NCBI GenBank assembly: GCA_030536515.1
Contig: JAUNPV010000012.1
Location: 1 to 64,000, forward strand
Length of the DNA stretch: 64,000 nucleotides
Direction of reading: 5' to 3'
DNA from: Eubacteriales bacterium
GTDB lineage: Bacteria; Bacillota; Clostridia; Oscillospirales; Oscillospiraceae
This document shows, one piece after another, positions 1 to 64,000 of the stretch. Below the pieces are notes generated by a model. The model saw nothing but the letters and a program-made list of their open reading frames with translations, had not been told where the DNA came from and did no database searches. Every line of letters begins with the position of its first letter. Positions within the stretch are counted from its first letter, which is position 1. The translations under genes were made by a program, and so were the position numbers.

Positions 1-196
1 AAAGGGAGAACCACCCCTCTCAGTCACCTGCGGTGACAGCTCTCCCAAAGGGAGAACCACCCCTCTCAGTCACCTGCGGTGACAGCTCTCCCAAAGGGAG
101 AACCACCCCTCTCAGTCACCTGCGGTGACAGCTCTCCCAAAGGGAGAACCACCCCTCTCAGTCACCTGCGGTGACAGCTCTCCCAAAGGGAGAGCC
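1..196. repeat. 46-bp tandem repeat, four full copies plus a partial fifth
   Basis: Four identical 46-base units begin at 1, 47, 93 and 139, and a fifth diverges after about 10 bases at 185. Each unit carries a short internal palindrome (CACCTGCGGTG), and GGGAGA/TCTCCC at its junctions can pair, so the array can fold into a series of hairpins. There are no variable spacers, so it is not CRISPR. The left edge of the array lies outside the window. No gene was found in 1-315. Confidence 0.9.
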
Positions 197-216
197 AAGT
201 TTGCTGCAGCTATTAC

Positions 217-254
217 AAAAAAGGACAAGTATCATTGACTGATACTTGTCCTTT
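217..254 (-). terminator. Rho-independent terminator of the CBS-domain gene
   Basis: A 12-bp perfect stem (223-234 with 240-251) and a 5-base loop are flanked by six A on the left, which read as a U-tract on the minus strand. It lies about 60 bases past the stop of the minus-strand CBS gene. Confidence 0.85.
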
Positions 255-315
255 CGCTGTTTTACAGACACCCGTCTAAGCGGGGCGCTTCTATATTATA
301 ATATTATTATGTATC

Positions 316-729
316 TCAGTCCTCGGGAAACAGCTTATCCTGGCAGTACTTGATGATGGCCTTGCGGGTGATGAGGCCGATGAAGGAGCCGTAGTCGTCC
401 ACCACGGGGACAAAATTCTGGTTGGAGGCCCGCTCCACCAAATCGTGCATGGAGGCGGTGATGCGGACGGGGATGTTGTCCTTTTTCCGGGGGATTTCCA
501 TGACCCGCCGGGCCTCCGCCTGGCGCATATCCATGTAGCACATATTTTTCAGTGCCCACAGCAGGTCCCCCTCGGTAAGGGTTCCCCGGTATTCGCCCCG
601 GCGGTTGAGAATGGGAATGGCTGCATAGCCGGCGGACTCCATCTTTTCCAGCGCCTGCCGGATGGTATAATCGTCCTGAAGGTGGGCGCACATTGCCTTC
701 GGTGTCAGAAAAAATAAGATACTGTTCAT
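316..729 (-). CDS. CBS-domain pair protein
   Basis: 137 residues from the ATG at 729, which sits behind AAGGAGA; an upstream in-frame start at 774 has no ribosome-binding site. The protein is almost entirely two CBS motifs: one near residues 8-60 (IRQALEKMESAGYAAIPILN, then GTLTEGDLLWAL) and one near 75-130 (MHDLVERASNQNFVPVVDD, then GLITRKAIIKY). Such Bateman modules bind adenine nucleotides and usually regulate another protein. No catalytic domain is fused, so the partner is unknown. The gene is monocistronic with its own terminator. A probable -10 (TATAAT on the minus strand, 821-826) lies upstream, and the leader carries a strong hairpin. Confidence 0.85.
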   Translation of the reverse strand: MNSILFFLTPKAMCAHLQDDYTIRQALEKMESAGYAAIPILNRRGEYRGTLTEGDLLWALKNMCYMDMRQAEARRVMEIPRKKDNIPVRITASMHDLVERASNQNFVPVVDDYGSFIGLITRKAIIKYCQDKLFPED

Positions 730-770
730 AGGTTCTCCTTTTCGATCCGGGGCCTTGCCCCTGCCGTTAG

Positions 771-812
771 GCATACGGGAGTCGAACCGGAGCGTGTTCG
801 ACTCCCGTATGC
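771..812 (-). other. Perfect 17-bp inverted repeat in the leader of the CBS gene
   Basis: A 17-base arm (771-787) and its exact reverse complement (796-812) enclose an 8-base loop. The right arm reads GTTCGACTCCCGTATGC, which resembles the T-arm and 3' strand of a tRNA, but no complete tRNA can be folded here. The minus-strand -10 at 821-826 would start transcription near 814, placing the hairpin at the very 5' end of the CBS mRNA. Confidence 0.7.
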
Positions 813-918
813 CTACTATTATTATAGCACAGCCGGACCGGAAAAGTATGAAATTTTATCGTTATCTCTCCCAAATGGTTCCCAAATAATCGTTTAAGTT
901 TTTGTGTATTATGCCCAA

Positions 919-2181
919 TTACTCCCCGAAGGCAAACTCCGTGCAGTCCAGGGTGGCAAAATAGTCCTTTACGGACTCCGCCCGGCGGATGAGCTTGAAG
1001 CCGCCATCTTTCGTCAGCAGCACCTCGGCGCTGCGGAGCTTGCCGTTATAATTGTACCCCATGGAGTAGCCGTGGGCGCCGGTATCGTGGATTACCAGGA
1101 TATCGCCTCTGTGAATTTCCGGCAGGCTGCGCTCAATGGCGAATTTGTCGTTGTTTTCGCACAGGCCGCCGGTCACGTCGTAGACGTGGTCCAAAATGGC
1201 ATCCTCCTTGCCCAGCACGGTGATGTGATGGTATGCGCCGTACATGGCCGGGCGCATCAGGTCCGCTGCGCAGGCATCCAGGCCCACATATTCCCGGTAG
1301 ATGTGCTTCAGATGGAGCACCGTGGAGACCAGATGGCCGTAGGGCGCCAGCATAAACCGGCCCAGCTCGGTGAAAATGGCAACATCGTCCATGCCGGCGG
1401 GGGTGAGAATCTGCTCAAAGCGGCGGCGGACCCCCTCGCCAATGGTCTGAATATTGCTGGCCGGCTGCTCCGGGCGATAGTCCACCCCAATGCCGCCGGA
1501 CAGATTCACGAATGCAATGTGAGCGCCGGTGGCGCTGCGAAGCCGCACCGCCAGGCGGAACAGCTGGCTGGCCAGCTCCGGGTAATACTCGTTGGCGGTG
1601 GTGTTGGAGGCCAGGAAGGCGTGAATGCCGAAGTGCCGGGTGCCCAGCTTCATCAGCCGGTTGATGGCCCCGGCCATCTGGTCCTCGGTCATGCCGTACT
1701 TGGCATCCCGGGGCATATCCATAATGGTGTTGCCCAGGCTGAAGGAGCCGCCGGGGTTGAAGCGCAGGCACACTGTCTCCGGCACCGGACCCAGGGAGGC
1801 CAGGAAGTCCACATAGCTGGCATCGTCCAGGTTGATATAGGCCCCCATGCTGCGGGCCTTGCGCATATCCTTTTCCGGGGTCACGTTGGAGGAAAACATC
1901 ACATCCCGGCCGGTGACCCCCACCGCCTCGGCCAGCAGCAGCTCGGCATAGCTGGCGCAGTCGCAGCCGCAGCCCTCCTCCTGGAGGATGCGGATGATAT
2001 AGGGGTTCGGCGTAGCCTTCACCGCAAAATACTCCCGGAACCCCTCATTCCAGGCAAAGGCCCGGCGCAGGGCACGGGCGTTTGCACGGATTCCCGCCTC
2101 GTCATACAGGTGAAAGGGCGTGGGGATTTCTCTGGTAATCTGCCGGACCTGGTCCAGGGTGACAAAGGGTGTTTTCTTCAT
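919..2181 (-). CDS. lysA: Diaminopimelate decarboxylase family protein
   Basis: 420 residues, normal for the family. It is a fold-type III PLP decarboxylase expected to convert meso-diaminopimelate to L-lysine in the cytoplasm. The PLP lysine is in YFAVKATPNP (K55), the glycine-rich phosphate loop is NLSGGIGVDY, and the C-terminal part has TGGLCENNDKF (the family's CES.D active-site cysteine motif with Asn for Ser) and DTGAHGYSMGYNYNG. The Asn variant and lack of lysine genes nearby leave room for a related amino-acid decarboxylase. The start is the ATG at 2181 behind GAGGT. A promoter lies just upstream (2213-2241). Confidence 0.88.
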   Translation of the reverse strand: MKKTPFVTLDQVRQITREIPTPFHLYDEAGIRANARALRRAFAWNEGFREYFAVKATPNPYIIRILQEEGCGCDCASYAELLLAEAVGVTGRDVMFSSNVTPEKDMRKARSMGAYINLDDASYVDFLASLGPVPETVCLRFNPGGSFSLGNTIMDMPRDAKYGMTEDQMAGAINRLMKLGTRHFGIHAFLASNTTANEYYPELASQLFRLAVRLRSATGAHIAFVNLSGGIGVDYRPEQPASNIQTIGEGVRRRFEQILTPAGMDDVAIFTELGRFMLAPYGHLVSTVLHLKHIYREYVGLDACAADLMRPAMYGAYHHITVLGKEDAILDHVYDVTGGLCENNDKFAIERSLPEIHRGDILVIHDTGAHGYSMGYNYNGKLRSAEVLLTKDGGFKLIRRAESVKDYFATLDCTEFAFGE

Positions 2182-2212
2182 GGGAATACCTCGCTTCCGT
2201 CATATAGTTCCG

Positions 2213-2241
2213 ATTGTATGAAATTACAGGCCGTTTGTCAA
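2213..2241 (-). promoter_or_regulatory. Sigma-70-type promoter of lysA
   Basis: On the minus strand, TTGACA (2236-2241) and TACAAT (2213-2218) are separated by exactly 17 bases. Confidence 0.75.
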
Positions 2242-2372
2242 TGTTTTTCTGACTCTACCCCGGGTAGAATTCCCGTTTCTCCCGCCGGGAGAGGGATTCC
2301 GACCGGTTATGGGTGGTTTTTTCCCGGGGCTGTGATAGGATGATGGTATTCCAACACGAAAGGCTGACCCAT

Positions 2373-3044
2373 ATGAAACGAACCAAGCTATCCGACCGCT
2401 CCCTTCCCAACTACACCCGGGGGGAGGAGCTGATGAACATGATTACCCACATCATTGGCGGTGCCATGGGCATCGCCGCTCTGACCCTGTGCGTCATCCG
2501 GGCGGCCCTCCACGGCAACGTCTATGGGATTGTCACCTCCGCCATTTACGGCACCACCCTCATCGCCATGTTCACCATCTCCGCCGTGTACCACGGCCTC
2601 CGGCCCAACCTGGGCAAGAAGGTCATGCAGGTCATCGACCACTGCGACATCTACTTCCTCATCGCCGGGACCTATACGGTCATCGTCCTGTCCGCCATGC
2701 GGCCGAAGTACCCGGCCCTGGGCTGGGGGCTGTTTGCCTTTGAGTGGGCCCTGGCCCTGCTGGCGGCCACCCTCACCGCCATCGATTTGAAAAAATACAG
2801 CGTCTTTTCCATGATTTGCTACATCGGCATGGGCTGGGCGGTGATTCCCTTCTACCGGCAGGCCCTGGAGGTGCTGGGGGTGGGGGGCTTTTCCCTGCTG
2901 CTGGCCGGCGGCATCGCCTACACCATCGGCTCCATCCTCTACGGCCTGGGCCGCACCCGCAAGTGGATGCACTCGGTGTTCCACCTGTTTGTCAACCTGG
3001 GGGCGCTGCTGCAATTTCTGGCGGTGCTGCTGTATGCGCTGTAA
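2373..3044 (+). CDS. Hemolysin III / PAQR-family membrane protein
   Basis: 223 residues from the ATG at 2373, preceded by CGAAAGG. The protein has about seven hydrophobic segments and the conserved family motifs: THIIGG near the N terminus, SAVYHGL, DHCDIYFLIAGTYT and the C-terminal WMHSVFHLFVNLGA. The His/Asp residues form the metal site seen in PAQR relatives. Bacterial members are inner-membrane proteins linked to membrane lipid or energy homeostasis; haemolysis is a historical label. It stands alone between lysA (opposite strand) and cstA. Confidence 0.85.
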   Translation: MKRTKLSDRSLPNYTRGEELMNMITHIIGGAMGIAALTLCVIRAALHGNVYGIVTSAIYGTTLIAMFTISAVYHGLRPNLGKKVMQVIDHCDIYFLIAGTYTVIVLSAMRPKYPALGWGLFAFEWALALLAATLTAIDLKKYSVFSMICYIGMGWAVIPFYRQALEVLGVGGFSLLLAGGIAYTIGSILYGLGRTRKWMHSVFHLFVNLGALLQFLAVLLYAL

Positions 3045-3201
3045 CGGTGCCCCCCTCTGCCGCCAGAATTGAAATATGCAAAAGGGCCGGATATATGCAG
3101 GCAAAATTTCACTGATTTATTTTTCATTTGGTCAAAAAGTATAAATTTGCCAGCAATATTCGTCGTTCTTCACAAAAAGTTAATATGTGAACAGATTGTG
3201 A

Positions 3202-3230
3202 TTGCCAAATGTCGCCGATGGTATTATAAT
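3202..3230 (+). promoter_or_regulatory. Promoter of the cstA-like gene
   Basis: TTGCCA (3202-3207) and TATAAT (3225-3230) have a 17-base spacer. A short GC-rich hairpin (GGAGGTGCGTCCTCC) in the leader begins about 12 bases downstream of the -10. The -35 context (GATTGCCAAAT) is nearly identical to that of the promoter at 5643. Confidence 0.8.
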
Positions 3231-3285
3231 AGGAGCTGTACGGAGGTGCGTCCTCCGTAACCAATATTTTTTCAGGAGGAAAGAT

Positions 3286-4731
3286 ATGATTACTTTCGTT
3301 CTCTGTGTCATCCTGCTGATCGTCGGCTACCTGACCTACGGCAAGTTTGTTGCCAAGGTCTTCGGACCCGATGACCGCCAGACCCCCGCCAATGCCATCA
3401 ACGACGGCGTTGACTACGTCCCCATGCCCACCTGGAAGGTGTTCCTGATTCAGCTGCTGAACATCGCCGGCACCGGCCCCATCCTGGGTGCTCTGGGCGG
3501 CGCCCTGTTCGGACCCATCGCCTACCTGTGGATTGTCTTCGGCTGTATCTTCGCCGGTTCTGTCCACGACTATATGTGCGGTATGCTGTCCATGCGTCAC
3601 AACGGTGCCTCCATCTCCGAGCTCACCGGTAAGTACCTGGGCAAGGGAATGCTGCAGGTCATGCGTGTGTTCTCCATCATCCTGCTGGTCATGTGCGGCG
3701 TTGTGTTCACCACCGGCCCTGCCGGCCTGCTGGCCATGCTGACCCCCGAGGTCCTGGATGCCACCTTCTGGCTGTGGGTCGTTATGATCTACTACGTCAT
3801 CGCCACCTTCGTGCCCATCGACAAGGTCATCGGCAGACTGTACCCCCTGTTCGGCATCTGCCTGATTATCATGGCTCTGGGCGTGTCCGGCTCCATGCTG
3901 TTCTCCGGCGACTATGTCATGCCTGAGCTGTGGGACCACTTCGGCAATATGCACCCCAAGGGTCAGCACGTCTGGTCCTTCATGTTCATCGCCATTGCCT
4001 GCGGCGCTATCTCCGGCTTCCATGCCACCCAGTCTCCCATGATGGCCCGCTGCTGCAAGACTGAGAAGGAAGGCCGCTTCGTGTTCTACGGCGCCATGAT
4101 TGCCGAGGGCATCATCGCCATGGTCTGGTGTGCTGCCGGCTGCTCCGTCTACCCCGTTATCAAGGACTCCCTGGAGGCCGGTGTCGCCATTGGCACCCCC
4201 ACCGTTGTTTACGCCATCTGCCAGTCCACCATGGGCAAGGTCGGCGGCGTCCTGGCTCTGCTGGGCGTTATCGTCTGCCCCATCTCCTCCGGTGATACTG
4301 CCTACCGCTCCGCCCGTCTGACTCTGGCCGACTGGTTTAAGATTGACCAGGCCGACTGGAAGAAGCGCCTGGCTCTGACCGTGCCCATCCTGGGCGTTGG
4401 CGCCATCATCTGCCAGCTGGATTACTCCATGGTTTGGCGTTACTTCTCCTGGTCCAACCAGACTCTGGCTATGATTGCCCTGTGGGCCGCCTCCGTGTAC
4501 ATGATTCAGCAGCACAAGAACTACTGGATTACCGTCATTCCCGCCACCTTCATGTCCGCCGTTTCCGCCACCTACTTCATGGCCGCCGGCGAGTGCATGG
4601 GTCTGCTGTGGAACGCCATCGGCTTCACCGGCTTCTACCCCGTGGCCGTGGTGGTTGGCATCGTCTTCGCTGCCGCTATGCTGGCTGTGTTCCTGAAGAC
4701 CACTGCCAAGTACAAGGTCGCTGCTCTTTAA
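3286..4731 (+). CDS. cstA: CstA-family transporter
   Basis: 481 residues starting at the ATG at 3286 with AGGAGGA eight bases before it. CstA-family carriers import peptides or pyruvate, classically during carbon limitation. The protein is hydrophobic throughout, with the family N-terminal block (GYLTYGKFVAKVFGPDD, NAINDGVDYVP), the GTGPILGALGGALFGP block and SGFHATQSPMMARC. It is the short clostridial form, lacking the long C-terminal region of the E. coli protein. Codon use is strongly biased (GTC, CTG, ATC), suggesting high expression. It is monocistronic, with a strong promoter and terminator. Confidence 0.9.
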   Translation: MITFVLCVILLIVGYLTYGKFVAKVFGPDDRQTPANAINDGVDYVPMPTWKVFLIQLLNIAGTGPILGALGGALFGPIAYLWIVFGCIFAGSVHDYMCGMLSMRHNGASISELTGKYLGKGMLQVMRVFSIILLVMCGVVFTTGPAGLLAMLTPEVLDATFWLWVVMIYYVIATFVPIDKVIGRLYPLFGICLIIMALGVSGSMLFSGDYVMPELWDHFGNMHPKGQHVWSFMFIAIACGAISGFHATQSPMMARCCKTEKEGRFVFYGAMIAEGIIAMVWCAAGCSVYPVIKDSLEAGVAIGTPTVVYAICQSTMGKVGGVLALLGVIVCPISSGDTAYRSARLTLADWFKIDQADWKKRLALTVPILGVGAIICQLDYSMVWRYFSWSNQTLAMIALWAASVYMIQQHKNYWITVIPATFMSAVSATYFMAAGECMGLLWNAIGFTGFYPVAVVVGIVFAAAMLAVFLKTTAKYKVAAL

Positions 4732-4740
4732 GCTCCATAA

Positions 4741-4772
4741 AAAAAGTCTCTCCTTCGGGAGAGACTTTTTTT
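4741..4772. terminator. Bidirectional terminator
   Basis: AGTCTCTCC/GGAGAGACT pair around a TTCG tetraloop, with an A-run on the left and a T-run on the right. It can serve cstA (plus) and the XRE gene ending at 4785 (minus). Confidence 0.9.
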
Positions 4773-4784
4773 GCCCTTTCGCTT

Positions 4785-5522
4785 CTATTGGTGCTTCCAG
4801 CCGGTGATGTACATGGGCACGAACAGGGCGGCCAGGGTGATGAATACCAGGAGCTTTTCCGCCCACACCGTCCACAGGCCCAGGGCCCCCAGGGCCAGCG
4901 TCAGCAGGGGCAGGGCCGGCAGAGCGGCGGCGGTGCCCAGGCGGGCGGCCTTCAGAATGTGGGGCCAGTTGCGGTTGGTGAAGCGGACCCCCGGCAGATT
5001 CATCCGCACCGGGCCGTCGGAAAAGGCTCCGATGGCGTTCCGGTCGTAGTACCCCGGCAGCCGCAGCTGGGCGAAAAAGGTGAAATAGGCCCCAAAGGCC
5101 GCTGTCACCGCCATGCAGGCGGCCAGGGACTCCGTCAGCAGCCCCTGCCGCCAATTGAGCCAGGCCAGGACCGCTCCCGCCGCCAGGGCCAGGCCGTAGC
5201 CCGGTTTCCAAAGGCTCCGCTCCTGCCAGGCCCGCTGTCCCTCGCCGCAGGAAATCACCGCCTGGACCAGGTCCTCCGCCTCCTCCGGGGTGATGCTCTT
5301 ATCCAGACGCTTCCCCCGCAGCAGCTCCGTCACCGTGACCCCCAGGGCCTCCGCCAGGGGCACCAGCAGGGCCGTGTCCGGAATGCTGACCCCGGTCTCC
5401 CATTTGCTCACCGCCTTGTCGGAAATTTGCAGCCGCTGGGCCAGCTCCCGCTGGGTCATGCCTTGCGCTTTCCGCAGAGCCGCCACGAATGCGCCGAATT
5501 GGGTTTTGTTCAGTTCATACAT
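4785..5522 (-). CDS. XRE-type HTH regulator with C-terminal membrane domain
   Basis: 245 residues from the ATG at 5522, chosen because GGAGG lies eight bases upstream. Residues about 5-60 are a Cro/C1-type helix-turn-helix (GMTQRELAQRLQISDKAVSKWE). The C-terminal half has about four hydrophobic segments (LALAAGAVLAWL, LAACMAVTAAFGAYF, ALPALPLLTLALGALGLW, LLVFITLAALFVPMYI). Such HTH-membrane fusions usually sense envelope conditions while bound to DNA; the signal and targets are not evident. Single-gene unit converging on cstA. Confidence 0.8.
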   Translation of the reverse strand: MYELNKTQFGAFVAALRKAQGMTQRELAQRLQISDKAVSKWETGVSIPDTALLVPLAEALGVTVTELLRGKRLDKSITPEEAEDLVQAVISCGEGQRAWQERSLWKPGYGLALAAGAVLAWLNWRQGLLTESLAACMAVTAAFGAYFTFFAQLRLPGYYDRNAIGAFSDGPVRMNLPGVRFTNRNWPHILKAARLGTAAALPALPLLTLALGALGLWTVWAEKLLVFITLAALFVPMYITGWKHQ

Positions 5523-5642
5523 TTTCATCGCCTCCATAGGCCTATCATACCGCCCCTGCCCGGTTTTGGCAACCGATTGTCGGTAGAATCGGCTCAATTG
5601 CCCCTTGAGTTTCAAAAATCCCGCCGTTCAACCTTCTCTTGA

Positions 5643-5671
5643 TTGCCAAATTCCCCCTCATGTGCTATGAT
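5643..5671 (+). promoter_or_regulatory. Promoter of XRE/helical-repeat gene
   Basis: TTGCCA (5643-5648), a 17-base spacer and TATGAT (5666-5671). Confidence 0.75.
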
Positions 5672-5717
5672 TTTGGCATACAGGAGGCCGGCTCCCGAAA
5701 AAATTGGAGGAATGACC

Positions 5718-6506
5718 ATGTTTGACAATATGAAAATCGCAAAGCGCATCCGGGAGGCCCGGATTGCCAAGAATCTGACCCAGATGAATCTGGCCGACGC
5801 CATGGGTGTCAGCTATCAGGCGGTGAGCAACTGGGAGCGGGGCAATTCCCTGCCGGATATTTCCAAGCTGGAGGACCTGTGCCGGGCCCTGGACCTGACC
5901 GTGGGGTCCCTGCTGGGCACGGAGGCTCCCGCCGTGGAGAAGGTGCTGGAGGCGGAGCCTCTTTCCATGGAGGAGCTGGCCGAGGCCGCCCCCATGCTGC
6001 CCCCCGCAGAGGTAAAGGCCCAGGTGGAGCAGGAGCGGAAGCGGAAAAAAATCGATTTAAGCGCCATTGCCGCCATTGCGCCATTTCTGGATGAGGCATA
6101 TCTGGACAGTCTTTTGCAGGAGGCGGAGCTTTCCAGCCTGGACTGCCTGGACGAGGTGGCCCCCTTCCTGAGCCGCAAGACCCTGGCCGCCCTGGTGGAG
6201 CGGGCGGACCCCAGCCAGCTGGCGCTGTTTGACGATGTGCTGTGCTTCCTGGGCCACGATGCCGTTGACCGTCTGATTCTTCGGTGTTTTGCATCCGGGA
6301 ATACCGATTTTATTGAGGAGGCCGCTCCCTTTGCCTCCAAAAACGGCCTGGACGCTCTTGTAGATGCCTGCATTGCTGCAAATAACACGGAATGCCTGGA
6401 GGACATCTACTGCTTCCTGGCCAAGGGTTCCGTGAAAAAGCTGGCCCAGCACCTGATGGAGAAAAAAGATATCGAAGCCCTAAGTGAAATTGGCCCCTAT
6501 CTGTAA
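5718..6506 (+). CDS. XRE regulator fused to ~28-residue helical repeats
   Basis: 262 residues from the ATG at 5718 (GGAGG seven bases upstream). Residues 6-65 are an XRE helix-turn-helix (LTQMNLADAMGVSYQAVSNWE). Residues 112-262 contain about five tandem repeats with a period of 27-28: each has an (I/V/A)APF-type or CF/PY motif (near 121, 148, 175, 203, 231, 259) followed by a short helix ending LxxLV. The repeats should stack as an all-alpha solenoid that could bind a ligand or partner. The stretch 100-111 is highly charged (EQERKRKK). I recognise no function beyond regulation. Confidence 0.8.
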   Translation: MFDNMKIAKRIREARIAKNLTQMNLADAMGVSYQAVSNWERGNSLPDISKLEDLCRALDLTVGSLLGTEAPAVEKVLEAEPLSMEELAEAAPMLPPAEVKAQVEQERKRKKIDLSAIAAIAPFLDEAYLDSLLQEAELSSLDCLDEVAPFLSRKTLAALVERADPSQLALFDDVLCFLGHDAVDRLILRCFASGNTDFIEEAAPFASKNGLDALVDACIAANNTECLEDIYCFLAKGSVKKLAQHLMEKKDIEALSEIGPYL

Positions 6507-6525
6507 AACACCCCACCGCCCCCCC

Positions 6526-6745
6526 AATACCTTCCCCCGGGGGGAAGGTGCCCCAGTTCGCAAACTGGGGCGGAAGAGGAATGCGGGCGGTAACCTAAAG
6601 TGCGGTACAGGTCCGTGCCTGCTGGCTGGTATTGTTACCCATCAGGAGGCACGGACGTTTCCGTCATCCAGCCTTGCCGCCCGCATTCCTCTTCCGTCAC
6701 GGCTACGCCGTGCCACCTTCCCCCCGGGGGAAGGTTTTTTGGGGG
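6526..6745. repeat. Compound palindromic repeat element (~220 bp)
   Basis: The left end (CCTTCCCCCGGGGGGAAGG, then GGAAGAGGAATGCGGGCGG) is mirrored by the right end (CCGCCCGCATTCCTCTTCC, ... CCTTCCCCCCGGGGGAAGG), so the whole stretch can fold into one long imperfect cruciform. The interior holds smaller hairpins (CCCCAGTTCGCAAACTGGGG; CACGGCTACGCCGTG). It has no ORF of note. A relative lies at 33301-33476, which suggests a dispersed, non-coding, MITE- or REP-like family. Confidence 0.75.
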
Positions 6746-6772
6746 TGCTTGCCAGGATTTGCCCATACAAAA

Positions 6773-6805
6773 TCCCGGCCCTCTCCGAAATTGGGGAGGG
6801 CCGGG
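6773..6805 (-). terminator. Terminator of the ECF sigma operon
   Basis: A 13-bp GC-rich stem (one G-U pair) with a six-base loop lies nine bases past the stop at 6814. On the minus strand it is followed by ATTTTG. Confidence 0.75.
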
Positions 6806-6813
6806 TCCGTCAG

Positions 6814-7956
6814 TCAGGGCATGGGAATTTGCACGCCGTCGGGCATCTCAATGTGGTCCACCTGGTCCAGGGGGATGGGCTGCTTCGCCTCCAATTCCGC
6901 TGTGCCGCCCGAAGCGGAGCGGACATCCAGAGTGATGCGGCTGCCGTCCTTCAAGACTGCCTGGACAAATGCGCTGTTGGCATAATCGTTGAAATCCGGG
7001 CAGATGGTTTCGTCCTCGATGGTCACCACAGCCCCCAATGCGCTGAGTGCAAAGGAGCGGATTTGGACCTGCCCATATTCGTTCTGTCCATCCTTCCAGC
7101 CAACAATGGAGCGGGTCGCCACCGGCTGCTGAATCAGCTCCACCGTGCGCACATCGGCATCTGCAAAGTCCAGTTCAAAGTCCCAGGTTCCCTGGGCCAG
7201 GGTCACCACAGGATTCACCCGCTTTCCCTCCTCCTCGGTAAAGGAGAAGTTCTCCTGGCCCTTGTACTTGTCCTCCATCAGTTCGTTCATGTAGGCCTCA
7301 TTGTGATAGATGGCTTTCAAATTCTCCATGTGGAGCTTCCACACCCGGCCGGGGGCAAAGGGGATTTCCCCGGCCTGTGCGTCTGGCTTGAATGTCAGCA
7401 GCAGGTCCTGGGTGTTGTCCAGCCCATCGCCGTCCTCCAACGTGTCGATGCTGCTTCTGCCGACGAATCTTCTTCCCTCTGCATCGGTCAGGAAGCCCTC
7501 CATCCCCCAGTTGTCTAACAGGATAGCCGGGGCTGCCGGGTCATAGCCCTCAATCACCGTCTTGCTCAGAACAGCGTCGGCCGGTCCAGTGATGCCAATG
7601 ACGATGTGGGCGGTCCGGCCGTCGGTGATGGCGGACTTCACCCCCAGGGTGTAGCCGTCCCGGGTCTGGCTTTCGTTGATTTCCTGCTCGCTGCGGTCGA
7701 TGAACTCCACCTGCTCCGGGGTCAGGGGCGTGTCGCTCTGCTTCTCAAAAAAGCCCCGGAACCAGCCCAGCTCCGCTGCGCTGGCGGTGAGGGTCAGCAG
7801 GGAGACCATCGCCGCTGCAATCAGCACCTTGCCGATGACGCCGGTTGCCCGTCTTGTCCGTTTTGTATTGTTGTTTGCCATGTTCAGTACCCTCCTGTAG
7901 GTGTCCTGGGAGGCGGTCACTTTGGAAAAGGCCGCTTTATAATCTTCCTTAAACAT
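6814..7956 (-). CDS. DUF4179-type membrane protein, probable ECF anti-sigma factor
   Basis: 380 residues. The ATG at 7956 is preferred over the one at 7962 because GGAGG is then nine bases away. An N-terminal cytoplasmic tail of about 40 residues is followed by one membrane segment (VIGKVLIAAAMVSLLTLTASA, residues 40-60) and a long extracytoplasmic part with DUF4179-like features. The start lies inside the 3' end of the sigma gene (8-bp overlap), so the two are translationally coupled. This is the usual layout of sigma and its membrane anti-sigma partner. The stimulus is unknown. Confidence 0.75.
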   Translation of the reverse strand: MFKEDYKAAFSKVTASQDTYRRVLNMANNNTKRTRRATGVIGKVLIAAAMVSLLTLTASAAELGWFRGFFEKQSDTPLTPEQVEFIDRSEQEINESQTRDGYTLGVKSAITDGRTAHIVIGITGPADAVLSKTVIEGYDPAAPAILLDNWGMEGFLTDAEGRRFVGRSSIDTLEDGDGLDNTQDLLLTFKPDAQAGEIPFAPGRVWKLHMENLKAIYHNEAYMNELMEDKYKGQENFSFTEEEGKRVNPVVTLAQGTWDFELDFADADVRTVELIQQPVATRSIVGWKDGQNEYGQVQIRSFALSALGAVVTIEDETICPDFNDYANSAFVQAVLKDGSRITLDVRSASGGTAELEAKQPIPLDQVDHIEMPDGVQIPMP

Positions 7957-8431
7957 TTGCATCCACCTCCGTCAGTGTTTCTTTCAGCAATTCACGGCCC
8001 CGCCGCAACTGGGTACAGACCGTATTTTTCGGCACCTTCAAAATATCCGCAATCTCCTGGGTGGTGTAGTCCTCGTAGTAGTGCAGATACAGTGGCAGGC
8101 GGTAGTGCTTGGGCAGGTCCATCACCGCATAGAACAGGTCCGAGTGCCTGGCATCCTCAAAGGGGATGGTCGCCGCATAATCGTCGATGTTCTCCTCCCG
8201 CCGCCAGTGCTTTCTCGTCAGATTCTTGCATTCATTGATGGCCACCCGGATGAGCCAGCTGCGAACGTGCTCGTCGCTTTCAAAGCACTTTTTCTCCCCC
8301 AGCAGCTTGATAAATGCCTCCTGGGTTACATCCTCCGCATCCGCCGCCGATTTTAAGTAGTTCAGCGCCACCCGGTACACGGTATTGAGGTACCGCCGGA
8401 CATAGGCCGTAAATTGCTCGTTTGTCAGCAT
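7949..8431 (-). CDS. ECF-type RNA polymerase sigma factor
   Basis: 160 residues, typical ECF length. Region 2 spans about residues 8-75 (YLNTVYRVALNYLKSAADAE, DVTQEAFIKLL, VRSWLIRVAINECKN). Region 4 spans about 100-150 (LPKHYRLPLYLHYYEDYTTQ, EIADILKVPKNTVCTQL). It directs RNA polymerase to stress-type promoters and is probably held by the overlapping downstream membrane protein. AAGGAG precedes the ATG. A TATAAT on the minus strand (8465-8470) with no clear -35, and a GTGAAAAGCCTTTCAC palindrome beside it, suggest regulated expression. Confidence 0.9.
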   Translation of the reverse strand: MLTNEQFTAYVRRYLNTVYRVALNYLKSAADAEDVTQEAFIKLLGEKKCFESDEHVRSWLIRVAINECKNLTRKHWRREENIDDYAATIPFEDARHSDLFYAVMDLPKHYRLPLYLHYYEDYTTQEIADILKVPKNTVCTQLRRGRELLKETLTEVDANV

Positions 8432-8585
8432 ATGTTTGTTCTCCTTGTGAAAAGCCTTTCACCTATTATACAACTGAACCGGGGCATTTGCGTTCATCCT
8501 GGGAAAATTTTTTTGATTTTTCCCAAACCCTCTGCCAGGTCCGGCAGAGTTTACACTTTTCTAACACAACCTCCACAAATGGCTC

Positions 8586-8614
8586 TTGATTGTTGCCGGG
8601 GTTTGTTGTATAAT
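8586..8614 (+). promoter_or_regulatory. Promoter of the secreted C39/SleB gene
   Basis: TTGATT (8586-8591), 17-base spacer, TATAAT (8609-8614). Confidence 0.75.
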
Positions 8615-8700
8615 ATGGGCAGAGTTTACATAGCGCCAGGGTTGGCTTGCTCCCGCTGTGTTTCGGCACGGCGGATTTTTGATATCATGGAGACAATGGG

Positions 8701-10443
8701 ATGAATTTCAGAAAGATAACCTGTCTCGTTCTGGCCCTCTGCCTGAGTCTGAGCCTGTGGCCCATGACCGTCCGGGCCGAGGAGACCGTGCCGCAGACCG
8801 CTCCCACAACCGAATCTTCTCCCACCGGGGAGCCTGTCCCCGTGCCCACCGTTCCGGAGGAAACTACCGAGGCCACCGAGGCTACCGCTCCGGAGGAGAC
8901 CACGGAACCCACCGTCCCGGAGGATACCACCGAGGCCACCGTCCCGGAGGAGGACGACGCTCACCTGTCCCAGAGCTCCTCCATGGGCTTTGGTGCCGAG
9001 GCTGCGTCCATGCTGTTCCTGGACGTGCCCAAATACTACCAGGACGACTACCCGGACACCCCCTACGGCGACGGCACCGTGGCCACCAGCGGCTGCACCA
9101 TCACCTGCCTTGCCATGGCGGCCAGCTACCTCCAGGGCAGGCGGTACAGCGTCCCCCAGCTGGCAGCCCAGTTTCAGGATGCGGGCAGCGACAACATCCA
9201 GCGGATGGAGGCCGCCGCCGATGCCCTGGGCCTTGCCTACCGGAAGGCCTTCGACTGGGACGACGTTCTGGATGCTCTGGACGATGAGAAGCTGGTGATT
9301 CTCCTGCTGGATGGGTCCTCCCCCTTTACGGATGCCGACCACACCATCCTGCTCACCGGCTACGGCTCCACCGGCATTCTGGTCAACGACCCCAACCGGC
9401 GCAATTACGACAACCCCCAGCTGGAATACGGCTTTGAAAACGGCTTCCTGGACTCCACCGTGTCCGAGGGCTTCGCCGGGGGCTGGATTTTTGAGGACAC
9501 CGACACCGCCCGGCAGGCCCGGGATGCCAAGGCCCTCCAAAATGGGTCCGAAACCCACAAGCCCCTGTCCCTTTCCAGCGTTCCGCTGTACTTACAGACC
9601 GACTACCCCTACATCCGCTACGGCGACGGCTCCATCGCCACCAGCGGCTGCGCTCTGACCTGCGCCGCCATGGTGGCCAGCTACCTGCGCCAGGAGGAAA
9701 TTCTCCCCGACGAGCTGGTGCGGCGGTTCGGCACCTACGAATCCAGCCACATCCAGCGGATGGAGGCCGCCTCCACCGTGCTGGACCTGACCTACGAGCC
9801 GGTTCTCAGCTGGTGGGAGGTCCGGGAGGGCCTCCGGGCCGGGAAGGTGGCCATTGTGCTGCTGGAAAGCGACTCGGAGTTTACCAACATCCAGCACACC
9901 GTGGTGGTCACCGGCCTGACGGCGGACGGCAAGGTCCTGGTGAACGACCCCAACGGCCGGGCCTATGACGACCCGGACCTGAAGGACGGCTTCGCCCACG
10001 GCTTCCCGGAGGATATGCTCCAGGTGGGCTTCAGCGGCGGCTGGATTTACGATGCCTACACCCCGCCGGAGCCAAGGGAATCCCGGTATCCGGACTTCGC
10101 TCTGAGCCAGGAGGACCTGCACCTGATTGCCAGCACCATCTATCTGGAAGCCCGGGGCGAGTCCTTTGAGGGCCAGCAGGCCATTGCCGAGATTATCTTC
10201 AATCGCCTGGCCTCCGGGAACTTCTCCAAAACCGTCCAGGGCACCATCCTGGCCGAGGGCCAGTTCCGCACCGCCAAATTCCTGGACACCGCCCAGCCCG
10301 GCGAGCTGCAATACAAGGCCATCGAAAAGGCCCTGTCCGGCCCCAACGTCCTGCCGGAGGATGTCTACTTCTTCGGCCGCACCCCCGCCAACAAAAACAT
10401 CTGGGGCTATATCGGCCGCCACGTGTTCTGCCGGGCGTATTGA
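8701..10443 (+). CDS. Secreted protein: two C39-like peptidase domains plus SleB-type cell-wall hydrolase
   Basis: 580 residues. A signal peptide (1-26, ending TVRAEE) is followed by an acidic Pro/Thr/Glu-rich linker to about residue 90. Two homologous C39_2-type papain-fold domains follow: C132/H214/D230 (ATSGCTIT, ADHTILLTGY, LVNDPN) and C317/H399/D416 (ATSGCALT, IQHTVVVTG, LVNDPN), both with complete triads. Residues 470-580 match the SleB/Hydrolase_2 fold, with the catalytic Glu in IYLEARGE (E483) and QAIAEIIFNRL. SleB enzymes cleave cortex or cell-wall peptidoglycan. The combination suggests wall remodelling with peptide processing outside the cell. GGAGA lies seven bases before the start. 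Monocistronic. Confidence 0.88.
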   Translation: MNFRKITCLVLALCLSLSLWPMTVRAEETVPQTAPTTESSPTGEPVPVPTVPEETTEATEATAPEETTEPTVPEDTTEATVPEEDDAHLSQSSSMGFGAEAASMLFLDVPKYYQDDYPDTPYGDGTVATSGCTITCLAMAASYLQGRRYSVPQLAAQFQDAGSDNIQRMEAAADALGLAYRKAFDWDDVLDALDDEKLVILLLDGSSPFTDADHTILLTGYGSTGILVNDPNRRNYDNPQLEYGFENGFLDSTVSEGFAGGWIFEDTDTARQARDAKALQNGSETHKPLSLSSVPLYLQTDYPYIRYGDGSIATSGCALTCAAMVASYLRQEEILPDELVRRFGTYESSHIQRMEAASTVLDLTYEPVLSWWEVREGLRAGKVAIVLLESDSEFTNIQHTVVVTGLTADGKVLVNDPNGRAYDDPDLKDGFAHGFPEDMLQVGFSGGWIYDAYTPPEPRESRYPDFALSQEDLHLIASTIYLEARGESFEGQQAIAEIIFNRLASGNFSKTVQGTILAEGQFRTAKFLDTAQPGELQYKAIEKALSGPNVLPEDVYFFGRTPANKNIWGYIGRHVFCRAY

Positions 10444-10455
10444 ACAAATAAATTT

Positions 10456-10490
10456 TGACCCATAGGTGAAATTCACCTATGGGTCATTTT
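10456..10490. terminator. Bidirectional terminator
   Basis: A near-perfect palindrome (TGACCCATAGGTGAA with TTCACCTATGGGTCA) is flanked by AATTT and TTTT. It serves the SleB gene (plus) and kdpE (minus). Confidence 0.9.
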
Positions 10491-10498
10491 CTGCTATT

Positions 10499-11191
10499 TT
10501 ACTCCACCCGCAGCATCCGGTAGCCCACGCCGATGTGGGTTTGGATGTACTGGGGGGAATCCGGGGCCTTTTCCAGCTTTTTGCGCAGGGTGGCCATAAA
10601 CACCCGCAGGGAGGCCACGTCGTTTTCGTAGCTGCTGCCCCAGATGTTCTGGGTCAGGAAGGTGTGGGTCAGCACCTTGCCCACGTGCTGGGCCAGCAGG
10701 CACAGCAGCTTATACTCCATGGGGGTCAGATGCAGCTGCTCCCCGTCAATGTAGGCGCAGCCGGAGGCATAGTCGATTTTCAGCTTTCCGTTTTCAAACA
10801 CCGACTCCCCGCCGTCCCCCATCAGGGCCAGCCGCCGCTGGGTCACCCGGAGCCGGGCCAGCAGCTCCTCCACAGAGAAGGGCTTGGTCAGATAATCGTC
10901 GGCCCCATTGTCCAGAGCTTCAATCTTGTCAGTGTCGTCGCTGCGGGCGCTGATGACGATGATGGGCATATTGCTCCAGGACCGGAGGCGGCGGATGACC
11001 TCCACCCCGTCCATGTCCGGCAGCCCCAGGTCCAGCAGCACCACATCCGGATTGTGGGAGGAGGCGGCCAAAATGGCCCCGGCCCCGTTGCTGGCTGTGG
11101 TGTAGCGGTAGTCGTGGAGCTTTAAGGTGGTGGCAATGAGGTTGCGCACCGCCGTGTCGTCCTCCACCACCAGAATGCTGGGTTTATTCAT
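10499..11191 (-). CDS. kdpE: KdpE-like response regulator
   Basis: 230 residues from the ATG at 11191; this start overlaps the KdpD stop by 8 bp, so translation is coupled. An N-terminal receiver domain (LVVEDD, phospho-acceptor Asp in VVLLDLGLPD, Lys in LTKPF) is followed by an OmpR-type winged-helix domain (EYKLLCLLAQHVGKVLTHTF, ... LRVFMATLRKKLE, IGVGYRM). OmpR/KdpE proteins activate potassium-uptake genes. No kdpFABC is in the window, so the likely targets include the KtrAB/TrkAH genes of its own operon. Confidence 0.9.
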   Translation of the reverse strand: MNKPSILVVEDDTAVRNLIATTLKLHDYRYTTASNGAGAILAASSHNPDVVLLDLGLPDMDGVEVIRRLRSWSNMPIIVISARSDDTDKIEALDNGADDYLTKPFSVEELLARLRVTQRRLALMGDGGESVFENGKLKIDYASGCAYIDGEQLHLTPMEYKLLCLLAQHVGKVLTHTFLTQNIWGSSYENDVASLRVFMATLRKKLEKAPDSPQYIQTHIGVGYRMLRVE

Positions 11192-13178
11192 GGATATCCA
11201 CCTCCCCCAAGGGTATTGTAAAGGTAAACCGGCACCCCTGGGGCACATTGTCCGCCAGGGTCAGGCTGCCGCCGTGGGCCAGAATGATGGACCGGCACAG
11301 GCTCAGCCCCAGGCCGATGCTCCGGCGGCTGTCGGCCACGCCGCTGGAGCCGGTGTAAAACATCTCAAAAACCTTGTCCTTCTGGGCATCGGGAATGCCC
11401 GGGCCGTCGTCCACAATGTGAACCGCCGCCATGGTCCCAATCTTTTCGCTGGAAATGCAGATGGTGGAGCCCGGCGGGGTGTATTTCAGGGCGTTGTCCA
11501 TCAGGTTGATGATGACCTGGACGATAAGGCGGCTGTCCGCCCGGACCAGCAGCAGCTCGCTGCACTCTTTCAGCCGGATATGATGGTCCTTTTCCCGGCG
11601 GCCGGTGTGCCGCAGGGCCTCGGTGATAATCTCGTCCATGAGCTGGACCGAGGTTCTCAGCTGCATCTGGCCGTTTTCAATCCGGGTCACCGCCAGCAGA
11701 TTCTCCACCAGGTTGATGAGCCACAGGGAATCGTCGTAAATGTCCGTGTAAATCTGCTGTCTGGCCTCCCGGTCGATGCTGTCGCCGTTGGACATGAGGT
11801 TGCTGGCGTTGCCGGAGATGGAGGTCAGGGGCGTGCGCAGGTCGTGGGAGATGGACCGCAGCAGGTTGGCTCTGAGCTGCTCGCTCTGGGCCAGCAGGGC
11901 CGCCTGCTCCTTTTCCCGGGCGTTGCGCTTGTTCTCCATGGCCAGGGCGCACTCGCCCAGCACCGACAGGACCATGCTGTATTCGAAGGCCTCCAGCGGC
12001 CGGTCGCCGATGTGGATGCCCACCACGCCGCAGGCATTTTCCCCGGCCCGGATGGCCAGGTACAGCCCACGGGCCTTGGGCAGCACCTCGGTGGTGGCCC
12101 CGGAGCGCTTGTTGTGCTGAAAGGTCCACCGGGCGGCCTCCTGCTCCCGGGGACCGGCCATCCAGCCGGTGTCCTCCTCTCGGGTGTCAAAGACCTGCTT
12201 TTCCCCCAATTGGGCCCCCTGGGCCGGATACACCAGAACCGTCCGCCGCAGGAGCTTGGAAAGCTGGCTGCCCGCCACCTGGAAAATATCCGCCTCCGCC
12301 TCGGCCTTTTGCAGCAGCTGGTTGGCCTCAAACAGCACCTGGCTGCGGTAGGCGGACCGGGCGGACTCCCGGGCGTGGTTTTTCAGCTTGGCTGCCAGGG
12401 TCCCGGTGATGATGGAGGCGGAAAACATGATAACAAAGGTCACAGGGTAGCCCTTGTCGTAGGCCACCATGGCAAACCTCGGCACCGTAAACAGATAATT
12501 GAACACCAGCACGCTGACAATGGAGGCAAGCAGATTGCACACCCACCCGGTGGTGAAAATGGAAATCAGCAGCATCCCCAGCAGATACACGGTGATGATG
12601 TTGGCCTCCGTAAAGCCCAGGTTGTAGAAAACCAGGCCGATGGCCGTTGCCAGCAGCAGAATTCCCAGGGTTTTCCCAAAATCCGCCGGAGTCAGCGACC
12701 AGGTCAGCCGGCGGCTGTGGGGGCTGCGGTTTCCCTGGACGGCGGAGTCGGGGATGATGTGGATGTCCAGATTGGGGGCAATCTCCGTCAGCTTCTCCGT
12801 CAGGGTGGGCTTGCTCCAGGGGTGCCGCCGCCGGACGTTGCTTCTGCCGATGACGATTTTCGTCACCCCGGACAGCCGGGCAAACTCGGCAATCTGATAG
12901 GACACATCCTCGCCGTAGGTGGTCTCCACCGACGCCCCCAGCTGCTCGGCCAGGGCGGTGTTCTCCCGGAGCCGCCGCCGGTTCTCCGGGGTCATAGCGT
13001 CAAAGTCCGGGGTCTTGACGAACAGGGCCGTCAGCTTTCCCCGGAATGCCTCCGCCATCCGGGCGCCGGTGCGGACAATTTTGGAATTGGAGGGGGCGGA
13101 GGACAGGCACACCAGGATGTGCTCCTGGACGGCCTCCGCCGACTGCACGCACCTTCTTTTTTCATCTGCATGGGCCAT
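11184..13178 (-). CDS. kdpD: KdpD-like sensor histidine kinase lacking the N-terminal KdpD domain
   Basis: 664 residues, versus about 900 in E. coli. It begins at a universal-stress-like domain (15-145, HILVCLSSAPSNSKIVRTGA) and lacks the roughly 200-residue N-terminal KdpD domain with its Walker motifs. Four membrane segments (about 168-265, DUF4118) and a GAF-like region (about 280-410) follow. The kinase core has H445 in SISHDLRTPLTS, the N box NLMDNALKYTP, and the G boxes VDDGPGIPD and IGLGLSLC. GAGGAGG precedes the start. Fourth gene of the Trk-Kdp operon. Confidence 0.9.
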   Translation of the reverse strand: MAHADEKRRCVQSAEAVQEHILVCLSSAPSNSKIVRTGARMAEAFRGKLTALFVKTPDFDAMTPENRRRLRENTALAEQLGASVETTYGEDVSYQIAEFARLSGVTKIVIGRSNVRRRHPWSKPTLTEKLTEIAPNLDIHIIPDSAVQGNRSPHSRRLTWSLTPADFGKTLGILLLATAIGLVFYNLGFTEANIITVYLLGMLLISIFTTGWVCNLLASIVSVLVFNYLFTVPRFAMVAYDKGYPVTFVIMFSASIITGTLAAKLKNHARESARSAYRSQVLFEANQLLQKAEAEADIFQVAGSQLSKLLRRTVLVYPAQGAQLGEKQVFDTREEDTGWMAGPREQEAARWTFQHNKRSGATTEVLPKARGLYLAIRAGENACGVVGIHIGDRPLEAFEYSMVLSVLGECALAMENKRNAREKEQAALLAQSEQLRANLLRSISHDLRTPLTSISGNASNLMSNGDSIDREARQQIYTDIYDDSLWLINLVENLLAVTRIENGQMQLRTSVQLMDEIITEALRHTGRREKDHHIRLKECSELLLVRADSRLIVQVIINLMDNALKYTPPGSTICISSEKIGTMAAVHIVDDGPGIPDAQKDKVFEMFYTGSSGVADSRRSIGLGLSLCRSIILAHGGSLTLADNVPQGCRFTFTIPLGEVDIHE

Positions 13179-13230
13179 GACCGCCGCCTCCTCTCGTTTC
13201 CCCTATTCTATCACATCTGACCGGTGTGAA

Positions 13231-13707
13231 TCAAGCCAGATAATTGCGAATAAAGGCAGCGGTCCACCGTCCCGGCGGCTGGCGCAGCCACAGAGCGTCC
13301 TGCTTCCGGACCCCCGGCTCCGGACCGTCCAGGGTCAGGCCGGACATCAGCTCCAACGGACAGCTTTTCAGGTACATCTGCCGCAGGTCAATCTCCCCGG
13401 CCAGCGGCCCCGCCGGAGACAGGAACACCACGTCGGCAGCCCCGTCCTCCAGGCGCTTCAGCAGCACCCGGTCCGGGGCAGTGGTCAGCCGGACCTCCAC
13501 GGCGGGGTGGTCCTTGGAAAACCGTTCCAGCACCGGCGTCAGGCTCTGGATGAGGGTGGGGTCTGCCACGGCCAGGCGCAGGGTCTCCCCCTGCCCTCCG
13601 GCCTGCTCCGCCGCCCCCCGGTCTGCGGCGGCCCCAAAGCGGAGCACCGCAAAAAGCCCCAGGGCAAAGCTCCCCGCCACGCCCAGCAGCAATATCATAT
13701 CCAGCAT
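13231..13707 (-). CDS. Membrane-anchored protein with truncated binding-protein fold
   Basis: 158 residues from the ATG at 13707 (AAGGAGGG upstream). An N-terminal anchor (MILLLGVAGSFALGLFAVLRF) is followed by a region resembling the first lobe of a periplasmic-binding or LysR effector fold (ETLRLAVADPTLIQSLTPVL, ... GAADVVFLSPAGPLAGEI). It is too short for a two-lobed transport binding protein. Placed between TrkA and KdpD in one operon, it may be an accessory sensor for KdpD; that role is inferred from position only. Confidence 0.55.
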   Translation of the reverse strand: MLDMILLLGVAGSFALGLFAVLRFGAAADRGAAEQAGGQGETLRLAVADPTLIQSLTPVLERFSKDHPAVEVRLTTAPDRVLLKRLEDGAADVVFLSPAGPLAGEIDLRQMYLKSCPLELMSGLTLDGPEPGVRKQDALWLRQPPGRWTAAFIRNYLA

Positions 13708-13730
13708 ACTCGCACCCTCCTTCCGATATT

Positions 13731-14378
13731 CTAGATACGGAAGCACTTCTGCAGGTCCCGGTTTTTCCCCAGGACCAGAATGGTATCGTCCTTTGCAAAC
13801 TGTGTTTCGGTGGTCACGCTCAGGTGGAGCTTCCCCTCCCGCTTGACCCCCAGAATGTTGATGCCGTATTTCCGGCGGATGTCTATTTTTCCAACGGTCT
13901 TTCCCTCCCAGTCCTGGGGCAGGGTCACCTCGAAAATGGCGTGCTCCTCGTCCAGGGAGATGTAGTCAAGAATGTGGTTGGAGCTGAAGCGGATGGCCGC
14001 CCATTTGGCCAGCTGCTTTTCCGGATACACCACCTCGTCTGCGCCGTTTCGCAGCAGGAGCTTGGCCTGGCCGTCCCGCTCCGCCCGGGACACCACCAGC
14101 TTGGCCCCCAGCTCCTTGAGCAGGCACGTGGTTTCCAGGGAGGCCTGGAAGTCCCCGCCGATGGTGACGAAGCACACGTCAAAATTCCGGATGCCCAGGG
14201 AGGTCAGGAAGGCCTCGTTGGTGCTGTTGCCAATCTGGCCGCCGGTGATATAGGGCAGGCACTCGTCCATCCGCTCCTCGCTGATGTCCACCGCCATGAC
14301 CTGATGGCCCAGGGCGTTCAGCTCCACGGCGATGTGCTTTCCGAACCGGCCAAGGCCGATGAGTAAAATCGATTTCAT
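13731..14378 (-). CDS. ktrA: TrkA/KtrA-type potassium channel regulatory subunit
   Basis: 215 residues. The RCK N-domain has the Rossmann nucleotide motif (LLIGLGRFGKHIA) and the acidic VDISEER; the RCK C-domain is at about 135-215. It forms a cytoplasmic ring that gates the TrkH/KtrB pore in response to ATP/ADP or NAD(H). It follows the pore gene by nine bases, so the two are co-expressed. The single RCK unit (not the doubled E. coli TrkA) favours the KtrA type. Confidence 0.9.
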   Translation of the reverse strand: MKSILLIGLGRFGKHIAVELNALGHQVMAVDISEERMDECLPYITGGQIGNSTNEAFLTSLGIRNFDVCFVTIGGDFQASLETTCLLKELGAKLVVSRAERDGQAKLLLRNGADEVVYPEKQLAKWAAIRFSSNHILDYISLDEEHAIFEVTLPQDWEGKTVGKIDIRRKYGINILGVKREGKLHLSVTTETQFAKDDTILVLGKNRDLQKCFRI

Positions 14379-14387
14379 AGGTTTCTC

Positions 14388-15722
14388 CTATCCCACAGTG
14401 ATTTTTTCCAGAGGCAGCTTGCCCACCTGCTTTCTCCCGGAGGAGGCGGCGTACACCAGCGTCAGGCCCCCCACCCGGCCCAGGAACATGAGTCCCATCA
14501 GCATCCACCGGGAGGCCGTGCCCAGCCCCGGGGTGATGCCCTGGGACAGGCCCACCGTGGCCACCGCCGAGGCTGTCTCATACAGGCAGGTCAGCAGGGG
14601 CAGCCCTTCCAGGCGGCTGATGACCATGGCGCAGCCCACGGACAGCCCGATGTACAGACAGGCCAGGGTCACCGCCGTGGACACCGCCTCCTGAGCCACC
14701 CGCCGGCCAAAGAGCTGGGTGTCGTCGCCCTTGCGGAACACCCCCGCCCCGCAGGCCAGCAGCACCGCAAAGGTGGTGGTTTTCATGCCGCCGGCGGTGG
14801 AGCCGGGGGAGCCGCCGATGAGCATGAGGAAAATCATGGCCAGCTGGCCCGATTCGCTCATGGCCCCCAGGTCCGCCGTGTTAAACCCGGCGGTGCGGGC
14901 GGTGACCGACTGGAACAGGGAGGCCAGCACCCGGTCTTTCAGAGGCAGGTCCCGGTATTCCAGCAGGAAAAACAGGGCCGCAGGTATGAAAATCAGCCCG
15001 GCAGTGGCTGTCAGTATCACCTTGGTCTGCATTCTGTATTTCCGGAAGGCCAGGCCGTGGCTGCGGATGTCCTCCCAGGTCAGAAAGCCCAGGCCGCCGG
15101 CAACAATCAGGGCCATGATGGTTCCGTTCACCAGAACGCTGCCCCGGTAGGCCGTCAGGGAGGAAAAGGGGGCCACAGTGCCGGTCAAATCCAGTCCTGC
15201 ATTGCAGAAGGCGGATATCCCGTGGAACACCGCCATCCAAAGCCCCCGGCTCAGGCCAAAATCCCGGACAAACACGGGAGCCAGCAGCAGCGCCCCTAAA
15301 AACTCCATCAGAAAGGTGGCCTTCAACAGAAATCCGGTGAGCCGGACGATGCCGCCCAGCTGGGGAGCCGCCACCGCCTCCTGGAGGGTCTGGCGCTGGA
15401 ACAGGTCAATTTTCCGCCCGGCCGCCAGGGAGAAGGAGGCGGCCACGGTGATAACGCCCAGTCCCCCCACCTGAATCAGCAGCAGAATCACCCCCTGGCC
15501 GAAGCCGGACCAGTAGGTGCCGGTGTCCTGCACCACCAGGCCGGTGACGCACACCGAGGTGGTGGCCGTAAACAGTGCATCCAGGAAGCTGGCCCCCGTC
15601 CCATCCGCCGCCGACACAGGCAGCGACAGCAGCAGCGCTCCCGCCAGGATGACCCCGGCAAACCCCAGCACCATAATCTGAGGCGCCCGGATTACCACCC
15701 GGCCCCCAAACAGTTTCCGCAT
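14388..15722 (-). CDS. ktrB: TrkH/KtrB-type potassium transporter
   Basis: 444 residues from the ATG at 15722 (AAAGGA upstream; the ATG at 15740 has no ribosome-binding site). About ten membrane segments form four M1-P-M2 units. The selectivity-filter glycines are visible in TTSVCVTGLV, ISAFCNAGLDLT, VTARTAGFNTADL and TASAVATVGLSQG. It conducts K+ (with Na+ or H+) into the cell. First gene of a five-gene operon with its gating subunit and KdpDE. Confidence 0.9.
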   Translation of the reverse strand: MRKLFGGRVVIRAPQIMVLGFAGVILAGALLLSLPVSAADGTGASFLDALFTATTSVCVTGLVVQDTGTYWSGFGQGVILLLIQVGGLGVITVAASFSLAAGRKIDLFQRQTLQEAVAAPQLGGIVRLTGFLLKATFLMEFLGALLLAPVFVRDFGLSRGLWMAVFHGISAFCNAGLDLTGTVAPFSSLTAYRGSVLVNGTIMALIVAGGLGFLTWEDIRSHGLAFRKYRMQTKVILTATAGLIFIPAALFFLLEYRDLPLKDRVLASLFQSVTARTAGFNTADLGAMSESGQLAMIFLMLIGGSPGSTAGGMKTTTFAVLLACGAGVFRKGDDTQLFGRRVAQEAVSTAVTLACLYIGLSVGCAMVISRLEGLPLLTCLYETASAVATVGLSQGITPGLGTASRWMLMGLMFLGRVGGLTLVYAASSGRKQVGKLPLEKITVG

Positions 15723-15837
15723 ACCCTTTTTCCTTTCCATCGCTGTTCTTTGTCTTTATCATACAGCATTTGGGATAAAGACCGTGCAAAGTTCCCCCGC
15801 CGGACATTAAGACTGTATAAAGACGGCCCCGACCCGC

Positions 15838-15867
15838 AAAAAAGTCCGGACCCCCTGGGGGTCCGGA
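15838..15867 (-). terminator. Terminator of the ABC exporter operon
   Basis: An 11-bp stem (TCCGGACCCCC with GGGGGTCCGGA) is preceded on the plus strand by AAAAAA, which reads as a U-tract on the minus strand. Confidence 0.85.
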
Positions 15868-15877
15868 TATGGACGAT

Positions 15878-16492
15878 TTATTCGCAGATTCCATCACTGA
15901 GGGTCCTTTGAAGCAGCTCCACGCAGCCTTCCTGGCCCAGGGCGCTGCTGTCCAGGACCAGGTCGTAGCTGTGCAGGTCCTCCCAGCGCTGCTTTGTGTT
16001 GGCGTTAAAATAGTTCCGGCGCTTGCGGTCGAATTTGCGCATCACCGCCTCGGCGCTGGCAGGCGGAATCCGGTAGTCCTGGACGACACGCCGCTGTTTC
16101 TCCACGGGCGAGGCGTGGATAAACACCCGCAGCACCCCCGCCCGGTCCTCCAACGCCTTGGCGGCGCAGTGGCCCAAAAAGACGGCAGGGCCGTTGTGGG
16201 CCAGCCGCCGGATGACGGCCTGCTCCTCTAAGTAGATGTAGTCCTCCCCTGCCAGGAAATTGCTGCTGCCGGATTGGAGCCGCCCCAGCATCACCAGGGA
16301 ATAGAGCATACTGCCGGTGGAATTTTCCTCGTACTGCTGAATCAGCTCCACGGTGGTGCCCAGCTTTTCCGCCACCTGGTCCAGAATCTCCCGGCCGTAG
16401 CAGGGAATGCCGCACCGGGCGGCCAGCCGGCGGCCGATTTCCGTGCCGCCGCTGCCGTACTCCCGCTCGATGCAAATATAGCGATAGTTCAT
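15878..16492 (-). CDS. Cytidylate-kinase-like P-loop protein
   Basis: 204 residues. The N terminus reads ICIEREYGSGGTEIGRRLA, the modified P-loop of the AAA_26 'cytidylate kinase-like' family, followed by YGREILDQVAEKLG. The family probably phosphorylates a nucleoside monophosphate or related substrate, but true specificity is unproven and the housekeeping cmk differs in length. AAGGAGG precedes the ATG. It starts 12 bases after the ABC exporter gene and shares its terminator, so it is co-transcribed. Confidence 0.75.
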   Translation of the reverse strand: MNYRYICIEREYGSGGTEIGRRLAARCGIPCYGREILDQVAEKLGTTVELIQQYEENSTGSMLYSLVMLGRLQSGSSNFLAGEDYIYLEEQAVIRRLAHNGPAVFLGHCAAKALEDRAGVLRVFIHASPVEKQRRVVQDYRIPPASAEAVMRKFDRKRRNYFNANTKQRWEDLHSYDLVLDSSALGQEGCVELLQRTLSDGICE

Positions 16493-16504
16493 CTTGTCTC
16501 CTCC

Positions 16505-18328
16505 TTACCCTGCCTGCTCGAACTGGCTGTTGTACAGCTCTGCGTAGAAGCCGCCCTGGGCCATCAGGGCCTGGTGGCTGCCGCTTTCGATGATGTCGCC
16601 GTCCTTCATCACCAGAATCAGGTCGGCGTTGCGGATGGTGGACAGCCGGTGGGCGATGACAAAGGAGGTGCGGCCTGCCATCAGCTTGTCCATGGCGCTC
16701 TGAATCAGGGCCTCCGTGCGGGTATCCACCGAGCTGGTGGCCTCGTCCAGAATCAGGATGGGGGCGTTGGCAATCATGGCCCGGGCAATGGTAATCAGCT
16801 GCTTCTGGCCCTGGGACAGGCTGGCGTTGTCCCCCAGCACGGCGTCGTAGCCCTGGGGCAGGGTCATAATATAGTGGTGCAGACCCACAGCCTTGCAGGC
16901 CCGGACCACCTGCTCATCGGTGACGTCCTCCTTGGAATAGACGATGTTCTCCCGGATGGTGCCCTCGAACAGCCAGGTGTCCTGCAAAACCATGCAGAAC
17001 TGGCTGCGCAGATTCTCCCGGGTGACGGACCCGGTGGGAACGCCGTCAATGCAAATCTCACCGGCATCGGTCTCGTAAAAGCGCATCAGCAGGTTCACCA
17101 TGGTGGTCTTGCCTGCGCCGGTGGGGCCTACGATGGCGATTTTCTGACCGGCCTTCACCTGGGCGGAGAAATCGTGGATGATGGTCTTTTCCGGGGTGTA
17201 GCCAAAGCGGACATGGCGGAATTCCACATCCCCCCGGACCTTTTCAAGCTGGCCCGTCTTGCCGGTTTCGTCCTCCATTTCCTGCTCGTTCAGGAATTCA
17301 AACACCCGCTCGCAGGCGGCTGCGGTGGACTGCAAACTGGTGACGGCCTGGGCCAGCTGGGACAGGGGCTGGGTAAACAGCCGGACGTACATCATAAAGG
17401 CCACGATAACGCCGAAGGTAATCTGCCCCTTCATGGCAAGCAGTGCTCCCACGATGCACACGGACACATAGCCGAAGTTTCCCACAAAGCCCATCAGCGG
17501 CTGCATCAGGCCGGACATGAACTGGCTTTTCCAGGCGCTGTCGTAGAGGCGGCGGTTCATCTCCCGGAAGGCCGCCACCGCCCCCTTCTCCCCGTTGTAG
17601 ACCTTCACCACATTGTGCCCGGCGTAAGTCTGCTCGATGTGGCCGTTGATGACACCCAGCTCCCGCTGCTGGCGCATGAAATACTTCTGGGAGTGGGCGA
17701 TAATGGTCATCATCAGGCCAAAGCCCAGCAGACTGGCGGCAATGGCGGTGACGGCCATCAGGCCGTTGGTGGTGAACATCATCAGCAGCACGCCCACAAA
17801 GGTGGTCGCCGCCGTCACCATGCCCCCCAGGCTCTGGTTCAGGGTCTGGGCGATGGTGTCCACATCGTTGGTCACCCGGGACAGGGTGTTGCCGATGGAG
17901 GTGGAGTCAAAATACCGCAGGGGCAGCCGGTTGATTTTCCTGGAAATATCAGACCGGAGGCCCCGGGAAACCGCCTGGGTCACATAGGCCATAATCTGCC
18001 CCTGGAGCAGGCTGAAGGCCCAGCTGCACAGGTACAGCACAACCAGGCTCCAGCAGACCGCCTGGGCCGCCGGAACGTCAATGGCGCCGTTCAGGCCGGC
18101 GGCAATCAGGTCCGTAATCTGGGACAGCTTGTCCGGCCCGATGATGTGCAGCACCGAGCCGGCGGTGGCCAGCACCAGGGCGGCCAGGATATAGGGCAGG
18201 TATTTTTTGCAGTAGGCTGCCAGCTGGCCGATGGCCTTGCCGAAGTCGTTGGGCTTTTCGCCGGGGCGGCCGGGGCCGCCGGGGCCGCCGTGGGGGGGAC
18301 GGCGGCGGTATTCGTCTTTCTCAGGCAT
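16505..18328 (-). CDS. ABC exporter, fused permease-ATPase (subunit B)
   Basis: 607 residues from the ATG at 18328 (GGAGG upstream; the upstream TTG is less likely). An N-terminal Arg/Gly/Pro-rich tail of about 30 residues precedes six membrane helices (about 45-340). The nucleotide-binding domain has Walker A (IVGPTGAGKTT), signature (NASLSQGQKQLITIARAM) and Walker B (PILILDEATSSVD). Its partner starts 8 bp inside it, and together they form a heterodimeric multidrug- or lipid-type exporter. The ABC signature begins LSQGQ, one of the two half-sites normal in heterodimers. Confidence 0.9.
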   Translation of the reverse strand: MPEKDEYRRRPPHGGPGGPGRPGEKPNDFGKAIGQLAAYCKKYLPYILAALVLATAGSVLHIIGPDKLSQITDLIAAGLNGAIDVPAAQAVCWSLVVLYLCSWAFSLLQGQIMAYVTQAVSRGLRSDISRKINRLPLRYFDSTSIGNTLSRVTNDVDTIAQTLNQSLGGMVTAATTFVGVLLMMFTTNGLMAVTAIAASLLGFGLMMTIIAHSQKYFMRQQRELGVINGHIEQTYAGHNVVKVYNGEKGAVAAFREMNRRLYDSAWKSQFMSGLMQPLMGFVGNFGYVSVCIVGALLAMKGQITFGVIVAFMMYVRLFTQPLSQLAQAVTSLQSTAAACERVFEFLNEQEMEDETGKTGQLEKVRGDVEFRHVRFGYTPEKTIIHDFSAQVKAGQKIAIVGPTGAGKTTMVNLLMRFYETDAGEICIDGVPTGSVTRENLRSQFCMVLQDTWLFEGTIRENIVYSKEDVTDEQVVRACKAVGLHHYIMTLPQGYDAVLGDNASLSQGQKQLITIARAMIANAPILILDEATSSVDTRTEALIQSAMDKLMAGRTSFVIAHRLSTIRNADLILVMKDGDIIESGSHQALMAQGGFYAELYNSQFEQAG

Positions 18329-20084
18329 TTTCAATCTCCTCCTTTGTCAGCTGGGACTGGGCAATTTCCAGGTACACGGGGCAGCTTTTCAGCAGCTCCC
18401 GGTGGGTCCCTTGACCCACCACCCGGCCCTCGTCCAGCACGATAATCCGGTCGGCATCCACAATGGTGCCGATGCGCTGGGCCACGATGAGGCTGGTGGC
18501 GCCGCTGGTCTGCTCCCGCAGGGTTTTTCTCAGAATACGGTCGGTTTTGTAGTCCAGGGCGGAGAAGGAGTCGTCAAAAATGTAAATCTCCGGCTGGCGG
18601 CACACCGCTCTGGCAATGGCCAGCCGCTGCTTCTGGCCGCCGGACACATTGGTGCCGCCCTGGGCAATGGGCGCGTCGTAGCCGCCCTCCATTTTGGAGA
18701 CAAACTCCTGGGCCTGGGCAATGGCGACGGCTCTGCGTATCTCCTCCGGTCCCGCCGGGGCCCGGCCGTTTTCGCCGTAGGTCACGTTGGAGGCCACCGT
18801 GCCGCTGAACATCACCGCCCGCTGGGGCACATAGCCCAGCTTGTTGTGCAGGGCCTCCTGGGTGTAGCGTCGGACATCCACGCCGTCCACCAGAACCTGG
18901 CCCTCGGTTGCGTCGTAAAACCGCGGCACCAGGTTGATGAGGGTGCTCTTGCCGGAGCCGGTGGAGCCGATGAAGGCAACCGTTTCCCCCCGGTGGGCGG
19001 TGAAACTGACATCGTGGAGAATGTCGTCCTCGGCGTCGGGATAGCGGAAGCTCACATGGCGGAACTCCACCTCCCCCTGGCAGTCTGCCGGGGAGGCGGT
19101 GACGGTGCCGTCCAGAATCCGCTCCCGGGTGTCCAGCACCTCGTTGATGCGCTTGGCGGACACGGCGGCCCGGGGCAGGATGATGAAGGTCATGGTCAGC
19201 AGCATGAAGGCCATAACCACCTGCATGGCGTACTGGGAGAACACCACCATGTCGGAAAACAGGTTCAGCCGCGCCATGCCCGAGGCCCGGTCAATGAGAA
19301 TCAGGCCAATCCAGTAAATGGCCAGGCCCAGAGAGGACATGAGCAGGGTCATGTTGGGCTGCATGAAGGCCATGGCCCGGCTGGTGAACAGGTGGTTGCC
19401 GGTGAGCTCTGCGTTGGCTTTTTCAAATCTCGCCTGCTGGTAGTCCTCGGCGTGATAGGCCCGGACCACCCGCAGACCGGTGAGGTTCTCCCGGGTCACC
19501 CGGTTTAGGTTGTCGGTGAGCCTCTGGATGGCTTTGAATCTGGGCATGGTCAGGGAAATCAGCACCGCCAGCATGGTCACCAGCACCAGCACCGTGCCGC
19601 CGGTGGCCGCCGTCCAGGCCCAGCCCTTGCCGGCAATCTTGCCAATGGCCCAGACGGCCATAATGGGGGCCTTGATAATGGCCTGCAGGCCCATGGTCAC
19701 GCACATCTGAATCTGGTTGATGTCGTTGGTGGTGCGGGTGATGAGGCTGGCGGTGGAAAAGCCGCTGACCTCCTCCATGGAAAAGGACATGGTCTTACTG
19801 TAGACCCGCTCCCGCAGCCGCATGGCCAGCCCGGCTGCCACCTGGGCCACCAAATAGCCCACAATCACCGCCGACAGGAGGCTGCCCAGGGCGCACAGCA
19901 GCATTTTGCCCCCGGCAAGCAGAATCTGGCTCATATCGCTGCCGGGGGTCTGGACCAGGCGGGTAATCTCGGACATATAGTCCGGCATCCGAAGGTCCAG
20001 CCACACCTGGGCCACGATGAACCACAGGGAAACGAAAATCCGGCCCCAGTCCTTTGTTTCAAGATATTTGATGATTTTCAGCAT
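18321..20084 (-). CDS. ABC exporter, fused permease-ATPase (subunit A)
   Basis: 587 residues from the ATG at 20084 with GGAGG six bases upstream. Six membrane segments (about 10-320) precede a nucleotide-binding domain with Walker A (FIGSTGSGKST), signature (GTNVSGGQKQRLAIARAV) and Walker B (EIYIFDDSFSALD). The Walker B is followed by Asp-Ser, not Glu-Ala: the catalytic glutamate is replaced by Asp (FDDSFS). This is the degenerate half-site usual in one member of asymmetric heterodimeric exporters. First gene of a three-gene operon. Confidence 0.9.
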   Translation of the reverse strand: MLKIIKYLETKDWGRIFVSLWFIVAQVWLDLRMPDYMSEITRLVQTPGSDMSQILLAGGKMLLCALGSLLSAVIVGYLVAQVAAGLAMRLRERVYSKTMSFSMEEVSGFSTASLITRTTNDINQIQMCVTMGLQAIIKAPIMAVWAIGKIAGKGWAWTAATGGTVLVLVTMLAVLISLTMPRFKAIQRLTDNLNRVTRENLTGLRVVRAYHAEDYQQARFEKANAELTGNHLFTSRAMAFMQPNMTLLMSSLGLAIYWIGLILIDRASGMARLNLFSDMVVFSQYAMQVVMAFMLLTMTFIILPRAAVSAKRINEVLDTRERILDGTVTASPADCQGEVEFRHVSFRYPDAEDDILHDVSFTAHRGETVAFIGSTGSGKSTLINLVPRFYDATEGQVLVDGVDVRRYTQEALHNKLGYVPQRAVMFSGTVASNVTYGENGRAPAGPEEIRRAVAIAQAQEFVSKMEGGYDAPIAQGGTNVSGGQKQRLAIARAVCRQPEIYIFDDSFSALDYKTDRILRKTLREQTSGATSLIVAQRIGTIVDADRIIVLDEGRVVGQGTHRELLKSCPVYLEIAQSQLTKEEIENA

Positions 20085-20183
20085 ACGGAACCTCCACGCA
20101 AAGTATGTATTCAGCATACAATACCGTTTTCAAGCAGAAATGAACCAAAATTCAATTTTTTGTGAACGCCGCCGGGCAGCAAA

Positions 20184-20211
20184 ACGCCCCCGGAGGTCCG
20201 GGGGCGTTTTT
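20184..20211 (-). terminator. Terminator of the ppx-ppk operon
   Basis: ACGCCCCCGG/CCGGGGGCGT stem with an AGGT loop, A-run on the left and T-run on the right. It lies 13 bases past the stop at 20224. Confidence 0.85.
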
Positions 20212-20223
20212 GCCAGTGAAGCA

Positions 20224-20415
20224 TTACTCCTCTGCGGGAGCCTCCACAGGGGCGGCGTCGGTGCTGAACACCAGGATTGCCTTGGCGGAGTTGGTGATGG
20301 ACATGGTCACCAAAGCGTAGCCCTGGGCGGCCATTTTGTTTGCCTCTGCCTCCACGGCGGCGGCCATTTCCTTGGTCTTGGGTGCATAGTTGATGATAAC
20401 AGTTTTGTAAGTCAT
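20224..20415 (-). CDS. Small uncharacterised protein
   Basis: 63 residues from the ATG at 20415, with AGGAGG eight bases upstream. Reads MTYKTVIINYAPKTKEMAAA, then ANKMAAQGYALVTMSITNSA and a Glu/Ala/Pro tail. The pattern (K.V......, A.E.N..A..GY.LV..S.T) resembles the small DUF4177-type proteins that describe a strand-helix-strand unit. It starts 26 bases after ppk and shares its terminator, so it is probably the third gene of the polyphosphate operon. Function unknown. Confidence 0.65.
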   Translation of the reverse strand: MTYKTVIINYAPKTKEMAAAVEAEANKMAAQGYALVTMSITNSAKAILVFSTDAAPVEAPAEE

Positions 20416-20441
20416 GGTTTGTTCCTCCTGTTTCAAATGTA

Positions 20442-22580
20442 TCACGGGCGCAGCCGCCGGACCAGCTGGCGCAGCTGCCCGCCCAGAGAGTTTGTCAGTC
20501 TCCTTTTCGCCGGGACGAAAGTAGTCTCGGCGTGGATGGAGCAGTCCATAAAATGCTGCTGGCAGTCAAAGGTATTGTACAGCTGGCCGATTTTCCGGCT
20601 GTACTTGCCGTTGGACATGAGGAAGCTGGCCTTTGCGTTGTCCTTCAGCTGGCAGTTCAGAATCCACATCAGCTGCTCCTTCCGCTCCGGGTCATGGACC
20701 GGGCAGGCAATCTCCACCCGCCGCAGCTGATTGCGGGTCATCAGGTCCGCAGAGGAGATGTAGAGCTTGGCCCCGGGTCCCTTGCCGAAGCAGTAGATGC
20801 GGGCGTGCTCCAGGTAGCGTCCGACGATGCTGGTCACATGGAGATTGTCCGTATAGGTGGGCACGCCGGGCAGAATGCAGCAAATGCCCCGGACAATCAG
20901 CTGTATCTCCACCCCGGCCCGGGAGGCCTCCATCAGCTTGTCGATAATCTGCCGCTCGGTGACGGAGTTGACCTTCATGCAGATATAGCCGTCGGTCCCC
21001 AGGGCAATCTGCTCGTCAATCAGGCGGAAGATGGCAGGCCGGATGCCGGTGGGAGCCACCAGCAGCTGCCGGTACTCCCCTGCCAGGTTGTTCACCAGCA
21101 TATTCTGGAAAAAGACGGTGCCGTCCTCGCCGATGGTCTGGTCGGCGGTCATGATGCTCAGGTCCGTGTACTGGGCGTTGGTTTTCTCGTTGTAGTTGCC
21201 GGTGCCGATTTGGGTGATATAGCTGAGCCTGCCCCGGTTTTTCATGGTGATGAGGCAGATTTTGCTGTGGCACTTGTAGTCCTCGATGCCATAGACCACC
21301 TGGCAGCCGGAGTCCTCCAGCAGCTTTGACCAGGTGATGTTGTTGGCCTCGTCAAACCGGGCCCGCAGCTCCATCAGCACGATGACCTCCTTGCCGTTCT
21401 CCGCCGCCCGGCACAGCATTCTGGCAATCTTGGAGGAGGATGCCAGGCGGTAAATGGTAATCTTGATGGAGATGACATCGGGCCGCTCTGCGGCCTCGCT
21501 CAGCAGCTTTAAGAAGGGGTCCACGGAGTCGAAGGGGTAGAACAGCAGCAAATCGTGGCTCTGAATCTGCTCGATGACGCTGTGCTCCCGGCTGATGTCC
21601 TCGGGCCACCGGGGGGTATAGGGCGGGTAGAGCAGGGTCTGCTGCTTCTGGGGGGATATCTCCCCGGGCAGGGAAAAGACGTACTTCATGTTCAGCGGGC
21701 AGCTGTCAAAATAGATTTGATGCCTGCCCACCTTCACCAGCGCCGTCAGACGCTCCAGGAAGTCGGCGCAGATGGGGCGGCTGATTTCCAGCCGGACCGG
21801 GGAGAGGTGGTCCCGCTTTTTCAGCAGCTTCGACACCTGGCTGCGGAAGTCGATGTCGCTGTCCTCAAATTTTTCGCCGTCAAAGCTCAGGTCCGCATTT
21901 CTCGTGACGCTGATGACGCAGGACTCCGCCACCTCGTAGGCGCCAAAGAGGGTGCCGGAAAAATGCTGAATCAGGGTCTCCGTCCGGATGAAGCGCAGGT
22001 CGCTGCCGGGCAGCTTCACATAGGCGGCCACGGAATCCGGGGTGGGAATCAGGCCGATGGCGTTGCGCCCCTTTTTGTCCCGGAGCAGGGCGGCGATATA
22101 CAGCCGCTTGTTGGCCAGATGGGGGGCCGGGTGGTGGCTGCCGATAATCAGCGGCGAGAGCACCGGGGAGATGCCGGTTTTGTAAAACTGGCTGACATAC
22201 TCCGCCTCCTCCGGGCGCAGCTGGCTGTATTGCAGGTCCGAAATGCCCACCCGGTTCAGGTCCGACATCACCGAGGCGTAAATCTGCTTTTTCAGCTCGA
22301 TGAGGCCGGGGATGGTCTGGTAAATCTGCCGCAGCTGCTGCTGGGCGGTCATGCCGGACTTGTTGTCCCGTTCCTCCGGGGAAATCAGGGAGACATCGTA
22401 GAGGCTGCCCACCCGGACCATAAAGAATTCATCCAGATTGCTGGAGAAGATGGACAGAAATTTCAGCCGCTCCAGGGTGGGCACGGTCCGGTCGCAGGCC
22501 TCCTCCAGCACACGCTGGTCAAAGCTGAGCCAGCTCAGCTCCCGGTTTTGGGTGTAGGCGTATTCCACTGCCTCTGACAC
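20442..22580 (-). CDS. ppk1: Polyphosphate kinase 1
   Basis: 712 residues, full length. Starts at a GTG (22580) behind GGGAGGGG and overlaps the ppx 3' end by 46 bases. The N-terminal domain has RELSWLSFDQRVLEEA. The two phospholipase-D-like catalytic domains include ARFDEANNITW, CHSKICLITMKNRGRLSYIT (catalytic-type His in CHSK), GTGNYNEKTNAQYTDLS, LIVRGICCILPG and the second His region around ARIYCFGKGPGAKLYISSAD. It makes polyphosphate reversibly from ATP at the membrane periphery. Paired with an exopolyphosphatase-family gene upstream. Confidence 0.93.
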   Translation of the reverse strand: MSEAVEYAYTQNRELSWLSFDQRVLEEACDRTVPTLERLKFLSIFSSNLDEFFMVRVGSLYDVSLISPEERDNKSGMTAQQQLRQIYQTIPGLIELKKQIYASVMSDLNRVGISDLQYSQLRPEEAEYVSQFYKTGISPVLSPLIIGSHHPAPHLANKRLYIAALLRDKKGRNAIGLIPTPDSVAAYVKLPGSDLRFIRTETLIQHFSGTLFGAYEVAESCVISVTRNADLSFDGEKFEDSDIDFRSQVSKLLKKRDHLSPVRLEISRPICADFLERLTALVKVGRHQIYFDSCPLNMKYVFSLPGEISPQKQQTLLYPPYTPRWPEDISREHSVIEQIQSHDLLLFYPFDSVDPFLKLLSEAAERPDVISIKITIYRLASSSKIARMLCRAAENGKEVIVLMELRARFDEANNITWSKLLEDSGCQVVYGIEDYKCHSKICLITMKNRGRLSYITQIGTGNYNEKTNAQYTDLSIMTADQTIGEDGTVFFQNMLVNNLAGEYRQLLVAPTGIRPAIFRLIDEQIALGTDGYICMKVNSVTERQIIDKLMEASRAGVEIQLIVRGICCILPGVPTYTDNLHVTSIVGRYLEHARIYCFGKGPGAKLYISSADLMTRNQLRRVEIACPVHDPERKEQLMWILNCQLKDNAKASFLMSNGKYSRKIGQLYNTFDCQQHFMDCSIHAETTFVPAKRRLTNSLGGQLRQLVRRLRP

Positions 22581-23458
22581 AGATACCCCTCCCTTACGCC
22601 GTATTTGCTCACAAGCAGCTCCTCGCTCCGGAACAGCCGGAAAATATGCCGCAGAATAAGGGTCCCGGGCATGATGGTGTGAATCCGCTCCGGCTCGTGC
22701 TTGAGAATCAGCGACACCGCCGCCTGGTCCCCCCGGAGCAGGAAGTCGCAGAAGTCCTCAAACTGGCTTCCGGTCAGACGGCAGCAGTCATCGCCCAGGT
22801 CCAGGCGCTTCCCGGCCAGCTTCACCACCGCTCTGGCGGTGCCGCCCACGCCCACCAGGGCGCTGCGCTTGTCAAAGGGGAACAGCTTTTTGTCGTCGAT
22901 GTGGGCCTCGATGGCCGCCTCAATCCGCTTCTGGCTCTTTTCGCCGGGGATAATCTTCTTCACGCACTGCTTATACAGGTTCAGCGAGCCCACGCCGAAG
23001 CTGATGGCCGCCTCGGCCTGGCCGCCGTGAAAGGTGACCACCTCGGTGCTGGCGCCGCCGATGTCCACATAGGCCCCCCGCTGGACGGAAACGGCCTGCA
23101 TGGCCCCCAGGAAGCCATAGTCCGCCTCCTGCTCGCCGCTGAGAACGTCCACACTGTAGCCCGTGGCCCGTTCAATGGCCGCCACCGCCTCGTCGGTGTT
23201 CTGGACGTTTCGCAGGGAGGCGGTTGCAAACACCCTGGTTTTTTCAATGCCCAGGGCATCCAGAATCTCCCGGAAGGCCAGCAGCCCCTCATAGGCGCAG
23301 CGGATGCCCCCATCGGTCAGAGACCCCTGCTCCACATAGCCGGCCAGACCGGCCATGATTTTCTCCTTGAACAAAATTCGGAAATTGGCCCCCTCGGTTT
23401 CGTACACGCTCAGACGCATGGAGTTGGAGCCGATATCGATAATTGCCTGTTTCGTCAT
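22535..23458 (-). CDS. ppx: Ppx/GppA family exopolyphosphatase
   Basis: 307 residues from the ATG at 23458. ASKHA-fold motifs: phosphate 1 AIIDIGSNSMRLSVYE, the catalytic-type Glu in VLSGEQEADYGFLGA, phosphate 2 YVDIGGASTEVVTF, and ALVGVGGTARAVVKLA. It is the short form with only the ASKHA core, without the C-terminal HD-like domain of E. coli PPX. It hydrolyses terminal phosphate from polyphosphate or pppGpp. The 46-bp overlap with ppk1 couples synthesis and breakdown. Confidence 0.9.
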   Translation of the reverse strand: MTKQAIIDIGSNSMRLSVYETEGANFRILFKEKIMAGLAGYVEQGSLTDGGIRCAYEGLLAFREILDALGIEKTRVFATASLRNVQNTDEAVAAIERATGYSVDVLSGEQEADYGFLGAMQAVSVQRGAYVDIGGASTEVVTFHGGQAEAAISFGVGSLNLYKQCVKKIIPGEKSQKRIEAAIEAHIDDKKLFPFDKRSALVGVGGTARAVVKLAGKRLDLGDDCCRLTGSQFEDFCDFLLRGDQAAVSLILKHEPERIHTIMPGTLILRHIFRLFRSEELLVSKYGVREGYLCQRQWNTPTPKTGS

Positions 23459-23600
23459 TGCCACCTACCTTTTCCGGTTATATTATACGTAATAAACCGG
23501 TTTTTTTGCATTGTAAATTGTATTATACCAGGGCAATGTAATTTTTTCGACCTGGGTTTTGTAAAATTTACTGCAAAACAGCGGCCCCGGGGCATGGTAT

Positions 23601-24482
23601 CTATTTTGTCTGGGGGCAGACGGTGCGGACGAACTGGCGGATTTCAAGCCTTGCCTCCCGGCTGGCGTTGGTGATGAGGTAGAGCCTGCGCTGCTGGACG
23701 TGGCACACAGGCAGGGCCGCCACCCGGTCAGACAGGTGCAGCAGCCCCTTCCAGTGCTCGGGGAAAATGGAAATGCCGGCGTTCTGCTCCACGAATTTCA
23801 GGTGGGTGATGGGGTCGCTGGATTTGCGGACGATGTTGGGCGTTTTTCCCTGGTCCGCAAACATCCGCATCAGGGCGGCGTAGTCCTTGTTCCGCTCGTC
23901 GGCGGCGATGACGGGGCACTCGCCGATGTCGCCAATCTCCAGGGCCTCCCGGCCGGACAGGGGATTGTCCCGGTTCACCAGGGCCAGCAGGGATTCGGCG
24001 GCCAGGGGGTAGCTTTTGATGGCCGCCGAGGAAAAGGGGCCGATGCAGAAGGCGGCATCCAGCTCCCCCTTCAGCAGCTTTTCCTCGCAGACAAAGTCCG
24101 TTTCGCTGAGGATATCCAGGGGAATGTCCGGAAATTCCCGGGAAAAGCGGTTCAGGAGCTTCTCAAAATCCAGCATTCCCGCCACGTTGGAGGCGAAGCC
24201 GACCCGCAGACCCCGCTGCCGCTGCCTGGCCCGAGCCAGGACCTCCATGGACTGCCGGTACCGCTCCAGCAGGTCCACCGCCTCCCGGTAAAACAGGTCC
24301 CCGAACTCCGTGGGAATCAGCCGGTTTTTCACCCGCAGAAACAGGGGGCTTTCCAGCTCCTGCTCCAGCCGCTGGATCATCTTGGACAGGCCCTGCTGGG
24401 AAATGGCGATTTGCTTCGCCGCCTCCGTCAGATTCCGCTGCCGATACACGGCGACAAAGGATTCAAGCTGCCGGAAATCCAT
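23601..24482 (-). CDS. LysR-type transcriptional regulator
   Basis: 293 residues from the ATG at 24482 (GGAGG eight bases upstream). Winged helix 1-60 (LESFVAVYRQRNLTEAAKQI, AISQQGLSKMIQRLE); effector domain about 90-290. It is divergent from the RACo-like gene at 24616, with both promoters in the 130 bp between, the classic arrangement for control of the neighbour and itself. A palindrome overlaps its own promoter. The inducer is unknown. Confidence 0.9.
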   Translation of the reverse strand: MDFRQLESFVAVYRQRNLTEAAKQIAISQQGLSKMIQRLEQELESPLFLRVKNRLIPTEFGDLFYREAVDLLERYRQSMEVLARARQRQRGLRVGFASNVAGMLDFEKLLNRFSREFPDIPLDILSETDFVCEEKLLKGELDAAFCIGPFSSAAIKSYPLAAESLLALVNRDNPLSGREALEIGDIGECPVIAADERNKDYAALMRMFADQGKTPNIVRKSSDPITHLKFVEQNAGISIFPEHWKGLLHLSDRVAALPVCHVQQRRLYLITNASREARLEIRQFVRTVCPQTK

Positions 24483-24507
24483 GGTATCCGCCTCCGTTTT
24501 TTCTTCC

Positions 24508-24532
24508 ATTATACCACAACGGAAAGTTGTGG
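24508..24532 (-). promoter_or_regulatory. LysR promoter with overlapping palindromic operator
   Basis: A minus-strand TATAAT at 24508-24513 is followed directly upstream by CCACAAC-GGAAA-GTTGTGG (24514-24532), two 7-base arms with a 5-base centre. This fits a LysR-type site and would allow autorepression. Confidence 0.6.
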
Positions 24533-24551
24533 CGCAACAAGAATTCTCTGT

Positions 24552-24580
24552 TTGAAACCACACTTTTTTTCCTGTACAAT
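24552..24580 (+). promoter_or_regulatory. Promoter of the RACo-like gene
   Basis: TTGAAA (24552-24557), 17-base spacer, TACAAT (24575-24580). It lies 20 bases from the LysR palindrome, so the regulator could act at both promoters. Confidence 0.7.
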
Positions 24581-24615
24581 AGAGTTATCAAAAAAATAAC
24601 AAAGGAGATACTGCC

Positions 24616-26529
24616 ATGCCCAACGTAACCTTCCATTTTGAAGACGAAACCGCCGTCACCGTATCCGCTCCCAAGGGGAGCAACCTGCTGGCCGTGGCCC
24701 GGGGGGCCAATGTGGTCATCGATACCCCCTGCTCCGGCAACGGGGTCTGCGGCAAGTGCCGGGTGAAGCTCCTTTCCGGCCAGGTCCGCTCCCCCAAATC
24801 CCAGCACCTGTCCGACGAGGAATACGCCGCAGGCTGGCGGCTGTCCTGCGTCAGCACCGTGGAGGAGGACGTGGAGGTCCAGGTGCCGGACATCGCCTCC
24901 GCCTTCAAAAGCCGGATGAAAATTGCGGACCTGAACTCCGGCAAGGAGATTGCCATTTTCGAGGAGGCCCGGTCCGCTGTAGAAGCCGCCGGAATGCCCA
25001 TGGAGAACACCATGGAGCTGCTGCCCCTTTCCATGAGCCAGCCCACCCTGGACGACACCATGCCCGACAACGAGCGCCTGGCCTGGGCCATCCGCCGGGC
25101 CACCGGCATCGAGCAGGTGCGCATTCCCTACACCGTTCTGAAAACCCTGCCTGTGGTCCTCCGGGACAGCGGCTTCCAGGTGACCTGCGTGGTCCGCAGG
25201 ACGGACAAGTCCGTGTTCGTCTACGATGTGCTGCCCGGCAGCGAGAAGGCCGTCATCGGCGGCCTGGCCATTGACATCGGCACCACCTCCGTGGCCGCCC
25301 TGCTCATCAATATGCAGACCGGGGAGATTATCTCCCGGGCCTCCACCGGCAACGGCCAGATTCGCTACGGCGCCGACGTTATCAACCGCATCATCGAGTC
25401 CTCCAAGGAGGGCGGGCTGAAAAAGCTCCAGGATGCCATCATCCAGGAGACCATCAACCCCCTGGTGGCCCAGATGTGCCGCAGTGCCCACTTTCCTGCC
25501 CGGCACATCTACCGGATGTGCGTGGCCGCCAACACCACCATGAACCACCTGTTTGCAGGGGTCCCCGCCGACCATCTGCGGATGGAGCCCTACATCCCCG
25601 CCTTTTTCAAAACCAACGCCCTATTCGCCTCGGACTTGGGTCTGAACATCCACCCGGACGCCCATATCATCATCGCCCCCAACGTAGGCAGCTATGTGGG
25701 CGGCGACATCACCGCCGGTACGCTGGTGAGCATGGTGTGGAATCAGCCGGACTATTCCCTGTTCATTGACCTGGGCACCAACGGCGAGCTGGTCTTTGGC
25801 AACAGCGACTTTATGATGTGCTGCGCCTGCTCCGCCGGACCTGCCTTTGAGGGCGGCGACATCTCCTGCGGTATGCGGGCCACCGACGGGGCCATCGAGG
25901 CCTGCACCATCGACGGCAACACCATGGAGCCAGCCTTCCGGGTGGTGGGCGGCCAGAAGCCGGTGGGCCTGTGCGGCAGCGGCATCATCGACGTGATTGC
26001 CGAGCTGTTCCGTACCGGCATCATCAACGCCAAGGGCAAATTCGTCCGGGAGGGCCGCCGGGTGTCCTTCGACCAGCACGGCAACGGCAGCTACATTCTG
26101 GCCTTCCGGGAGGAGGCCGGCGGCCCCAAGGATGTGGAAATCACCACCGCCGACATTGACAGCTTCATCCGGGCCAAGGGCGCCATTTTCTCCGCCATCC
26201 GCACCATGCTGGCCTCCCTGGACTTTGACGTGTCCATGATTGAGCGGGTGTACGTGGCCGGCGGCATCGGCAGCGGCATCAACATGAAAAACGCCGTGCG
26301 CATCGGAATGTTCCCGGACATCGACCTGGACAAATTCCACTACATCGGCAACTCCTCCCTCACCGGGGCCTACTGTATGCTCCTGTCCCGGGCGGCGGAG
26401 CGGAAAACCTACGAGCTGTCCCGGAACATGACCTACCTGGAGCTGAGCACCATCAACTCCTACATGGACGAATTCGTGGCCTGCTGCTTCCTGCCCCACA
26501 CCGACGCCTCTCTGTTCCCCAGCCTGTAA
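24616..26529 (+). CDS. RACo-like ferredoxin/ASKHA ATPase (corrinoid reductive activator family)
   Basis: 637 residues. An N-terminal plant-type [2Fe-2S] domain has CSGNGVCGKC (about 38-47) and the fourth Cys in WRLSCVSTV. A middle linker of about 100 residues is followed by an ASKHA ATPase domain from about 215 (GGLAIDIGTTSVAALLINM, FIDLGTNGELVFG, VYVAGGIGSGINMKNAVRIG). This is the DUF4445 architecture of proteins that reductively reactivate cobalamin in corrinoid proteins using ATP. No corrinoid protein or methyltransferase is nearby, so the partner must be elsewhere. First of at least three co-oriented genes. AAAGGAG precedes the ATG. Confidence 0.88.
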   Translation: MPNVTFHFEDETAVTVSAPKGSNLLAVARGANVVIDTPCSGNGVCGKCRVKLLSGQVRSPKSQHLSDEEYAAGWRLSCVSTVEEDVEVQVPDIASAFKSRMKIADLNSGKEIAIFEEARSAVEAAGMPMENTMELLPLSMSQPTLDDTMPDNERLAWAIRRATGIEQVRIPYTVLKTLPVVLRDSGFQVTCVVRRTDKSVFVYDVLPGSEKAVIGGLAIDIGTTSVAALLINMQTGEIISRASTGNGQIRYGADVINRIIESSKEGGLKKLQDAIIQETINPLVAQMCRSAHFPARHIYRMCVAANTTMNHLFAGVPADHLRMEPYIPAFFKTNALFASDLGLNIHPDAHIIIAPNVGSYVGGDITAGTLVSMVWNQPDYSLFIDLGTNGELVFGNSDFMMCCACSAGPAFEGGDISCGMRATDGAIEACTIDGNTMEPAFRVVGGQKPVGLCGSGIIDVIAELFRTGIINAKGKFVREGRRVSFDQHGNGSYILAFREEAGGPKDVEITTADIDSFIRAKGAIFSAIRTMLASLDFDVSMIERVYVAGGIGSGINMKNAVRIGMFPDIDLDKFHYIGNSSLTGAYCMLLSRAAERKTYELSRNMTYLELSTINSYMDEFVACCFLPHTDASLFPSL

Positions 26530-26557
26530 GCGCTGCAAACCGATGGAGGAATACAGC

Positions 26558-26908
26558 ATGAAACTGGTCCATATCACCATTCACACCGCCGCCATCCGGG
26601 AATCCGTGGACTTTTACCGGGAGGTGCTGGCGTTTTCCGTGGATGCGTCCTTTACCAACACCGCCGGAACGCCCATCGTCTTTCTGAAAAGCCCCGCCGG
26701 GGAGGTCCGCATTGAGCTGATTGACGACCCGGCCCGGGCCTACTCCGGCTCCGGCCTTTCCCTGGGCTTCCGGACCGCCGACCTGGCGGCCGCCTGGGAT
26801 GCCATGGAGCAGCGGGGCCTGCACCCCACGGCCATGGTCTCCCCCAGCCCCAACGTCCGTTTTTTCTTCATCACCGACCCCAACGGGGTCCGGATTCAGA
26901 TTTTGTAG
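26558..26908 (+). CDS. VOC (glyoxalase-like) family protein
   Basis: 116 residues from the ATG at 26558 (GGAGG eight bases upstream). One VOC module: MKLVHITIHTAAIRESVDFY, then EVRIELID and FFITDPNGVRIQIL, with the metal-type His and Glu at the expected ends of the two beta-alpha-beta-beta-beta units. Such proteins are metal-dependent isomerases, lyases or dioxygenases, or bind small molecules; substrate unknown. It begins 28 bases after the RACo-like gene. Confidence 0.8.
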   Translation: MKLVHITIHTAAIRESVDFYREVLAFSVDASFTNTAGTPIVFLKSPAGEVRIELIDDPARAYSGSGLSLGFRTADLAAAWDAMEQRGLHPTAMVSPSPNVRFFFITDPNGVRIQIL

Positions 26909-26917
26909 GAGGATGCC

Positions 26918-27169
26918 ATGCTGGAATTCAAATACGACACCCAGCTGCTGATAGAGGGCAGCGGCCTGGACGAGGATGCCGTCCGGGACCATTTCCTCAC
27001 CCATTTTCAAGGGGACTGCCTGCTGGTCTGCGGCGACGAGGAGCTGATGAAAATTCACTATCACACCAACGAGCCCTGGAAGGTCCTGGAATACTGCGCC
27101 TGCGTGGGAGAAATTTTCGACATTGTCATCGAGGACATGGACCGCCAGGCCCGCGGGCTGAAAGGATAG
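26918..27169 (+). CDS. Stand-alone DAK-like (FakA/YloV C-terminal-type) domain protein
   Basis: 83 residues. The segment GDCLLVCGDEELMKIHYHTN followed by EPWKVLEYC and IFDIVIEDM matches the 'GDSLLVVGDDEIIKVHVHTN.P..VL.YA...G.L..I.I.NM' block of the YloV/FakA proteins. There this block is the C-terminal part of a much larger fatty-acid kinase or dihydroxyacetone-kinase-like protein. Here it is an independent small gene, nine bases after the VOC gene. Its function alone is not known. Confidence 0.7.
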   Translation: MLEFKYDTQLLIEGSGLDEDAVRDHFLTHFQGDCLLVCGDEELMKIHYHTNEPWKVLEYCACVGEIFDIVIEDMDRQARGLKG

Positions 27170-27176
27170 GTGCCCC

Positions 27177-27230
27177 ATGCAAAGTAAAATCGCACAGCTG
27201 CTCTGCCTGACCGGCCAGCCGGTGGCAAGG
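27177..27230 (+). pseudogene. Truncated 5' end of a DUF169-like gene
   Basis: Directly after the DAK-like gene, AGGATAGG and an ATG at 27177 begin MQSKIAQLLCLTGQPVA, which looks like the N terminus of DUF169 proteins (M.SKIAE.L.LK..PVA). The reading frame then loses any family resemblance and runs into the terminator-like hairpin at 27293. I read it as a gene whose body was deleted. The match is short, so confidence is limited. Confidence 0.4.
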
Positions 27231-27292
27231 AGACCTGGACCCGCCTGTCCGCAAGAATCCACTGATTTTCCGGCAGGCCCCGAGAATATAGC

Positions 27293-27321
27293 AAGCCGCC
27301 CCAGTGATGCCGGGGCGGCTT
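27293..27321. terminator. Hairpin terminator between convergent operons
   Basis: AAGCCGCCCC/GGGGCGGCTT 10-bp stem with a 9-base loop, but without a long U-run on either side. Confidence 0.55.
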
Positions 27322-27327
27322 CAACTT

Positions 27328-27927
27328 CTATTCCAATGCCTGCTTCAATTTTTCCAGCGTCACCTCCCCCACCGTCACAGCGTCCTCGATGGTCAGATAG
27401 CGGTCGGCGCTTTCCGTCAGCAGGAGCTTGCCGGAGGCGGGGAAATCCTCGTCGGCGTACCAGGCCTTCAAAACCAGGGGTATCCGGGGCAGAAAGGGCA
27501 GCCGGGCGGTGAAATCGGCGTTGGTCTGGATTTCCCGGCCCCCCAGGGCGGAAACCGCCCGGCGGAGCCGGTCCGGCTCCAGGCCGTGAAGCAGCCGCGC
27601 CAGCGCCTCGGCACTGGTCCGGTCAAAGCCCCCGCCCCGGATGAGCCCGTCCTTCAGTGCGCCGAAGGTGCACAGCCGGTCCGACACCGGCGTCCCGTCT
27701 GCCAGGTCCAGATGGTGCAGCACCACCAGATACTGCCAGGGCTCCATCTCCGGGCGGCACCGGTAGTCCGGAAGCGCCAGGGTGTAACGAACCCCCAAGC
27801 TCTCCACCGTCAGGGCCGCCGGGTCCCAGGAAACCCCGGCGGCCCGGGCCAGGGCAGCGGGGTCCCGGCCAGCCAGCCGGGCCAGCGCCGCCCCGGTCAT
27901 CTCCGAAAACATCTGATTTTGGTTCAC
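27328..27927 (-). CDS. DUF3786 family protein
   Basis: 199 residues from a GTG at 27927 behind GGGAGG. Central features match DUF3786: LGVRYTLALPDYRC, QYLVVLHHLDLADGTPVSDR, ... FTARLPFLPRIPLVLKAWYADEDFP, ... GKLLLTESADRYLTIEDA. DUF3786 proteins occur in anaerobes near corrinoid, Fe-S and CODH-associated genes; their reaction is not known. It follows the CooC-like ATPase by 45 bases in the same operon. Confidence 0.75.
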   Translation of the reverse strand: MNQNQMFSEMTGAALARLAGRDPAALARAAGVSWDPAALTVESLGVRYTLALPDYRCRPEMEPWQYLVVLHHLDLADGTPVSDRLCTFGALKDGLIRGGGFDRTSAEALARLLHGLEPDRLRRAVSALGGREIQTNADFTARLPFLPRIPLVLKAWYADEDFPASGKLLLTESADRYLTIEDAVTVGEVTLEKLKQALE

Positions 27928-27971
27928 AGGTGTGCCTCCCTCTGCTTTCTTTCTCCCGGCGAAGCCCTTGG

Positions 27972-28736
27972 CTACAGCTCCAGCCGGGCGGCGATTTCTT
28001 CCAGAGCCCTCCGGACCGGGGAGTCCTCCGGCAGCTGGACAATGGGCTTTCCGTCGCAGTCAAACCGATAGACGCTGTCGTCCTGGGGCACCACCCCCAG
28101 CAGCGTCAGGCCCTGGGCCTGAATCTCCGCCAGGGTCCCGGCATCCAGCTTGCCGCCCGGCGCCCGGTTGACAATCAGGCCGCTCTGCCTGGGCTTGAAG
28201 TTCAGCTCAGCCATGAGCTGTGCAATCCGCCCGGCGGCCTGGACCCCCCGGCGGGAGCAGTCGCTGACCAGAATGGCGGTGTCCATGGCCGGCAGCAGCC
28301 CCCGGCTGATGTGCTCCATGCCCGCCTCGTTGTCTACCACGATGTAGGGGTAGTTGCTTTGCAGCTTCTGAATCTGGGTCTGGACCAGGCCGTTGACGAA
28401 GCAGTAGCAGCCCTGGCCCTGGGACCGGCCCATGACCATCAGGTCGAAGCTGTGCTCCTCCGTCAGAGCGTCGGAAATCCGCATTTCCAGATAGCTGTTC
28501 TTGGTCATGCCGGCGGGAATCACATTGTTGGTCCCCGCCCGCTCGATTTCCTCCCGGATTTCCCCCAGGGTAGGCGGTGCCTCGACTCCCAGCACCTCGT
28601 TGAGGTTGGAGTTGGCATCGGCATCCACCGCCAGCACCGGGGTCCGCCCGGTTTGACACAGATACTGAATCAGAAGGCCGCACAGCGTGGTCTTTCCCAC
28701 GCCGCCCTTTCCGGCCACCGCAATAATTTTTCCCAT
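27972..28736 (-). CDS. CooC/MinD-type P-loop ATPase
   Basis: 254 residues from the ATG at 28736 (GGAGG six bases upstream). Deviant Walker A IIAVAGKGGVGKTTLCGLLI, switch region LAVDADANSNLNEVLG, THG-type ETLGEIREE-like TLGEIREEIE, and Walker B PYIVVDNEAGMEHISRG. These are typical of CooC, the nickel-insertion ATPase of carbon monoxide dehydrogenase, and its paralogues. No CODH/ACS gene is in the window, so it may serve another metalloenzyme. Operon with DUF3786; promoter and candidate operator precede it. Confidence 0.85.
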   Translation of the reverse strand: MGKIIAVAGKGGVGKTTLCGLLIQYLCQTGRTPVLAVDADANSNLNEVLGVEAPPTLGEIREEIERAGTNNVIPAGMTKNSYLEMRISDALTEEHSFDLMVMGRSQGQGCYCFVNGLVQTQIQKLQSNYPYIVVDNEAGMEHISRGLLPAMDTAILVSDCSRRGVQAAGRIAQLMAELNFKPRQSGLIVNRAPGGKLDAGTLAEIQAQGLTLLGVVPQDDSVYRFDCDGKPIVQLPEDSPVRRALEEIAARLEL

Positions 28737-28767
28737 AAGAAGCCTCCACGCACAGGTCGTAAATTTA

Positions 28768-28782
28768 TCAACAAGGTGTTGA
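28768..28782. promoter_or_regulatory. Candidate TetR operator
   Basis: A 15-bp palindrome with TCAACA/TGTTGA arms around AGG. It lies just downstream of the CooC start site predicted from 28800-28828 and upstream of the divergent TetR gene, a position suited to repression. Confidence 0.5.
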
Positions 28783-28799
28783 CTTTTCCTGCTGCTGCC

Positions 28800-28828
28800 A
28801 TTATACTGACAGAGGCGGTCCAGTGCAA
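28800..28828 (-). promoter_or_regulatory. Promoter of the CooC-DUF3786 operon
   Basis: On the minus strand, TTGCAC (28823-28828), a 17-base spacer and TATAAT (28800-28805). Confidence 0.7.
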
Positions 28829-28914
28829 TACGCAGATTTTGCAGACTGTGCCGTTTCTCAACAAGCCTGGAAAATTGTCGATTATTCATTAAAAAATAGT
28901 ATCAGGAGGAGCCT

Positions 28915-29493
28915 ATGGAGCGAAAAGCCACCAACCCCCAGGACCGGCGGACGAAATACACCCGTGGGGTCATCAAGGACTCTCTGCTGGAGCTGATGGT
29001 CCGCAGGCCCTTCGCCAAAATCACGGTGACGGAGCTGTGCCAGCGGGCGGAAATCAACCGGGGCACCTTTTATCTGCACTACTACGATATGGACGACGTG
29101 CTGGACGATTTGCTGACGGATGCCTTTGCCGACACCACCGGGGTGCTGGACCACGTGCTGTGCCCCCGCCGCCCCAGCTGCACCTATCCCCTGTGCGAAA
29201 AGGTCCAGGGAAACCCCGCCTACCGTCCCCTGTTCATGGACGACGGCGTGGCCCCCCGGATTATTGAAAAAATCTCCGACAGCTGCAAGGAGTCCTTCGT
29301 CACCAGCCTGATGCAGCGCAGCCAGCTGACCTTCCAGCAGGCGGAGGCGATTTTCTGCTTTCAGATTAACGGCTGTCTGACCATCAACCGGATGATGCTG
29401 CAAAACCACTGCACCGACTGGCGAACCATCCAGTCCACCATCGACCGCTTCCTGCGCTCAGGCCTGGAGGAATTCCTGGAGGAAAACCGGTAG
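28915..29493 (+). CDS. TetR/AcrR-family regulator
   Basis: 192 residues. N-terminal TetR HTH at about 15-65 (IKDSLLELMVRRPFAKITVT, ELCQRAEINRGTFYLHYYD), then an all-alpha ligand domain containing a short Cys-bearing insertion (CPRRPSCTYPLC). AGGAGG precedes the ATG. It is divergent from the CooC-DUF3786 operon and followed by its own terminator. It probably represses itself and/or that operon through the palindrome at 28768. Confidence 0.85.
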   Translation: MERKATNPQDRRTKYTRGVIKDSLLELMVRRPFAKITVTELCQRAEINRGTFYLHYYDMDDVLDDLLTDAFADTTGVLDHVLCPRRPSCTYPLCEKVQGNPAYRPLFMDDGVAPRIIEKISDSCKESFVTSLMQRSQLTFQQAEAIFCFQINGCLTINRMMLQNHCTDWRTIQSTIDRFLRSGLEEFLEENR

Positions 29494-29503
29494 CGAGCGG
29501 TGA

Positions 29504-29540
29504 AAAAGTCCTGAAATCTCACGATTTCAGGACTTTTCTT
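29504..29540. terminator. Bidirectional terminator
   Basis: 15-bp perfect stem (AAAAGTCCTGAAATC with its complement) and a TCAC loop, lying between the TetR gene and the toxin gene. A similar hairpin is at 59021-59054. Confidence 0.9.
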
Positions 29541-29564
29541 TTGGAATTGCCGGAAACAGCGGCA

Positions 29565-29876
29565 TCATTTGTCTCTGAGAAGCAGCTGCATATAGTCTGT
29601 TCTGCTGTCCAGGATTCTGGCTATCAGAATCAGCTCCCCTTCCACCCGGTAAAAGGCAATGTGCTGCTCGCAGAGCAGATAGCGCAGGTCGGTGTCCTCG
29701 CCGGTTTTGGCGGCCAGGGACATTCCCAGCAGCGGATGCTCCTTCAGGAGGGCGCAGCGGTTCAGAACATCCAGGGCAATTCGCCTTGCAGCCCGTGGAT
29801 TGTGCAGGACCTTGGAAATATAGGTCTTTGTCTCCTGCAGGTCGGCAATGGCCGCCGGGGTATACCGGAGAATCAT
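29565..29876 (-). CDS. RelE/ParE-superfamily toxin
   Basis: 103 residues, usual length. Pattern: LRYTPAAIADLQETKTYISK near the N terminus, then NPRAARRIALDVLN, LRYLLCEQHIAFYRVEGELI and IARILDSRTDYMQLL. These match the ParE/RelE fold (plasmid stabilisation toxin), which either cleaves ribosome-bound mRNA or poisons gyrase; the ending without a clear RNase set leans to the ParE branch. Overlaps the antitoxin by four bases (ATGA), the standard type II layout. Confidence 0.85.
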   Translation of the reverse strand: MILRYTPAAIADLQETKTYISKVLHNPRAARRIALDVLNRCALLKEHPLLGMSLAAKTGEDTDLRYLLCEQHIAFYRVEGELILIARILDSRTDYMQLLLRDK

Positions 29877-30196
29877 GCGTCCTCACCCAGGAGGCGGCGG
29901 GCCTCCTCCTCGGATATCCAGTCTGTATCCCGGGACACGGAGTCCCAGCCCTTCTGAATCTCCGCCGACAGGCGGGCCGTGGCCTTGGCTTTCATATACG
30001 CCGCATTTTCCGGCGAGAGCAGGAAGGGTAGCCCCTGGGCATTCAGCGACTGCTGGATGAAAATATTGATGGCATCGGTCAGGCTCAGGCCGTAGCCCGC
30101 AAACACGGATTCCGCCTCCCGGCGCACCTCCGGGTTCATGCGCATCTGGAAGGTGCCGGTTTTGGGGGCGCTGGCCATATTGATTCGGTTCTGCAT
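29873..30196 (-). CDS. RelB/DinJ-family antitoxin
   Basis: 107 residues from the ATG at 30196 behind GAGGTGA. N-terminal ribbon-helix-helix (TGTFQMRMNPEVRREAESVF, then GLSLTDAINIFIQQSL) for dimerisation and DNA binding, and a C-terminal region (DSVSRDTDWISEEEARRLLG) that should wrap the toxin. It precedes the toxin in the operon and probably represses the promoter at 30215-30243. Confidence 0.88.
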   Translation of the reverse strand: MQNRINMASAPKTGTFQMRMNPEVRREAESVFAGYGLSLTDAINIFIQQSLNAQGLPFLLSPENAAYMKAKATARLSAEIQKGWDSVSRDTDWISEEEARRLLGEDA

Positions 30197-30214
30197 GGAA
30201 ATCACCTCACCCAT

Positions 30215-30243
30215 ATGATATCACCAAGCCCGCCATTTGTCAA
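30215..30243 (-). promoter_or_regulatory. Promoter of the toxin-antitoxin operon
   Basis: Minus-strand TTGACA (30238-30243), a 17-base spacer and TATCAT (30215-30220), 20 bases before the antitoxin start. Confidence 0.75.
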
Positions 30244-30279
30244 TACATTGTCATTACATCCCCGGCATTTCGCCGGGCC

Positions 30280-30657
30280 TTACCGCTTGTTTCTGCGGAT
30301 GTACTCGCCGGCGGCGGGGTTTAGGGCGGTGATTTTGTCCAGGGTGCGCTGCTGGGGGTTTTTGTTGTAGATGTCAATGGCCACGTTGAGGTTGGCAGCA
30401 ATCTGGGGCTCCAGGTTGGCCTTTTTTACCTTTTTCCACCATTTTTGGAACTGGGTGTGCTCTGCTATTTTTCCACTGAGCAGCTCTGCGCCGATTCCGA
30501 TGCCGATGCCCAGGGCAGCAATAGGGATGCCCATAAGCTCCTTGGAGAACAGTGCCATCACACCGCTCAGCACCATCAGGGAGCCAATGGCACGGCCCAC
30601 GAAGCTGACCATCGTGGCCAGCGGGGCACCTTCGTAGCTTGTATAACCGAATTTCAT
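30280..30657 (-). CDS. Small membrane protein, uncharacterised
   Basis: 125 residues from the ATG at 30657 (AAAGGAGA upstream). The N-terminal half has two hydrophobic segments (MVSFVGRAIGSLMVLSGVMA, IPIAALGIGIGIGAELLSG); the C-terminal half is polar and basic (FQKWWKKVKKANLEPQIAAN, ... YIRRNKR). I do not recognise a family. It is the last of a run of minus-strand genes with zinc-ribbon, DUF805, vWA, phosphatase and kinase proteins, and may be part of that island. Confidence 0.65.
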   Translation of the reverse strand: MKFGYTSYEGAPLATMVSFVGRAIGSLMVLSGVMALFSKELMGIPIAALGIGIGIGAELLSGKIAEHTQFQKWWKKVKKANLEPQIAANLNVAIDIYNKNPQQRTLDKITALNPAAGEYIRRNKR

Positions 30658-30730
30658 TTTGATTTCTCCTTTTTCTTTAATGTCCATTGCAGACCGGGCG
30701 GTCTTTTGGAATCCTTGATATAAAAAGATA

Positions 30731-31366
30731 TCAACCAACAAACTTTTCAACCATCTCGTAGAGATAGCCTTCGTCGGTTCCGCTGTACTGCAGCTCAAGG
30801 TAGGTGTTATCAACAATCACAGCCACACCTCTTCCAACGCCTACACCAATCGGCCACATACACCAGTTGTCGCCCTGTTCCACGCCGCCGTTCTTCAGTT
30901 CCTCCTCGGAAGTACCTTCAAAGATTGAGTCAAACATCTCCTGATATGTTACGTCTTGAACAATGAAAAGTATACCTTGAACTGTTTCACTGGAGCTGAG
31001 ACCCTCCTGGCCGTCCCACTCATAGTACCACTGATCAATAGCCATCTCGTACTTAAAGCCATTTTCTAATTCGCCTGATGTAATATTACCGTCGACTAAT
31101 CCCTGATGCTCTTCATCGCTCAGTACTGCCAGCTCCGCTTTCACCACTTCGTTAAACTTTTCGAACGTGAGAGGATTTTTTGTGTTCAGAGCTCGAGGTG
31201 CTTCCGTCGCGTCTTCCAGATGGGCAGGGTCGGCAGGGGCCTCCGTGGGTGCGGGTTCGTTGGTGATGGCGGCGGGGGCTTCCGTGGGGGTGTCTGTCTT
31301 TCGGCCGCAGGCGGCGAAGGACAGCGTCAGCAGGATGCACAGGGTGATGAGCAAAAACTTTTTCAT
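30731..31366 (-). CDS. Lipoprotein, uncharacterised
   Basis: 211 residues. Signal peptide with a clear lipobox (LLTLSFAAC, Cys at 20), then a Thr/Pro/Glu/Ala-rich linker (about 21-60) and a folded domain with several aromatic residues (DQWYYEWDGQEG, NWCMWPIGVGVGRG, AVIVDNTYLELQY). The protein should be lipid-anchored on the outer face of the membrane. No family recognised. AGGAGAAT precedes the ATG. Confidence 0.75.
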   Translation of the reverse strand: MKKFLLITLCILLTLSFAACGRKTDTPTEAPAAITNEPAPTEAPADPAHLEDATEAPRALNTKNPLTFEKFNEVVKAELAVLSDEEHQGLVDGNITSGELENGFKYEMAIDQWYYEWDGQEGLSSSETVQGILFIVQDVTYQEMFDSIFEGTSEEELKNGGVEQGDNWCMWPIGVGVGRGVAVIVDNTYLELQYSGTDEGYLYEMVEKFVG

Positions 31367-31435
31367 GATGATTCTCCTTTTTTACTTTCTTTCTATTTTG
31401 ACCGGCTTTACCCGGCTGGTCACAGGGTGTGGGCC

Positions 31436-31458
31436 GCCTCCCCTTATGCAGGGGAGGC
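31436..31458. other. GC-rich hairpin between two lipoprotein genes
   Basis: GCCTCCCC/GGGGAGGC stem with a 7-base loop and TTTTG on the plus strand only. It may stabilise the end of the upstream minus-strand message, but it is not a convincing terminator in that direction. Confidence 0.4.
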
Positions 31459-31477
31459 TTTTGCTGCGATTGAGGGG

Positions 31478-32032
31478 TTAGCGCTTGATGTAGCCGTCCC
31501 CCAGCAGATTGCTGTTGCTGGCCTCGAAGGAAACGGGCTCGTCGTTTTCCAGCAGACCGGCCAGCACAAGGTTCCGCCTTCCGGACTCGGTATCCACCGA
31601 GTCGCAGGACACCTTGACGTAGCCGATGTGGTCGCCGGGGAAATGGCTGCCCGTGACGGAAATGCTGCCAAAGCCCATGTTGTCGTCGATATATTCACGG
31701 GCGGAATCGCAGATTGCCGCCTCATCCTGGGCAGAGTAGCCCAGGCCGCTCATAATATAGTAGTATTCATAGATGACGGCGGTGACCTCATCCCCAAATC
31801 TGCTGTGGACCAGGGTGATGACCTCCAGCAGGGGGATTTCGCTGTCCTCGATATAGCCGATGTACTTGGCGCATTTCTCCCCGCTTTCCAGGTAGGGCTC
31901 AGTGATGAGATTGGTAATGCAATACTGGTCCGTCATCTTCTGAAATTCCGGGTTGACCCGCTCCGCCCCGCCGCAGCCGGCAAGGGTGAACACCACCGCA
32001 AGGCACAGGACCAGACATAATAAACGTTTCAT
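31478..32032 (-). CDS. Lipoprotein, uncharacterised
   Basis: 184 residues from the ATG at 32032 (AGGAGGAAT upstream). Signal peptide with lipobox FTLAGC. The mature part has no recognisable domain; it contains an acidic Tyr-rich helix region (EVTAVIYEYYYIMSGLGYSA) and GFGSISVTGSHFPGDHIGYV. It begins 25 bases after the zinc-ribbon membrane protein gene, so the two are probably co-transcribed. It may be an extracytoplasmic sensor or cargo of the neighbouring signalling genes; that is inference from position. Confidence 0.75.
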   Translation of the reverse strand: MKRLLCLVLCLAVVFTLAGCGGAERVNPEFQKMTDQYCITNLITEPYLESGEKCAKYIGYIEDSEIPLLEVITLVHSRFGDEVTAVIYEYYYIMSGLGYSAQDEAAICDSAREYIDDNMGFGSISVTGSHFPGDHIGYVKVSCDSVDTESGRRNLVLAGLLENDEPVSFEASNSNLLGDGYIKR

Positions 32033-32057
32033 TTTTATTCCTCCTAAAGTATATTTG

Positions 32058-32681
32058 TTACGCATTCTCGGTCTGAATTTCTCCGTTATCGGTCAGTTCG
32101 CTGTTATCCCAATAAATAATCGGCAGATGTTTCTGCTTGACGGCTTTGCCATCCTGATAAATATGATATCTCTTTTTCATCTGAAAAATAAAATTCAGGG
32201 CAGCCAGGATGGCTCCGCCAATACAGCCGACTGTGAAACCGGACATTACAGCATCCTCAGTGAAGGAATCCAGGACAACCGTCCCTATGACAGCCACTGC
32301 GATGCCGCCAAACAACCCAGCACCTAAACTTGTGAGGATATCACTCATCACAAAATGGGAGAGGTGATTACTGGCCCATGACTGGTGCTTGCCACAGTGG
32401 GGACAAAGGCTTTTGAATTTCAGATCGTCATATAATTGGGAGTTCTCAACATCCTGTCTTGCCTTGCGCAGGCGGTTATCCAAATCTTCGGCAGCGTTTG
32501 TAATCAAACGTTCCCGCTCTTTGGTCTTTAACTGCGCAGGATATCCACCTTTTGTGTAGAATGCGGTTCCAGTGAACTGTGCGGTCTGAATGCCAGACTC
32601 TTGACCGCAGTGCTCACACTTGAACTCATATGGGACCTTTCGCACGAAGCTCTTCGTGAATTTCGTTTTAACACCAGGCAT
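32058..32681 (-). CDS. Zinc-ribbon membrane protein, uncharacterised
   Basis: 207 residues. An N-terminal split zinc ribbon (CEHCGQESG about 22-30; CPHCGKHQS about 93-101) is interrupted by a charged helical segment (KERERLITNAAEDLDNRLRK). Two membrane segments follow (ILTSLGAGLFGGIAVAVIGT, MSGFTVGCIGGAILAALNFI), then a short polar tail. The cytoplasmic zinc ribbon plus hairpin of membrane helices is also seen in small stress-island membrane proteins. No enzymatic motif. Confidence 0.7.
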   Translation of the reverse strand: MPGVKTKFTKSFVRKVPYEFKCEHCGQESGIQTAQFTGTAFYTKGGYPAQLKTKERERLITNAAEDLDNRLRKARQDVENSQLYDDLKFKSLCPHCGKHQSWASNHLSHFVMSDILTSLGAGLFGGIAVAVIGTVVLDSFTEDAVMSGFTVGCIGGAILAALNFIFQMKKRYHIYQDGKAVKQKHLPIIYWDNSELTDNGEIQTENA

Positions 32682-32711
32682 ACTATTTTTCTCCTTTTTA
32701 TTTTTTATAAA

Positions 32712-33254
32712 TCACACGATATGGGTGCTGCCCCACTGGTTGGGGCCGTCGCTGGCGCCGCAGACCTGGACCAGGGCGACAATCCAGCCCACCAGGGGGA
32801 CCAGGACGATGAGGACCCACCAGCCGCTTCTGCCCGTGTCATGGAGCCTGCGGACATACAGGGCCAGGCCGGGAATCAGCGTTGCCAGCATCCAGATGGG
32901 CTGCGCCACAGGCAGCAGCGCGATGATGAGCGAGGCTGCCAAAAAGCTGAACAGGAACACATACCAATACTCACTGCGGCAGGACCGGGTGGAAAAATCG
33001 GCATAGTGGGTGAAGTACAGCCGAATGGCATCCAGGAACCCCACCGGCCGGGCAGCAGGCTGGGCCGGGGTGAAGCTCGCCCCCATCTGAACCGGGGGAA
33101 TGCCCGTCTGGACCGGGGGAATGTCCTGGGGGGCCGGGGTCACGTAGCTGTAGGACTGGTCGGGCTGGCTTCCGCCGCCGAGGGATACGCCGCACTCAGG
33201 GCAGACCTTCACCAGGTCAGAATACACCCTTTTGCACTGGGGACAGGTTTTCAT
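32712..33254 (-). CDS. Zinc-ribbon DUF805 membrane protein
   Basis: 180 residues. A zinc ribbon at the N terminus (MKTCPQCKRVYSDLVKVCPE plus CG) is followed by a Pro/Gln-rich linker and a DUF805 domain from about 75 (DFSTRSCRSEYWYVFLFSF, LATLIPGLALYVRRLHDTGR, SGWWVLIVLVPLVGWI). DUF805 proteins are small polytopic inner-membrane proteins of unknown role. It lies just past the palindromic element that separates it from the vWA gene. Confidence 0.85.
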   Translation of the reverse strand: MKTCPQCKRVYSDLVKVCPECGVSLGGGSQPDQSYSYVTPAPQDIPPVQTGIPPVQMGASFTPAQPAARPVGFLDAIRLYFTHYADFSTRSCRSEYWYVFLFSFLAASLIIALLPVAQPIWMLATLIPGLALYVRRLHDTGRSGWWVLIVLVPLVGWIVALVQVCGASDGPNQWGSTHIV

Positions 33255-33300
33255 AATACATCTCTCCTTTTATTTTTTATGCTTATCGTATTAACGCATC

Positions 33301-33476
33301 AAAGGCGCAACCTAAGGCTTCTCCTGGAGGAGAAGCTGTCATAGACCCCGTCAGGGGGCTATGACTGATGAGGTGTTACCCGCAGTACGTCTATGAAACA
33401 GCTCGGTAAACCAGCAGCACCTCATCCGTCACGGCTTCGCCGTGCCACCTTCCCCTCAAGGGGAAGGCTTTGCTGA
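33301..33476. repeat. Compound palindromic repeat element (~176 bp)
   Basis: Left end (AAGGCTTCTCCTGGAGGAGA, ... GACTGATGAGG) is mirrored by the right end (CCTCATCCGTCACGG, ... CCTTCCCCTCAAGGGGAAGG). An internal hairpin lies around GACCCCGTCAGGGGG. It shares the CCGTCACGGCT(A/T)CGCCGTGCCACCTTCCCC core with the element at 6526-6745. It splits an otherwise compact run of minus-strand genes and may terminate or attenuate transcription. Confidence 0.75.
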
Positions 33477-33496
33477 GCTAATCCGATAAGCATTTT

Positions 33497-34162
33497 TTAC
33501 AGCTCAATGCTGATGGATCTGGGGATGGGGTCCAGGTCTACGTTGGTCATGGTGGGGTTGGAATTGGAAATCACGCTCATGCTGCTGGACAGCCAGACGA
33601 AGGCCTCCTTGAAATTGGACTTGGTGGCCTTCAGCACCGGGCCGCAGCCGTCGTGGGTGTACTGCTTCAGCAGGGGGATGTTAGCCTCGCCGCCAATGCC
33701 CATGGGGAAGAAGGTCACCTTCTTCCGGTCCAGCGCATCGTGGAGCCGGTTCAGGGCGGCGGATTTGAACTCGTTGTCGTTGGGCTCGCCGTCGGTGAGC
33801 AGGAAAATCCAGGGCTTCCAGTAGGCAACCCCCAGGTCCTTGTAAACCTGCTTGCGCAGCTCAATGGCATCCAGGCCGGTGATGATGGCCTGGTTCATGC
33901 TGGTCCAGCCGTTGGCCGTCAGCTGGGGCGGCTGGAAGGAGGCGGCGGGGCAGAAGGGCACCACCTCCCTGACCTCGGAATCAAAGCTGATGACGCACAC
34001 GTCTGCACAGCCGCAGGCCTTGGAATCGGACTGCAGGGCGGCCCCGAACTCCCGCAGACCCTCGTTCAGCTCCACAATGGCATGGGGGTTCATGGAGCCG
34101 GAGGTGTCCACCAGAAGGACACAGGCAATGTGCTTTTCACCGCTGTTCATAATTTCAATCAT
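33497..34162 (-). CDS. Cytoplasmic vWA-domain protein (YegL/TerY type)
   Basis: 221 residues, one von Willebrand A domain. The MIDAS is complete: VDTSGSMN near residue 18, the Thr in NGWTSMNQAI and the Asp in FLLTDGEPND. No signal peptide, so it acts in the cytoplasm as a metal-dependent protein-binding module. It is third in the operon kinase - PP2C - vWA, the order and content of the E. coli YegI-YegK-YegL and Ter-linked phosphorylation triads. GGAGG precedes the ATG. Confidence 0.88.
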   Translation of the reverse strand: MIEIMNSGEKHIACVLLVDTSGSMNPHAIVELNEGLREFGAALQSDSKACGCADVCVISFDSEVREVVPFCPAASFQPPQLTANGWTSMNQAIITGLDAIELRKQVYKDLGVAYWKPWIFLLTDGEPNDNEFKSAALNRLHDALDRKKVTFFPMGIGGEANIPLLKQYTHDGCGPVLKATKSNFKEAFVWLSSSMSVISNSNPTMTNVDLDPIPRSISIEL

Positions 34163-34207
34163 GTTTTTTCCTCCGTTTCTTGTTTTCTTCTTTTATCGGA
34201 TTCCCGC

Positions 34208-35569
34208 TCATGCGGGTTCACCTTCTGTGGTTTCGGGGGGCTGGGTGGCCTCCGTCGGGTCGTCCTGCTCCTGCCGGAGCCTGTCCAGCTCCTCCTCCAG
34301 GGCCTGAATCCGGCTGTCCTTTTCCTCCAGCCGGGCCTCCAGGGCATCGATGAGGGTATCCAGGCCGTCTGTGTTCTGCCGGAGCTCGGAATAGGACTGG
34401 GCCAGCTCCTTATGCTCGGTGAGCAGTACGGTCCTGCCCAGGGTGATTCCCCCGCTGAAGGCCACCAGCACCACCAGGCCCGACAGAACGCCCTTCAGGA
34501 AGGATAGGGTTGCGGACCCCCGGTACAATGGGTAGTCCCAGGGCTCTACCGGCGCCTCCCTGGGCTTTTGGGCCGGGGGCGGCGGCGTAACCGCCTTGAC
34601 GGGCTGCTGGCCGTACAGGGCCTTCTGCCAGGTCTGGCGGAGGGCCTCCTCCTCTGCCCGCCAGGTATCCATGCTGAAATCCGGATGGACACCGTCCCGG
34701 ATGGCCTTGGGGTTAACCACCGCCACCATGGTTAAGTCGTCGGCCACCTGGCGGAGGTAGTCGGCGGTTTGCAGGAAGCGTCTGTATTCCTCCAGCGCCC
34801 GCTTGGGGGACCCGGGCTTTCGCTCGGCCAGGGTGTACATCGCCTTTTCCATAAAGGCGTAGCAGATGCCGTTAAAGTAGGCGCCGCTGCCGGAGGCCAC
34901 GAAGGAATCCAGCACCCCGTCGGTTGCCATGACGAAGCCCGCCACGTGAGGGGTCACGCCGAACTGCCAATACTGCTCGCCGCTTTGCAGGGGGAACACG
35001 CTGTTGGCCTCCTCGCCCTTGACCCGCTGGGTGGCCATTTCCACGGTGCCGTCGGGCTGCTGGGCCACAATGCCGTCGTCGCCCACGTGGCCGTAGAACA
35101 GGTAGTCCCCGTCGTAAATGGCCAGGGTCAGGGTGGACTGGAGGGCAAACACCGGCTGGGGCGGCCGCCCGCTGTCCGCCAGGTCCTCCACGGCCTGCCG
35201 GGCCGCCCGGAAGGCCTCCACCATAACCTTCTTCATGGCCCCCCGGAAGCCGGGGGTCTCGTCGCTCAGCTTCATGGCGGCCCCCTGGGACAGCGCCTCC
35301 AGGCCCTGCTGGGCGCTGTCCAGCGCCGTGCTGACCGCCGACCGGGCCCCAAAGTGGGACAGAGCGCAGCTGCCCACGCCGTCGGCAATGGCGGCAATCA
35401 GCAGCCCCTGGGCAGCCAGCCAGCGCATTCCATGGCAGTCCTGGCAGGGCACCGGCGGCTCCCGGCTGATATGGGATGCCCCCTGCAGGGTCAGGCCGAA
35501 GGCGGCAATCCCCTTCTGCTGGATGAGGGTCTGCCCCTGATTTTCCAGGGGTTCATTGAAAATATCCAT
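34208..35569 (-). CDS. PP2C-type Ser/Thr phosphatase with C-terminal membrane helix and coiled coil
   Basis: 453 residues. PP2C core at about 20-290 with metal-ligand aspartates in PCQDCHGM (D44), AIADGVGSCA (D63), MATDGVLDSF and RQVADDLTMVAV. A Pro-rich linker, one membrane helix (about 364-390, VLSGLVVLVAFSGGITLG) and a coiled coil (SELRQNTDGLDTLIDALEAR, ... IQALEEELDRLRQEQ) follow. The catalytic domain is cytoplasmic; the coiled coil would lie outside. It should reverse phosphorylation by the kinase encoded 35 bases upstream. Confidence 0.88.
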   Translation of the reverse strand: MDIFNEPLENQGQTLIQQKGIAAFGLTLQGASHISREPPVPCQDCHGMRWLAAQGLLIAAIADGVGSCALSHFGARSAVSTALDSAQQGLEALSQGAAMKLSDETPGFRGAMKKVMVEAFRAARQAVEDLADSGRPPQPVFALQSTLTLAIYDGDYLFYGHVGDDGIVAQQPDGTVEMATQRVKGEEANSVFPLQSGEQYWQFGVTPHVAGFVMATDGVLDSFVASGSGAYFNGICYAFMEKAMYTLAERKPGSPKRALEEYRRFLQTADYLRQVADDLTMVAVVNPKAIRDGVHPDFSMDTWRAEEEALRQTWQKALYGQQPVKAVTPPPPAQKPREAPVEPWDYPLYRGSATLSFLKGVLSGLVVLVAFSGGITLGRTVLLTEHKELAQSYSELRQNTDGLDTLIDALEARLEEKDSRIQALEEELDRLRQEQDDPTEATQPPETTEGEPA

Positions 35570-35603
35570 ATGTTACCTCCGAATTCTTCAATTGGAATAT
35601 GAC

Positions 35604-37718
35604 CTAATCATCGTACACCGCAATCCCATGTACCCAGGAGAAGTTGCCGCCGTTTTTGGGGACGATGCCAATGGCGTCGATGGTGGTGGGGCTGTCCAGG
35701 TAGATTACCTTGTCGGTGGTTGCCTCCCCGTTTGCGTCATAGCTTACCGTCAGGGTGTCAATCTGCCGCCAGCTACCGTTGCCGATTCTGGCGTAGACCC
35801 GCCACTCCTCGCAGCGGATGCTGCCGGTCATTTCCACGTAAAAGCCAACATGGACACTGGTGCGGTTGCGGATGGGTGAGTTCAGCATCCAGACGGAGGT
35901 GGACCAGTCGAGGACGTTGTGCGTCTCGTAGTAGCCGCTGAGGGCCTCGCCGCTGGGGGCCTGGGTGGCCTGCACCTGGGGCTGCTGGGCCTCCTGCCTT
36001 GAGGGCATCACGCCTGTCTGCACCACGTCGGTGATGTCGATTTCCTCACTCCAGGAGAGGCTTCCCTCCGTGTTGGGGTAGAAGGTGAGGGCTTCAATAT
36101 AAAGAGAGCCGTCCAGGGTGAAGGTTTTTCTGGCGGTTCCGCTGCTCGACAGCAGCATCGTTCCCAGCTCCTCCCAGCCGTTCTGGGTTCTGACATAGAC
36201 CGACCAATTCCTGCACGTTGCCCCGCCGTCAATTTCCGCCGAATAGTCAACGGTCATCGACAGGCAGCCCACAATGGGCTTGGAGAGCACATAAACGCTT
36301 GTCTCCCAGTCGCCCACAGTGTCCGGCTCCATGGTGCCGGTGACGTGTGCAATTTTGTTTTCATCGTACTGGGTCTGGGAGGACGGTGTTTTGTCCGGCT
36401 CATATTCAGATAGGGAATACATCAGCAGGGCAAAGGCTGCAAACAGCAGAAAAACCCAGAGGAACGGCTTCAGCCCGGAACCGGTATTGGGCCCGGAGCC
36501 GGAACTTGGCCCGGAGCCGGAGCTTGGCCCGGAACCGATACTTGGCCCGGAAACGGTGCTTGGCCCGGAGTTGGAGTGGGACGGGATAGAAATCTGAATC
36601 TTCTTTATGGACGAAAGGCCCTGGACGTATTTGTTATACCGCTCCTGCGCCGCGCACAGGCCGCATTTGCCCTGGCTGCTGATGTAAATGTGGGTGGCGT
36701 TTTGGGGGCACTGGACCCGCTGGGCCCCCGGCGCAAGCAGCTGCAAAAAGGCGGACAGGTCGTTGACCCACTGCTGGGCGGTGACCCGCTGGCGGGCCTT
36801 GGCCAGCACATTGGTTTCGTCATAGGTAAAGCTCCGGCAGAAGTCCCCCACCAGCTTTGGTGTGACCATTTCCACCAGATAGGGGGCCTGCACCGGGATG
36901 GTCATATTGGGGATATCCCGGACGAAGGGGCACCGGCCCTTCTGGATGTTTTCCAGCTGCTGGTTGACGGAGGAGTCCTGGTTCACCGCCAGGTTTTTCC
37001 CCGTAAAGGGGTGGAAGTTGTTCATCAGCAGCTGGAAAATGTGAATGGCCAGAGAGAAATTGTCGGATTCGGCGGTGAATCTGGACCGCTCGTCCCGCAG
37101 GTTCCGGCCCTGGAGCTCCGGGGCCAGGTACTCCTGGGTGCCGGCGGTGCATTTGAAGTGGTGGCCGGTTTGGGGGTCGGTGATGTCGAAGCTGTCGTTG
37201 TCCAGAATGATGACGCAGCACTTGGGCCCCACCAGGATGTTCTGGCTGTTCATATCGCCGATGATGTAGCCGTGGGCGTGGAGGTGGGCCACGGCTCTGG
37301 CCAGGTTGGTGGCGGCCACCACATTGTGGACCCGGGTGTACCGGGGGAACATGGCCTTGGACGCCGCACTGTCGCAGCCCCGGGCGATGTTGAAAATGCC
37401 CACGCCCTGCTCGATAAAGGGCATGATATAGCCCACGAAGGCCCCGGTGTCGTCGTAGAGGATATCCTGGGGCCAGGCCAGCTTCATGTATGGGTCGCCG
37501 TCGGCATCCTTCAGGTTGTCCACCGGGTGGTCCACCATGTAGGTGAGCTTCTGCTCAATATCGCCCACCACCTTTTTGTAGATTTTCGCCACCATCCACT
37601 GGCCGGGAATTTCGAACACACGGCCCTCGCCGCCGGCGCCGATTTCCCTGCCCAGGGTGTAGCTTTTGTTCTTCTTGCTTCGCAGGGTTGTGTTTACTCC
37701 AATCGTCATATCGGTCAT
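35604..37718 (-). CDS. Transmembrane Ser/Thr protein kinase (YegI type) with tandem extracellular domains
   Basis: 704 residues from the ATG at 37718; the ATG at 37709 is equally possible. Kinase domain at about 20-330: glycine loop GREIGAGGEGRVFE, Lys in WMVAKIYKK, catalytic loop GYIIGDMNSQNILV (D155, N160; HRD is replaced by IGD) and DND at 173-175 in place of DFG. A Cys cluster (QCPQNAT, GKCGLCAAQ), a Ser/Gly/Pro repeat linker (about 383-415) and one membrane helix (418-435) follow. The C terminus holds two homologous beta-rich units (about 458-566 and 595-704; TSVYVLSKPI / TSVWMLNSPI). First gene of the triad; it probably senses an external ligand. Confidence 0.88.
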   Translation of the reverse strand: MTDMTIGVNTTLRSKKNKSYTLGREIGAGGEGRVFEIPGQWMVAKIYKKVVGDIEQKLTYMVDHPVDNLKDADGDPYMKLAWPQDILYDDTGAFVGYIMPFIEQGVGIFNIARGCDSAASKAMFPRYTRVHNVVAATNLARAVAHLHAHGYIIGDMNSQNILVGPKCCVIILDNDSFDITDPQTGHHFKCTAGTQEYLAPELQGRNLRDERSRFTAESDNFSLAIHIFQLLMNNFHPFTGKNLAVNQDSSVNQQLENIQKGRCPFVRDIPNMTIPVQAPYLVEMVTPKLVGDFCRSFTYDETNVLAKARQRVTAQQWVNDLSAFLQLLAPGAQRVQCPQNATHIYISSQGKCGLCAAQERYNKYVQGLSSIKKIQISIPSHSNSGPSTVSGPSIGSGPSSGSGPSSGSGPNTGSGLKPFLWVFLLFAAFALLMYSLSEYEPDKTPSSQTQYDENKIAHVTGTMEPDTVGDWETSVYVLSKPIVGCLSMTVDYSAEIDGGATCRNWSVYVRTQNGWEELGTMLLSSSGTARKTFTLDGSLYIEALTFYPNTEGSLSWSEEIDITDVVQTGVMPSRQEAQQPQVQATQAPSGEALSGYYETHNVLDWSTSVWMLNSPIRNRTSVHVGFYVEMTGSIRCEEWRVYARIGNGSWRQIDTLTVSYDANGEATTDKVIYLDSPTTIDAIGIVPKNGGNFSWVHGIAVYDD

Positions 37719-37776
37719 CTTCCTTTCGTTTTGCTGGTCTGTTCTTTTTCTATTCACGAATCATTCACATCTTAAT

Positions 37777-37782
37777 TATACA
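37777..37782 (-). promoter_or_regulatory. -10 element of the kinase operon
   Basis: A minus-strand TATAAT (37777-37782) with no good -35 at the right spacing suggests activator dependence. The direct repeats at 37805-37837 lie just upstream. Confidence 0.5.
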
Positions 37783-37804
37783 AGAGATTTTCTCTTCCTG
37801 CCTG

Positions 37805-37837
37805 ACCAGTTTCGTCGAAAATCGAACCAGTTTCGTC
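37805..37837. promoter_or_regulatory. Direct-repeat operator, probable LytTR binding site
   Basis: Two identical 12-base repeats, ACCAGTTTCGTC, at 37805-37816 and 37826-37837, are spaced 21 bp start to start, about two helical turns. LytTR regulators bind pairs of roughly 9-bp repeats at a 21-bp period. The site lies between the kinase operon (minus) and the LytTR-kinase operon (plus). Confidence 0.75.
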
Positions 37838-37876
37838 AATTGGCCCTTTTGAGCCGGAAAACGGCCCTGGGGGCAG

Positions 37877-37905
37877 TTGACAAAACCGCCAAAAAATGCG
37901 ACAAT
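37877..37905 (+). promoter_or_regulatory. Promoter of the LytTR two-component operon
   Basis: TTGACA (37877-37882), a 17-base spacer and GACAAT (37900-37905). The direct repeats end 39 bases before the -35, a plausible activator position. Confidence 0.65.
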
Positions 37906-37952
37906 GCCTTCAGAAACGACGGCAAACTTTTTGGACGGAGGATGTGATTTTC

Positions 37953-38663
37953 GTGCTGGCACTGGCCATATGCGACGATAACCCTATCTTTTTGGAGGAG
38001 GTCCGGCAGCTTGTGACCGACCTGCCTCAGGTGCGCAGGACCGCCTGCTTTATTTCCCCGGAGGATATGATGCAGGCGCTGACCGAGGAGCGCTTCATCC
38101 CGGACCTGATTTTGATGGACCTGCAGTATGACGACCGCAAGACCGGCCTGGACTGGGCGGAGGAGCTGCGGCAGGTGGGGCCCAACATCGGGGTAATCTG
38201 CGTCACGGGCTACAATGACCGCTATGCCCAGCATATCCTGCTGCACAATTTCAATCTGGTGGGCTATCTCACCAAGCCGCTGGACCGGCAGCTGCTTTGC
38301 CGGTATCTGGACAAGGCGCTGGAAAAGCAGCAGAGCAGGGCCTACTTCCCCTTCATTCTCAAGGGCAAGGCCTACAGCATCGCAACGGACAGCATTTTGT
38401 TCATCGAAAGCAACAACCACACCGTAACCCTCTACACGGACGACGATATCTACACCTTTTACGACAAGCTCAGCATTCTCACCACCCGCCTGCCCGCCTC
38501 CTTTGCCCAGTGCCACAAGAGCTATCTGGTGAATCTGAACCACATCGTCCGGCTGGAGCCCCGGTGCGTGACCATGTCCTGCGGCCGGGCCATCCCGGTG
38601 AGCAAAGCCTTCTTTGCCCAGCTTCAGGAGGCATTCTTTTATCACATCGGTCAGGAATTCTGA
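37953..38663 (+). CDS. LytTR-family response regulator (AgrA-like)
   Basis: 236 residues from a GTG at 37953 (MLALAICDDNP), with GGAGG eleven bases upstream; no ATG fits. Receiver domain 1-120 (acidic pair in ICDDN, phospho-acceptor D56 in LILMDLQYDD, Lys in YLTKPLDR). LytTR DNA-binding domain about 133-235 (AYSIATDSILFIESNNHTVT, SFAQCHKSYLVNLNHIVRLE). It is followed after 21 bases by two histidine kinases, with which it should form a signalling unit. It probably binds the direct repeats at 37805-37837. Confidence 0.9.
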   Translation: MLALAICDDNPIFLEEVRQLVTDLPQVRRTACFISPEDMMQALTEERFIPDLILMDLQYDDRKTGLDWAEELRQVGPNIGVICVTGYNDRYAQHILLHNFNLVGYLTKPLDRQLLCRYLDKALEKQQSRAYFPFILKGKAYSIATDSILFIESNNHTVTLYTDDDIYTFYDKLSILTTRLPASFAQCHKSYLVNLNHIVRLEPRCVTMSCGRAIPVSKAFFAQLQEAFFYHIGQEF

Positions 38664-38684
38664 CCCGGAACGGAGAGAGAAGTT

Positions 38685-39989
38685 ATGGAGATTATTCGAA
38701 GACTCATCTGCACCTTTGTCTGGACCATGCAGGGGACCTTCTTTGGCGTGTGTCTGGAAAAGATGCTTCCCGTCAACGACGACGCCTGTTCCAGGGCGGG
38801 GCGCACCTGGCTGTGGAGCGGCTTTATGCTCGTCGTCGGGGCCATGCATTCCTTTGCCCTGCCGGGCCCCTGGCAGATGGTCAGCCTTGGGCTTCAGTGT
38901 GTGGTGGCTCCCCTTCTGCTGTACCGGTGCTATCAGGGCCGGTTTTTGACGCGGCTGGCCGCCTTTGTGTGCCTGTACGCCATTCCCATGGCGCTGGACG
39001 TTCTTTTTTCGCCGCTGATACTTGTCTTGATGGGCCGCAGTCCGGCGGAGCACTACGCCTCCATGGATAGCTCCTATGTGCTCAATGTCATCGCCCTTCA
39101 GCTCACCGCCTTCGCCCTCCAGGGCGTGGCGTGCACCATCTGGTGCCGCCGCCGGCAGGACAGCGCCTCTGCGCACCATACGCCCTATCTGCTGGGAATC
39201 GCCCTGGTGGGCATCTGCATTCTGTTTTCCTCGGTCTTCGGCGTGGACGATTCTGTCTCCGGCGGGCGGGAAATCTATATGGTCATGGTCACCAGTATCT
39301 TCTTCGTGGCCTGCGCCTCGGTGTTCGTTCTGGTGAATCAGGCGGAGAAGGAGACCCTCAGCAAGGCTCTGGCGGACACCCGCCGGGTCTCCGAGCTGGA
39401 GCGGGTGCACTATGGGGAGATTGAATCCCGCCGTGCGGAGCTGTCCGCCCTGCGCCAGAGCTACCGCCGGACCCTGGACACCGTGCTGACGTGCCTGGAA
39501 ACCGGCGATTTGGAGCAGGCGGAGGGGCTTCTGAACGAGCTGTCCGTCCGCATCGCCGCCACCCGGGAGTCCCCCTTCTGCTCCGTTCCCATCATCAACG
39601 CCATTCTCACGGAAAAGCAGCAGACCTGCCAGCAAAGCGGCATCGACCTGCGCTGCGACCTTCTGCTGCCGGACAGCCTGGAGGTTCAGAATCTGGACCT
39701 GTGCTCCGCCTTCAGCAACCTGATGGACAACGCCATCCGGGCCTGCAAAAAAGAGCCCCTGCCCCAGATTACCCTGTCCTGCCGGGTGGTCCAGGGGTAT
39801 CTGGTCATCAAATGCGCCAACCCCGCCGCCAAGGCCCCCGGCGCAAAGCCCGAGGGCACCGGCTACGGCCTGAAAATTCTGGCCGACATCGCCCGCCGCT
39901 ACCACGGGAACTTCTCCACCGAGTACAAAAACAAGACCTTCACCGCCCAGCTGAGCCTGCTGGCCGCCGAGAAAGGAGAGCAAGCATGA
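38685..39989 (+). CDS. AgrC-like sensor kinase lacking the phospho-acceptor histidine
   Basis: 434 residues. About six N-terminal membrane segments (1-220), a linker helix, and a GHKL ATPase domain with intact N box (SNLMDNAIRAC, N345/N349) and G box (EGTGYGLKI, 391-396). In the dimerisation helix the usual L(R/K)H(D/E)..N motif reads LRQSYRRTL: His is replaced by Gln (258), and the following acidic residue and Asn are also gone. It should bind ATP but cannot phosphorylate itself. Its stop overlaps the next kinase start (ATGA), so the two are made together. Confidence 0.88.
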   Translation: MEIIRRLICTFVWTMQGTFFGVCLEKMLPVNDDACSRAGRTWLWSGFMLVVGAMHSFALPGPWQMVSLGLQCVVAPLLLYRCYQGRFLTRLAAFVCLYAIPMALDVLFSPLILVLMGRSPAEHYASMDSSYVLNVIALQLTAFALQGVACTIWCRRRQDSASAHHTPYLLGIALVGICILFSSVFGVDDSVSGGREIYMVMVTSIFFVACASVFVLVNQAEKETLSKALADTRRVSELERVHYGEIESRRAELSALRQSYRRTLDTVLTCLETGDLEQAEGLLNELSVRIAATRESPFCSVPIINAILTEKQQTCQQSGIDLRCDLLLPDSLEVQNLDLCSAFSNLMDNAIRACKKEPLPQITLSCRVVQGYLVIKCANPAAKAPGAKPEGTGYGLKILADIARRYHGNFSTEYKNKTFTAQLSLLAAEKGEQA

Positions 39990-41263
39990 CCCTTGAAAAT
40001 GTTTACCGCCTGCTCTGCGCCCTGATGTGGATGATGGAGGGGCCGCTGATTATCCTGTTCCTGCGGGCCATGCTCGCCCCCAGCCCCAACACCCCGGGGC
40101 GGAAGGCGGTTCTGGGCTTTATGTGCCTTGCCCATATTGTCGGCTCCTTCATCCACTATTTTGTCCCGTCCCACTTTTTCATGGCGATTCAAAATATCGC
40201 CCTGGTGGCCAGCACCTTCTTTGCAGCCGTGTGGTGCTTCCAGGGGCGGCTGACCAAGAAGCTCTTTGCCGTTAGCCTCCTGATGGTAACGCCCGCCATT
40301 GCGGATATGGTCACGGCGGCCACCCATCTGCTCATGTACGGCTACGCCATCACCTTCGGCCCCACCGACCTGGATGTCCATGCGCTGCTCATCAGCACTG
40401 CCACACTGACCATGGGCATCGCCCTGCAGGGCCTTGTCTGCATTCTCTGGTGCCGGTTTATCAAGCAGAACCGGATTCTCAGCTACACAGTCTACCTGGG
40501 TGCCTTTCTGCTGCTGGGCATCAGCATGGTGGCCTCCTCCCTCTGGCCCAGCCAGGACAGCGGCACCATGTTTATCTTTGTTTATTTATGCGTGTTTCTG
40601 GCCCTGTGCTGCGGCATTTTCGTCCTGGTGAACCAGGTGGAAAAGGCCCAGATTCAAAACGAGCTGGAGGAGGTCCGCCGGCTGTCGGAGCTGGAGCGGG
40701 TCCATTACAAGGCCATGGAGACCCGCCAGGAGGAGCTTGCCAAAATTCGCCACGACTACAGCAACGTTCTGACCTCGGCCCTGCATCTGATGAAAAACGA
40801 CGACACCCCGGAGGCCGCCCAGCTGCTCACCCAGCTGACCCAGCGCATGGCCGAGCCGGAGGAAACCTGCTACTGCGCTCTGCCGGTGGTAAATGGAGTC
40901 CTGGCGGAAAAGCAGCGGCAGCTGGAAAAGGCGGGCATCGGCTTCCACGTGGAGCTCTCCCTGCCTGAGGGGCCGGGCCTGACGGAGCCCGACCTGTGCT
41001 CGGCGCTGTCTCACCTGGTTGACCTGGCCGCCGAGGCCTGCCGGCCGGAAACCGCCGTCAGCCTCACCTGCCGGGCGGTCCAGGGGTATCTGGTTATCAA
41101 GTGCAGCGCCCCCTCCCATCCGGGAAAATGGGACTCCACCGCCCGCCCCATTCTGGAGGGCATCGCCGGGCGCTTCCACGGAGATTTCTTCACGGAGTAC
41201 CGCAGCCAGACCTTCACCGCCCAGCTGAGCCTCCTCCTCCCCACCCCCACGGAGGCCCGGTAA
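39986..41263 (+). CDS. AgrC-like sensor protein retaining the histidine but lacking ATP-binding boxes
   Basis: 425 residues from the ATG at 39986. It is homologous along its length to the upstream kinase (shared SELERVHY, LTCRAVQGYLVIKC, FHGDFFTEYRSQTFTAQLSL). The dimerisation helix has a proper motif, LAKIRHDYSNVL, with His 256. The ATPase region is degenerate: the N box reads SHLVDLAAEAC without either Asn, and GxGxG is replaced by PGKWDSTARPI. It should accept a phosphate but not bind ATP. About six membrane segments precede it. It pairs logically with the upstream kinase. Confidence 0.88.
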   Translation: MTLENVYRLLCALMWMMEGPLIILFLRAMLAPSPNTPGRKAVLGFMCLAHIVGSFIHYFVPSHFFMAIQNIALVASTFFAAVWCFQGRLTKKLFAVSLLMVTPAIADMVTAATHLLMYGYAITFGPTDLDVHALLISTATLTMGIALQGLVCILWCRFIKQNRILSYTVYLGAFLLLGISMVASSLWPSQDSGTMFIFVYLCVFLALCCGIFVLVNQVEKAQIQNELEEVRRLSELERVHYKAMETRQEELAKIRHDYSNVLTSALHLMKNDDTPEAAQLLTQLTQRMAEPEETCYCALPVVNGVLAEKQRQLEKAGIGFHVELSLPEGPGLTEPDLCSALSHLVDLAAEACRPETAVSLTCRAVQGYLVIKCSAPSHPGKWDSTARPILEGIAGRFHGDFFTEYRSQTFTAQLSLLLPTPTEAR

Positions 41264-41275
41264 AACGTTAAAAAA

Positions 41276-41317
41276 AGCCAAAGGCTTCCGGGCAAAAATG
41301 CCCGGAAGCCTTTGGCT
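41276..41317 (+). terminator. Terminator of the LytTR operon
   Basis: An 18-bp perfect stem (41276-41293 with 41300-41317) and a 6-base loop, preceded by an A-run. It lies 12 bases past the stop. Confidence 0.85.
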
Positions 41318-41331
41318 AATATCAAGAAAAA

Positions 41332-41365
41332 TCCCCGGCGAAGGCTGAACTGCTTTCGCCGGGGA
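41332..41365 (-). terminator. Terminator of the C4-acid operon
   Basis: TCCCCGGCGAA/TTCGCCGGGGA 11-bp stem. On the minus strand it is followed by TTTTTCTT, and it lies eight bases past the stop at 41374. Confidence 0.9.
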
Positions 41366-41373
41366 AGAATTTT

Positions 41374-42342
41374 TTACACGAAGAACTGGAACAGGCAGAA
41401 GGCGGCGTAGATGCACAGCAGGACGATGCCCTGCCAGCGCTCCAGCTTTTTGCGGGTCAGGGCGGGGACCGTCAGCAGCATCATCACAATCACCATCAGG
41501 GGCATATCCAGCACCAGAGATGCGTTGTGGCCCATCAGCAGCTTGCCCACCGGCACCTCGAAGGGAGCCAGGGTCACGGCGATGCCGGACACCAGCACCA
41601 GGTTGAACACGTTGGCACCGATGACGTTGCCGATGCCCAGAGAGGCGTGGCCCTTGCGCAGGGAGGTGATGGTGGTGACCAGCTCCGGCAGGGAGGTGCC
41701 CAGGGCCACAAACGTCAGGGCAATCACCGTTTCCGGCACGCCCAGGGTCTGGGCGATGATGGTGCCGTGCTCCACCAGCAGGTCTGCGCCCACGGCGATG
41801 AGGGCGGCGCCGATGATGAGCAGCACCAGCTCCATCAGCAAAGAGCGGGGCTTGGCCTCCCCCTCCTCCTCCGGCTCGGCCTCGTTGGGGTTCTTAAAGC
41901 CTTGGCGGACGTTGAGAATCATATAAACAATGAAAATGGCCAGCATGACCAGGCCCATCCAGCGGGGGAACTCGCCCAGCAGATAGGCGGCCACGCAGTA
42001 CAGGGCCGCAGAGCTGAAGAAGAAAATCACGGGCATTTTCATAGTTTTCACGTTGACGGGGCCGGGATTGCAGGCAACGGAAATGGCCGCAATGAGGGAG
42101 GTATTGCAGATAATGGAGCCAATGGCGTTGCCGTAGGCCATGGCCCCCTGGCCCAGCATAGCGCCGGTGGCGGAGACCATCACCTCAGGCAGGGTGGTGC
42201 CGATGGAAACCACGGTGGCGCCCACGATAATGTCGGGCAGATGGAAGCGGCGGGCAAGGCCCGTTGCGCCGTCCACAAACCAGTCGCCGCCCTTGATGAG
42301 CAGCAGCAGGCCCACTGCAAACAGCAGGACAGATACAATCAT
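41374..42342 (-). CDS. CaCA-family calcium/sodium antiporter
   Basis: 322 residues with ten or eleven hydrophobic segments in two inverted halves. Each half carries a signature alpha repeat: GATVVSIGTTLPEVMVSATG with NAIGSIICNTSLI, and ALTFVALGTSLPELVTTITS with NVIGANVFNLVLV. These acidic/Gly/Asn residues bind Ca2+ in YrbG and NCX proteins. An acidic loop (EAEPEEEGEAKP) joins the halves. It should exchange Ca2+ for Na+ or H+. Last gene of the long catabolic operon, 69 bases from the carrier gene; the reason for its inclusion is not obvious. Confidence 0.88.
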   Translation of the reverse strand: MIVSVLLFAVGLLLLIKGGDWFVDGATGLARRFHLPDIIVGATVVSIGTTLPEVMVSATGAMLGQGAMAYGNAIGSIICNTSLIAAISVACNPGPVNVKTMKMPVIFFFSSAALYCVAAYLLGEFPRWMGLVMLAIFIVYMILNVRQGFKNPNEAEPEEEGEAKPRSLLMELVLLIIGAALIAVGADLLVEHGTIIAQTLGVPETVIALTFVALGTSLPELVTTITSLRKGHASLGIGNVIGANVFNLVLVSGIAVTLAPFEVPVGKLLMGHNASLVLDMPLMVIVMMLLTVPALTRKKLERWQGIVLLCIYAAFCLFQFFV

Positions 42343-42411
42343 TTGGATACTCCTTCAAAATGGATTTGCCGAGGCACCTCCTTTGGGGAGGTGCCTCAGC
42401 CGGGGATTCAA

Positions 42412-43695
42412 TCACACGGGGAACATCAGCAGGCAGCCGGCGGTGAGGGCCAGCAGGCGGATAAAGTACTGGGGCACGGTGAACTTCCAGAACTCCTTCA
42501 GGCTGTACTTGCCGGTGCCCATGCACAATGCGGGCAGGCCGTCAATGGGCAGGAAGTGGCCGTTCCAGCCGGAGACCACGATGGCGGCGGCAGCGGCGGT
42601 GGGGTTCAGGCCCATGTTGACGCAGGTGGCGACGGCCATGGGGGCGAAAATCAGCACGGTGCCGATGGTGGAGCCGGTCAGGGTGGCCAGCACGGAAGTC
42701 AGCACGCAGAACACAAAGATCAGGATGAAGGCGTTGACGTTGGTGCCCAGCATACCGGCGACGGTCTCGCCCACCAGGGCGGTCAGACCGGTGACACCCA
42801 TGGCCTCGGCCACGCCAATCACACCGGCGGACATCAGGATGATGGGAGCGCCCATCTCATTGCGGACCTCGGTGAAGTTCAGCACGCCGGCGAACAGCAG
42901 CACGGCAGCGGCAACGGCGCACAGAGCGTAGCCGGGATCGCCGATGAAGGAGTAGAGAATCATGCCGGCAATGCCCAGCACGAAGCAGATGTAGGTGATG
43001 GTCTCCTGGGTCTTGGTCAGCTGGGGCTCGGCAGCGGCGGTGGTGGCAGCAGCGGAGGTCGTCTCAGCGCCCTCAACGCCCCGGGAGGGCAGCAGCTTGT
43101 AGGAGAACAGGCACCAGGCAAAGAAGGCGGCGGACAGGATGAAGTTGGCAATGGCGAACTTGGGCAGGGACACGCTCATGGCAGCGCCGCCGGCCTCCAG
43201 CACAGCCAGCACATAGCCGAACTGCAGGGCGGTGTTCACAGGCAGCAGGGGGTGGTTGCAGGCGAAGCCCACAGGCATGATGAACTTGGTGGCGGGCAGG
43301 TTCTCAGAGGAAGGAATGGTGGACAGCAGGCCGATGACCATAACATACCAGGCCGTGGAGCCGGTGCCGAACAGGGAGGTGCCCAGCATGACCACCAGCA
43401 GCATCATGGCATAGGCCTTGAAGCCGCCCTTGTTGGCCATTGCCACGACCACCTTCTGGAACTTGGCAATGAAGCTGGTCTTACGCAGGCCTGCGATGAT
43501 GACCATGAAGGAGGCCAGCATGATGATGCTGGGGTTGGAGAAGCCGCGGAATGCAGTCTGGATGTCGGTAACGCCGAACAGCACCATCAGGGCGCAGGCG
43601 ATGATGGGGGGTGCGCCGAAGGGGACCTTCTCGGTCATGATCAGGTAAATCATGAACACCGTGACGGCCAGCGAGATAATCATGGGAATTGTCAT
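42412..43695 (-). CDS. SLC13/ion-transporter-superfamily permease
   Basis: 427 residues, about eleven membrane segments. Features of the IT superfamily: two hairpin regions with SNPSIIMLASFMVIIAGLRK and LTGSTIGTVLIFAPMAVATC, and small-residue-rich loops (GTSLFGTGSTAWYV; VVSGWNGHFLPIDGLP). Such carriers (DASS, CitMHS, GntP-like) import di- or tricarboxylates or sugar acids with cations. Within the C4-acid operon it is the natural candidate for substrate uptake. GGAGA precedes the ATG. Confidence 0.75.
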   Translation of the reverse strand: MTIPMIISLAVTVFMIYLIMTEKVPFGAPPIIACALMVLFGVTDIQTAFRGFSNPSIIMLASFMVIIAGLRKTSFIAKFQKVVVAMANKGGFKAYAMMLLVVMLGTSLFGTGSTAWYVMVIGLLSTIPSSENLPATKFIMPVGFACNHPLLPVNTALQFGYVLAVLEAGGAAMSVSLPKFAIANFILSAAFFAWCLFSYKLLPSRGVEGAETTSAAATTAAAEPQLTKTQETITYICFVLGIAGMILYSFIGDPGYALCAVAAAVLLFAGVLNFTEVRNEMGAPIILMSAGVIGVAEAMGVTGLTALVGETVAGMLGTNVNAFILIFVFCVLTSVLATLTGSTIGTVLIFAPMAVATCVNMGLNPTAAAAAIVVSGWNGHFLPIDGLPALCMGTGKYSLKEFWKFTVPQYFIRLLALTAGCLLMFPV

Positions 43696-43782
43696 TGAAT
43701 TGTTCTCCTCTCTAATTTTGGGGTTCCGATGCGGTGATTTATTTCAGCAGAGCAGGTTGGACGCTCTGCAAAAATACGATTC

Positions 43783-44136
43783 TTACACAGGCTTGTTCAG
43801 GATGTGAATGGCAAAGCCGCCGAACTCGCCGTCCAGGTAGATGTTCTTGAGCTTTCCGTCGTCGGTGTAGGCAGCGGTCTCCATGCGGAAGGAGTAGCCC
43901 TTCTGCTTCAGCTCCTCCACGGCCCCGTCCAAATCGTCGGTGCGCATGGCGATGTGGCCGTTGGCACCCAGGAAGGGGGTCTTCATGCACTCAAAGTAGT
44001 CGCCGCCGAACTCGGACTTGTTGCCGTGACGGGGATTCAGATTGAACAGGGTGCTCAGCAGCTGTGCCAGGCTTGCAGCCTCCTCCGGGTTTGCACAGTT
44101 GATGCCCACGTGCTCCAGTGCGAACTTGTGATTCAT
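43783..44136 (-). CDS. VOC family protein
   Basis: 117 residues, one VOC module: MNHKFALEHVGINCANPEEA with metal-type His at 9, then ANGHIAMRTDDLDGAVEELK and IYLDGEFGGFAIHILNK. Similar small VOC proteins accompany sugar-acid aldolase genes in Clostridia and may act as isomerases or lactone handlers; activity unproven. It lies between the PdxA2-like gene and the carrier in one operon. Confidence 0.8.
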   Translation of the reverse strand: MNHKFALEHVGINCANPEEAASLAQLLSTLFNLNPRHGNKSEFGGDYFECMKTPFLGANGHIAMRTDDLDGAVEELKQKGYSFRMETAAYTDDGKLKNIYLDGEFGGFAIHILNKPV

Positions 44137-44190
44137 GGTAATTCCTCCTATTTTTCCCCGGGCCTCCTGAGAGGCCCGGTTGTGTAAAAA

Positions 44191-45276
44191 TTACTGCTCC
44201 TGCTTGGCGATGGCCATGCGGATGGCATAGTCCATGGCGTTGACCAGGCTCAGCTCGTTGGCGTGGCCGGAGCCGGCGTGGCCGAAGCCGGTGCCGTGGT
44301 CCACGGAGGCCCGGATGATGGGAAGACCCAGGGTGACGTTCACACCGGCGACGGCATCCCAGTGGCCCTCGGCCTTGTTGTAGACAAAGCCCTTGACCTT
44401 CAGGGGGATGTGTCCCTGGTCGTGATACATGACCACCACGATATCATACCAGCCGCCCAGGGCCTTGGAGAATACGGTGTCGGGAGGGGTGGGCTTCTTC
44501 TCGGGCACGTTGATGCCCTCGGCCAGGGCCGCGTCAATGGCGGGCTGGATTTCCTCAATCTCCTCACGGCCGAACATTCCGTTCTCGCCGCAGTGGGGGT
44601 TCAGACCGGCAACGCCAATCTTGGGCTCCTTGATGCCCAGGGCCTTGCAGCCGGCGTTGGCAATGCGGATGCAGTCCAGGACCCGGTCCTTCTTCACCCG
44701 GTCGCAGGCCTCCCGCAGGGAGACATGGGTGGAGACATGGACCACCCGCAGCTCCTCGTGGGCCAGCATCATGGTGTACTTGCTGGTGTGGGTGTAGTCG
44801 GCGTAGATTTCGGTGTGGCCGGAGTAGTGGTGACCGGCCATGTTGATGGCTTCCTTGCTCAGGGCGTTGGTGACGGTGGCGTCGATGTCACCGGCCATGG
44901 CCAGCTCGATGACCTTCTTGACATACTGGAAGGAGGCCTCGCCGCCGATGGCGCAGGCACCCACCTTGAAGGGCTTCGGCTCCTCCAGGTCGGAGGAATC
45001 GGGGATGCTCTCAGCGGGGACCATGCCCATATCCAGCAGGTCGATGGTGCCGTAGGTGTACTTGCCCTCGGCGGGGGTTTTGACCACATTCAGCGCCAGG
45101 TTGATGCCGTTGACCTTCCGGGCCACCTTCAGCGCATAGCGCATGGAGGTCTCATCGCCCACAACCAGAGGCTTGCAGCGGTCGTATACGGCGGCGTCTG
45201 CCAGGGCACGGACGGTAATCTCGGGGCCGTTGCCGAAGGGGTCGCCCATGGAAATACCAAGAATCGGTTTGAACAT
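44191..45276 (-). CDS. PdxA2-like 4-phospho-threonate/erythronate dehydrogenase
   Basis: 361 residues from the ATG at 45276 (AGGAG eight bases upstream). PdxA fold: GISMGDPFGNGPEI near the N terminus, metal-binding His in GHHYSGHTEIYADY, VVVMYHDQGHIPLKVKG, and DHGTGFGHAGSGHANELSLV. The genuine vitamin-B6 PdxA works on 4-phosphohydroxythreonine. The PdxA2 branch oxidises and decarboxylates D-threonate- or D-erythronate-4-phosphate to dihydroxyacetone phosphate. The DUF1537 kinase in the same operon supports the PdxA2 assignment. Confidence 0.85.
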   Translation of the reverse strand: MFKPILGISMGDPFGNGPEITVRALADAAVYDRCKPLVVGDETSMRYALKVARKVNGINLALNVVKTPAEGKYTYGTIDLLDMGMVPAESIPDSSDLEEPKPFKVGACAIGGEASFQYVKKVIELAMAGDIDATVTNALSKEAINMAGHHYSGHTEIYADYTHTSKYTMMLAHEELRVVHVSTHVSLREACDRVKKDRVLDCIRIANAGCKALGIKEPKIGVAGLNPHCGENGMFGREEIEEIQPAIDAALAEGINVPEKKPTPPDTVFSKALGGWYDIVVVMYHDQGHIPLKVKGFVYNKAEGHWDAVAGVNVTLGLPIIRASVDHGTGFGHAGSGHANELSLVNAMDYAIRMAIAKQEQ

Positions 45277-45302
45277 ATGCATATCTCCTAACTTTTAACG
45301 GA

Positions 45303-46211
45303 TTACTTCAGGCCCTCGGTATCCTTCAGGACAACCTTCAGTGCCTCCACGCCCTCGTCGCACAGGTAGTTGAAGGGGCGGCGGCAGTCGCCGACGGGAT
45401 AGCCCTTCAGGGCAACGGCCTTCTTGATGATGGTGTTGGGGTTGCCAAACTTGAACACCGGCTGGATTTTGCCAATCTCAGCCTGGGCAGCCTCGGCCTT
45501 CTCCACATCACCGGCCACGAAGCTGTCGTAGATGGAGGCAACGGTGCCGGGCCAGATGTTTGCACGGCCGGCAATGCCGCCCTGGCCGCCGTTTTGCAGG
45601 CAGAACAGGATGTTGCCGTCGTTGCCGGCCAGGACGGAGAAGTTCTTGTCCAGGTCCCGGGTCTGCTCGATGTAGGCCTTCAGGTTGTCACGGTCGCCGG
45701 AGGAATCCTTGGCGCCCATAATCACGTCCACGTCCTTTGCCAGCTTGGCCACGGTCTCGGGCAGCAGCTTGTTGCCGGTGCGCATGGGGATGTTGTACAG
45801 CACAATGGGAATGTTCACGCTCTTGGCAACGGCGACGTAGTGGTCGTACAGCTCCTTCTGGCTGGCCAGGGCGAAGCTGGGGGTGATGATGGACAGCACG
45901 TCGGCACCCATCTGCTCGGCACGCTTGCTCATGTAGATGGTGTCGGCGGTGGAAATGCAGCCGGTACCGGCGTACACGGGGACACGGCCCTTGACCTGGT
46001 CGATGACGGTCTCCAGGACCTCCTCCTTCTCCTTCAGGCTCAGGATGTAGCCCTCGCCGTTGGTGCCGAAGGGGAACAGGCCGTGAACGCCGCCTGCCAA
46101 CAGCCGCTCCACCTGGTTGCGCAGCTCGGCATGGTTGACGGTCTGGTTCTCGTCGCTGTTCATGGGGGTCAGAATCGGAGGAATGATACCCTTGATTTCA
46201 CAGTTTTTCAT
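45303..46211 (-). CDS. DHDPS/N-acetylneuraminate lyase family aldolase
   Basis: 302 residues from the ATG at 46211 (AGGAG upstream). (beta/alpha)8 class I aldolase: PFGTNGEGYILSLKEKEEVL (phosphate/carboxylate loop), catalytic-type Tyr in IPIVLYNIPMRTGNKL, Schiff-base Lys in VIMGAKDSSGD. The family joins or splits pyruvate and an aldehyde. Substrate not predictable; in this operon it more likely cleaves a 2-keto-3-deoxy sugar acid than makes dihydrodipicolinate. Confidence 0.85.
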   Translation of the reverse strand: MKNCEIKGIIPPILTPMNSDENQTVNHAELRNQVERLLAGGVHGLFPFGTNGEGYILSLKEKEEVLETVIDQVKGRVPVYAGTGCISTADTIYMSKRAEQMGADVLSIITPSFALASQKELYDHYVAVAKSVNIPIVLYNIPMRTGNKLLPETVAKLAKDVDVIMGAKDSSGDRDNLKAYIEQTRDLDKNFSVLAGNDGNILFCLQNGGQGGIAGRANIWPGTVASIYDSFVAGDVEKAEAAQAEIGKIQPVFKFGNPNTIIKKAVALKGYPVGDCRRPFNYLCDEGVEALKVVLKDTEGLK

Positions 46212-46265
46212 ATTTGACACTCCTTTTTTATTCAGCGGGAGGGCGGGCCGCCCTCCCGTCATTTC

Positions 46266-47432
46266 TTACAGAATTTCCTGATACAGCTTCCGTGCGTCGT
46301 CGGCGGTGAGCTTGACCATGTTGTTCACCAGCAGGCGCTGCACCTGCATACCGGCCTCCACCAGGCCCTCCAGGTCCTGGGCGGGAACGTTGAATTCCTT
46401 CAGGCTGGTGGGGATGTCCAGGTGCTTGACAATGGCCTCCATCCGGGCAATCATCCAGGCTGCCTTCTCGTCCACGGTCTCGGCCTTCACCTTCTCATGG
46501 CAGCAGCGGTCATAGGCCAGGGCCAGACGCTCCCGGAAGGCAGGGTCCTGGGCGTTGAAGCGCATCACGGGGGCCAGCAGAATGGCATTGGACACGCCGT
46601 GGGCGATGTGGTACTTGCCGCCCAGAGGATAGCTCAGGGCATGGACGGCGGTGGTGCCGGAGGCGGTGATGGCCAGGCCGCCGTAGTAGGCTGCCATCTG
46701 CATCCGGTTCTTCTCGGCCATGGCCTCGGGGTCGTCGCAGGCCCGCTCGATGTTGTTGAGAATCAGGTCGCAGCCTTCCAGGGCATACATATCGCTGAAG
46801 GGGTTGGCCTTGTTGGAGGTGAAGCACTCGATGCAGTGGGCCAGGGCATCCACGCCGGTGGCGGCGGCAATCTTCCGGGGCAGGTTCTTGATGAGGCGGG
46901 CATCCAGAATCACGTAGTCGGCAATCATGTTCTCGTTGACAATGCCGATTTTCAGCTCCCGCTCGGGCACGCCCACGATGGCGTTGGGGGTCACCTCTGC
47001 GCCGGTGCCGGCGGTGGTGGGAATCAGCACAATGGGCACGCACTTTTTCGCCATGCCGGGGTTGTCCAGCAGCTCCTTGACGCCGTACTCGTCGGTCACC
47101 AGCACGCTTGCCAGCTTAGCTGCGTCCATGACGCTGCCGCCGCCGCAGGCCACAATCAAATCTGCGCCGCTTTCCTTGAACTGGTCCACGATTTTCTGAA
47201 CAGCCATGTAGGAGGGCTCCGGGGGCAGCTCGTCCAGCACGTAGTATTCAACGCCGGTGGTCTTTACCACGTCCTCGGCCAGGGTGAACAGGCCCAGAGC
47301 CCGCAGACCCTTGTCGGTGAACATGGCCACCTTTTTGGCGTTCATGGTCTTGATGATGGCGGCAATGCTGTCCATTGCGTTTTCGCCGCCGTAGACGGCG
47401 TGAGGCATTTTCAGATTGTAGGTTTTCAGCAT
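46266..47432 (-). CDS. Iron-containing alcohol dehydrogenase
   Basis: 388 residues from the ATG at 47432 (AAAGGAG eight bases upstream). NAD-binding GGGSVMDAAKLASVL, PTTAGTGAEVTP, metal ligands in DALAHCIECFTS and HALSYPLGGKYHIAHGVSNA. Group III ADHs interconvert an alcohol and an aldehyde or ketone with NAD(P)H. In this operon it may oxidise or reduce the aldehyde released by the aldolase. 28 bases from the sialidase-like gene. Confidence 0.88.
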   Translation of the reverse strand: MLKTYNLKMPHAVYGGENAMDSIAAIIKTMNAKKVAMFTDKGLRALGLFTLAEDVVKTTGVEYYVLDELPPEPSYMAVQKIVDQFKESGADLIVACGGGSVMDAAKLASVLVTDEYGVKELLDNPGMAKKCVPIVLIPTTAGTGAEVTPNAIVGVPERELKIGIVNENMIADYVILDARLIKNLPRKIAAATGVDALAHCIECFTSNKANPFSDMYALEGCDLILNNIERACDDPEAMAEKNRMQMAAYYGGLAITASGTTAVHALSYPLGGKYHIAHGVSNAILLAPVMRFNAQDPAFRERLALAYDRCCHEKVKAETVDEKAAWMIARMEAIVKHLDIPTSLKEFNVPAQDLEGLVEAGMQVQRLLVNNMVKLTADDARKLYQEIL

Positions 47433-47460
47433 ATGATTCACTCCTTTTAAAGAATCGAAA

Positions 47461-48651
47461 TTACTTGTGTACCAGAGAGCGCTGCCGGGCGCCCTCGCCG
47501 GAGGTGGGGTTGTAAACGCTGTATTTCTCCCGCTTGTCGCCCATGACATCCGCCTCGGTGAAGCAGATGTACTTGACGGCCACCCGGGTGAAGGCCGCAG
47601 AGGTCAGGTGCAGGCGGCCGTCGGCGCTCTGCATCAGGTAGGGATACTCATACTGGCGGTTGTTGCAGGCGTTCTCAGCGCCGATGAAGCCCTCGCCCCG
47701 CTCCATCCAGCGAATCAGTGGGAAGGTCAGGCCGTTATCCTCGGACAGGGCCACCGCCACCGGGCACCGCAGGCCGGGCCAGGCGCAGTCGGAGGCAAAA
47801 TCCTCGGGCACCCGGGTGGGGTTGTAGGCAATGGCCAGGCGGCCGCTCTGGGTGCGGATGGCGCTGATGGAGGAGTTGTTGTTGGGCAGCTCCGTGGGCT
47901 TGGGCTCGGACCAGCTGCTGCCCCAGTCAAAGGACTCGCTGCGGTAGATGAAGTCCGCCTCCCGGCTGCGCATAAAGGCCACCAGATGGCCGGGCACATC
48001 GAAGCACTCCACCACGGTGGGGTGGACTCTGCCGTTGGAGCCGGGCATATAGATTCGGTCGGACCAGGTTTTTCCCTCGTCGTCGGAAATGCGGAAGGCG
48101 GAGGGGTCCCCGGCCAGGCCGTTTGCACTGTTGCAAATCCAGTTTCCGTAAATCCAGCGGCCGTTGGACAGGACCTGAATGGGCTGGCGGGAGAAGGTGC
48201 CCTCCTCGGGGAACACGGTTTCCGGCTCGGACCAGGTCAGGCCGCCGTCGAAGGACTTCTGGCAGCGGACCTGGGCGGTGAACTGCATATTGTTCTGGCC
48301 CTGGTCCCGGCCTCTCTGAGCGGTGTACATACACCAGACAGCCCCGTCGGGGCCGTTGAACAGAGAGGGGTTCTGCTCCGAGCGGGTGTCGTCGTGGGAG
48401 ATGTCCGCAGGCTCGGTCCATTTGCTCTCCCCCTTGGGCAGGCGGGAGCAGACAATGTGGACATCGGTGTCGCCCTCAAAGGTTCCGGCGAACCAGCAGC
48501 ACAGCATATCCCCATTGGCAAGCTCCACCATGCCGGGGCCGTGGCAGGTGCGCCAGGGGCCGGGGGGGATGATGGCTTCCAGAGTGCCCATCTCCCCATT
48601 GCGGTAAATCTGACCGTCCATGGTCAGACCGGGCAGCGCAGGATAGTTCAT
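47461..48651 (-). CDS. Sialidase-fold (BNR/Asp-box) protein, cytoplasmic
   Basis: 396 residues. Six-bladed propeller with Asp boxes SFDGGLTWSEP, SDDEGKTWS, SFDWGSSWSEP and SEDNGLTFP, and an N-terminal Arg in GPWRTCHGPGMVEL. There is no signal peptide, so it acts inside the cell and is unlikely to be a secreted sialidase. It lies between the kinase and Fe-ADH genes. A hydrolase or isomerase acting on an internalised acidic sugar is a reasonable guess. GGAGG precedes the ATG. Confidence 0.85.
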   Translation of the reverse strand: MNYPALPGLTMDGQIYRNGEMGTLEAIIPPGPWRTCHGPGMVELANGDMLCCWFAGTFEGDTDVHIVCSRLPKGESKWTEPADISHDDTRSEQNPSLFNGPDGAVWCMYTAQRGRDQGQNNMQFTAQVRCQKSFDGGLTWSEPETVFPEEGTFSRQPIQVLSNGRWIYGNWICNSANGLAGDPSAFRISDDEGKTWSDRIYMPGSNGRVHPTVVECFDVPGHLVAFMRSREADFIYRSESFDWGSSWSEPKPTELPNNNSSISAIRTQSGRLAIAYNPTRVPEDFASDCAWPGLRCPVAVALSEDNGLTFPLIRWMERGEGFIGAENACNNRQYEYPYLMQSADGRLHLTSAAFTRVAVKYICFTEADVMGDKREKYSVYNPTSGEGARQRSLVHK

Positions 48652-48705
48652 AATGTTTCCTCCATTTTTATTGTTTCGGTTTTTTCGTCCGTTTGTGATG
48701 CAGGT

Positions 48706-49971
48706 TTATGCTTCGGCGCCGTTCAGGGCTGCGGCCAGCTCTGTCAGCAGGTTCTCCCGGCCAAAGCCGCCGGATTTGGAGATGACGTAGCGGGTGATGC
48801 CGCTGTAGGTAAACCGGGAGAGGACCACCCCTGTGTCCAGCTCGCCAATGGGCTCAATTTCGTGGATTCCCATGTACTCCATGCATTGCAGCAGCGTATC
48901 GCCGCCGGTGATGAGCAGGGTGCCCAGGGCCTCGTGGGAGAACAGCCGGCTGACCAGATAGCCAATGGTGCCGGACACCGCCCGGCGGATGTCCTGAATG
49001 CCCATGCCGTACCTTGCGGCATACGCCAGGGTCTCCTGATTGGAGCCGGGGTCGTTGGTGTCGATGATGCGGTGGGGGTTGGTTTCCAGCATCCGGTAGA
49101 GCCTGGCCAGCATTTCCTCTCCGGCCGGGGTCTGCCAGTATCCGCTGGTCAGCTTCTGCTCCGGGGCCAGCTGGATGTGAGAAAAGCCGTGGTGCTCGGC
49201 GTAGGCAAGCTGGTCCACCGTAATGGGGTTGACGCTTCCGCAGACCACCGTAAACCGGTCGCCCAGGGCCGGGATTTTCTGAGGCTTCCCGGTGCCAAGC
49301 TCCAGCAGCTCCGGCAGCACCGCTGCGAAGCCGGCGCAGCCGGCCAGGATGTGGAGCTTCCCCGCCTGCTTCAGCCGCCTTCCGGTGGCACGCAGGTCCT
49401 CCACGCTTTCTGCGTCAAAAATCCAGATGCCCTCCTCCTCCGGCAGGGCGGTGTCCTCCCCCGGAACCGGGCAGCTGACGGAGGGCTGCTGGGTTTGCAG
49501 GGCCAGCAGCTGGCCCACCTGGGAGCAGGTCACCGGCTCGAAGGGGTCCTTTCCGAACACGCTGTCCGCCACCGGGGTACCCTGGATGTAGTGAATGCCC
49601 CGGACCGTGTGGCGCAGCATCTGGGGGAAGGCCGGCAGGAAGGGCAGCTGGCGTTCGCCGGAGGCCTTCAGCACCGCCGCCAGCTCTGCGCCGATGTTGC
49701 CCCGGAGGGCGGAGTCCGTTTTTTTATAAATAAAGGGGATGTCCAGCTCCACCGCCTGGGCGGTGTAGCCCTCAACAATTCCTGAGGCCTCCGTGCCGGT
49801 CAGGTGCCGGGTCTCGGCATCCACCACCAGCACCTCACAGGTATCGGCGTAGGCCTCCAGAGAAACACGTTGGCCGGTGATGACTCTTGTGACGGCGCCG
49901 GTGGAGGCAAACTGCACGCCTGTGTCCAGTGCGCCGGTAAAGTCGTCCGCAAGGATCAGCAGCTGCGTCAT
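48706..49971 (-). CDS. DUF1537 four-carbon acid sugar kinase
   Basis: 421 residues from the ATG at 49971 (AGGTGA six bases upstream). N-terminal domain LLILADDFTGALDTGVQFA and KKTDSALRGNIGAEL; C-terminal nucleotide-binding domain FTVVCGSVNPITVDQL and GTLLITGGDTLLQCMEYMGI. The family (DtnK, OtnK and relatives) phosphorylates D-threonate, D-erythronate or 3-oxo-tetronate at O4 with ATP. First gene of the operon, just past its promoter. With the PdxA2-like protein it would give a complete route to dihydroxyacetone phosphate. Confidence 0.88.
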   Translation of the reverse strand: MTQLLILADDFTGALDTGVQFASTGAVTRVITGQRVSLEAYADTCEVLVVDAETRHLTGTEASGIVEGYTAQAVELDIPFIYKKTDSALRGNIGAELAAVLKASGERQLPFLPAFPQMLRHTVRGIHYIQGTPVADSVFGKDPFEPVTCSQVGQLLALQTQQPSVSCPVPGEDTALPEEEGIWIFDAESVEDLRATGRRLKQAGKLHILAGCAGFAAVLPELLELGTGKPQKIPALGDRFTVVCGSVNPITVDQLAYAEHHGFSHIQLAPEQKLTSGYWQTPAGEEMLARLYRMLETNPHRIIDTNDPGSNQETLAYAARYGMGIQDIRRAVSGTIGYLVSRLFSHEALGTLLITGGDTLLQCMEYMGIHEIEPIGELDTGVVLSRFTYSGITRYVISKSGGFGRENLLTELAAALNGAEA

Positions 49972-50014
49972 GTTTTTCACCTGTCTTTCTGTTTTTTCTG
50001 TTTTGGATACCTTT

Positions 50015-50057
50015 ATTATAAGGATACTCTCGGATTTTTCCATGTAAAATTTCCATG
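50015..50057 (-). promoter_or_regulatory. Promoter and palindromic operator of the C4-acid operon
   Basis: A minus-strand TATAAT lies at 50015-50020 with a weak -35. A 17-bp near-palindrome, CATGTAAAATTTCCATG (50041-50057; 8-base arms, one mismatch), is centred about 40 bases before the expected start site, an activator-type position. It is next to the divergent PrpR-like regulator gene. Confidence 0.6.
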
Positions 50058-50213
50058 TTTTGTTCTTTTTTGAAACAATTTATAGATTATTAAAAATTTG
50101 CTTTTTCTTATCGTTCCATATCCGAACGTTTTTCAATATCGGGATGGACATTCCTGTTTCACTATGGTACAATTATAAAAACCAAGCAGCATTTTTTGTG
50201 AGAGGTGACGAAA

Positions 50214-52001
50214 ATGAAACAGGAGCAGACTGTGGTGCGGATTCTGGGCATTGCCCCCTACGAGGGGATGCGGCCGTCCATGGAGCGGGCGGCGGAGGGC
50301 AACGCCGCCATTCATCTGGACGTGTACATCGGCGACCTGGAGGAGGGCGCCGCCGTGGTCCGGGAGCACCAGAACGAGGATTACGACTGCATCCTCTCCC
50401 GGGGCGGCACGGCCCGCCTGATTCAGCAGGTCACGGATATCCCGGTGGTGGAGATTCCCGTTTCGGTGTACGACGTGCTGCGCACCATGCATCTGGCGAA
50501 AAACTATGTGGACCGGTATGCCATTGTTGGCTTTCCCAGCATCACCGAAACCGCCCATATCCTGTGCGATTTGCTGAAGGACCCGGTCAACATCGTGACC
50601 ATCCACAGCGCCCAGGAGATTCGCCCGGCCCTGTCCCGGCTCCAGGCCACCGGCTACCGCATGGTCATCGGCGACATGGTCACCAACACCATGGCCCGGG
50701 AGCTGGGCATGAACGCCTTTCTGATTACCTCCGGCGTGGAAAGCCTGCACACCGCCCTGGACCAGGCGGCCTCGGTGGGGCGCAGCTTCCAGCGCCTGCG
50801 CTATGAAAACCTGATTCTGACCAAGGTCCTGGGCGAGGAGACCGGCAGTATGCTGGTGCTCAACGAGTCCGGCCAGGTCCACTTTTCCCAGAACACCGAG
50901 CCCTCGGCGGAGCTGATGGCCCTGCTGCGGGGAAAAATCCCCGAAATTCCCTCCCACGGCACCCTGCAGTTCTACCACAACCGGTCTGGCACCCTCTACC
51001 GGGTGGTGGCCCAGCTGCTGCGGACCAGCGGCGGGGTCTACTATCTGTTCCACTACAGCGCCGCCCACATTCCCCTGCGGTCCGGGAAAAACGGCCTGCG
51101 GTCCCTGAACAAAAACGAGTGCGAGCACCTGTTCAACAGCAGCTTTTATTTCCTCAGCGGCGCTCTGGGGGAGCTGGAGTCCAAGATTCTGTCCATCGCC
51201 GCCACCCGAAAACCCGTTATGATCATCGGCGAGACCGGCACCGGCAAGGAGCAGATTGCACTGCTGATTTATCTGCACAGCACCCTGGTCAGCCGGCCCT
51301 ACATCGTGGTGGACTGCACCCAGGCCAACGACAAGGTCTGGGACTTCCTGCTGAACCACTACAGCTCCCCTCTGAACGGCAACGGCAGCACCATCTTCTT
51401 TCAGAATTTCGAAGCCCTGCCCGAGGCCAGGGCCATGGAGCTGCTGGCCTCCATCCAGGCCAGCGACTTGGCCGGGCGAAACCGGCTTGTCTTTTCCTGC
51501 ACCTGTCCCGAGGGCGACAAGCTGCCGGACTCCGCCGAAAAGCTGATTCAGCAGATTGCCTGCCTGATTCTCTCGCTGCCCACCCTCCGAAGCCGCCGGG
51601 ACGAGATTCCGTCCCTGGCCAGCCTGTATCTGGGCAATCTGAATCTGGAGCTTGGCAAGCAGATATCCGGCTTTGACCCCCAGGCCATCGAGCAGCTCCG
51701 CCGGTTCCGCTGGCCGGGGAACTACACCCAGTTCAAGCGGGTCATCCAGGAGCTGGCAACGGTTGCGGACGCCTACTATATCCGCAACTCCGACGTGGCG
51801 GATATCCTCAGCCGGGAGCGGCGGCTGTCGTCGCCCGTCCGCTGGGAGGACGAAAAGCAGCCCACGCTGACCCTGAAGCAAATCATCCGCCAGGCCGTGG
51901 AGCAGGCCCTCCAGGACAACGACGGCAACCAAACCGCCGCCGCCCGCCAACTCTCCATCGGCCGCACCACCCTCTGGCGGTATCTTAATCATGAGGATTG
52001 A
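50214..52001 (+). CDS. PrpR-type regulator with degenerate sigma-54 AAA domain
   Basis: 595 residues from the ATG at 50214 (AGAGGTG upstream). A PrpR_N sensor domain (about 10-190; DCILSRGGTARLIQQ, IPVVEIPVSVYDVLRTMHLA) and a PAS-like segment lead to an AAA+ domain with intact Walker A (IIGETGTGKEQIA, about 337-349). The sigma-54 contact loop GAFTGA is absent: the region is shortened to NHYSSPLNGNGS. Walker B reads TIFFQNFEAL, with no Asp-Glu. A Fis-type HTH ends the protein (QTAAARQLSIGRTTLWRYL). It probably controls the divergent C4-acid operon at a sigma-70 promoter. Confidence 0.85.
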   Translation: MKQEQTVVRILGIAPYEGMRPSMERAAEGNAAIHLDVYIGDLEEGAAVVREHQNEDYDCILSRGGTARLIQQVTDIPVVEIPVSVYDVLRTMHLAKNYVDRYAIVGFPSITETAHILCDLLKDPVNIVTIHSAQEIRPALSRLQATGYRMVIGDMVTNTMARELGMNAFLITSGVESLHTALDQAASVGRSFQRLRYENLILTKVLGEETGSMLVLNESGQVHFSQNTEPSAELMALLRGKIPEIPSHGTLQFYHNRSGTLYRVVAQLLRTSGGVYYLFHYSAAHIPLRSGKNGLRSLNKNECEHLFNSSFYFLSGALGELESKILSIAATRKPVMIIGETGTGKEQIALLIYLHSTLVSRPYIVVDCTQANDKVWDFLLNHYSSPLNGNGSTIFFQNFEALPEARAMELLASIQASDLAGRNRLVFSCTCPEGDKLPDSAEKLIQQIACLILSLPTLRSRRDEIPSLASLYLGNLNLELGKQISGFDPQAIEQLRRFRWPGNYTQFKRVIQELATVADAYYIRNSDVADILSRERRLSSPVRWEDEKQPTLTLKQIIRQAVEQALQDNDGNQTAAARQLSIGRTTLWRYLNHED

Positions 52002-52006
52002 TTGAA

Positions 52007-52050
52007 AAAGCACCGCCGCCCCATCAGAAATGATGGAGCGGCGGTGCTTT
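52007..52050. terminator. Bidirectional terminator
   Basis: A 20-base arm with one mismatch (52007-52026 with 52031-52050) and a GAAA loop, with A-run left and TTT right. It lies between the regulator gene and the convergent ABC importer operon. Confidence 0.85.
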
Positions 52051-52066
52051 GCCACGCAACATATAT

Positions 52067-52705
52067 TCACTCTGCCCGCTTTACCCTTCCTCCGTCGGTC
52101 AGGGGGTGGGTGGTGGAGGTGATGACCGGCTCAGGGAAGTCCAGGCCGGCGGTGACGGCAGTTTTGGTGCTGTCGAAGCCGTCGATGAACACCTTCCGGC
52201 GGACGGTGTAGTATTCGGTGCCCAGGGGGCCGTCCTTGCTTCGGACCAGCCAGACGTAGTTGCCGTTGGGCTCCCGGCTGACGGCCTCGTTGGGAAGCAG
52301 GGTCTGGTACTCCCGGGAGGTTTTTTTCAGACTGACGGACACCGCCTCGCCGCTGGGGATTTCGGCTGCGCCGCAGGTCAGCGTCAGGGTGATGGTTCCG
52401 TTTTGAGCGGTCATGTCCGTCACCTGGGCCTGGGCCGTAATACCGGTGGCACCGGCGGTCACGACAGCCCCGTCCCCCAGGGCCGCCGCCCGCCCCTGTG
52501 CCTCCGGGACCGTGATTTTCAAGACCCCGTCCTCCAAGATTCCGGTGCCGGTTATCTCCAGCGCCAGAGTCCCGGGGGAGGGCATCACCGCCGTCACCGC
52601 CGGAATGCTGCGGTTATAGATGGTTTTCGAGCAGAAAACCAGCGCCAGCATGGCGGCGATGTAGACATACAGAACGCCCCGCAGAACACCCTTGTTGATT
52701 TGCAT
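52067..52705 (-). CDS. Membrane-anchored adaptor-like protein
   Basis: 212 residues from the ATG at 52705 (AGGAG seven bases upstream). One N-terminal membrane segment (LRGVLYVYIAAMLALVFCS), then a beta-rich extracytoplasmic part: AALGDGAVVTAGATGITAQ, EIPSGEAVSVSLKKTSREYQ, LLPNEAVSREPNGNYVWLVR, TVRRKVFIDGF. The last two segments resemble the membrane-proximal domains of HlyD/RND periplasmic adaptors ('P..A......G.YVWV......V.RR.V..G'). It is too short for a full adaptor. Last gene of the ABC importer operon, ten bases after the permease gene. Confidence 0.65.
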   Translation of the reverse strand: MQINKGVLRGVLYVYIAAMLALVFCSKTIYNRSIPAVTAVMPSPGTLALEITGTGILEDGVLKITVPEAQGRAAALGDGAVVTAGATGITAQAQVTDMTAQNGTITLTLTCGAAEIPSGEAVSVSLKKTSREYQTLLPNEAVSREPNGNYVWLVRSKDGPLGTEYYTVRRKVFIDGFDSTKTAVTAGLDFPEPVITSTTHPLTDGGRVKRAE

Positions 52706-52715
52706 ACACATTCTC

Positions 52716-53588
52716 CTATCGCAATGCGGACAGCCTGATGCCCTTCTCGAAGGCATCCTGCCCATACAGGAACAGCCACACCACCGGGGGCATATAGAAC
52801 ACCGAGGCCGCAAAAATCAGCCCCATGTCCCCCCGGCTGATTTCCGACAGCGTCACGGACAGGGGCTCCAGAGCCGTGTCCTTCAGGAAAATCAGCGGCT
52901 GCTCCACCATGGCCCAGCAGTCGGCAAAGCCCAGAATCAGCACGGACATCAGCGCTCCCCGGCACATAGGCGCCGCCACCCGGAAAAACAGCTGCCAATG
53001 GCTGCACCCGTCCATCCGGGCGGCCTCCAGCACGCTGACGGGAATGCCCTTCATGCTCTGGCGCATGATAAACACCGGCAGAGGCGAAAAGCCCAGAGGT
53101 AGGATAATGGACCAGTGGGTGTTGACGAGCTTTAAGATGTCCGCCGTCAGATAGTTGGCGACCAGGGTCGCCTGGAAGGGCAGCACCATGACGATGATGT
53201 ACAGGCAGAACAGCGGCTCTCTCCATTTGCTCCGCCAGACGGTGAAGCCGTAGCCCGCCGTGGCCCCCAGCACCAGCTGCATGGCCACAGTGGGCAGGGT
53301 CAGCTTCAGCGAGTTGAGGAACAGGTCCAGGTACACAGGGGTTTTCAGCAGCAGAGTGTCGTACTGCTCCAGGGTGATGCGGTCCGGGACCAGCCGGTAT
53401 TCCACGCAGTGGAGGCCCTCCCGGGCGGCTTCGAAGGCATCGTAGCTGTCGCTGTAGTGCCGGAATATCTCCCGGGGGGACATGAAGGAATTGGTCACAA
53501 TCAGCAGCAGAGGCAGAATATAGAGCATGGCCACCGTCAGCAGCAGGCCGCAGACCAGGATGCGGGAGGATTTCTTTTTGATTTTCAT
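52716..53588 (-). CDS. Carbohydrate ABC transporter permease (MalG type)
   Basis: 290 residues, six membrane segments. The EAA loop for contact with the ATPase is SVLEAARMDGCSHWQLFFRV, followed by MCRGALMSVLILGFADCW. The N terminus (ILVCGLLLTVAMLYILPLLL) and NSFMSPREIF are typical of CUT1 family MalG-like subunits. It starts two bases after the partner permease gene. No ATPase gene is nearby, so a shared MsiK-type ATPase elsewhere probably energises it. GGAGGAG precedes the ATG. Confidence 0.9.
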   Translation of the reverse strand: MKIKKKSSRILVCGLLLTVAMLYILPLLLIVTNSFMSPREIFRHYSDSYDAFEAAREGLHCVEYRLVPDRITLEQYDTLLLKTPVYLDLFLNSLKLTLPTVAMQLVLGATAGYGFTVWRSKWREPLFCLYIIVMVLPFQATLVANYLTADILKLVNTHWSIILPLGFSPLPVFIMRQSMKGIPVSVLEAARMDGCSHWQLFFRVAAPMCRGALMSVLILGFADCWAMVEQPLIFLKDTALEPLSVTLSEISRGDMGLIFAASVFYMPPVVWLFLYGQDAFEKGIRLSALR

Positions 53589-53590
53589 AG

Positions 53591-54436
53591 TCAGTGCTCC
53601 TCCAAATCCGCTTTCCGGTCCAGCCGGAAAAAGGCGATTACCAGCAGGGCAATCAGGGCCGTCATGGTAAAGGAGGCCGCCGTCAGATTCTGGTAGTCCA
53701 GCTTGTCAAATTGGTTGTTCATATAGTGCTGCAGCAGATACAGCTTCTCGTGGGGGTAGCTGCCGGAGAGCATATACAGCTCCCGGAACACCTTAAAGGA
53801 ATTGATGAAGGACATGACGAACACGATGAACAGGGTGGGAATCATGTACACCAGGGTAATTTGGAAGAACATCCGCCCCTCGCCCATGCCCTCCACGCTG
53901 GCGCATTCGTAGTATTCCTTGGGTATGTTCGCCAGCCCCGCCAAAATCAGCACCAGATTGTAGCCCATGTTTTTCCAGAGGTACACCCCCACCGCAATGG
54001 CGAAGGAGGCGTCGGTCTGGAGCCAGTCCCGGCTGCTGCCCAGCAGACTGCTGACCAGTCCGTTGGACTGAAACAGGGTCTGGAAAAAGAAGGCGGCACA
54101 GGCGGCGGGGATGACCAGCGGGGATAGGAACACGGTTTTCAGCCAGGCGGCCCCCTTCAGCCGGAACAGCATCACCCCCAGCACCAGGGGAATGAATATG
54201 CCCAGGGGGATAGCCACGGCCATGAATTTCACCGTGTTGGCCGCCGCCAGACGGAAGGCGGCGTTTTGAAAGAGACTGGCAAAGTTGGAAAGGCCCACAA
54301 AGCGGCCCTCCACGTCCGTCACCGCATAGCCGAAGGACCGGAAAAAGGGCAGAACAAAGAACACCGCCACCCCCAGCAGACTGGGGACCAGGAACCAGAG
54401 GGCTCCTCTGCTTTCTGCTTTTTTCATATCACTCAT
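53591..54436 (-). CDS. Carbohydrate ABC transporter permease (MalF/UgpA type)
   Basis: 281 residues, six membrane segments. N-terminal FLVPSLLGVAVFFVLPFFRS and the EAA loop ECASVEGMGEGRMFFQITLV are typical of CUT1 sugar importers. Its ATG overlaps the end of the binding-protein gene by 8 bp, so translation is coupled. It forms the channel with the MalG-type protein. Confidence 0.9.
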   Translation of the reverse strand: MSDMKKAESRGALWFLVPSLLGVAVFFVLPFFRSFGYAVTDVEGRFVGLSNFASLFQNAAFRLAAANTVKFMAVAIPLGIFIPLVLGVMLFRLKGAAWLKTVFLSPLVIPAACAAFFFQTLFQSNGLVSSLLGSSRDWLQTDASFAIAVGVYLWKNMGYNLVLILAGLANIPKEYYECASVEGMGEGRMFFQITLVYMIPTLFIVFVMSFINSFKVFRELYMLSGSYPHEKLYLLQHYMNNQFDKLDYQNLTAASFTMTALIALLVIAFFRLDRKADLEEH

Positions 54437-55796
54437 TTAAGTACATGGTCAGCCGGGCCTGGAGATTTTCCGCTGTCTCCCGGGCGCTCTGGCCGCCGGC
54501 AAAGTATTTCTCCAGGGCGGACATGACGAAATCGTCCACCACGGCGTCGCCGGAGTCCACATGGGTCAGATGGGAGGCCATGGCGTCGAAAATCGCCAGG
54601 TTGTTTTCCAGGTCCAGGCTGGGCAGGCCCCGGCCGGCGGCGGTCTCGTCGGCCAGCTCAAACTCCGCCACCCGGCGCACGCCATTTTTGTTCACGGGGC
54701 AGGAGGTAATCTCCGGCATGGACTGAATCTCCTCGGACAGGAGGAACTGGATGAAGTCGATGGCCAGGCCCTTGTTGGGGCTGTCGGCGCCGACCGCCGG
54801 GGTGAAGCCCTGATTTTCGAAGCTGCTGCGGCCCTCATCTCCCAGCAGCACCATGCCGGTGGCGTCGTACAGGGCCAGGGCCGAGGAGGTCGGGGTCCAG
54901 ATGTTGTTGCAGTGCAGCACCGCAGGGCGGCCGTTCTGTCCGTTGATGCGGCTGCCGATGGAGCGGATGCTTTCCAGCATGGAGATGAACTTCTCGCTGT
55001 TGACGTTGGCGGTCTTGTTTTCCAGGTCCACATAGTCCGGGCTGGCGGCGCTGAACAGCAGGAAGGCCACCCGGGCGGGGGAGTGGACGGAGCCGATGTT
55101 GTTGCCAAAAATGTCCGCATTGGGGAACCGCTCCGCCAGGGCCGTCAGTGTTTCCACGGAAAGGTTGCCCATGGCCTCCTGACCGGCCACGTCCTCATTG
55201 AAGCCGTAGGCGAACATGGTAAAGGCCAGGGGCACGCAGAATCTGCCGCCCTTGTACAGATAGCTGTTGACCACGTTCACATAGTAATCGCTGCTGTTGA
55301 AGGGAATCTCCCCCCGCAGGTCCAGCAGGCGGCCGCTGTCCGCCAGCTTGGCCCAGAACATGGGGGACACATCCACGATGTCGGAGGCGGTGCCGCTCAT
55401 CAGCTGGGTGTTGACGATGTCCCGATACTTGGACTTTTTGAAGCCGTTGTCCCGGCCAACCTCTTGAATGGTCACGGTGGAGCCGGGGTGGGACTGCTCG
55501 TACCGCCGGGCGGCGGCACGAAGGAAGCCGCTTTCCGTGTCGGCAAAGGCCGTCACCGTCAGATTGCCGGGAATGACCTCATAGTGGTTGTAGGCCCCAG
55601 CGTCGGAGTCGTCGGTGCTGACCGGGGCAGGCCGGTCAAAGGGAATGCCGTCCTGGGCCGCCGTTTCCGTGGGGACCGCAGTCGCTTCGGTGTCCTCAAA
55701 ATACACCGGCTCCGAGGGCTCCGGCCCCTTGTCTCCGCAGGCCGCCAGCCCCAGCGCCAGGGCCAGAACCAAAATCATAGCAATACATTTTTTCAT
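54429..55796 (-). CDS. Extracellular solute-binding lipoprotein (family 1)
   Basis: 455 residues from the ATG at 55796 (AAAGGAGA upstream). Signal peptide with lipobox LALGLAAC; an acidic linker to about 60; then a two-lobed binding fold (NLTVTAFADTESGFLRAAAR, GTASDIVDVSPMFWAKLADS, GRFCVPLAFTMFAYGFNEDV, PNKGLAIDFIQFLLSEEIQS). It delivers a sugar or related solute to the two permeases encoded downstream in the same operon. The ligand cannot be read from sequence. Confidence 0.9.
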   Translation of the reverse strand: MKKCIAMILVLALALGLAACGDKGPEPSEPVYFEDTEATAVPTETAAQDGIPFDRPAPVSTDDSDAGAYNHYEVIPGNLTVTAFADTESGFLRAAARRYEQSHPGSTVTIQEVGRDNGFKKSKYRDIVNTQLMSGTASDIVDVSPMFWAKLADSGRLLDLRGEIPFNSSDYYVNVVNSYLYKGGRFCVPLAFTMFAYGFNEDVAGQEAMGNLSVETLTALAERFPNADIFGNNIGSVHSPARVAFLLFSAASPDYVDLENKTANVNSEKFISMLESIRSIGSRINGQNGRPAVLHCNNIWTPTSSALALYDATGMVLLGDEGRSSFENQGFTPAVGADSPNKGLAIDFIQFLLSEEIQSMPEITSCPVNKNGVRRVAEFELADETAAGRGLPSLDLENNLAIFDAMASHLTHVDSGDAVVDDFVMSALEKYFAGGQSARETAENLQARLTMYLNE

Positions 55797-55909
55797 TGGG
55801 ATTCTCCTTTGTGGTTTTGATGGGCACATCATAAGCTCTGCGTCTCTAGCTTATCTCTAAAATTCAGAGAAATGGCAACAATTTTTCTGAACTTCTGCTG
55901 GCTTTCAAC

Positions 55910-55943
55910 GGGGCTTGAGAGAATATCTCAAGCCCCCAATTTT
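55910..55943 (+). terminator. Orphan terminator-like hairpin
   Basis: GGGGCTTGAGA/TCTCAAGCCCC 11-bp stem with a 5-base loop, then AATTTTT on the plus strand. There is no plus-strand gene just upstream; it could be left from a lost gene or end a small RNA. Confidence 0.5.
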
Positions 55944-55973
55944 TATACAGACGCCAGTCAGTTTAAACAGTTA

Positions 55974-56002
55974 TTGAAACCCACCCCATCTTATGATACG
56001 AT
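55974..56002 (+). promoter_or_regulatory. Promoter of the primase-helicase gene
   Basis: TTGAAA (55974-55979), a 17-base spacer, TACGAT (55997-56002). Confidence 0.65.
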
Positions 56003-56040
56003 GAATATAACTAAATCATTTGAGATCGGCGGTGAAAAGC

Positions 56041-58863
56041 ATGGACAAGCACGCAATCATCCACAGCATCGAATACACTCTTTTAGAAGTCCTTCCGAGT
56101 CTTGATGGAGAGCAGACTGTTATTTGCGAAGATATGCACGGAAACCGCTATGCCTGCCCGGCCTCATTATGGGTGTCTCATACGCCGCAGCCAGCCACCG
56201 CCGTCCATCAGCGCTGTTCTTCAAAAGAGAAAATTGCTTTATTCCGCTCCCTGTTCCGGGGGCGGGAAGATGTGTATGCCAAGCGGTGGCATAATGTAAA
56301 ATCCGGGAAGAGCGGCTATTCGCCGGCCTGTCAAAACGAGTGGGAAAGAGGCCTCTGCGATAAGAAAAATGTATCCTGCGCTCAATGCGATAACCGCCTT
56401 TTGAAGCCTTTGACGGATGAAGTGCTGTTCCGCCATCTGGCAGGGCAGGACGAGTATGCCCGGGATGTGGTTGGGCTATTTCCCATGCTGCAAGACGAAA
56501 CCACGTATATTCTGGCAGCAGACTTTGATGATGATGGCTGGCAATCGGACGTTGCTGCTTTCTGCGACGTCTGCCGGGAGTTTGATTTGACTCCGGCGGT
56601 GGAGCGTTCCCGTTCGGGCGAAGGCGGCCATGTCTGGTTCTTCTTCGAAGCGCCTGTGCCTGCGGCAGATGTGCGAAGGTTGGGCAGCGGTCTGCTGACC
56701 CGGGCCATGAAGCGGAGAGCTTCCATTAAACTGAAATCCTATGACCGCCTGTTTCCCAACCAGGACACCCTGCCCAAGGGCGGCTTTGGAAATCTCATTG
56801 CGCTGCCCCTGCAAGGCCAAGCCCGCCGCAACGGAAACAGTCTGTTTGTGGATGAGAACTTCCAGCCATACCCAGACCAATGGGCTTATCTGTGCAAGGC
56901 TCCCAAAATCAGCAGAGTACATTTGGATGAACTGCTGAAGGCCGTTTGCCCCAGAGGCGAATTAGGCGATTTGGTGGAAGCGGAGGCAGGGGGCCCGAAG
57001 CCCTGGCATCGACACAAGCCGGAGGATATTTCCCCCATGGAGCTGCAAGTGTCTGTCAATGTCACACTGGCAGATGGTATCTACATCGAGAAAGCCGGGC
57101 TGTCCCAGCCTGTACTGAACAAGCTTCGTCGACTGGCCGCCTTCCGCAACCCGGATTTTTATAAAGCCCAGGCCATGCGGCTGCCTACCTATAACAAGCC
57201 CAGAGTAATCGATACCTCCGAAAATCTTGACAAATATCTGAAACTGCCCCGTGGGTGTTTTGAAAATGTGACGCAGCTCCTCCCCAATTGTTCCGTCACA
57301 GATGAACGTGTACCAGGGAAACAGATTGCAGTTCAGTTTCAGGGAAGTCTGCGGGATGAGCAAATTCCAGCAGCGGAAGCACTGCTGACTCACGAGACAG
57401 GCGTACTCTCCGCAACAACCGCCTTTGGCAAAACCGTTATCGGTGCCTATCTGATCGGAAGCCGAAAAGTCAATACGCTGATTCTTGTCCACGCCTCGGC
57501 CCTGCTGGCCCAGTGGAAATCTGCATTGGAGCAGTTCCTTGTGATTGAGGAAAAACTGCCGCCGCTGCCGCCCAAACGGGGGCGAAAAAAGCAGCGCCCT
57601 TTGATTGGTCAGCTGGGCGCTGGAAAGAATACTGTCAGTGGAATTGTGGATATTGCCATCATGCAGTCCTTGATGGACGGCGACGGTGTCAAAGAGTTGG
57701 TGAAAAATTACGGCATGGTCATCTGTGACGAATGTCACCATGTTCCGGCGGTCAGCTTTGAACGGGTGCTGTCGTCGGTACAGGCAAAGTATGTCTATGG
57801 TCTGACCGCAACACCTCTGCGTGCAGACGGTCACCAGCCAATCATTTTTCTCCAATGCGGCCCCATCCGCTACCGGGTGGATGCAAAGAAACAGGCAGAA
57901 AAGCGGGCGTTTTCCCATTACATCATTCCCCGGTTTACATCCCTGCGAATTGCGGATGAGAATTTGAAAATTCAAGGGATTTATGGGGAGATAGCCAAAA
58001 ATAAATCCAGAAACAGCCTGATTATCCAGGATATACAGGCTGCTCTCGCCGAGGGACGAGCGCCACTGGTGCTGACTGAACGGAAAAGCCATGCGGAAAT
58101 CTTGGCTGCACTTCTGGGAGAAAGCTGTCCCAATGTGCTTCTGCTGACCGGAAGCGGCGGGCAGAAAGCCAAACGGGAGAAGCTGGAACAGCTGCATAGC
58201 ATCCCGGATTCGGAACCGCTGGTTGTGGTTGCCACAGGAAAATACATCGGCGAAGGCTTCGACGAGCCTCGTCTGGACACCCTGTTTCTCGCCATGCCCA
58301 TCTCCTGGAAGGGCACCCTCGCCCAGTATGTGGGGCGGCTTCACCGCAGCTTTGACGACAAGCAGGAGGTGAGAGTCTATGATTATGTGGACATTCACGT
58401 GGCTGTGCTGGAACGAATGCACCGCAAGCGGCTGAAAGGCTATGCAGAACTGGGCTATCAGGTCAAGCCGTCAGCAACTGCGGAATCTCCGGCAATCCTT
58501 TATGATGGGAGCCAGTATTATGCTGCATTCCAGAAGGATGTGTCCCAGGTGCAATCAGAAATCGTCATTGCCTCCCCACGGCTTCAAGCGAACTATGTCA
58601 AAAGTCTGCTAAATGCGCTTCCCCCATCTGTTACTCTGACAATTATGACACAGCCCAGTCAGGAAAACATATCAGAACTGTTGGATAAAAATGTTCAAAT
58701 AGAAGAAATCCACGGCCTGCGATATAACTTTGCAGTCATTGATCGGAAACTGACCTGGTATGGTGATACACCATTTTTATCCTTTACAAGAGCAGAATCC
58801 ACCGCACTTCGCCTGGAAAGTCCGGATGTCGCGGGGGAATTGCTGGAGATATTGGGAAAGTGA
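56041..58863 (+). CDS. TOTE-type primase/SF2 helicase/PLD-like fusion
   Basis: 940 residues from the ATG at 56041 (upstream in-frame GTG and TTG are alternatives). Domain order: an N-terminal primase-polymerase-like region with a Cys cluster (CDKKNVSCAQC), the acidic pair in YILAADFDDDG and SRSGEGGHVWFFF, as in the archaeo-eukaryotic primase domain of TOTE conflict systems. An SF2 helicase follows (Walker A-like TTAFGKTVIGAY, DECH box ICDECHHVP, GLTATPLR, motif VI YVGRLHRS). A C-terminal PLD-like end has RYNFAVIDRKLTWYGDTPF. TOTE proteins are predicted to act in conflict with invading DNA. It stands alone next to the tRNA attachment site. Confidence 0.85.
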   Translation: MDKHAIIHSIEYTLLEVLPSLDGEQTVICEDMHGNRYACPASLWVSHTPQPATAVHQRCSSKEKIALFRSLFRGREDVYAKRWHNVKSGKSGYSPACQNEWERGLCDKKNVSCAQCDNRLLKPLTDEVLFRHLAGQDEYARDVVGLFPMLQDETTYILAADFDDDGWQSDVAAFCDVCREFDLTPAVERSRSGEGGHVWFFFEAPVPAADVRRLGSGLLTRAMKRRASIKLKSYDRLFPNQDTLPKGGFGNLIALPLQGQARRNGNSLFVDENFQPYPDQWAYLCKAPKISRVHLDELLKAVCPRGELGDLVEAEAGGPKPWHRHKPEDISPMELQVSVNVTLADGIYIEKAGLSQPVLNKLRRLAAFRNPDFYKAQAMRLPTYNKPRVIDTSENLDKYLKLPRGCFENVTQLLPNCSVTDERVPGKQIAVQFQGSLRDEQIPAAEALLTHETGVLSATTAFGKTVIGAYLIGSRKVNTLILVHASALLAQWKSALEQFLVIEEKLPPLPPKRGRKKQRPLIGQLGAGKNTVSGIVDIAIMQSLMDGDGVKELVKNYGMVICDECHHVPAVSFERVLSSVQAKYVYGLTATPLRADGHQPIIFLQCGPIRYRVDAKKQAEKRAFSHYIIPRFTSLRIADENLKIQGIYGEIAKNKSRNSLIIQDIQAALAEGRAPLVLTERKSHAEILAALLGESCPNVLLLTGSGGQKAKREKLEQLHSIPDSEPLVVVATGKYIGEGFDEPRLDTLFLAMPISWKGTLAQYVGRLHRSFDDKQEVRVYDYVDIHVAVLERMHRKRLKGYAELGYQVKPSATAESPAILYDGSQYYAAFQKDVSQVQSEIVIASPRLQANYVKSLLNALPPSVTLTIMTQPSQENISELLDKNVQIEEIHGLRYNFAVIDRKLTWYGDTPFLSFTRAESTALRLESPDVAGELLEILGK

Positions 58864-59020
58864 GATTTAGAAAATACATTTTGCGTAATGAGCCTTTGGT
58901 TGCCCCATTTCCTCTCCGCCACTCTATTCTCCGTGTCATTTTTTCCTATTTTGGGTCACCGTTTGGGTCAAAACGCTCCCCGCAAAATCTCACACAACTA
59001 TTTAGCCCATAAAACGGAGA

Positions 59021-59054
59021 AAATCTCCTGAAATCTGACGATTTCAGGAGATTT
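59021..59054 (-). terminator. Terminator downstream of the tRNA(CAU) 3' end
   Basis: 14-bp stem (AAATCTCCTGAAAT with its complement) and a 6-base loop, ending one base from the CCA of the tRNA fragment and followed by TTTTC on the minus strand. Confidence 0.8.
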
Positions 59055-59055
59055 T

Positions 59056-59101
59056 TGGTTGCGGAGGCAGGACTCGAACCTACGACCTCCGGGTTATGAG
59101 A
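59056..59101 (-). other. tRNA(CAU) 3' fragment, probable attachment site
   Basis: Read on the minus strand, this runs from an anticodon loop CTCATAA through the variable loop and a T-arm (GGTTCGAGTCC) to the acceptor strand and CCA. It is the 3' half of a tRNA-Met or tRNA-Ile2 with anticodon CAU. The 5' half is missing: the DNA to the right is unrelated and AT-rich. A tyrosine integrase gene ends about 200 bases away. This is the usual mark of an element integrated into a tRNA gene, with the intact tRNA expected at the far end. Confidence 0.8.
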
Positions 59102-59118
59102 TACGCTTGCACTTTCGT

Positions 59119-59224
59119 GAGTAGTTGTAAAATTCGTGGTTAGTTGCGAATAGGTGAAAGTAATGCAACTTTAATTTCGAGTAATTTGAAGTAGAGTCGC
59201 GCTGTTCAAAGTAGTTGTGAGTAA
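59119..59224. repeat. Direct repeats next to the attachment site, possible integrase arm sites
   Basis: Variants of (G)AGTAGTTGT are at 59119-59128 and 59209-59218, with TTAGTTGCGAA at 59140 between them and GAGTAA-type sequences near 59179 and 59219. Tn916-like integrases bind short direct repeats at element ends. The assignment rests on position and repetition. The stretch 58864-59308 has no gene. Confidence 0.45.
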
Positions 59225-59308
59225 CTAAACCCCAAATAAACCCCACATACTTTTTTCATAATTCCTATTTTTGTTCGGAATTCGACTATTTTACAAGTAT
59301 GTATTATT

Positions 59309-60724
59309 TCATGCTCTCTTCTTTTTTGGATTCGCCGCTCTTCCAGCAAATACGCCGGCTCGAACATTCGCTGCATTGATCTTTGCTATTGAAATCTGGT
59401 GCACATAAATCATTGCCGTCGTTGTAGCATTGGCATGACCAAGTTCATTGGCTGTAGTAACCAGATCCACGCCATTGGCTATCATCATAGAGGCTGCTGT
59501 ATGGCGGAAAGCATGGGGATGTATATGCGGCAGATTATTTTTCTTACTGAAATTATCCAGCCAGTCGGTAATACTATCAGGATGCAATCGGTTCCCATCC
59601 TCTTGCGTAAAGATGTACCCACTGTCTATCCACCTGTCCCCCTGTGCTATTCTCATTTTCTGCTGTTCCACTTTCCACTGCCGAAGAAGCATCAAGGATT
59701 GTGGAGCCAGCATCACAGCTCTTGTCTTTCCTGTTTTGGTTTCGCCCTCATATACGCCTTTTGATTTGGTATACAGCAAGGCATGGTCAATTACAATTAC
59801 ACCATCTTCATAGTTCACATTTTCCGGTTTGAGTCCAAGGATTTCTCCACGCCGAGCGCCGGTATCCATCAGCAAATAGGTGATCGCTCGCCATTTAAGC
59901 GGTGCAGCCTCCAAGGCCGCTATAATGTCCTCAATCTCGTCCGGTTGGTAATAATCCGGTTTCGATGCCTTTGGTCTGGGAGGTGAAGCCTTAGCCGCAG
60001 GATTATAGGTAATCAGCATTTCTTTTTCTGCCTGAGCTAGAATCGTGGATATAAGCCGGTGATGTTCCAGGATTGTTTTATCTGAAAGAAGCATCTTATT
60101 CTCTCGAACCTTGAACAACTCATCAAACTCCTCATCCAGAGCCTTTGCAATCTTCTCAGCCATATCGACCCGAATAGGGTCTCCACGGGTTGCATTGGTT
60201 ACAGTACTTGCCGAGATACCCGCCATCTGAGCTAACTTTGTTTTTGGCAGTTCCAGCTCTCCCATTGTGATCTTCAACGCTCGTTTGGCAACGGCCCTTT
60301 CTGTATTTATCCGGTAACCGTTCTCTTTCATATCGGTATAAAAGGCGTTCAGGTGCTGGGGACGAATCTTGCCTATTGCAATATGTCCAATTTTCTGATT
60401 GATGCGAACCAGCAACTCGATATATCGATCCAGCGTTGATGGCCGTACTCCCTCGGTTTCTTTTACCTGAAGAACATACTGCGCATATTGATAAAAGGGC
60501 TGTGCATTGTCTAGGATATATCCGTTGTTGATTTGCTCCTCAAACTTGTATGCATAGGCAGTTGCTTCCTTTTGCATCTGCCGTTCTGTCATACCATGTC
60601 TGGGAGGAGTCCAAATACTCCTGTGACGAATTTGTGTTCCAGTACAGTCATATCCCGCAGATACGACAATCTTGTAGCTTGTAATATCCCCCTGAGTGTT
60701 GCGACGGGCTTCAATGTAAGGCAT
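59309..60724 (-). CDS. Tyrosine integrase with an inserted XRE/LacI-like HTH
   Basis: 471 residues from the ATG at 60724 (AAAGGAG upstream). N-terminal arm-binding domain (PYIEARRNTQGDITSYKIVV), core-binding domain from about 80, catalytic domain from about 265 with Arg in MDTGARRGEILGLKP, HxxR in HAFRHTAASMM, ELGHANATTTAMIYVH with the Tyr nucleophile. Within the core-binding region, about residues 160-205, lies an HTH of XRE/LacI type (PKTKLAQMAGISASTVTNAT, then VDMAEKIAKALDEE). The typical integrase of this family is about 400 residues, so this is an insertion. It catalyses integration and excision at the tRNA site. Confidence 0.9.
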   Translation of the reverse strand: MPYIEARRNTQGDITSYKIVVSAGYDCTGTQIRHRSIWTPPRHGMTERQMQKEATAYAYKFEEQINNGYILDNAQPFYQYAQYVLQVKETEGVRPSTLDRYIELLVRINQKIGHIAIGKIRPQHLNAFYTDMKENGYRINTERAVAKRALKITMGELELPKTKLAQMAGISASTVTNATRGDPIRVDMAEKIAKALDEEFDELFKVRENKMLLSDKTILEHHRLISTILAQAEKEMLITYNPAAKASPPRPKASKPDYYQPDEIEDIIAALEAAPLKWRAITYLLMDTGARRGEILGLKPENVNYEDGVIVIDHALLYTKSKGVYEGETKTGKTRAVMLAPQSLMLLRQWKVEQQKMRIAQGDRWIDSGYIFTQEDGNRLHPDSITDWLDNFSKKNNLPHIHPHAFRHTAASMMIANGVDLVTTANELGHANATTTAMIYVHQISIAKINAANVRAGVFAGRAANPKKKRA

Positions 60725-60796
60725 ATTTCTTTCTCCTTTCAAATTATCTGCCTAAATGATAATGAAAAAAGGGATTTACTGCAAAGGTGCAACCAA

Positions 60797-61042
60797 TCAC
60801 TTCGCAAACTGGACACTTTCATCCTCGCTCTGCACCGGATTATCACAGCTGTCCATACATGTTACCCAGTTAACCAGATTTTGCCAGGAAACCAAGTAGG
60901 TTCTGCCAACGATGCGGCAAGGGAGTTGCCCTGAGCGGATTGCCCGTCTCAGAGTGTACTCACTAAGATCCATACCGTTTTCCCTCGCACGGGCGACGGC
61001 ATCTCTTATCTTCAAAATATCTGTATGTCTTTTTTCCTGCAT
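60797..61042 (-). CDS. Excisionase-like HTH protein
   Basis: 81 residues. MerR/Xis-type winged helix: LSEYTLRRAIRSGQLPCRIV, GRTYLVSWQNLVNWV. It precedes the integrase gene by 72 bases on the same strand, the normal xis-int order in Tn916-like elements. It should bend DNA at the element ends and favour excision. GGAGACATTACC precedes the ATG. Confidence 0.8.
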   Translation of the reverse strand: MQEKRHTDILKIRDAVARARENGMDLSEYTLRRAIRSGQLPCRIVGRTYLVSWQNLVNWVTCMDSCDNPVQSEDESVQFAK

Positions 61043-61076
61043 GGTAATGTCTCCTTATCCTTTATATTTCACTGTA

Positions 61077-61607
61077 TCAATCGTGGGCATCCTGAAATTT
61101 CAGCTCATACATAATGCCGTTGTTTTTGCCACAGCACTTGCATTTCCCGTTGTCATCACGCCCGCTGTTATGTCGGCGTAAAATAAATACTCCAACTTTT
61201 TTGAAGTTGTTTGCACAAGCTCTGCAAAGGGTTAGGCCAACAGATTTGACTGCTCCTTCATCCAGCCCAATGCTAACTGCCAGCGCATAGTTTATATCCT
61301 TGATATGCATTTTGTTCAGCTGGCCTACATATCCCTCAAGCCGCCTTTTATCAATCGTCCGCAACTGCTCCAACAAAACAACAGACGAAGAATTCAATCC
61401 ACATTCCTCTCCCACACAACAATGCGTAGGTAGTTTCGCTTTTGCTGCATGGTCGGTTGTTATTGGTGCAATAATGACGGTAGGGCTATATTTGTTTCCT
61501 ACATCATTCTGTACGATTACCACTGGACGCCGGCCTTCTTGTTCCGATCCAATGCCCTTTCCTAAATCTGTATAGTATATTTCTCCTCGGAAGCATTCTT
61601 TGCTCAC
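61077..61607 (-). CDS. MazF/PemK-like protein with C-terminal Cys cluster
   Basis: 176 residues from a GTG at 61607 (GGAGG nine bases upstream). MazF-like core at about 6-110: RGEIYYTDLGKGIGSEQEGR, RPVVIVQNDVGNKYSPTVII, LLEQLRTIDKRRLEGYVGQL. A C-terminal extension has two Cys pairs, CRAC and CKCC, with His between (RRHNSGRDD), a probable zinc ribbon. MazF proteins are sequence-specific mRNA endonucleases. No MazE-like antitoxin gene is adjacent, so it may be regulated by the extension or act as an element regulator. Confidence 0.82.
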   Translation of the reverse strand: MSKECFRGEIYYTDLGKGIGSEQEGRRPVVIVQNDVGNKYSPTVIIAPITTDHAAKAKLPTHCCVGEECGLNSSSVVLLEQLRTIDKRRLEGYVGQLNKMHIKDINYALAVSIGLDEGAVKSVGLTLCRACANNFKKVGVFILRRHNSGRDDNGKCKCCGKNNGIMYELKFQDAHD

Positions 61608-61663
61608 CTGATATTACCTCCGTATCTTGATTTTTCTTATGGGGTGGCACTATGCTTCTATGT

Positions 61664-61713
61664 AAAGAATCCGCCAAAGGGCATACTAACACCTTTGGCG
61701 GATTCTTTTTTTG
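61664..61713 (+). terminator. Strong hairpin with plus-strand T-run
   Basis: 17-bp perfect stem (61664-61680 with 61692-61708), an 11-base loop and a T-run. It lies upstream of the MazF-like gene and points away from it; no plus-strand gene precedes it, so it may end a small RNA or insulate the element. Confidence 0.65.
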
Positions 61714-62177
61714 TGCCTATTTGTCCTCGACACCCCGGCTTCTGGGAAGTCATCAAACGGCTGGCGGCATACCAGCTCCACGGGTTACTGTACATTGAAT
61801 TGCAGTACCCTCGCATGGTTCTCATGCAACCGCCCTCATTGCGTGTGGCTGTGACTGGACGGGAGTATCATTGTCCCTATTGCTGGTTATCGCCCCCCTG
61901 GGAGCCATCCAGAGGTCATAGCATGCTGTTTATCGCTCCGTGCTATATAGAAGAAGTGCGTAACTGACCGAAAAGAAAATTGAGATCATATTGCTCTTTC
62001 TATATAACACATTCTGGCGCAGCTGCTAAAGCGGCTTATGCTCATCGCAATAACAATAGGAATGTGTTTAATGAATGGGTATGCTGTTTTCAAGGTACAG
62101 ACCCATTCATCCTTGCGACAAACAGGTGAAGGATTGCCCCTTCACCTGTTTGCTCACTTATCCGTTAAATTGTAACC
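61714..62177. other. Region without a supported gene
   Basis: The best ORF (61644-61967, plus, 107 residues) starts within the hairpin, has no ribosome-binding site and no recognisable family, so I do not call it. A second 14-bp stem (62119-62132 with 62139-62152), without a U-run, lies just past the end of the sigma-like gene. A non-coding RNA here is possible but not supported by more than the hairpins. Confidence 0.4.
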
Positions 62178-62651
62178 CTACTTCAAAAAATATTTTTTTA
62201 GGTTTTTCTCAGCTGCTGCCACAGACTTGATAATTGCCGGATGCTTACATCCCTCTATTTCAGCGATCTGCTCGTATGTATACCCTCCAAAGTAGTACAT
62301 AAGCAATCTACGGCGCTGTATTTCTGGAAGTCGGCTTATTGCAGTATGCAGCTCCTTGTACATCATCTTCCGATATACGCCTTCTTCTAGCGGTTCAGGG
62401 CATATAATCGCTCTATTATTCAGAGTACCCTCTGTCAATTCAGAATGTTCCTGGTAACGGCTGACCGTATTCAGATATGATATATCCTCCAATTCAAAAC
62501 CGTTAAATGCTGCGTATATTGATTCACCAATCTCCATTTTCTGAAACACCCCTTGTCCATCTGTAAAAGAGAGGAAGTAGCGGCTATCTTCTATTGAAAG
62601 CACATAGGGGTTATATTTATCTTTCTTTCGGTTTGGATGCTTTCCATCCAT
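62178..62651 (-). CDS. Sigma-70 region-4-like protein of a mobile element
   Basis: 157 residues from the ATG at 62651 (GGAGG eight bases upstream). Only the C-terminal half is recognisable: LHTAISRLPEIQRRRLLMYY, FGGYTYEQIAEIEGCKHPAI, IKSVAAAEKNLKK, a sigma region 4 HTH. Tn916-type elements carry similar sigma-like proteins that promote expression of int and xis. The N-terminal half is unassigned. Confidence 0.78.
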   Translation of the reverse strand: MDGKHPNRKKDKYNPYVLSIEDSRYFLSFTDGQGVFQKMEIGESIYAAFNGFELEDISYLNTVSRYQEHSELTEGTLNNRAIICPEPLEEGVYRKMMYKELHTAISRLPEIQRRRLLMYYFGGYTYEQIAEIEGCKHPAIIKSVAAAEKNLKKYFLK

Positions 62652-62755
62652 TGTTGTTTCCTCCAATCAATCTGAAATTCAAAAATCAGATTGATCGGAG
62701 GGCTGCGGCACCGCAGATCCGAAAGCGGATTGTTTACATGTATGTCAAATAACGA

Positions 62756-62960
62756 TGTGAAATTTGTTTCACATATAAAGTCATGGATGCTCCGTACAAA
62801 AGGTTGAAATGCAATATAGTGAACATTACGCTATTGCATGGAACAGCCATTGATATGAAACCTCTTTCTTTACATTAGTGAAAAATATTTCATATAAGAG
62901 GTGAAATGTATCGGATTCCACAAAAATGATGTGTAATGTAAAATATACTTGAGGTGAAAT
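62756..62960. promoter_or_regulatory. Array of GTGAAAT/TTTCAC motifs before the XRE gene
   Basis: A palindrome TGTGAAA-TTTG-TTTCACA (62756-62773), a second TGAAA-AATA-TTTCA (62879-62892) and single half-sites GTGAAAT at 62901 and 62954. They lie between the divergent sigma-like and XRE genes and look like operators for the XRE protein. A possible -10 (TATACT, 62944-62949) has no clear -35. The stretch 62652-62962 has no gene. Confidence 0.55.
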
Positions 62961-62962
62961 AT

Positions 62963-63313
62963 ATGTCAGATTGCTCTCGTGTATTAGGCGATATATTAAA
63001 GACAGCCAGAGAAAATACTGGACTCTCGCAGATTGATGTAGGTCGTGCTACCGGCGTGGATGACCGAACAATCTTGAATATTGAAAACTACAGAGGGAAC
63101 CCGGTATTTAGTAATCTGTATTCTCTTGTTCGGTTTTACAAAATTGATCCCAGGGTAATTTTCTATCCAGAATCACGGCAGGAGTCTCCCAAAATCTCTC
63201 AATTAAGGTCATTGATCAGTGATTGTACAGAGGAGGAAGCTGCTGCAGTATACCCAGTGGTTCAATCCGCAATCAATATGCTCAGAAATAATGAATCTCG
63301 TAATGTCGAATAA
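62963..63313 (+). CDS. XRE-family regulator of the element
   Basis: 116 residues from the ATG at 62963 (GAGGTG upstream; the in-frame GTG at 62954 is inside that motif). Cro/C1 HTH at about 8-65 (LKTARENTGLSQIDVGRATG, VDDRTILNIENYRGNPVFSN). The C-terminal half is polar. It is divergent from the sigma-like gene, a layout seen in Tn916-type control regions, and probably acts on the GTGAAA motifs. Confidence 0.85.
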   Translation: MSDCSRVLGDILKTARENTGLSQIDVGRATGVDDRTILNIENYRGNPVFSNLYSLVRFYKIDPRVIFYPESRQESPKISQLRSLISDCTEEEAAAVYPVVQSAINMLRNNESRNVE

Positions 63314-63320
63314 AAAGCAT

Positions 63321-63352
63321 AGAGCCTGCCTCCCGAACGGGAAGCAGGCTCT
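63321..63352. terminator. Bidirectional terminator-like hairpin
   Basis: AGAGCCTGC/GCAGGCTCT outer stem with an inner TCCC/GGGA stem, between the convergent XRE and KTR genes. Confidence 0.7.
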
Positions 63353-63369
63353 GCATCGTTATGTCTGGC

Positions 63370-63543
63370 TCATTTGCTTATTGCTATTTTCAGTTGCATT
63401 ACATCAATTTTCGTTTCCTTTTTACACTTTGGGCAGAAAAGAGGAAACTTGAACATCACCGTGTCGGCATACACCCTGGTTCGCGTTTTGGAATTGCATA
63501 TTGGACAGCGAATCCATCGAGACTCATATTGCTTTTCACGCAC
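63370..63543 (-). CDS. Cysteine-rich KTR domain protein
   Basis: 57 residues from a GTG at 63543, seven bases after GGAGG. Two zinc-ribbon knuckles: RWIRCPICNSKTRTR and FPLFCPKCKKETKIDV, followed by MQLKIAISK. These match the small cysteine-rich KTR proteins that are common in Tn916-like conjugative elements. No catalytic part; it should bind zinc and perhaps nucleic acid or protein. Confidence 0.85.
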   Translation of the reverse strand: MREKQYESRWIRCPICNSKTRTRVYADTVMFKFPLFCPKCKKETKIDVMQLKIAISK

Positions 63544-63754
63544 GGAATAACCTCCAACCCCCCTTGCTCTGCGTTGCTTGCGTCTGGCTTTCCTTGGGCT
63601 GTTGTATAGTAATCTAGAAACGGATTCGCAAAGCTAAGTAGTAGATCCTTCGAAGTATTGGAACCTATGCCATTGATATTTACAATACTTCTCACTCGAT
63701 TAGTATTTTGAGCGATTAAGATATGTCCAACATATATTGGAGAGAAAAATTGGA

Positions 63755-64000
63755 TTATTCGTTAGAAATCGGAATTATTGAACCATCAACAGCATTCATT
63801 GCCAATAGCTGTCTTTGCTCAAGACAACAGATTAACTCATCTGTTGCTTTGTTGTAATACTCTATAGTGCCACTTAATATAATACCGGGAACAAAATAAT
63901 AACTTGCGTCTGTATTAGGTTTCTTGACACGAACCAAGTTATATTCAAGTCCATTAATTTCGACACTGCATCCCAACTCAATTTGCTGTTCTTTGCAGAG
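63755..64000 (-). CDS. Partial gene, C-terminal end, cut by the window edge
   Basis: The frame stays open from the stop at 63755 to base 64000, giving at least 81 residues; the TTG at 63974-63976 need not be the start. Contains SVEINGLEYNLVRVKKPNTD, ASYYFVPGIILSGTIEYYNK and ELICCLEQRQLLAMNAVDGS. No family recognised. The AT-rich composition fits the mobile element. Confidence 0.5.
   Translation of the reverse strand, partial: LCKEQQIELGCSVEINGLEYNLVRVKKPNTDASYYFVPGIILSGTIEYYNKATDELICCLEQRQLLAMNAVDGSIIPISNE

Follow-up and report, generated by a model that had tools for sequence, protein, structure and literature searches.

The locus under study occupies the middle of the window (the whole 64,000-nucleotide stretch of DNA analysed) and consists of a response regulator gene that precedes two histidine kinase genes, the position behind a single LytTR regulator that the preliminary description had given to the kinases. 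The regulator (37953..38663, + strand) combines a receiver and a LytTR DNA-binding domain (Pfam Response_reg, 53 bits; LytTR, 76 bits). Its open reading frame begins at ATG 37896, with an alternative start at GTG 37953 that has GGAGG upstream, and the starts of homologues together with the sequence make GTG 37953 the likelier start. The first kinase, HK-A (38685..39989, +; 434 aa), and the second, HK-B (39986..41263, +; 425 aa), are both open throughout and share the ATGA at 39986-39989, which is the 4-bp overlap reported previously. Each has an N-terminal sensor part that is hydrophobic by eye, a DHp part and an ATPase domain, and an 18-bp perfect inverted repeat 3' of HK-B (41276..41317) reads as a probable terminator.

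The two kinases are homologous along their length, as had been claimed (36% identity over residues 2-427), HK-B being the best other match to HK-A within their genome, and the complementary defects ascribed to them are present in full. HK-A carries LSALRQSYRRT, with Gln258 (codon CAG, 39456..39458, +; register by hmmalign) in place of the phospho-acceptor His, and retains both ATP-binding boxes (NLMDNAIRAC and GTGYGLKIL) in a normal GHKL ATPase domain (Pfam HATPase_c_5, 51 bits). HK-B keeps the His motif (LAKIRHDYSNV, with the phospho-acceptor His256 of HDYSN encoded at 40751..40753, +); its N box (HLVDLAAEAC, of which HLVDLAAEA spans 41012..41038, +) has lost both Asn and kept the Asp, the glycines of its G box are gone (WDSTARPIL, 41129..41155, +), and a Pfam search of its ATPase domain returned no ATPase match at E ≤ 10. 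Neither HK-A nor HK-B unites intact H, N and G boxes in a single chain, and, as judged from sequence, the ATP-binding and phospho-acceptor functions fall on two proteins, as in a split histidine kinase. A functional His elsewhere in the first helix of HK-A had been named as a finding that would overturn this reading; the only His in the DHp part is His242. His242 was itself considered as the acceptor and rejected, seven of the nine complete kinases compared having it besides the true His. Nor is any alternative His common to all the catalytic subunits described below, the DHp of one of them (BH47_CA) being without any His. Two further matches to HK-A in the same genome, on contigs C43 and C13, are both complete AgrC-like kinases with His and ATP boxes.

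The pattern of loss in HK-B was scored over 35 invariant columns of the ATPase domain, defined from seven kinases (six catalytic subunits and a complete relative from genome G963). HK-B retains three of 12 invariant ATP-box columns vs 18 of 23 invariant columns elsewhere in the domain (Fisher p 0.004), while 17 control rows, all complete or catalytic kinases, retain between 8 and 12 of their 12 or 13 box columns, each control that belonged to the column-defining set having been removed from it before its own scoring. Distant controls keep 12 to 18 of the 23 non-box columns, so that in these controls drift affects the whole domain, whereas the loss in HK-B lies mainly at the ATP site; the catalytic subunit of G580 retains nine of 12 box columns and 18 of 23 others. 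By this measure of sequence conservation, HK-B lost its ATP site selectively.

A search for conserved adjacent pairs with the same split, which the preliminary description had proposed, found the complementary arrangement at at least eight loci in seven genomes, source locus included: the window, G001, G005, G1452 (locus L071), G1453 (L073), G1454 twice (L075 and L180) and G580 (L155). An alignment of three His-less kinases picked out 23 loci when run against 84,980 named species genomes, and more came from further draws on relatives (99 genomes), the genus (136), the order (394), the class (391), another family (200), a small order (3), the phylum (398) and the family of the L071 genome (353); the draws overlap and cut-offs differ between searches. 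The tally of eight is a minimum, as no more than 30 matches from each of the order and class searches were carried through to loci and later searches applied stricter cut-offs. Five of the seven split-bearing genomes are recorded as metagenome assemblies or bins. Among the 136 genomes of the genus search, the split occurs in at least three (G000, G001, G005) by the best matches examined, and looks rare and patchy within that set. Spread by plasmids was considered and rejected (four plasmid records only, with weak and partial matches), and viral contigs gave one weak match.

Gene order varies among these loci. The regulator is followed by the catalytic and then the His-bearing gene in the window and G580, by the His-bearing and then the catalytic gene in L075, by two His-bearing genes and a catalytic one in G001, and by four His-bearing genes and one catalytic gene in L071 (a Lachnospiraceae assembly); the order is catalytic, regulator, His-bearing in G005, L073 and L180. 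Neighbouring genes overlap by ATGA, as in translational coupling. All eight His-less catalytic subunits have a His-bearing partner at the same locus that is ATPase-less or ATPase-dead, and conversely eight of the nine loci with such a His-bearing gene also encode a His-less catalytic one. Where the eight catalytic subunits should have the acceptor His they carry Gln, Gln, Ser, Arg, Gly, Arg, Cys and Arg, and every one of them has also lost the Asn four residues further on; Pfam HATPase_c_5 was found in all six of the eight that were scanned. The His-bearing proteins at the seven loci outside the window end just past the DHp helices (about 280-330 aa from likely starts; that of L075 ends after the first DHp helix), and, having no ATPase domain whatever, these partners are unable to act alone. 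The window alone still has an ATPase domain, a dead one, attached to its His-bearing subunit.

Within 700 nt downstream of the truncated genes, in the three same-strand frames, no match to an ATPase remnant scored above zero for 12 of 13, and the match found for the thirteenth is the next gene, its catalytic partner. With no remnant in these frames, frameshift or assembly error was rejected as the cause, and the truncations look real by this reading of the flanking sequence. Across the loci 155 distinct kinase ORFs were scored, of which seven touch an edge; of the remaining 148, 122 have the His and N box (the G box was not detected in 14 of these) and nine were scored as lacking the His while keeping intact N and G boxes. 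The split loci account for eight of these nine; the other (L089) seems to be an alignment slip, its HD lying three columns further on. Because similarity to the split kinases was what brought the loci in, and 14 of them served to train the model, these counts are not kinase-wide frequencies.

Some loci depart from the pattern. In G213, two His-bearing truncated genes accompany a regulator spread over two frames, and a catalytic partner was looked for at the locus and none was found; in G001 a stop interrupts the second His-bearing gene after three codons. At L082, in a Candidatus Fimimorpha faecalis assembly, an AgrC-like kinase (3734-5020) lacks the His, N box and G box, and the neighbouring kinase (5066-6268) keeps the His and N box as far as the contig runs. 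A kinase without the His and both ATP boxes beside one that keeps them means that degeneracy need not be complementary, and by its sequence the L082 protein is a pseudokinase partner of another type.

Trees were used to examine the relationships among these kinases. In a tree of the sensor and DHp parts (26 of 32 rows, without six that were too short or too distant), HK-A groups with HK-B as its sister (98/96), the L071 catalytic subunit groups with its four partners (100/100), and three G001 genes group with two of G213 (100/99). For G005, G1453 and L180 the same tree instead places the catalytic subunits in one clade (99/98) and the His-bearing ones in another (91/88), and these three, on this topology, share an older split. 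A single origin of the His-less state was rejected on both trees examined: a single clade of catalytic subunits has p-AU 1.7e-49 on the sensor and DHp tree and p-AU 0.0009 on a cytoplasmic tree, which was built from 19 rows after removal of the trait columns and has 9 of 16 forks open and long branches flagged. Because both halves of a locus fall together on the trees in several cases, the split probably arose more than once. Gene conversion of gene parts within loci could be the alternative to several origins. The four His-bearing genes of L071 have dN of 0.13-0.43 in the sensor vs 0.06-0.08 in the DHp part, and synonymous differences are also lower in the DHp part for five of six pairs, so that conversion probably contributed there.

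The close relative in G963, situated at a contig edge, has the His together with all boxes, which suggests that the ancestor was complete. Relatives also have complete kinases in tandem arrays (G508, G243, G1578), and kinase pairs in G227 and G061 retain the His and N box, the G box of G227 being odd. In the array of G1578 (L190), from the family of the L071 genome, one LytTR regulator sits among five AgrC-like kinases, each of which has the His, N and G boxes. Given these complete relatives, HK-A and HK-B are most likely duplicates of a complete AgrC-like kinase, and the order of events would be duplication, then splitting.

A putative output of the system lies on the other side of the regulator, where a 12-base direct repeat, GACGAAACTGG, occurs twice with a period of 21 bp (37806..37837, - strand) between the regulator and a divergent protein kinase gene, 25 bp upstream of TATAAT (37775-37780); it is the probable binding site of the regulator. 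None of 100 shuffles reached two copies of the repeat, the pattern being derived from the repeat itself, and a relaxed pattern has three matches in the genome and none in a backward control. All three copies read GACGAAAYTGG-N10-GACGAAAYTGG on the promoter strand, followed after exactly 25 bp by TATAAT or TACAAT (window 37775-37837, minus; C11:7810-7838; C17:142928-142956), and may form a small regulon. A LytTR activator would be expected to have its sites laid out in this way. Of the two copies elsewhere in the genome, that on C11 faces the gene for a 361-aa protein (L069 3961-5046) with no Pfam match at E ≤ 0.01, and that on C17 faces a 70-aa ORF (L070 2872-2660, minus) resembling a small membrane protein.

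The window copy faces, all on the minus strand, genes for the protein kinase (35604..37757), a PP2C (34208-35569), a vWA protein (33497-34162) and a zinc-ribbon/DUF805 protein (32712-33254), identified by Pfam and, from gene order, probably one operon. The kinase, PP2C and vWA row (33497-37757, minus) resembles the TerY-P triad. From the promoter layout, the regulator probably acts on the divergent kinase/PP2C/vWA operon, and would control it, zinc-ribbon gene included, by binding the GACGAAAYTGG repeats. A loose scan (≤5 mismatches of 22) over 11 loci, two of them stretches of the same genome, placed sites near genes of G001, G005, L071 (twice), L073 and G213, gave three matches at senseless places (L150 12438; L180 7527 and 11906) and found no site in L075, L155 or L181. 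At L071 one copy with one mismatch and N25-TATAAT lies past the catalytic gene, and a weaker copy ahead of the regulator. Directly past the split array, behind the one-mismatch copy, is a 760-aa ORF (7346-9628) with a signal-peptide-like start and PATGDT near its end. The weaker copies in G001 and G005 adjoin zinc-ribbon genes, which are also found downstream of the G213 locus. In four genomes, proteins that start with a zinc ribbon (MFCxNCG or similar) are encoded next to split kinases or within the probable target operon (L035 7170-7934; L036 1541-2636; L150 4625-6271; window 32712-33254).

We consider it probable that a single membrane sensor kinase, split and heteromeric, is encoded at the locus together with its LytTR regulator. 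HK-A and HK-B would pair through their DHp helices, the ATPase domain of HK-A would phosphorylate His256 of HK-B in trans, and HK-B would pass the phosphate to the regulator and, with its HDxxN motif kept, probably also dephosphorylate it. AgrC itself can reportedly phosphorylate in trans in mixed dimers. Homodimers of HK-A or of HK-B would be silent, so that output would require both receptors. The division of labour first proposed for a single pair gains from the complementary loss at eight loci; its one-to-one form does not hold throughout, gene stoichiometry reaching four to one at L071, and in some relatives one catalytic receptor may be common to several His-bearing receptors. We lean, with less assurance, towards a repeatedly evolved class of split receptors in Clostridia, in which one acceptor-less catalytic receptor serves one or several acceptor-only homologues and one regulator reads combinations of receptors, an arrangement we liken to animal receptor tyrosine kinases with pseudokinase partners.

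HK-B and its kind could instead be Spo0B-like phosphotransfer proteins, fed by another phosphorylated regulator or a distant kinase, with HK-A acting elsewhere. Spo0B combines a His-bearing DHp with an ATPase-like domain that binds no ATP, which is also the layout of HK-B, whose ATPase domain is non-functional by sequence and whose truncated homologues lack the domain. The His-bearing subunits have at most a weak Pfam SPOB_a match (below cut-off in three subunits of G001 and G005), and the complete kinases on C43 and C13 could be such a distant source. To our knowledge, however, Spo0B is soluble, with no membrane sensor and no His-less partner, whereas the His-bearing subunits keep a long hydrophobic sensor part (in HK-B about 220 residues ahead of the DHp, hydrophobic by eye, with an AgrC match from residue 60). 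Spo0B-like action would also leave the His-less kinases with intact ATPase boxes without purpose at eight of nine such loci, and one regulator gene was found per locus; we regard it as unlikely.

Decay of a duplicate pair, in which different parts were lost by chance, we judge distinctly unlikely, although it would suit the state of the G213 locus, the early stop in G001 and the complete arrays of relatives. Such complete tandem kinases were to count as a sign of recent decay and do exist, but the recurrence of complementary parts at eight loci is not one recent decay, and the frames are open, the starts overlap and the loss in HK-B is concentrated on the ATP site. Very unlikely is a regulatory pseudokinase that tunes the activity or ligand response of its partner with no phosphate exchanged, as might be suggested by the pseudo-histidine kinase DivL (PMC9430884), by RetS acting on GacS (PMC12189002) and by the L082 pair, since neither partner is complete in the split loci and no active kinase is left for tuning.

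If the split-kinase reading is true, the dead domain still attached in the window and the several apparent origins offer a route to why kinases split and in what order parts are lost. Histidine kinases are usually regarded as homodimers, and a sensor heteromeric by construction would have built-in AND logic and allow several receptors to share one catalytic subunit. The split loci would also supply natural versions of a His-mutant/Asn-mutant pair for trans phosphorylation: in another kinase family such mutants were mixed, and only the wild type and the mixture were active (PMC12148442), and HK-A/HK-B would, by analogy, be the natural counterpart of that pair. The ultrasensitivity and bistability predicted as possible for bifunctional split kinases (PMC3591291) could be tested in this system.

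That the pair may be undescribed stands in part. Split kinases as a kind are known (PMC3591291, PMC7656254), and 3.66% of HisKA proteins in SMART have no ATPase domain (PMC3591291); no split AgrC-like or LytTR-linked receptor pair appeared in the titles and abstract openings of the matches listed from mainly open-access literature. What seems new, as far as such titles and openings can suggest, is that such a split recurs among membrane receptors homologous to each other, at some loci with more than one receptor to a catalytic subunit.

Among known systems, AgrC of Staphylococcus aureus, which also has a LytTR-type regulator, is a single complete kinase acting as a dimer (PMC6755735). Outside the ATPase domain, residues 60-276 of HK-B match the NCBI AgrC model at E 3.6e-9, with 36 bits where the cut-off is 500; HK-A has no match to it at E ≤ 0.01, and its sensor and DHp parts are linked to AgrC only via HK-B. 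A profile of the catalytic subunits matched a single solved structure, the AgrC kinase module of S. aureus (6e52, E 0.0023). With the adjacent LytTR regulator and GHKL ATPase domain, which are AgrC-like (HPK10) traits, HK-A and HK-B appear to be distant AgrC-like receptors, the kinship of their sensor parts being not firmly settled. Synechocystis Hik36/Hik43 is likewise one kinase over two genes, forming a system with one regulator by two-hybrid assay (PMC7656254), but it is a CheA homologue split in two genes and not a tandem receptor duplication. Rhodobacter sphaeroides CheA3/CheA4 is a split kinase in which neither protein autophosphorylates alone and the mixture does (PMC3591291); ATP binding and phospho-acceptor lie on separate proteins there, as they do by sequence in HK-A/HK-B. 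CheA3/CheA4, as that source describes them, have chemotaxis CheA domains (P1, P3-P5) and belong to a cytoplasmic cluster, whereas no CheA domain was found in the split subunits scanned with Pfam (E ≤ 10 for the window pair, E ≤ 0.01 for the others), and HK-A and HK-B are homologous, predicted membrane receptors with an AgrC-like DHp and a LytTR regulator.
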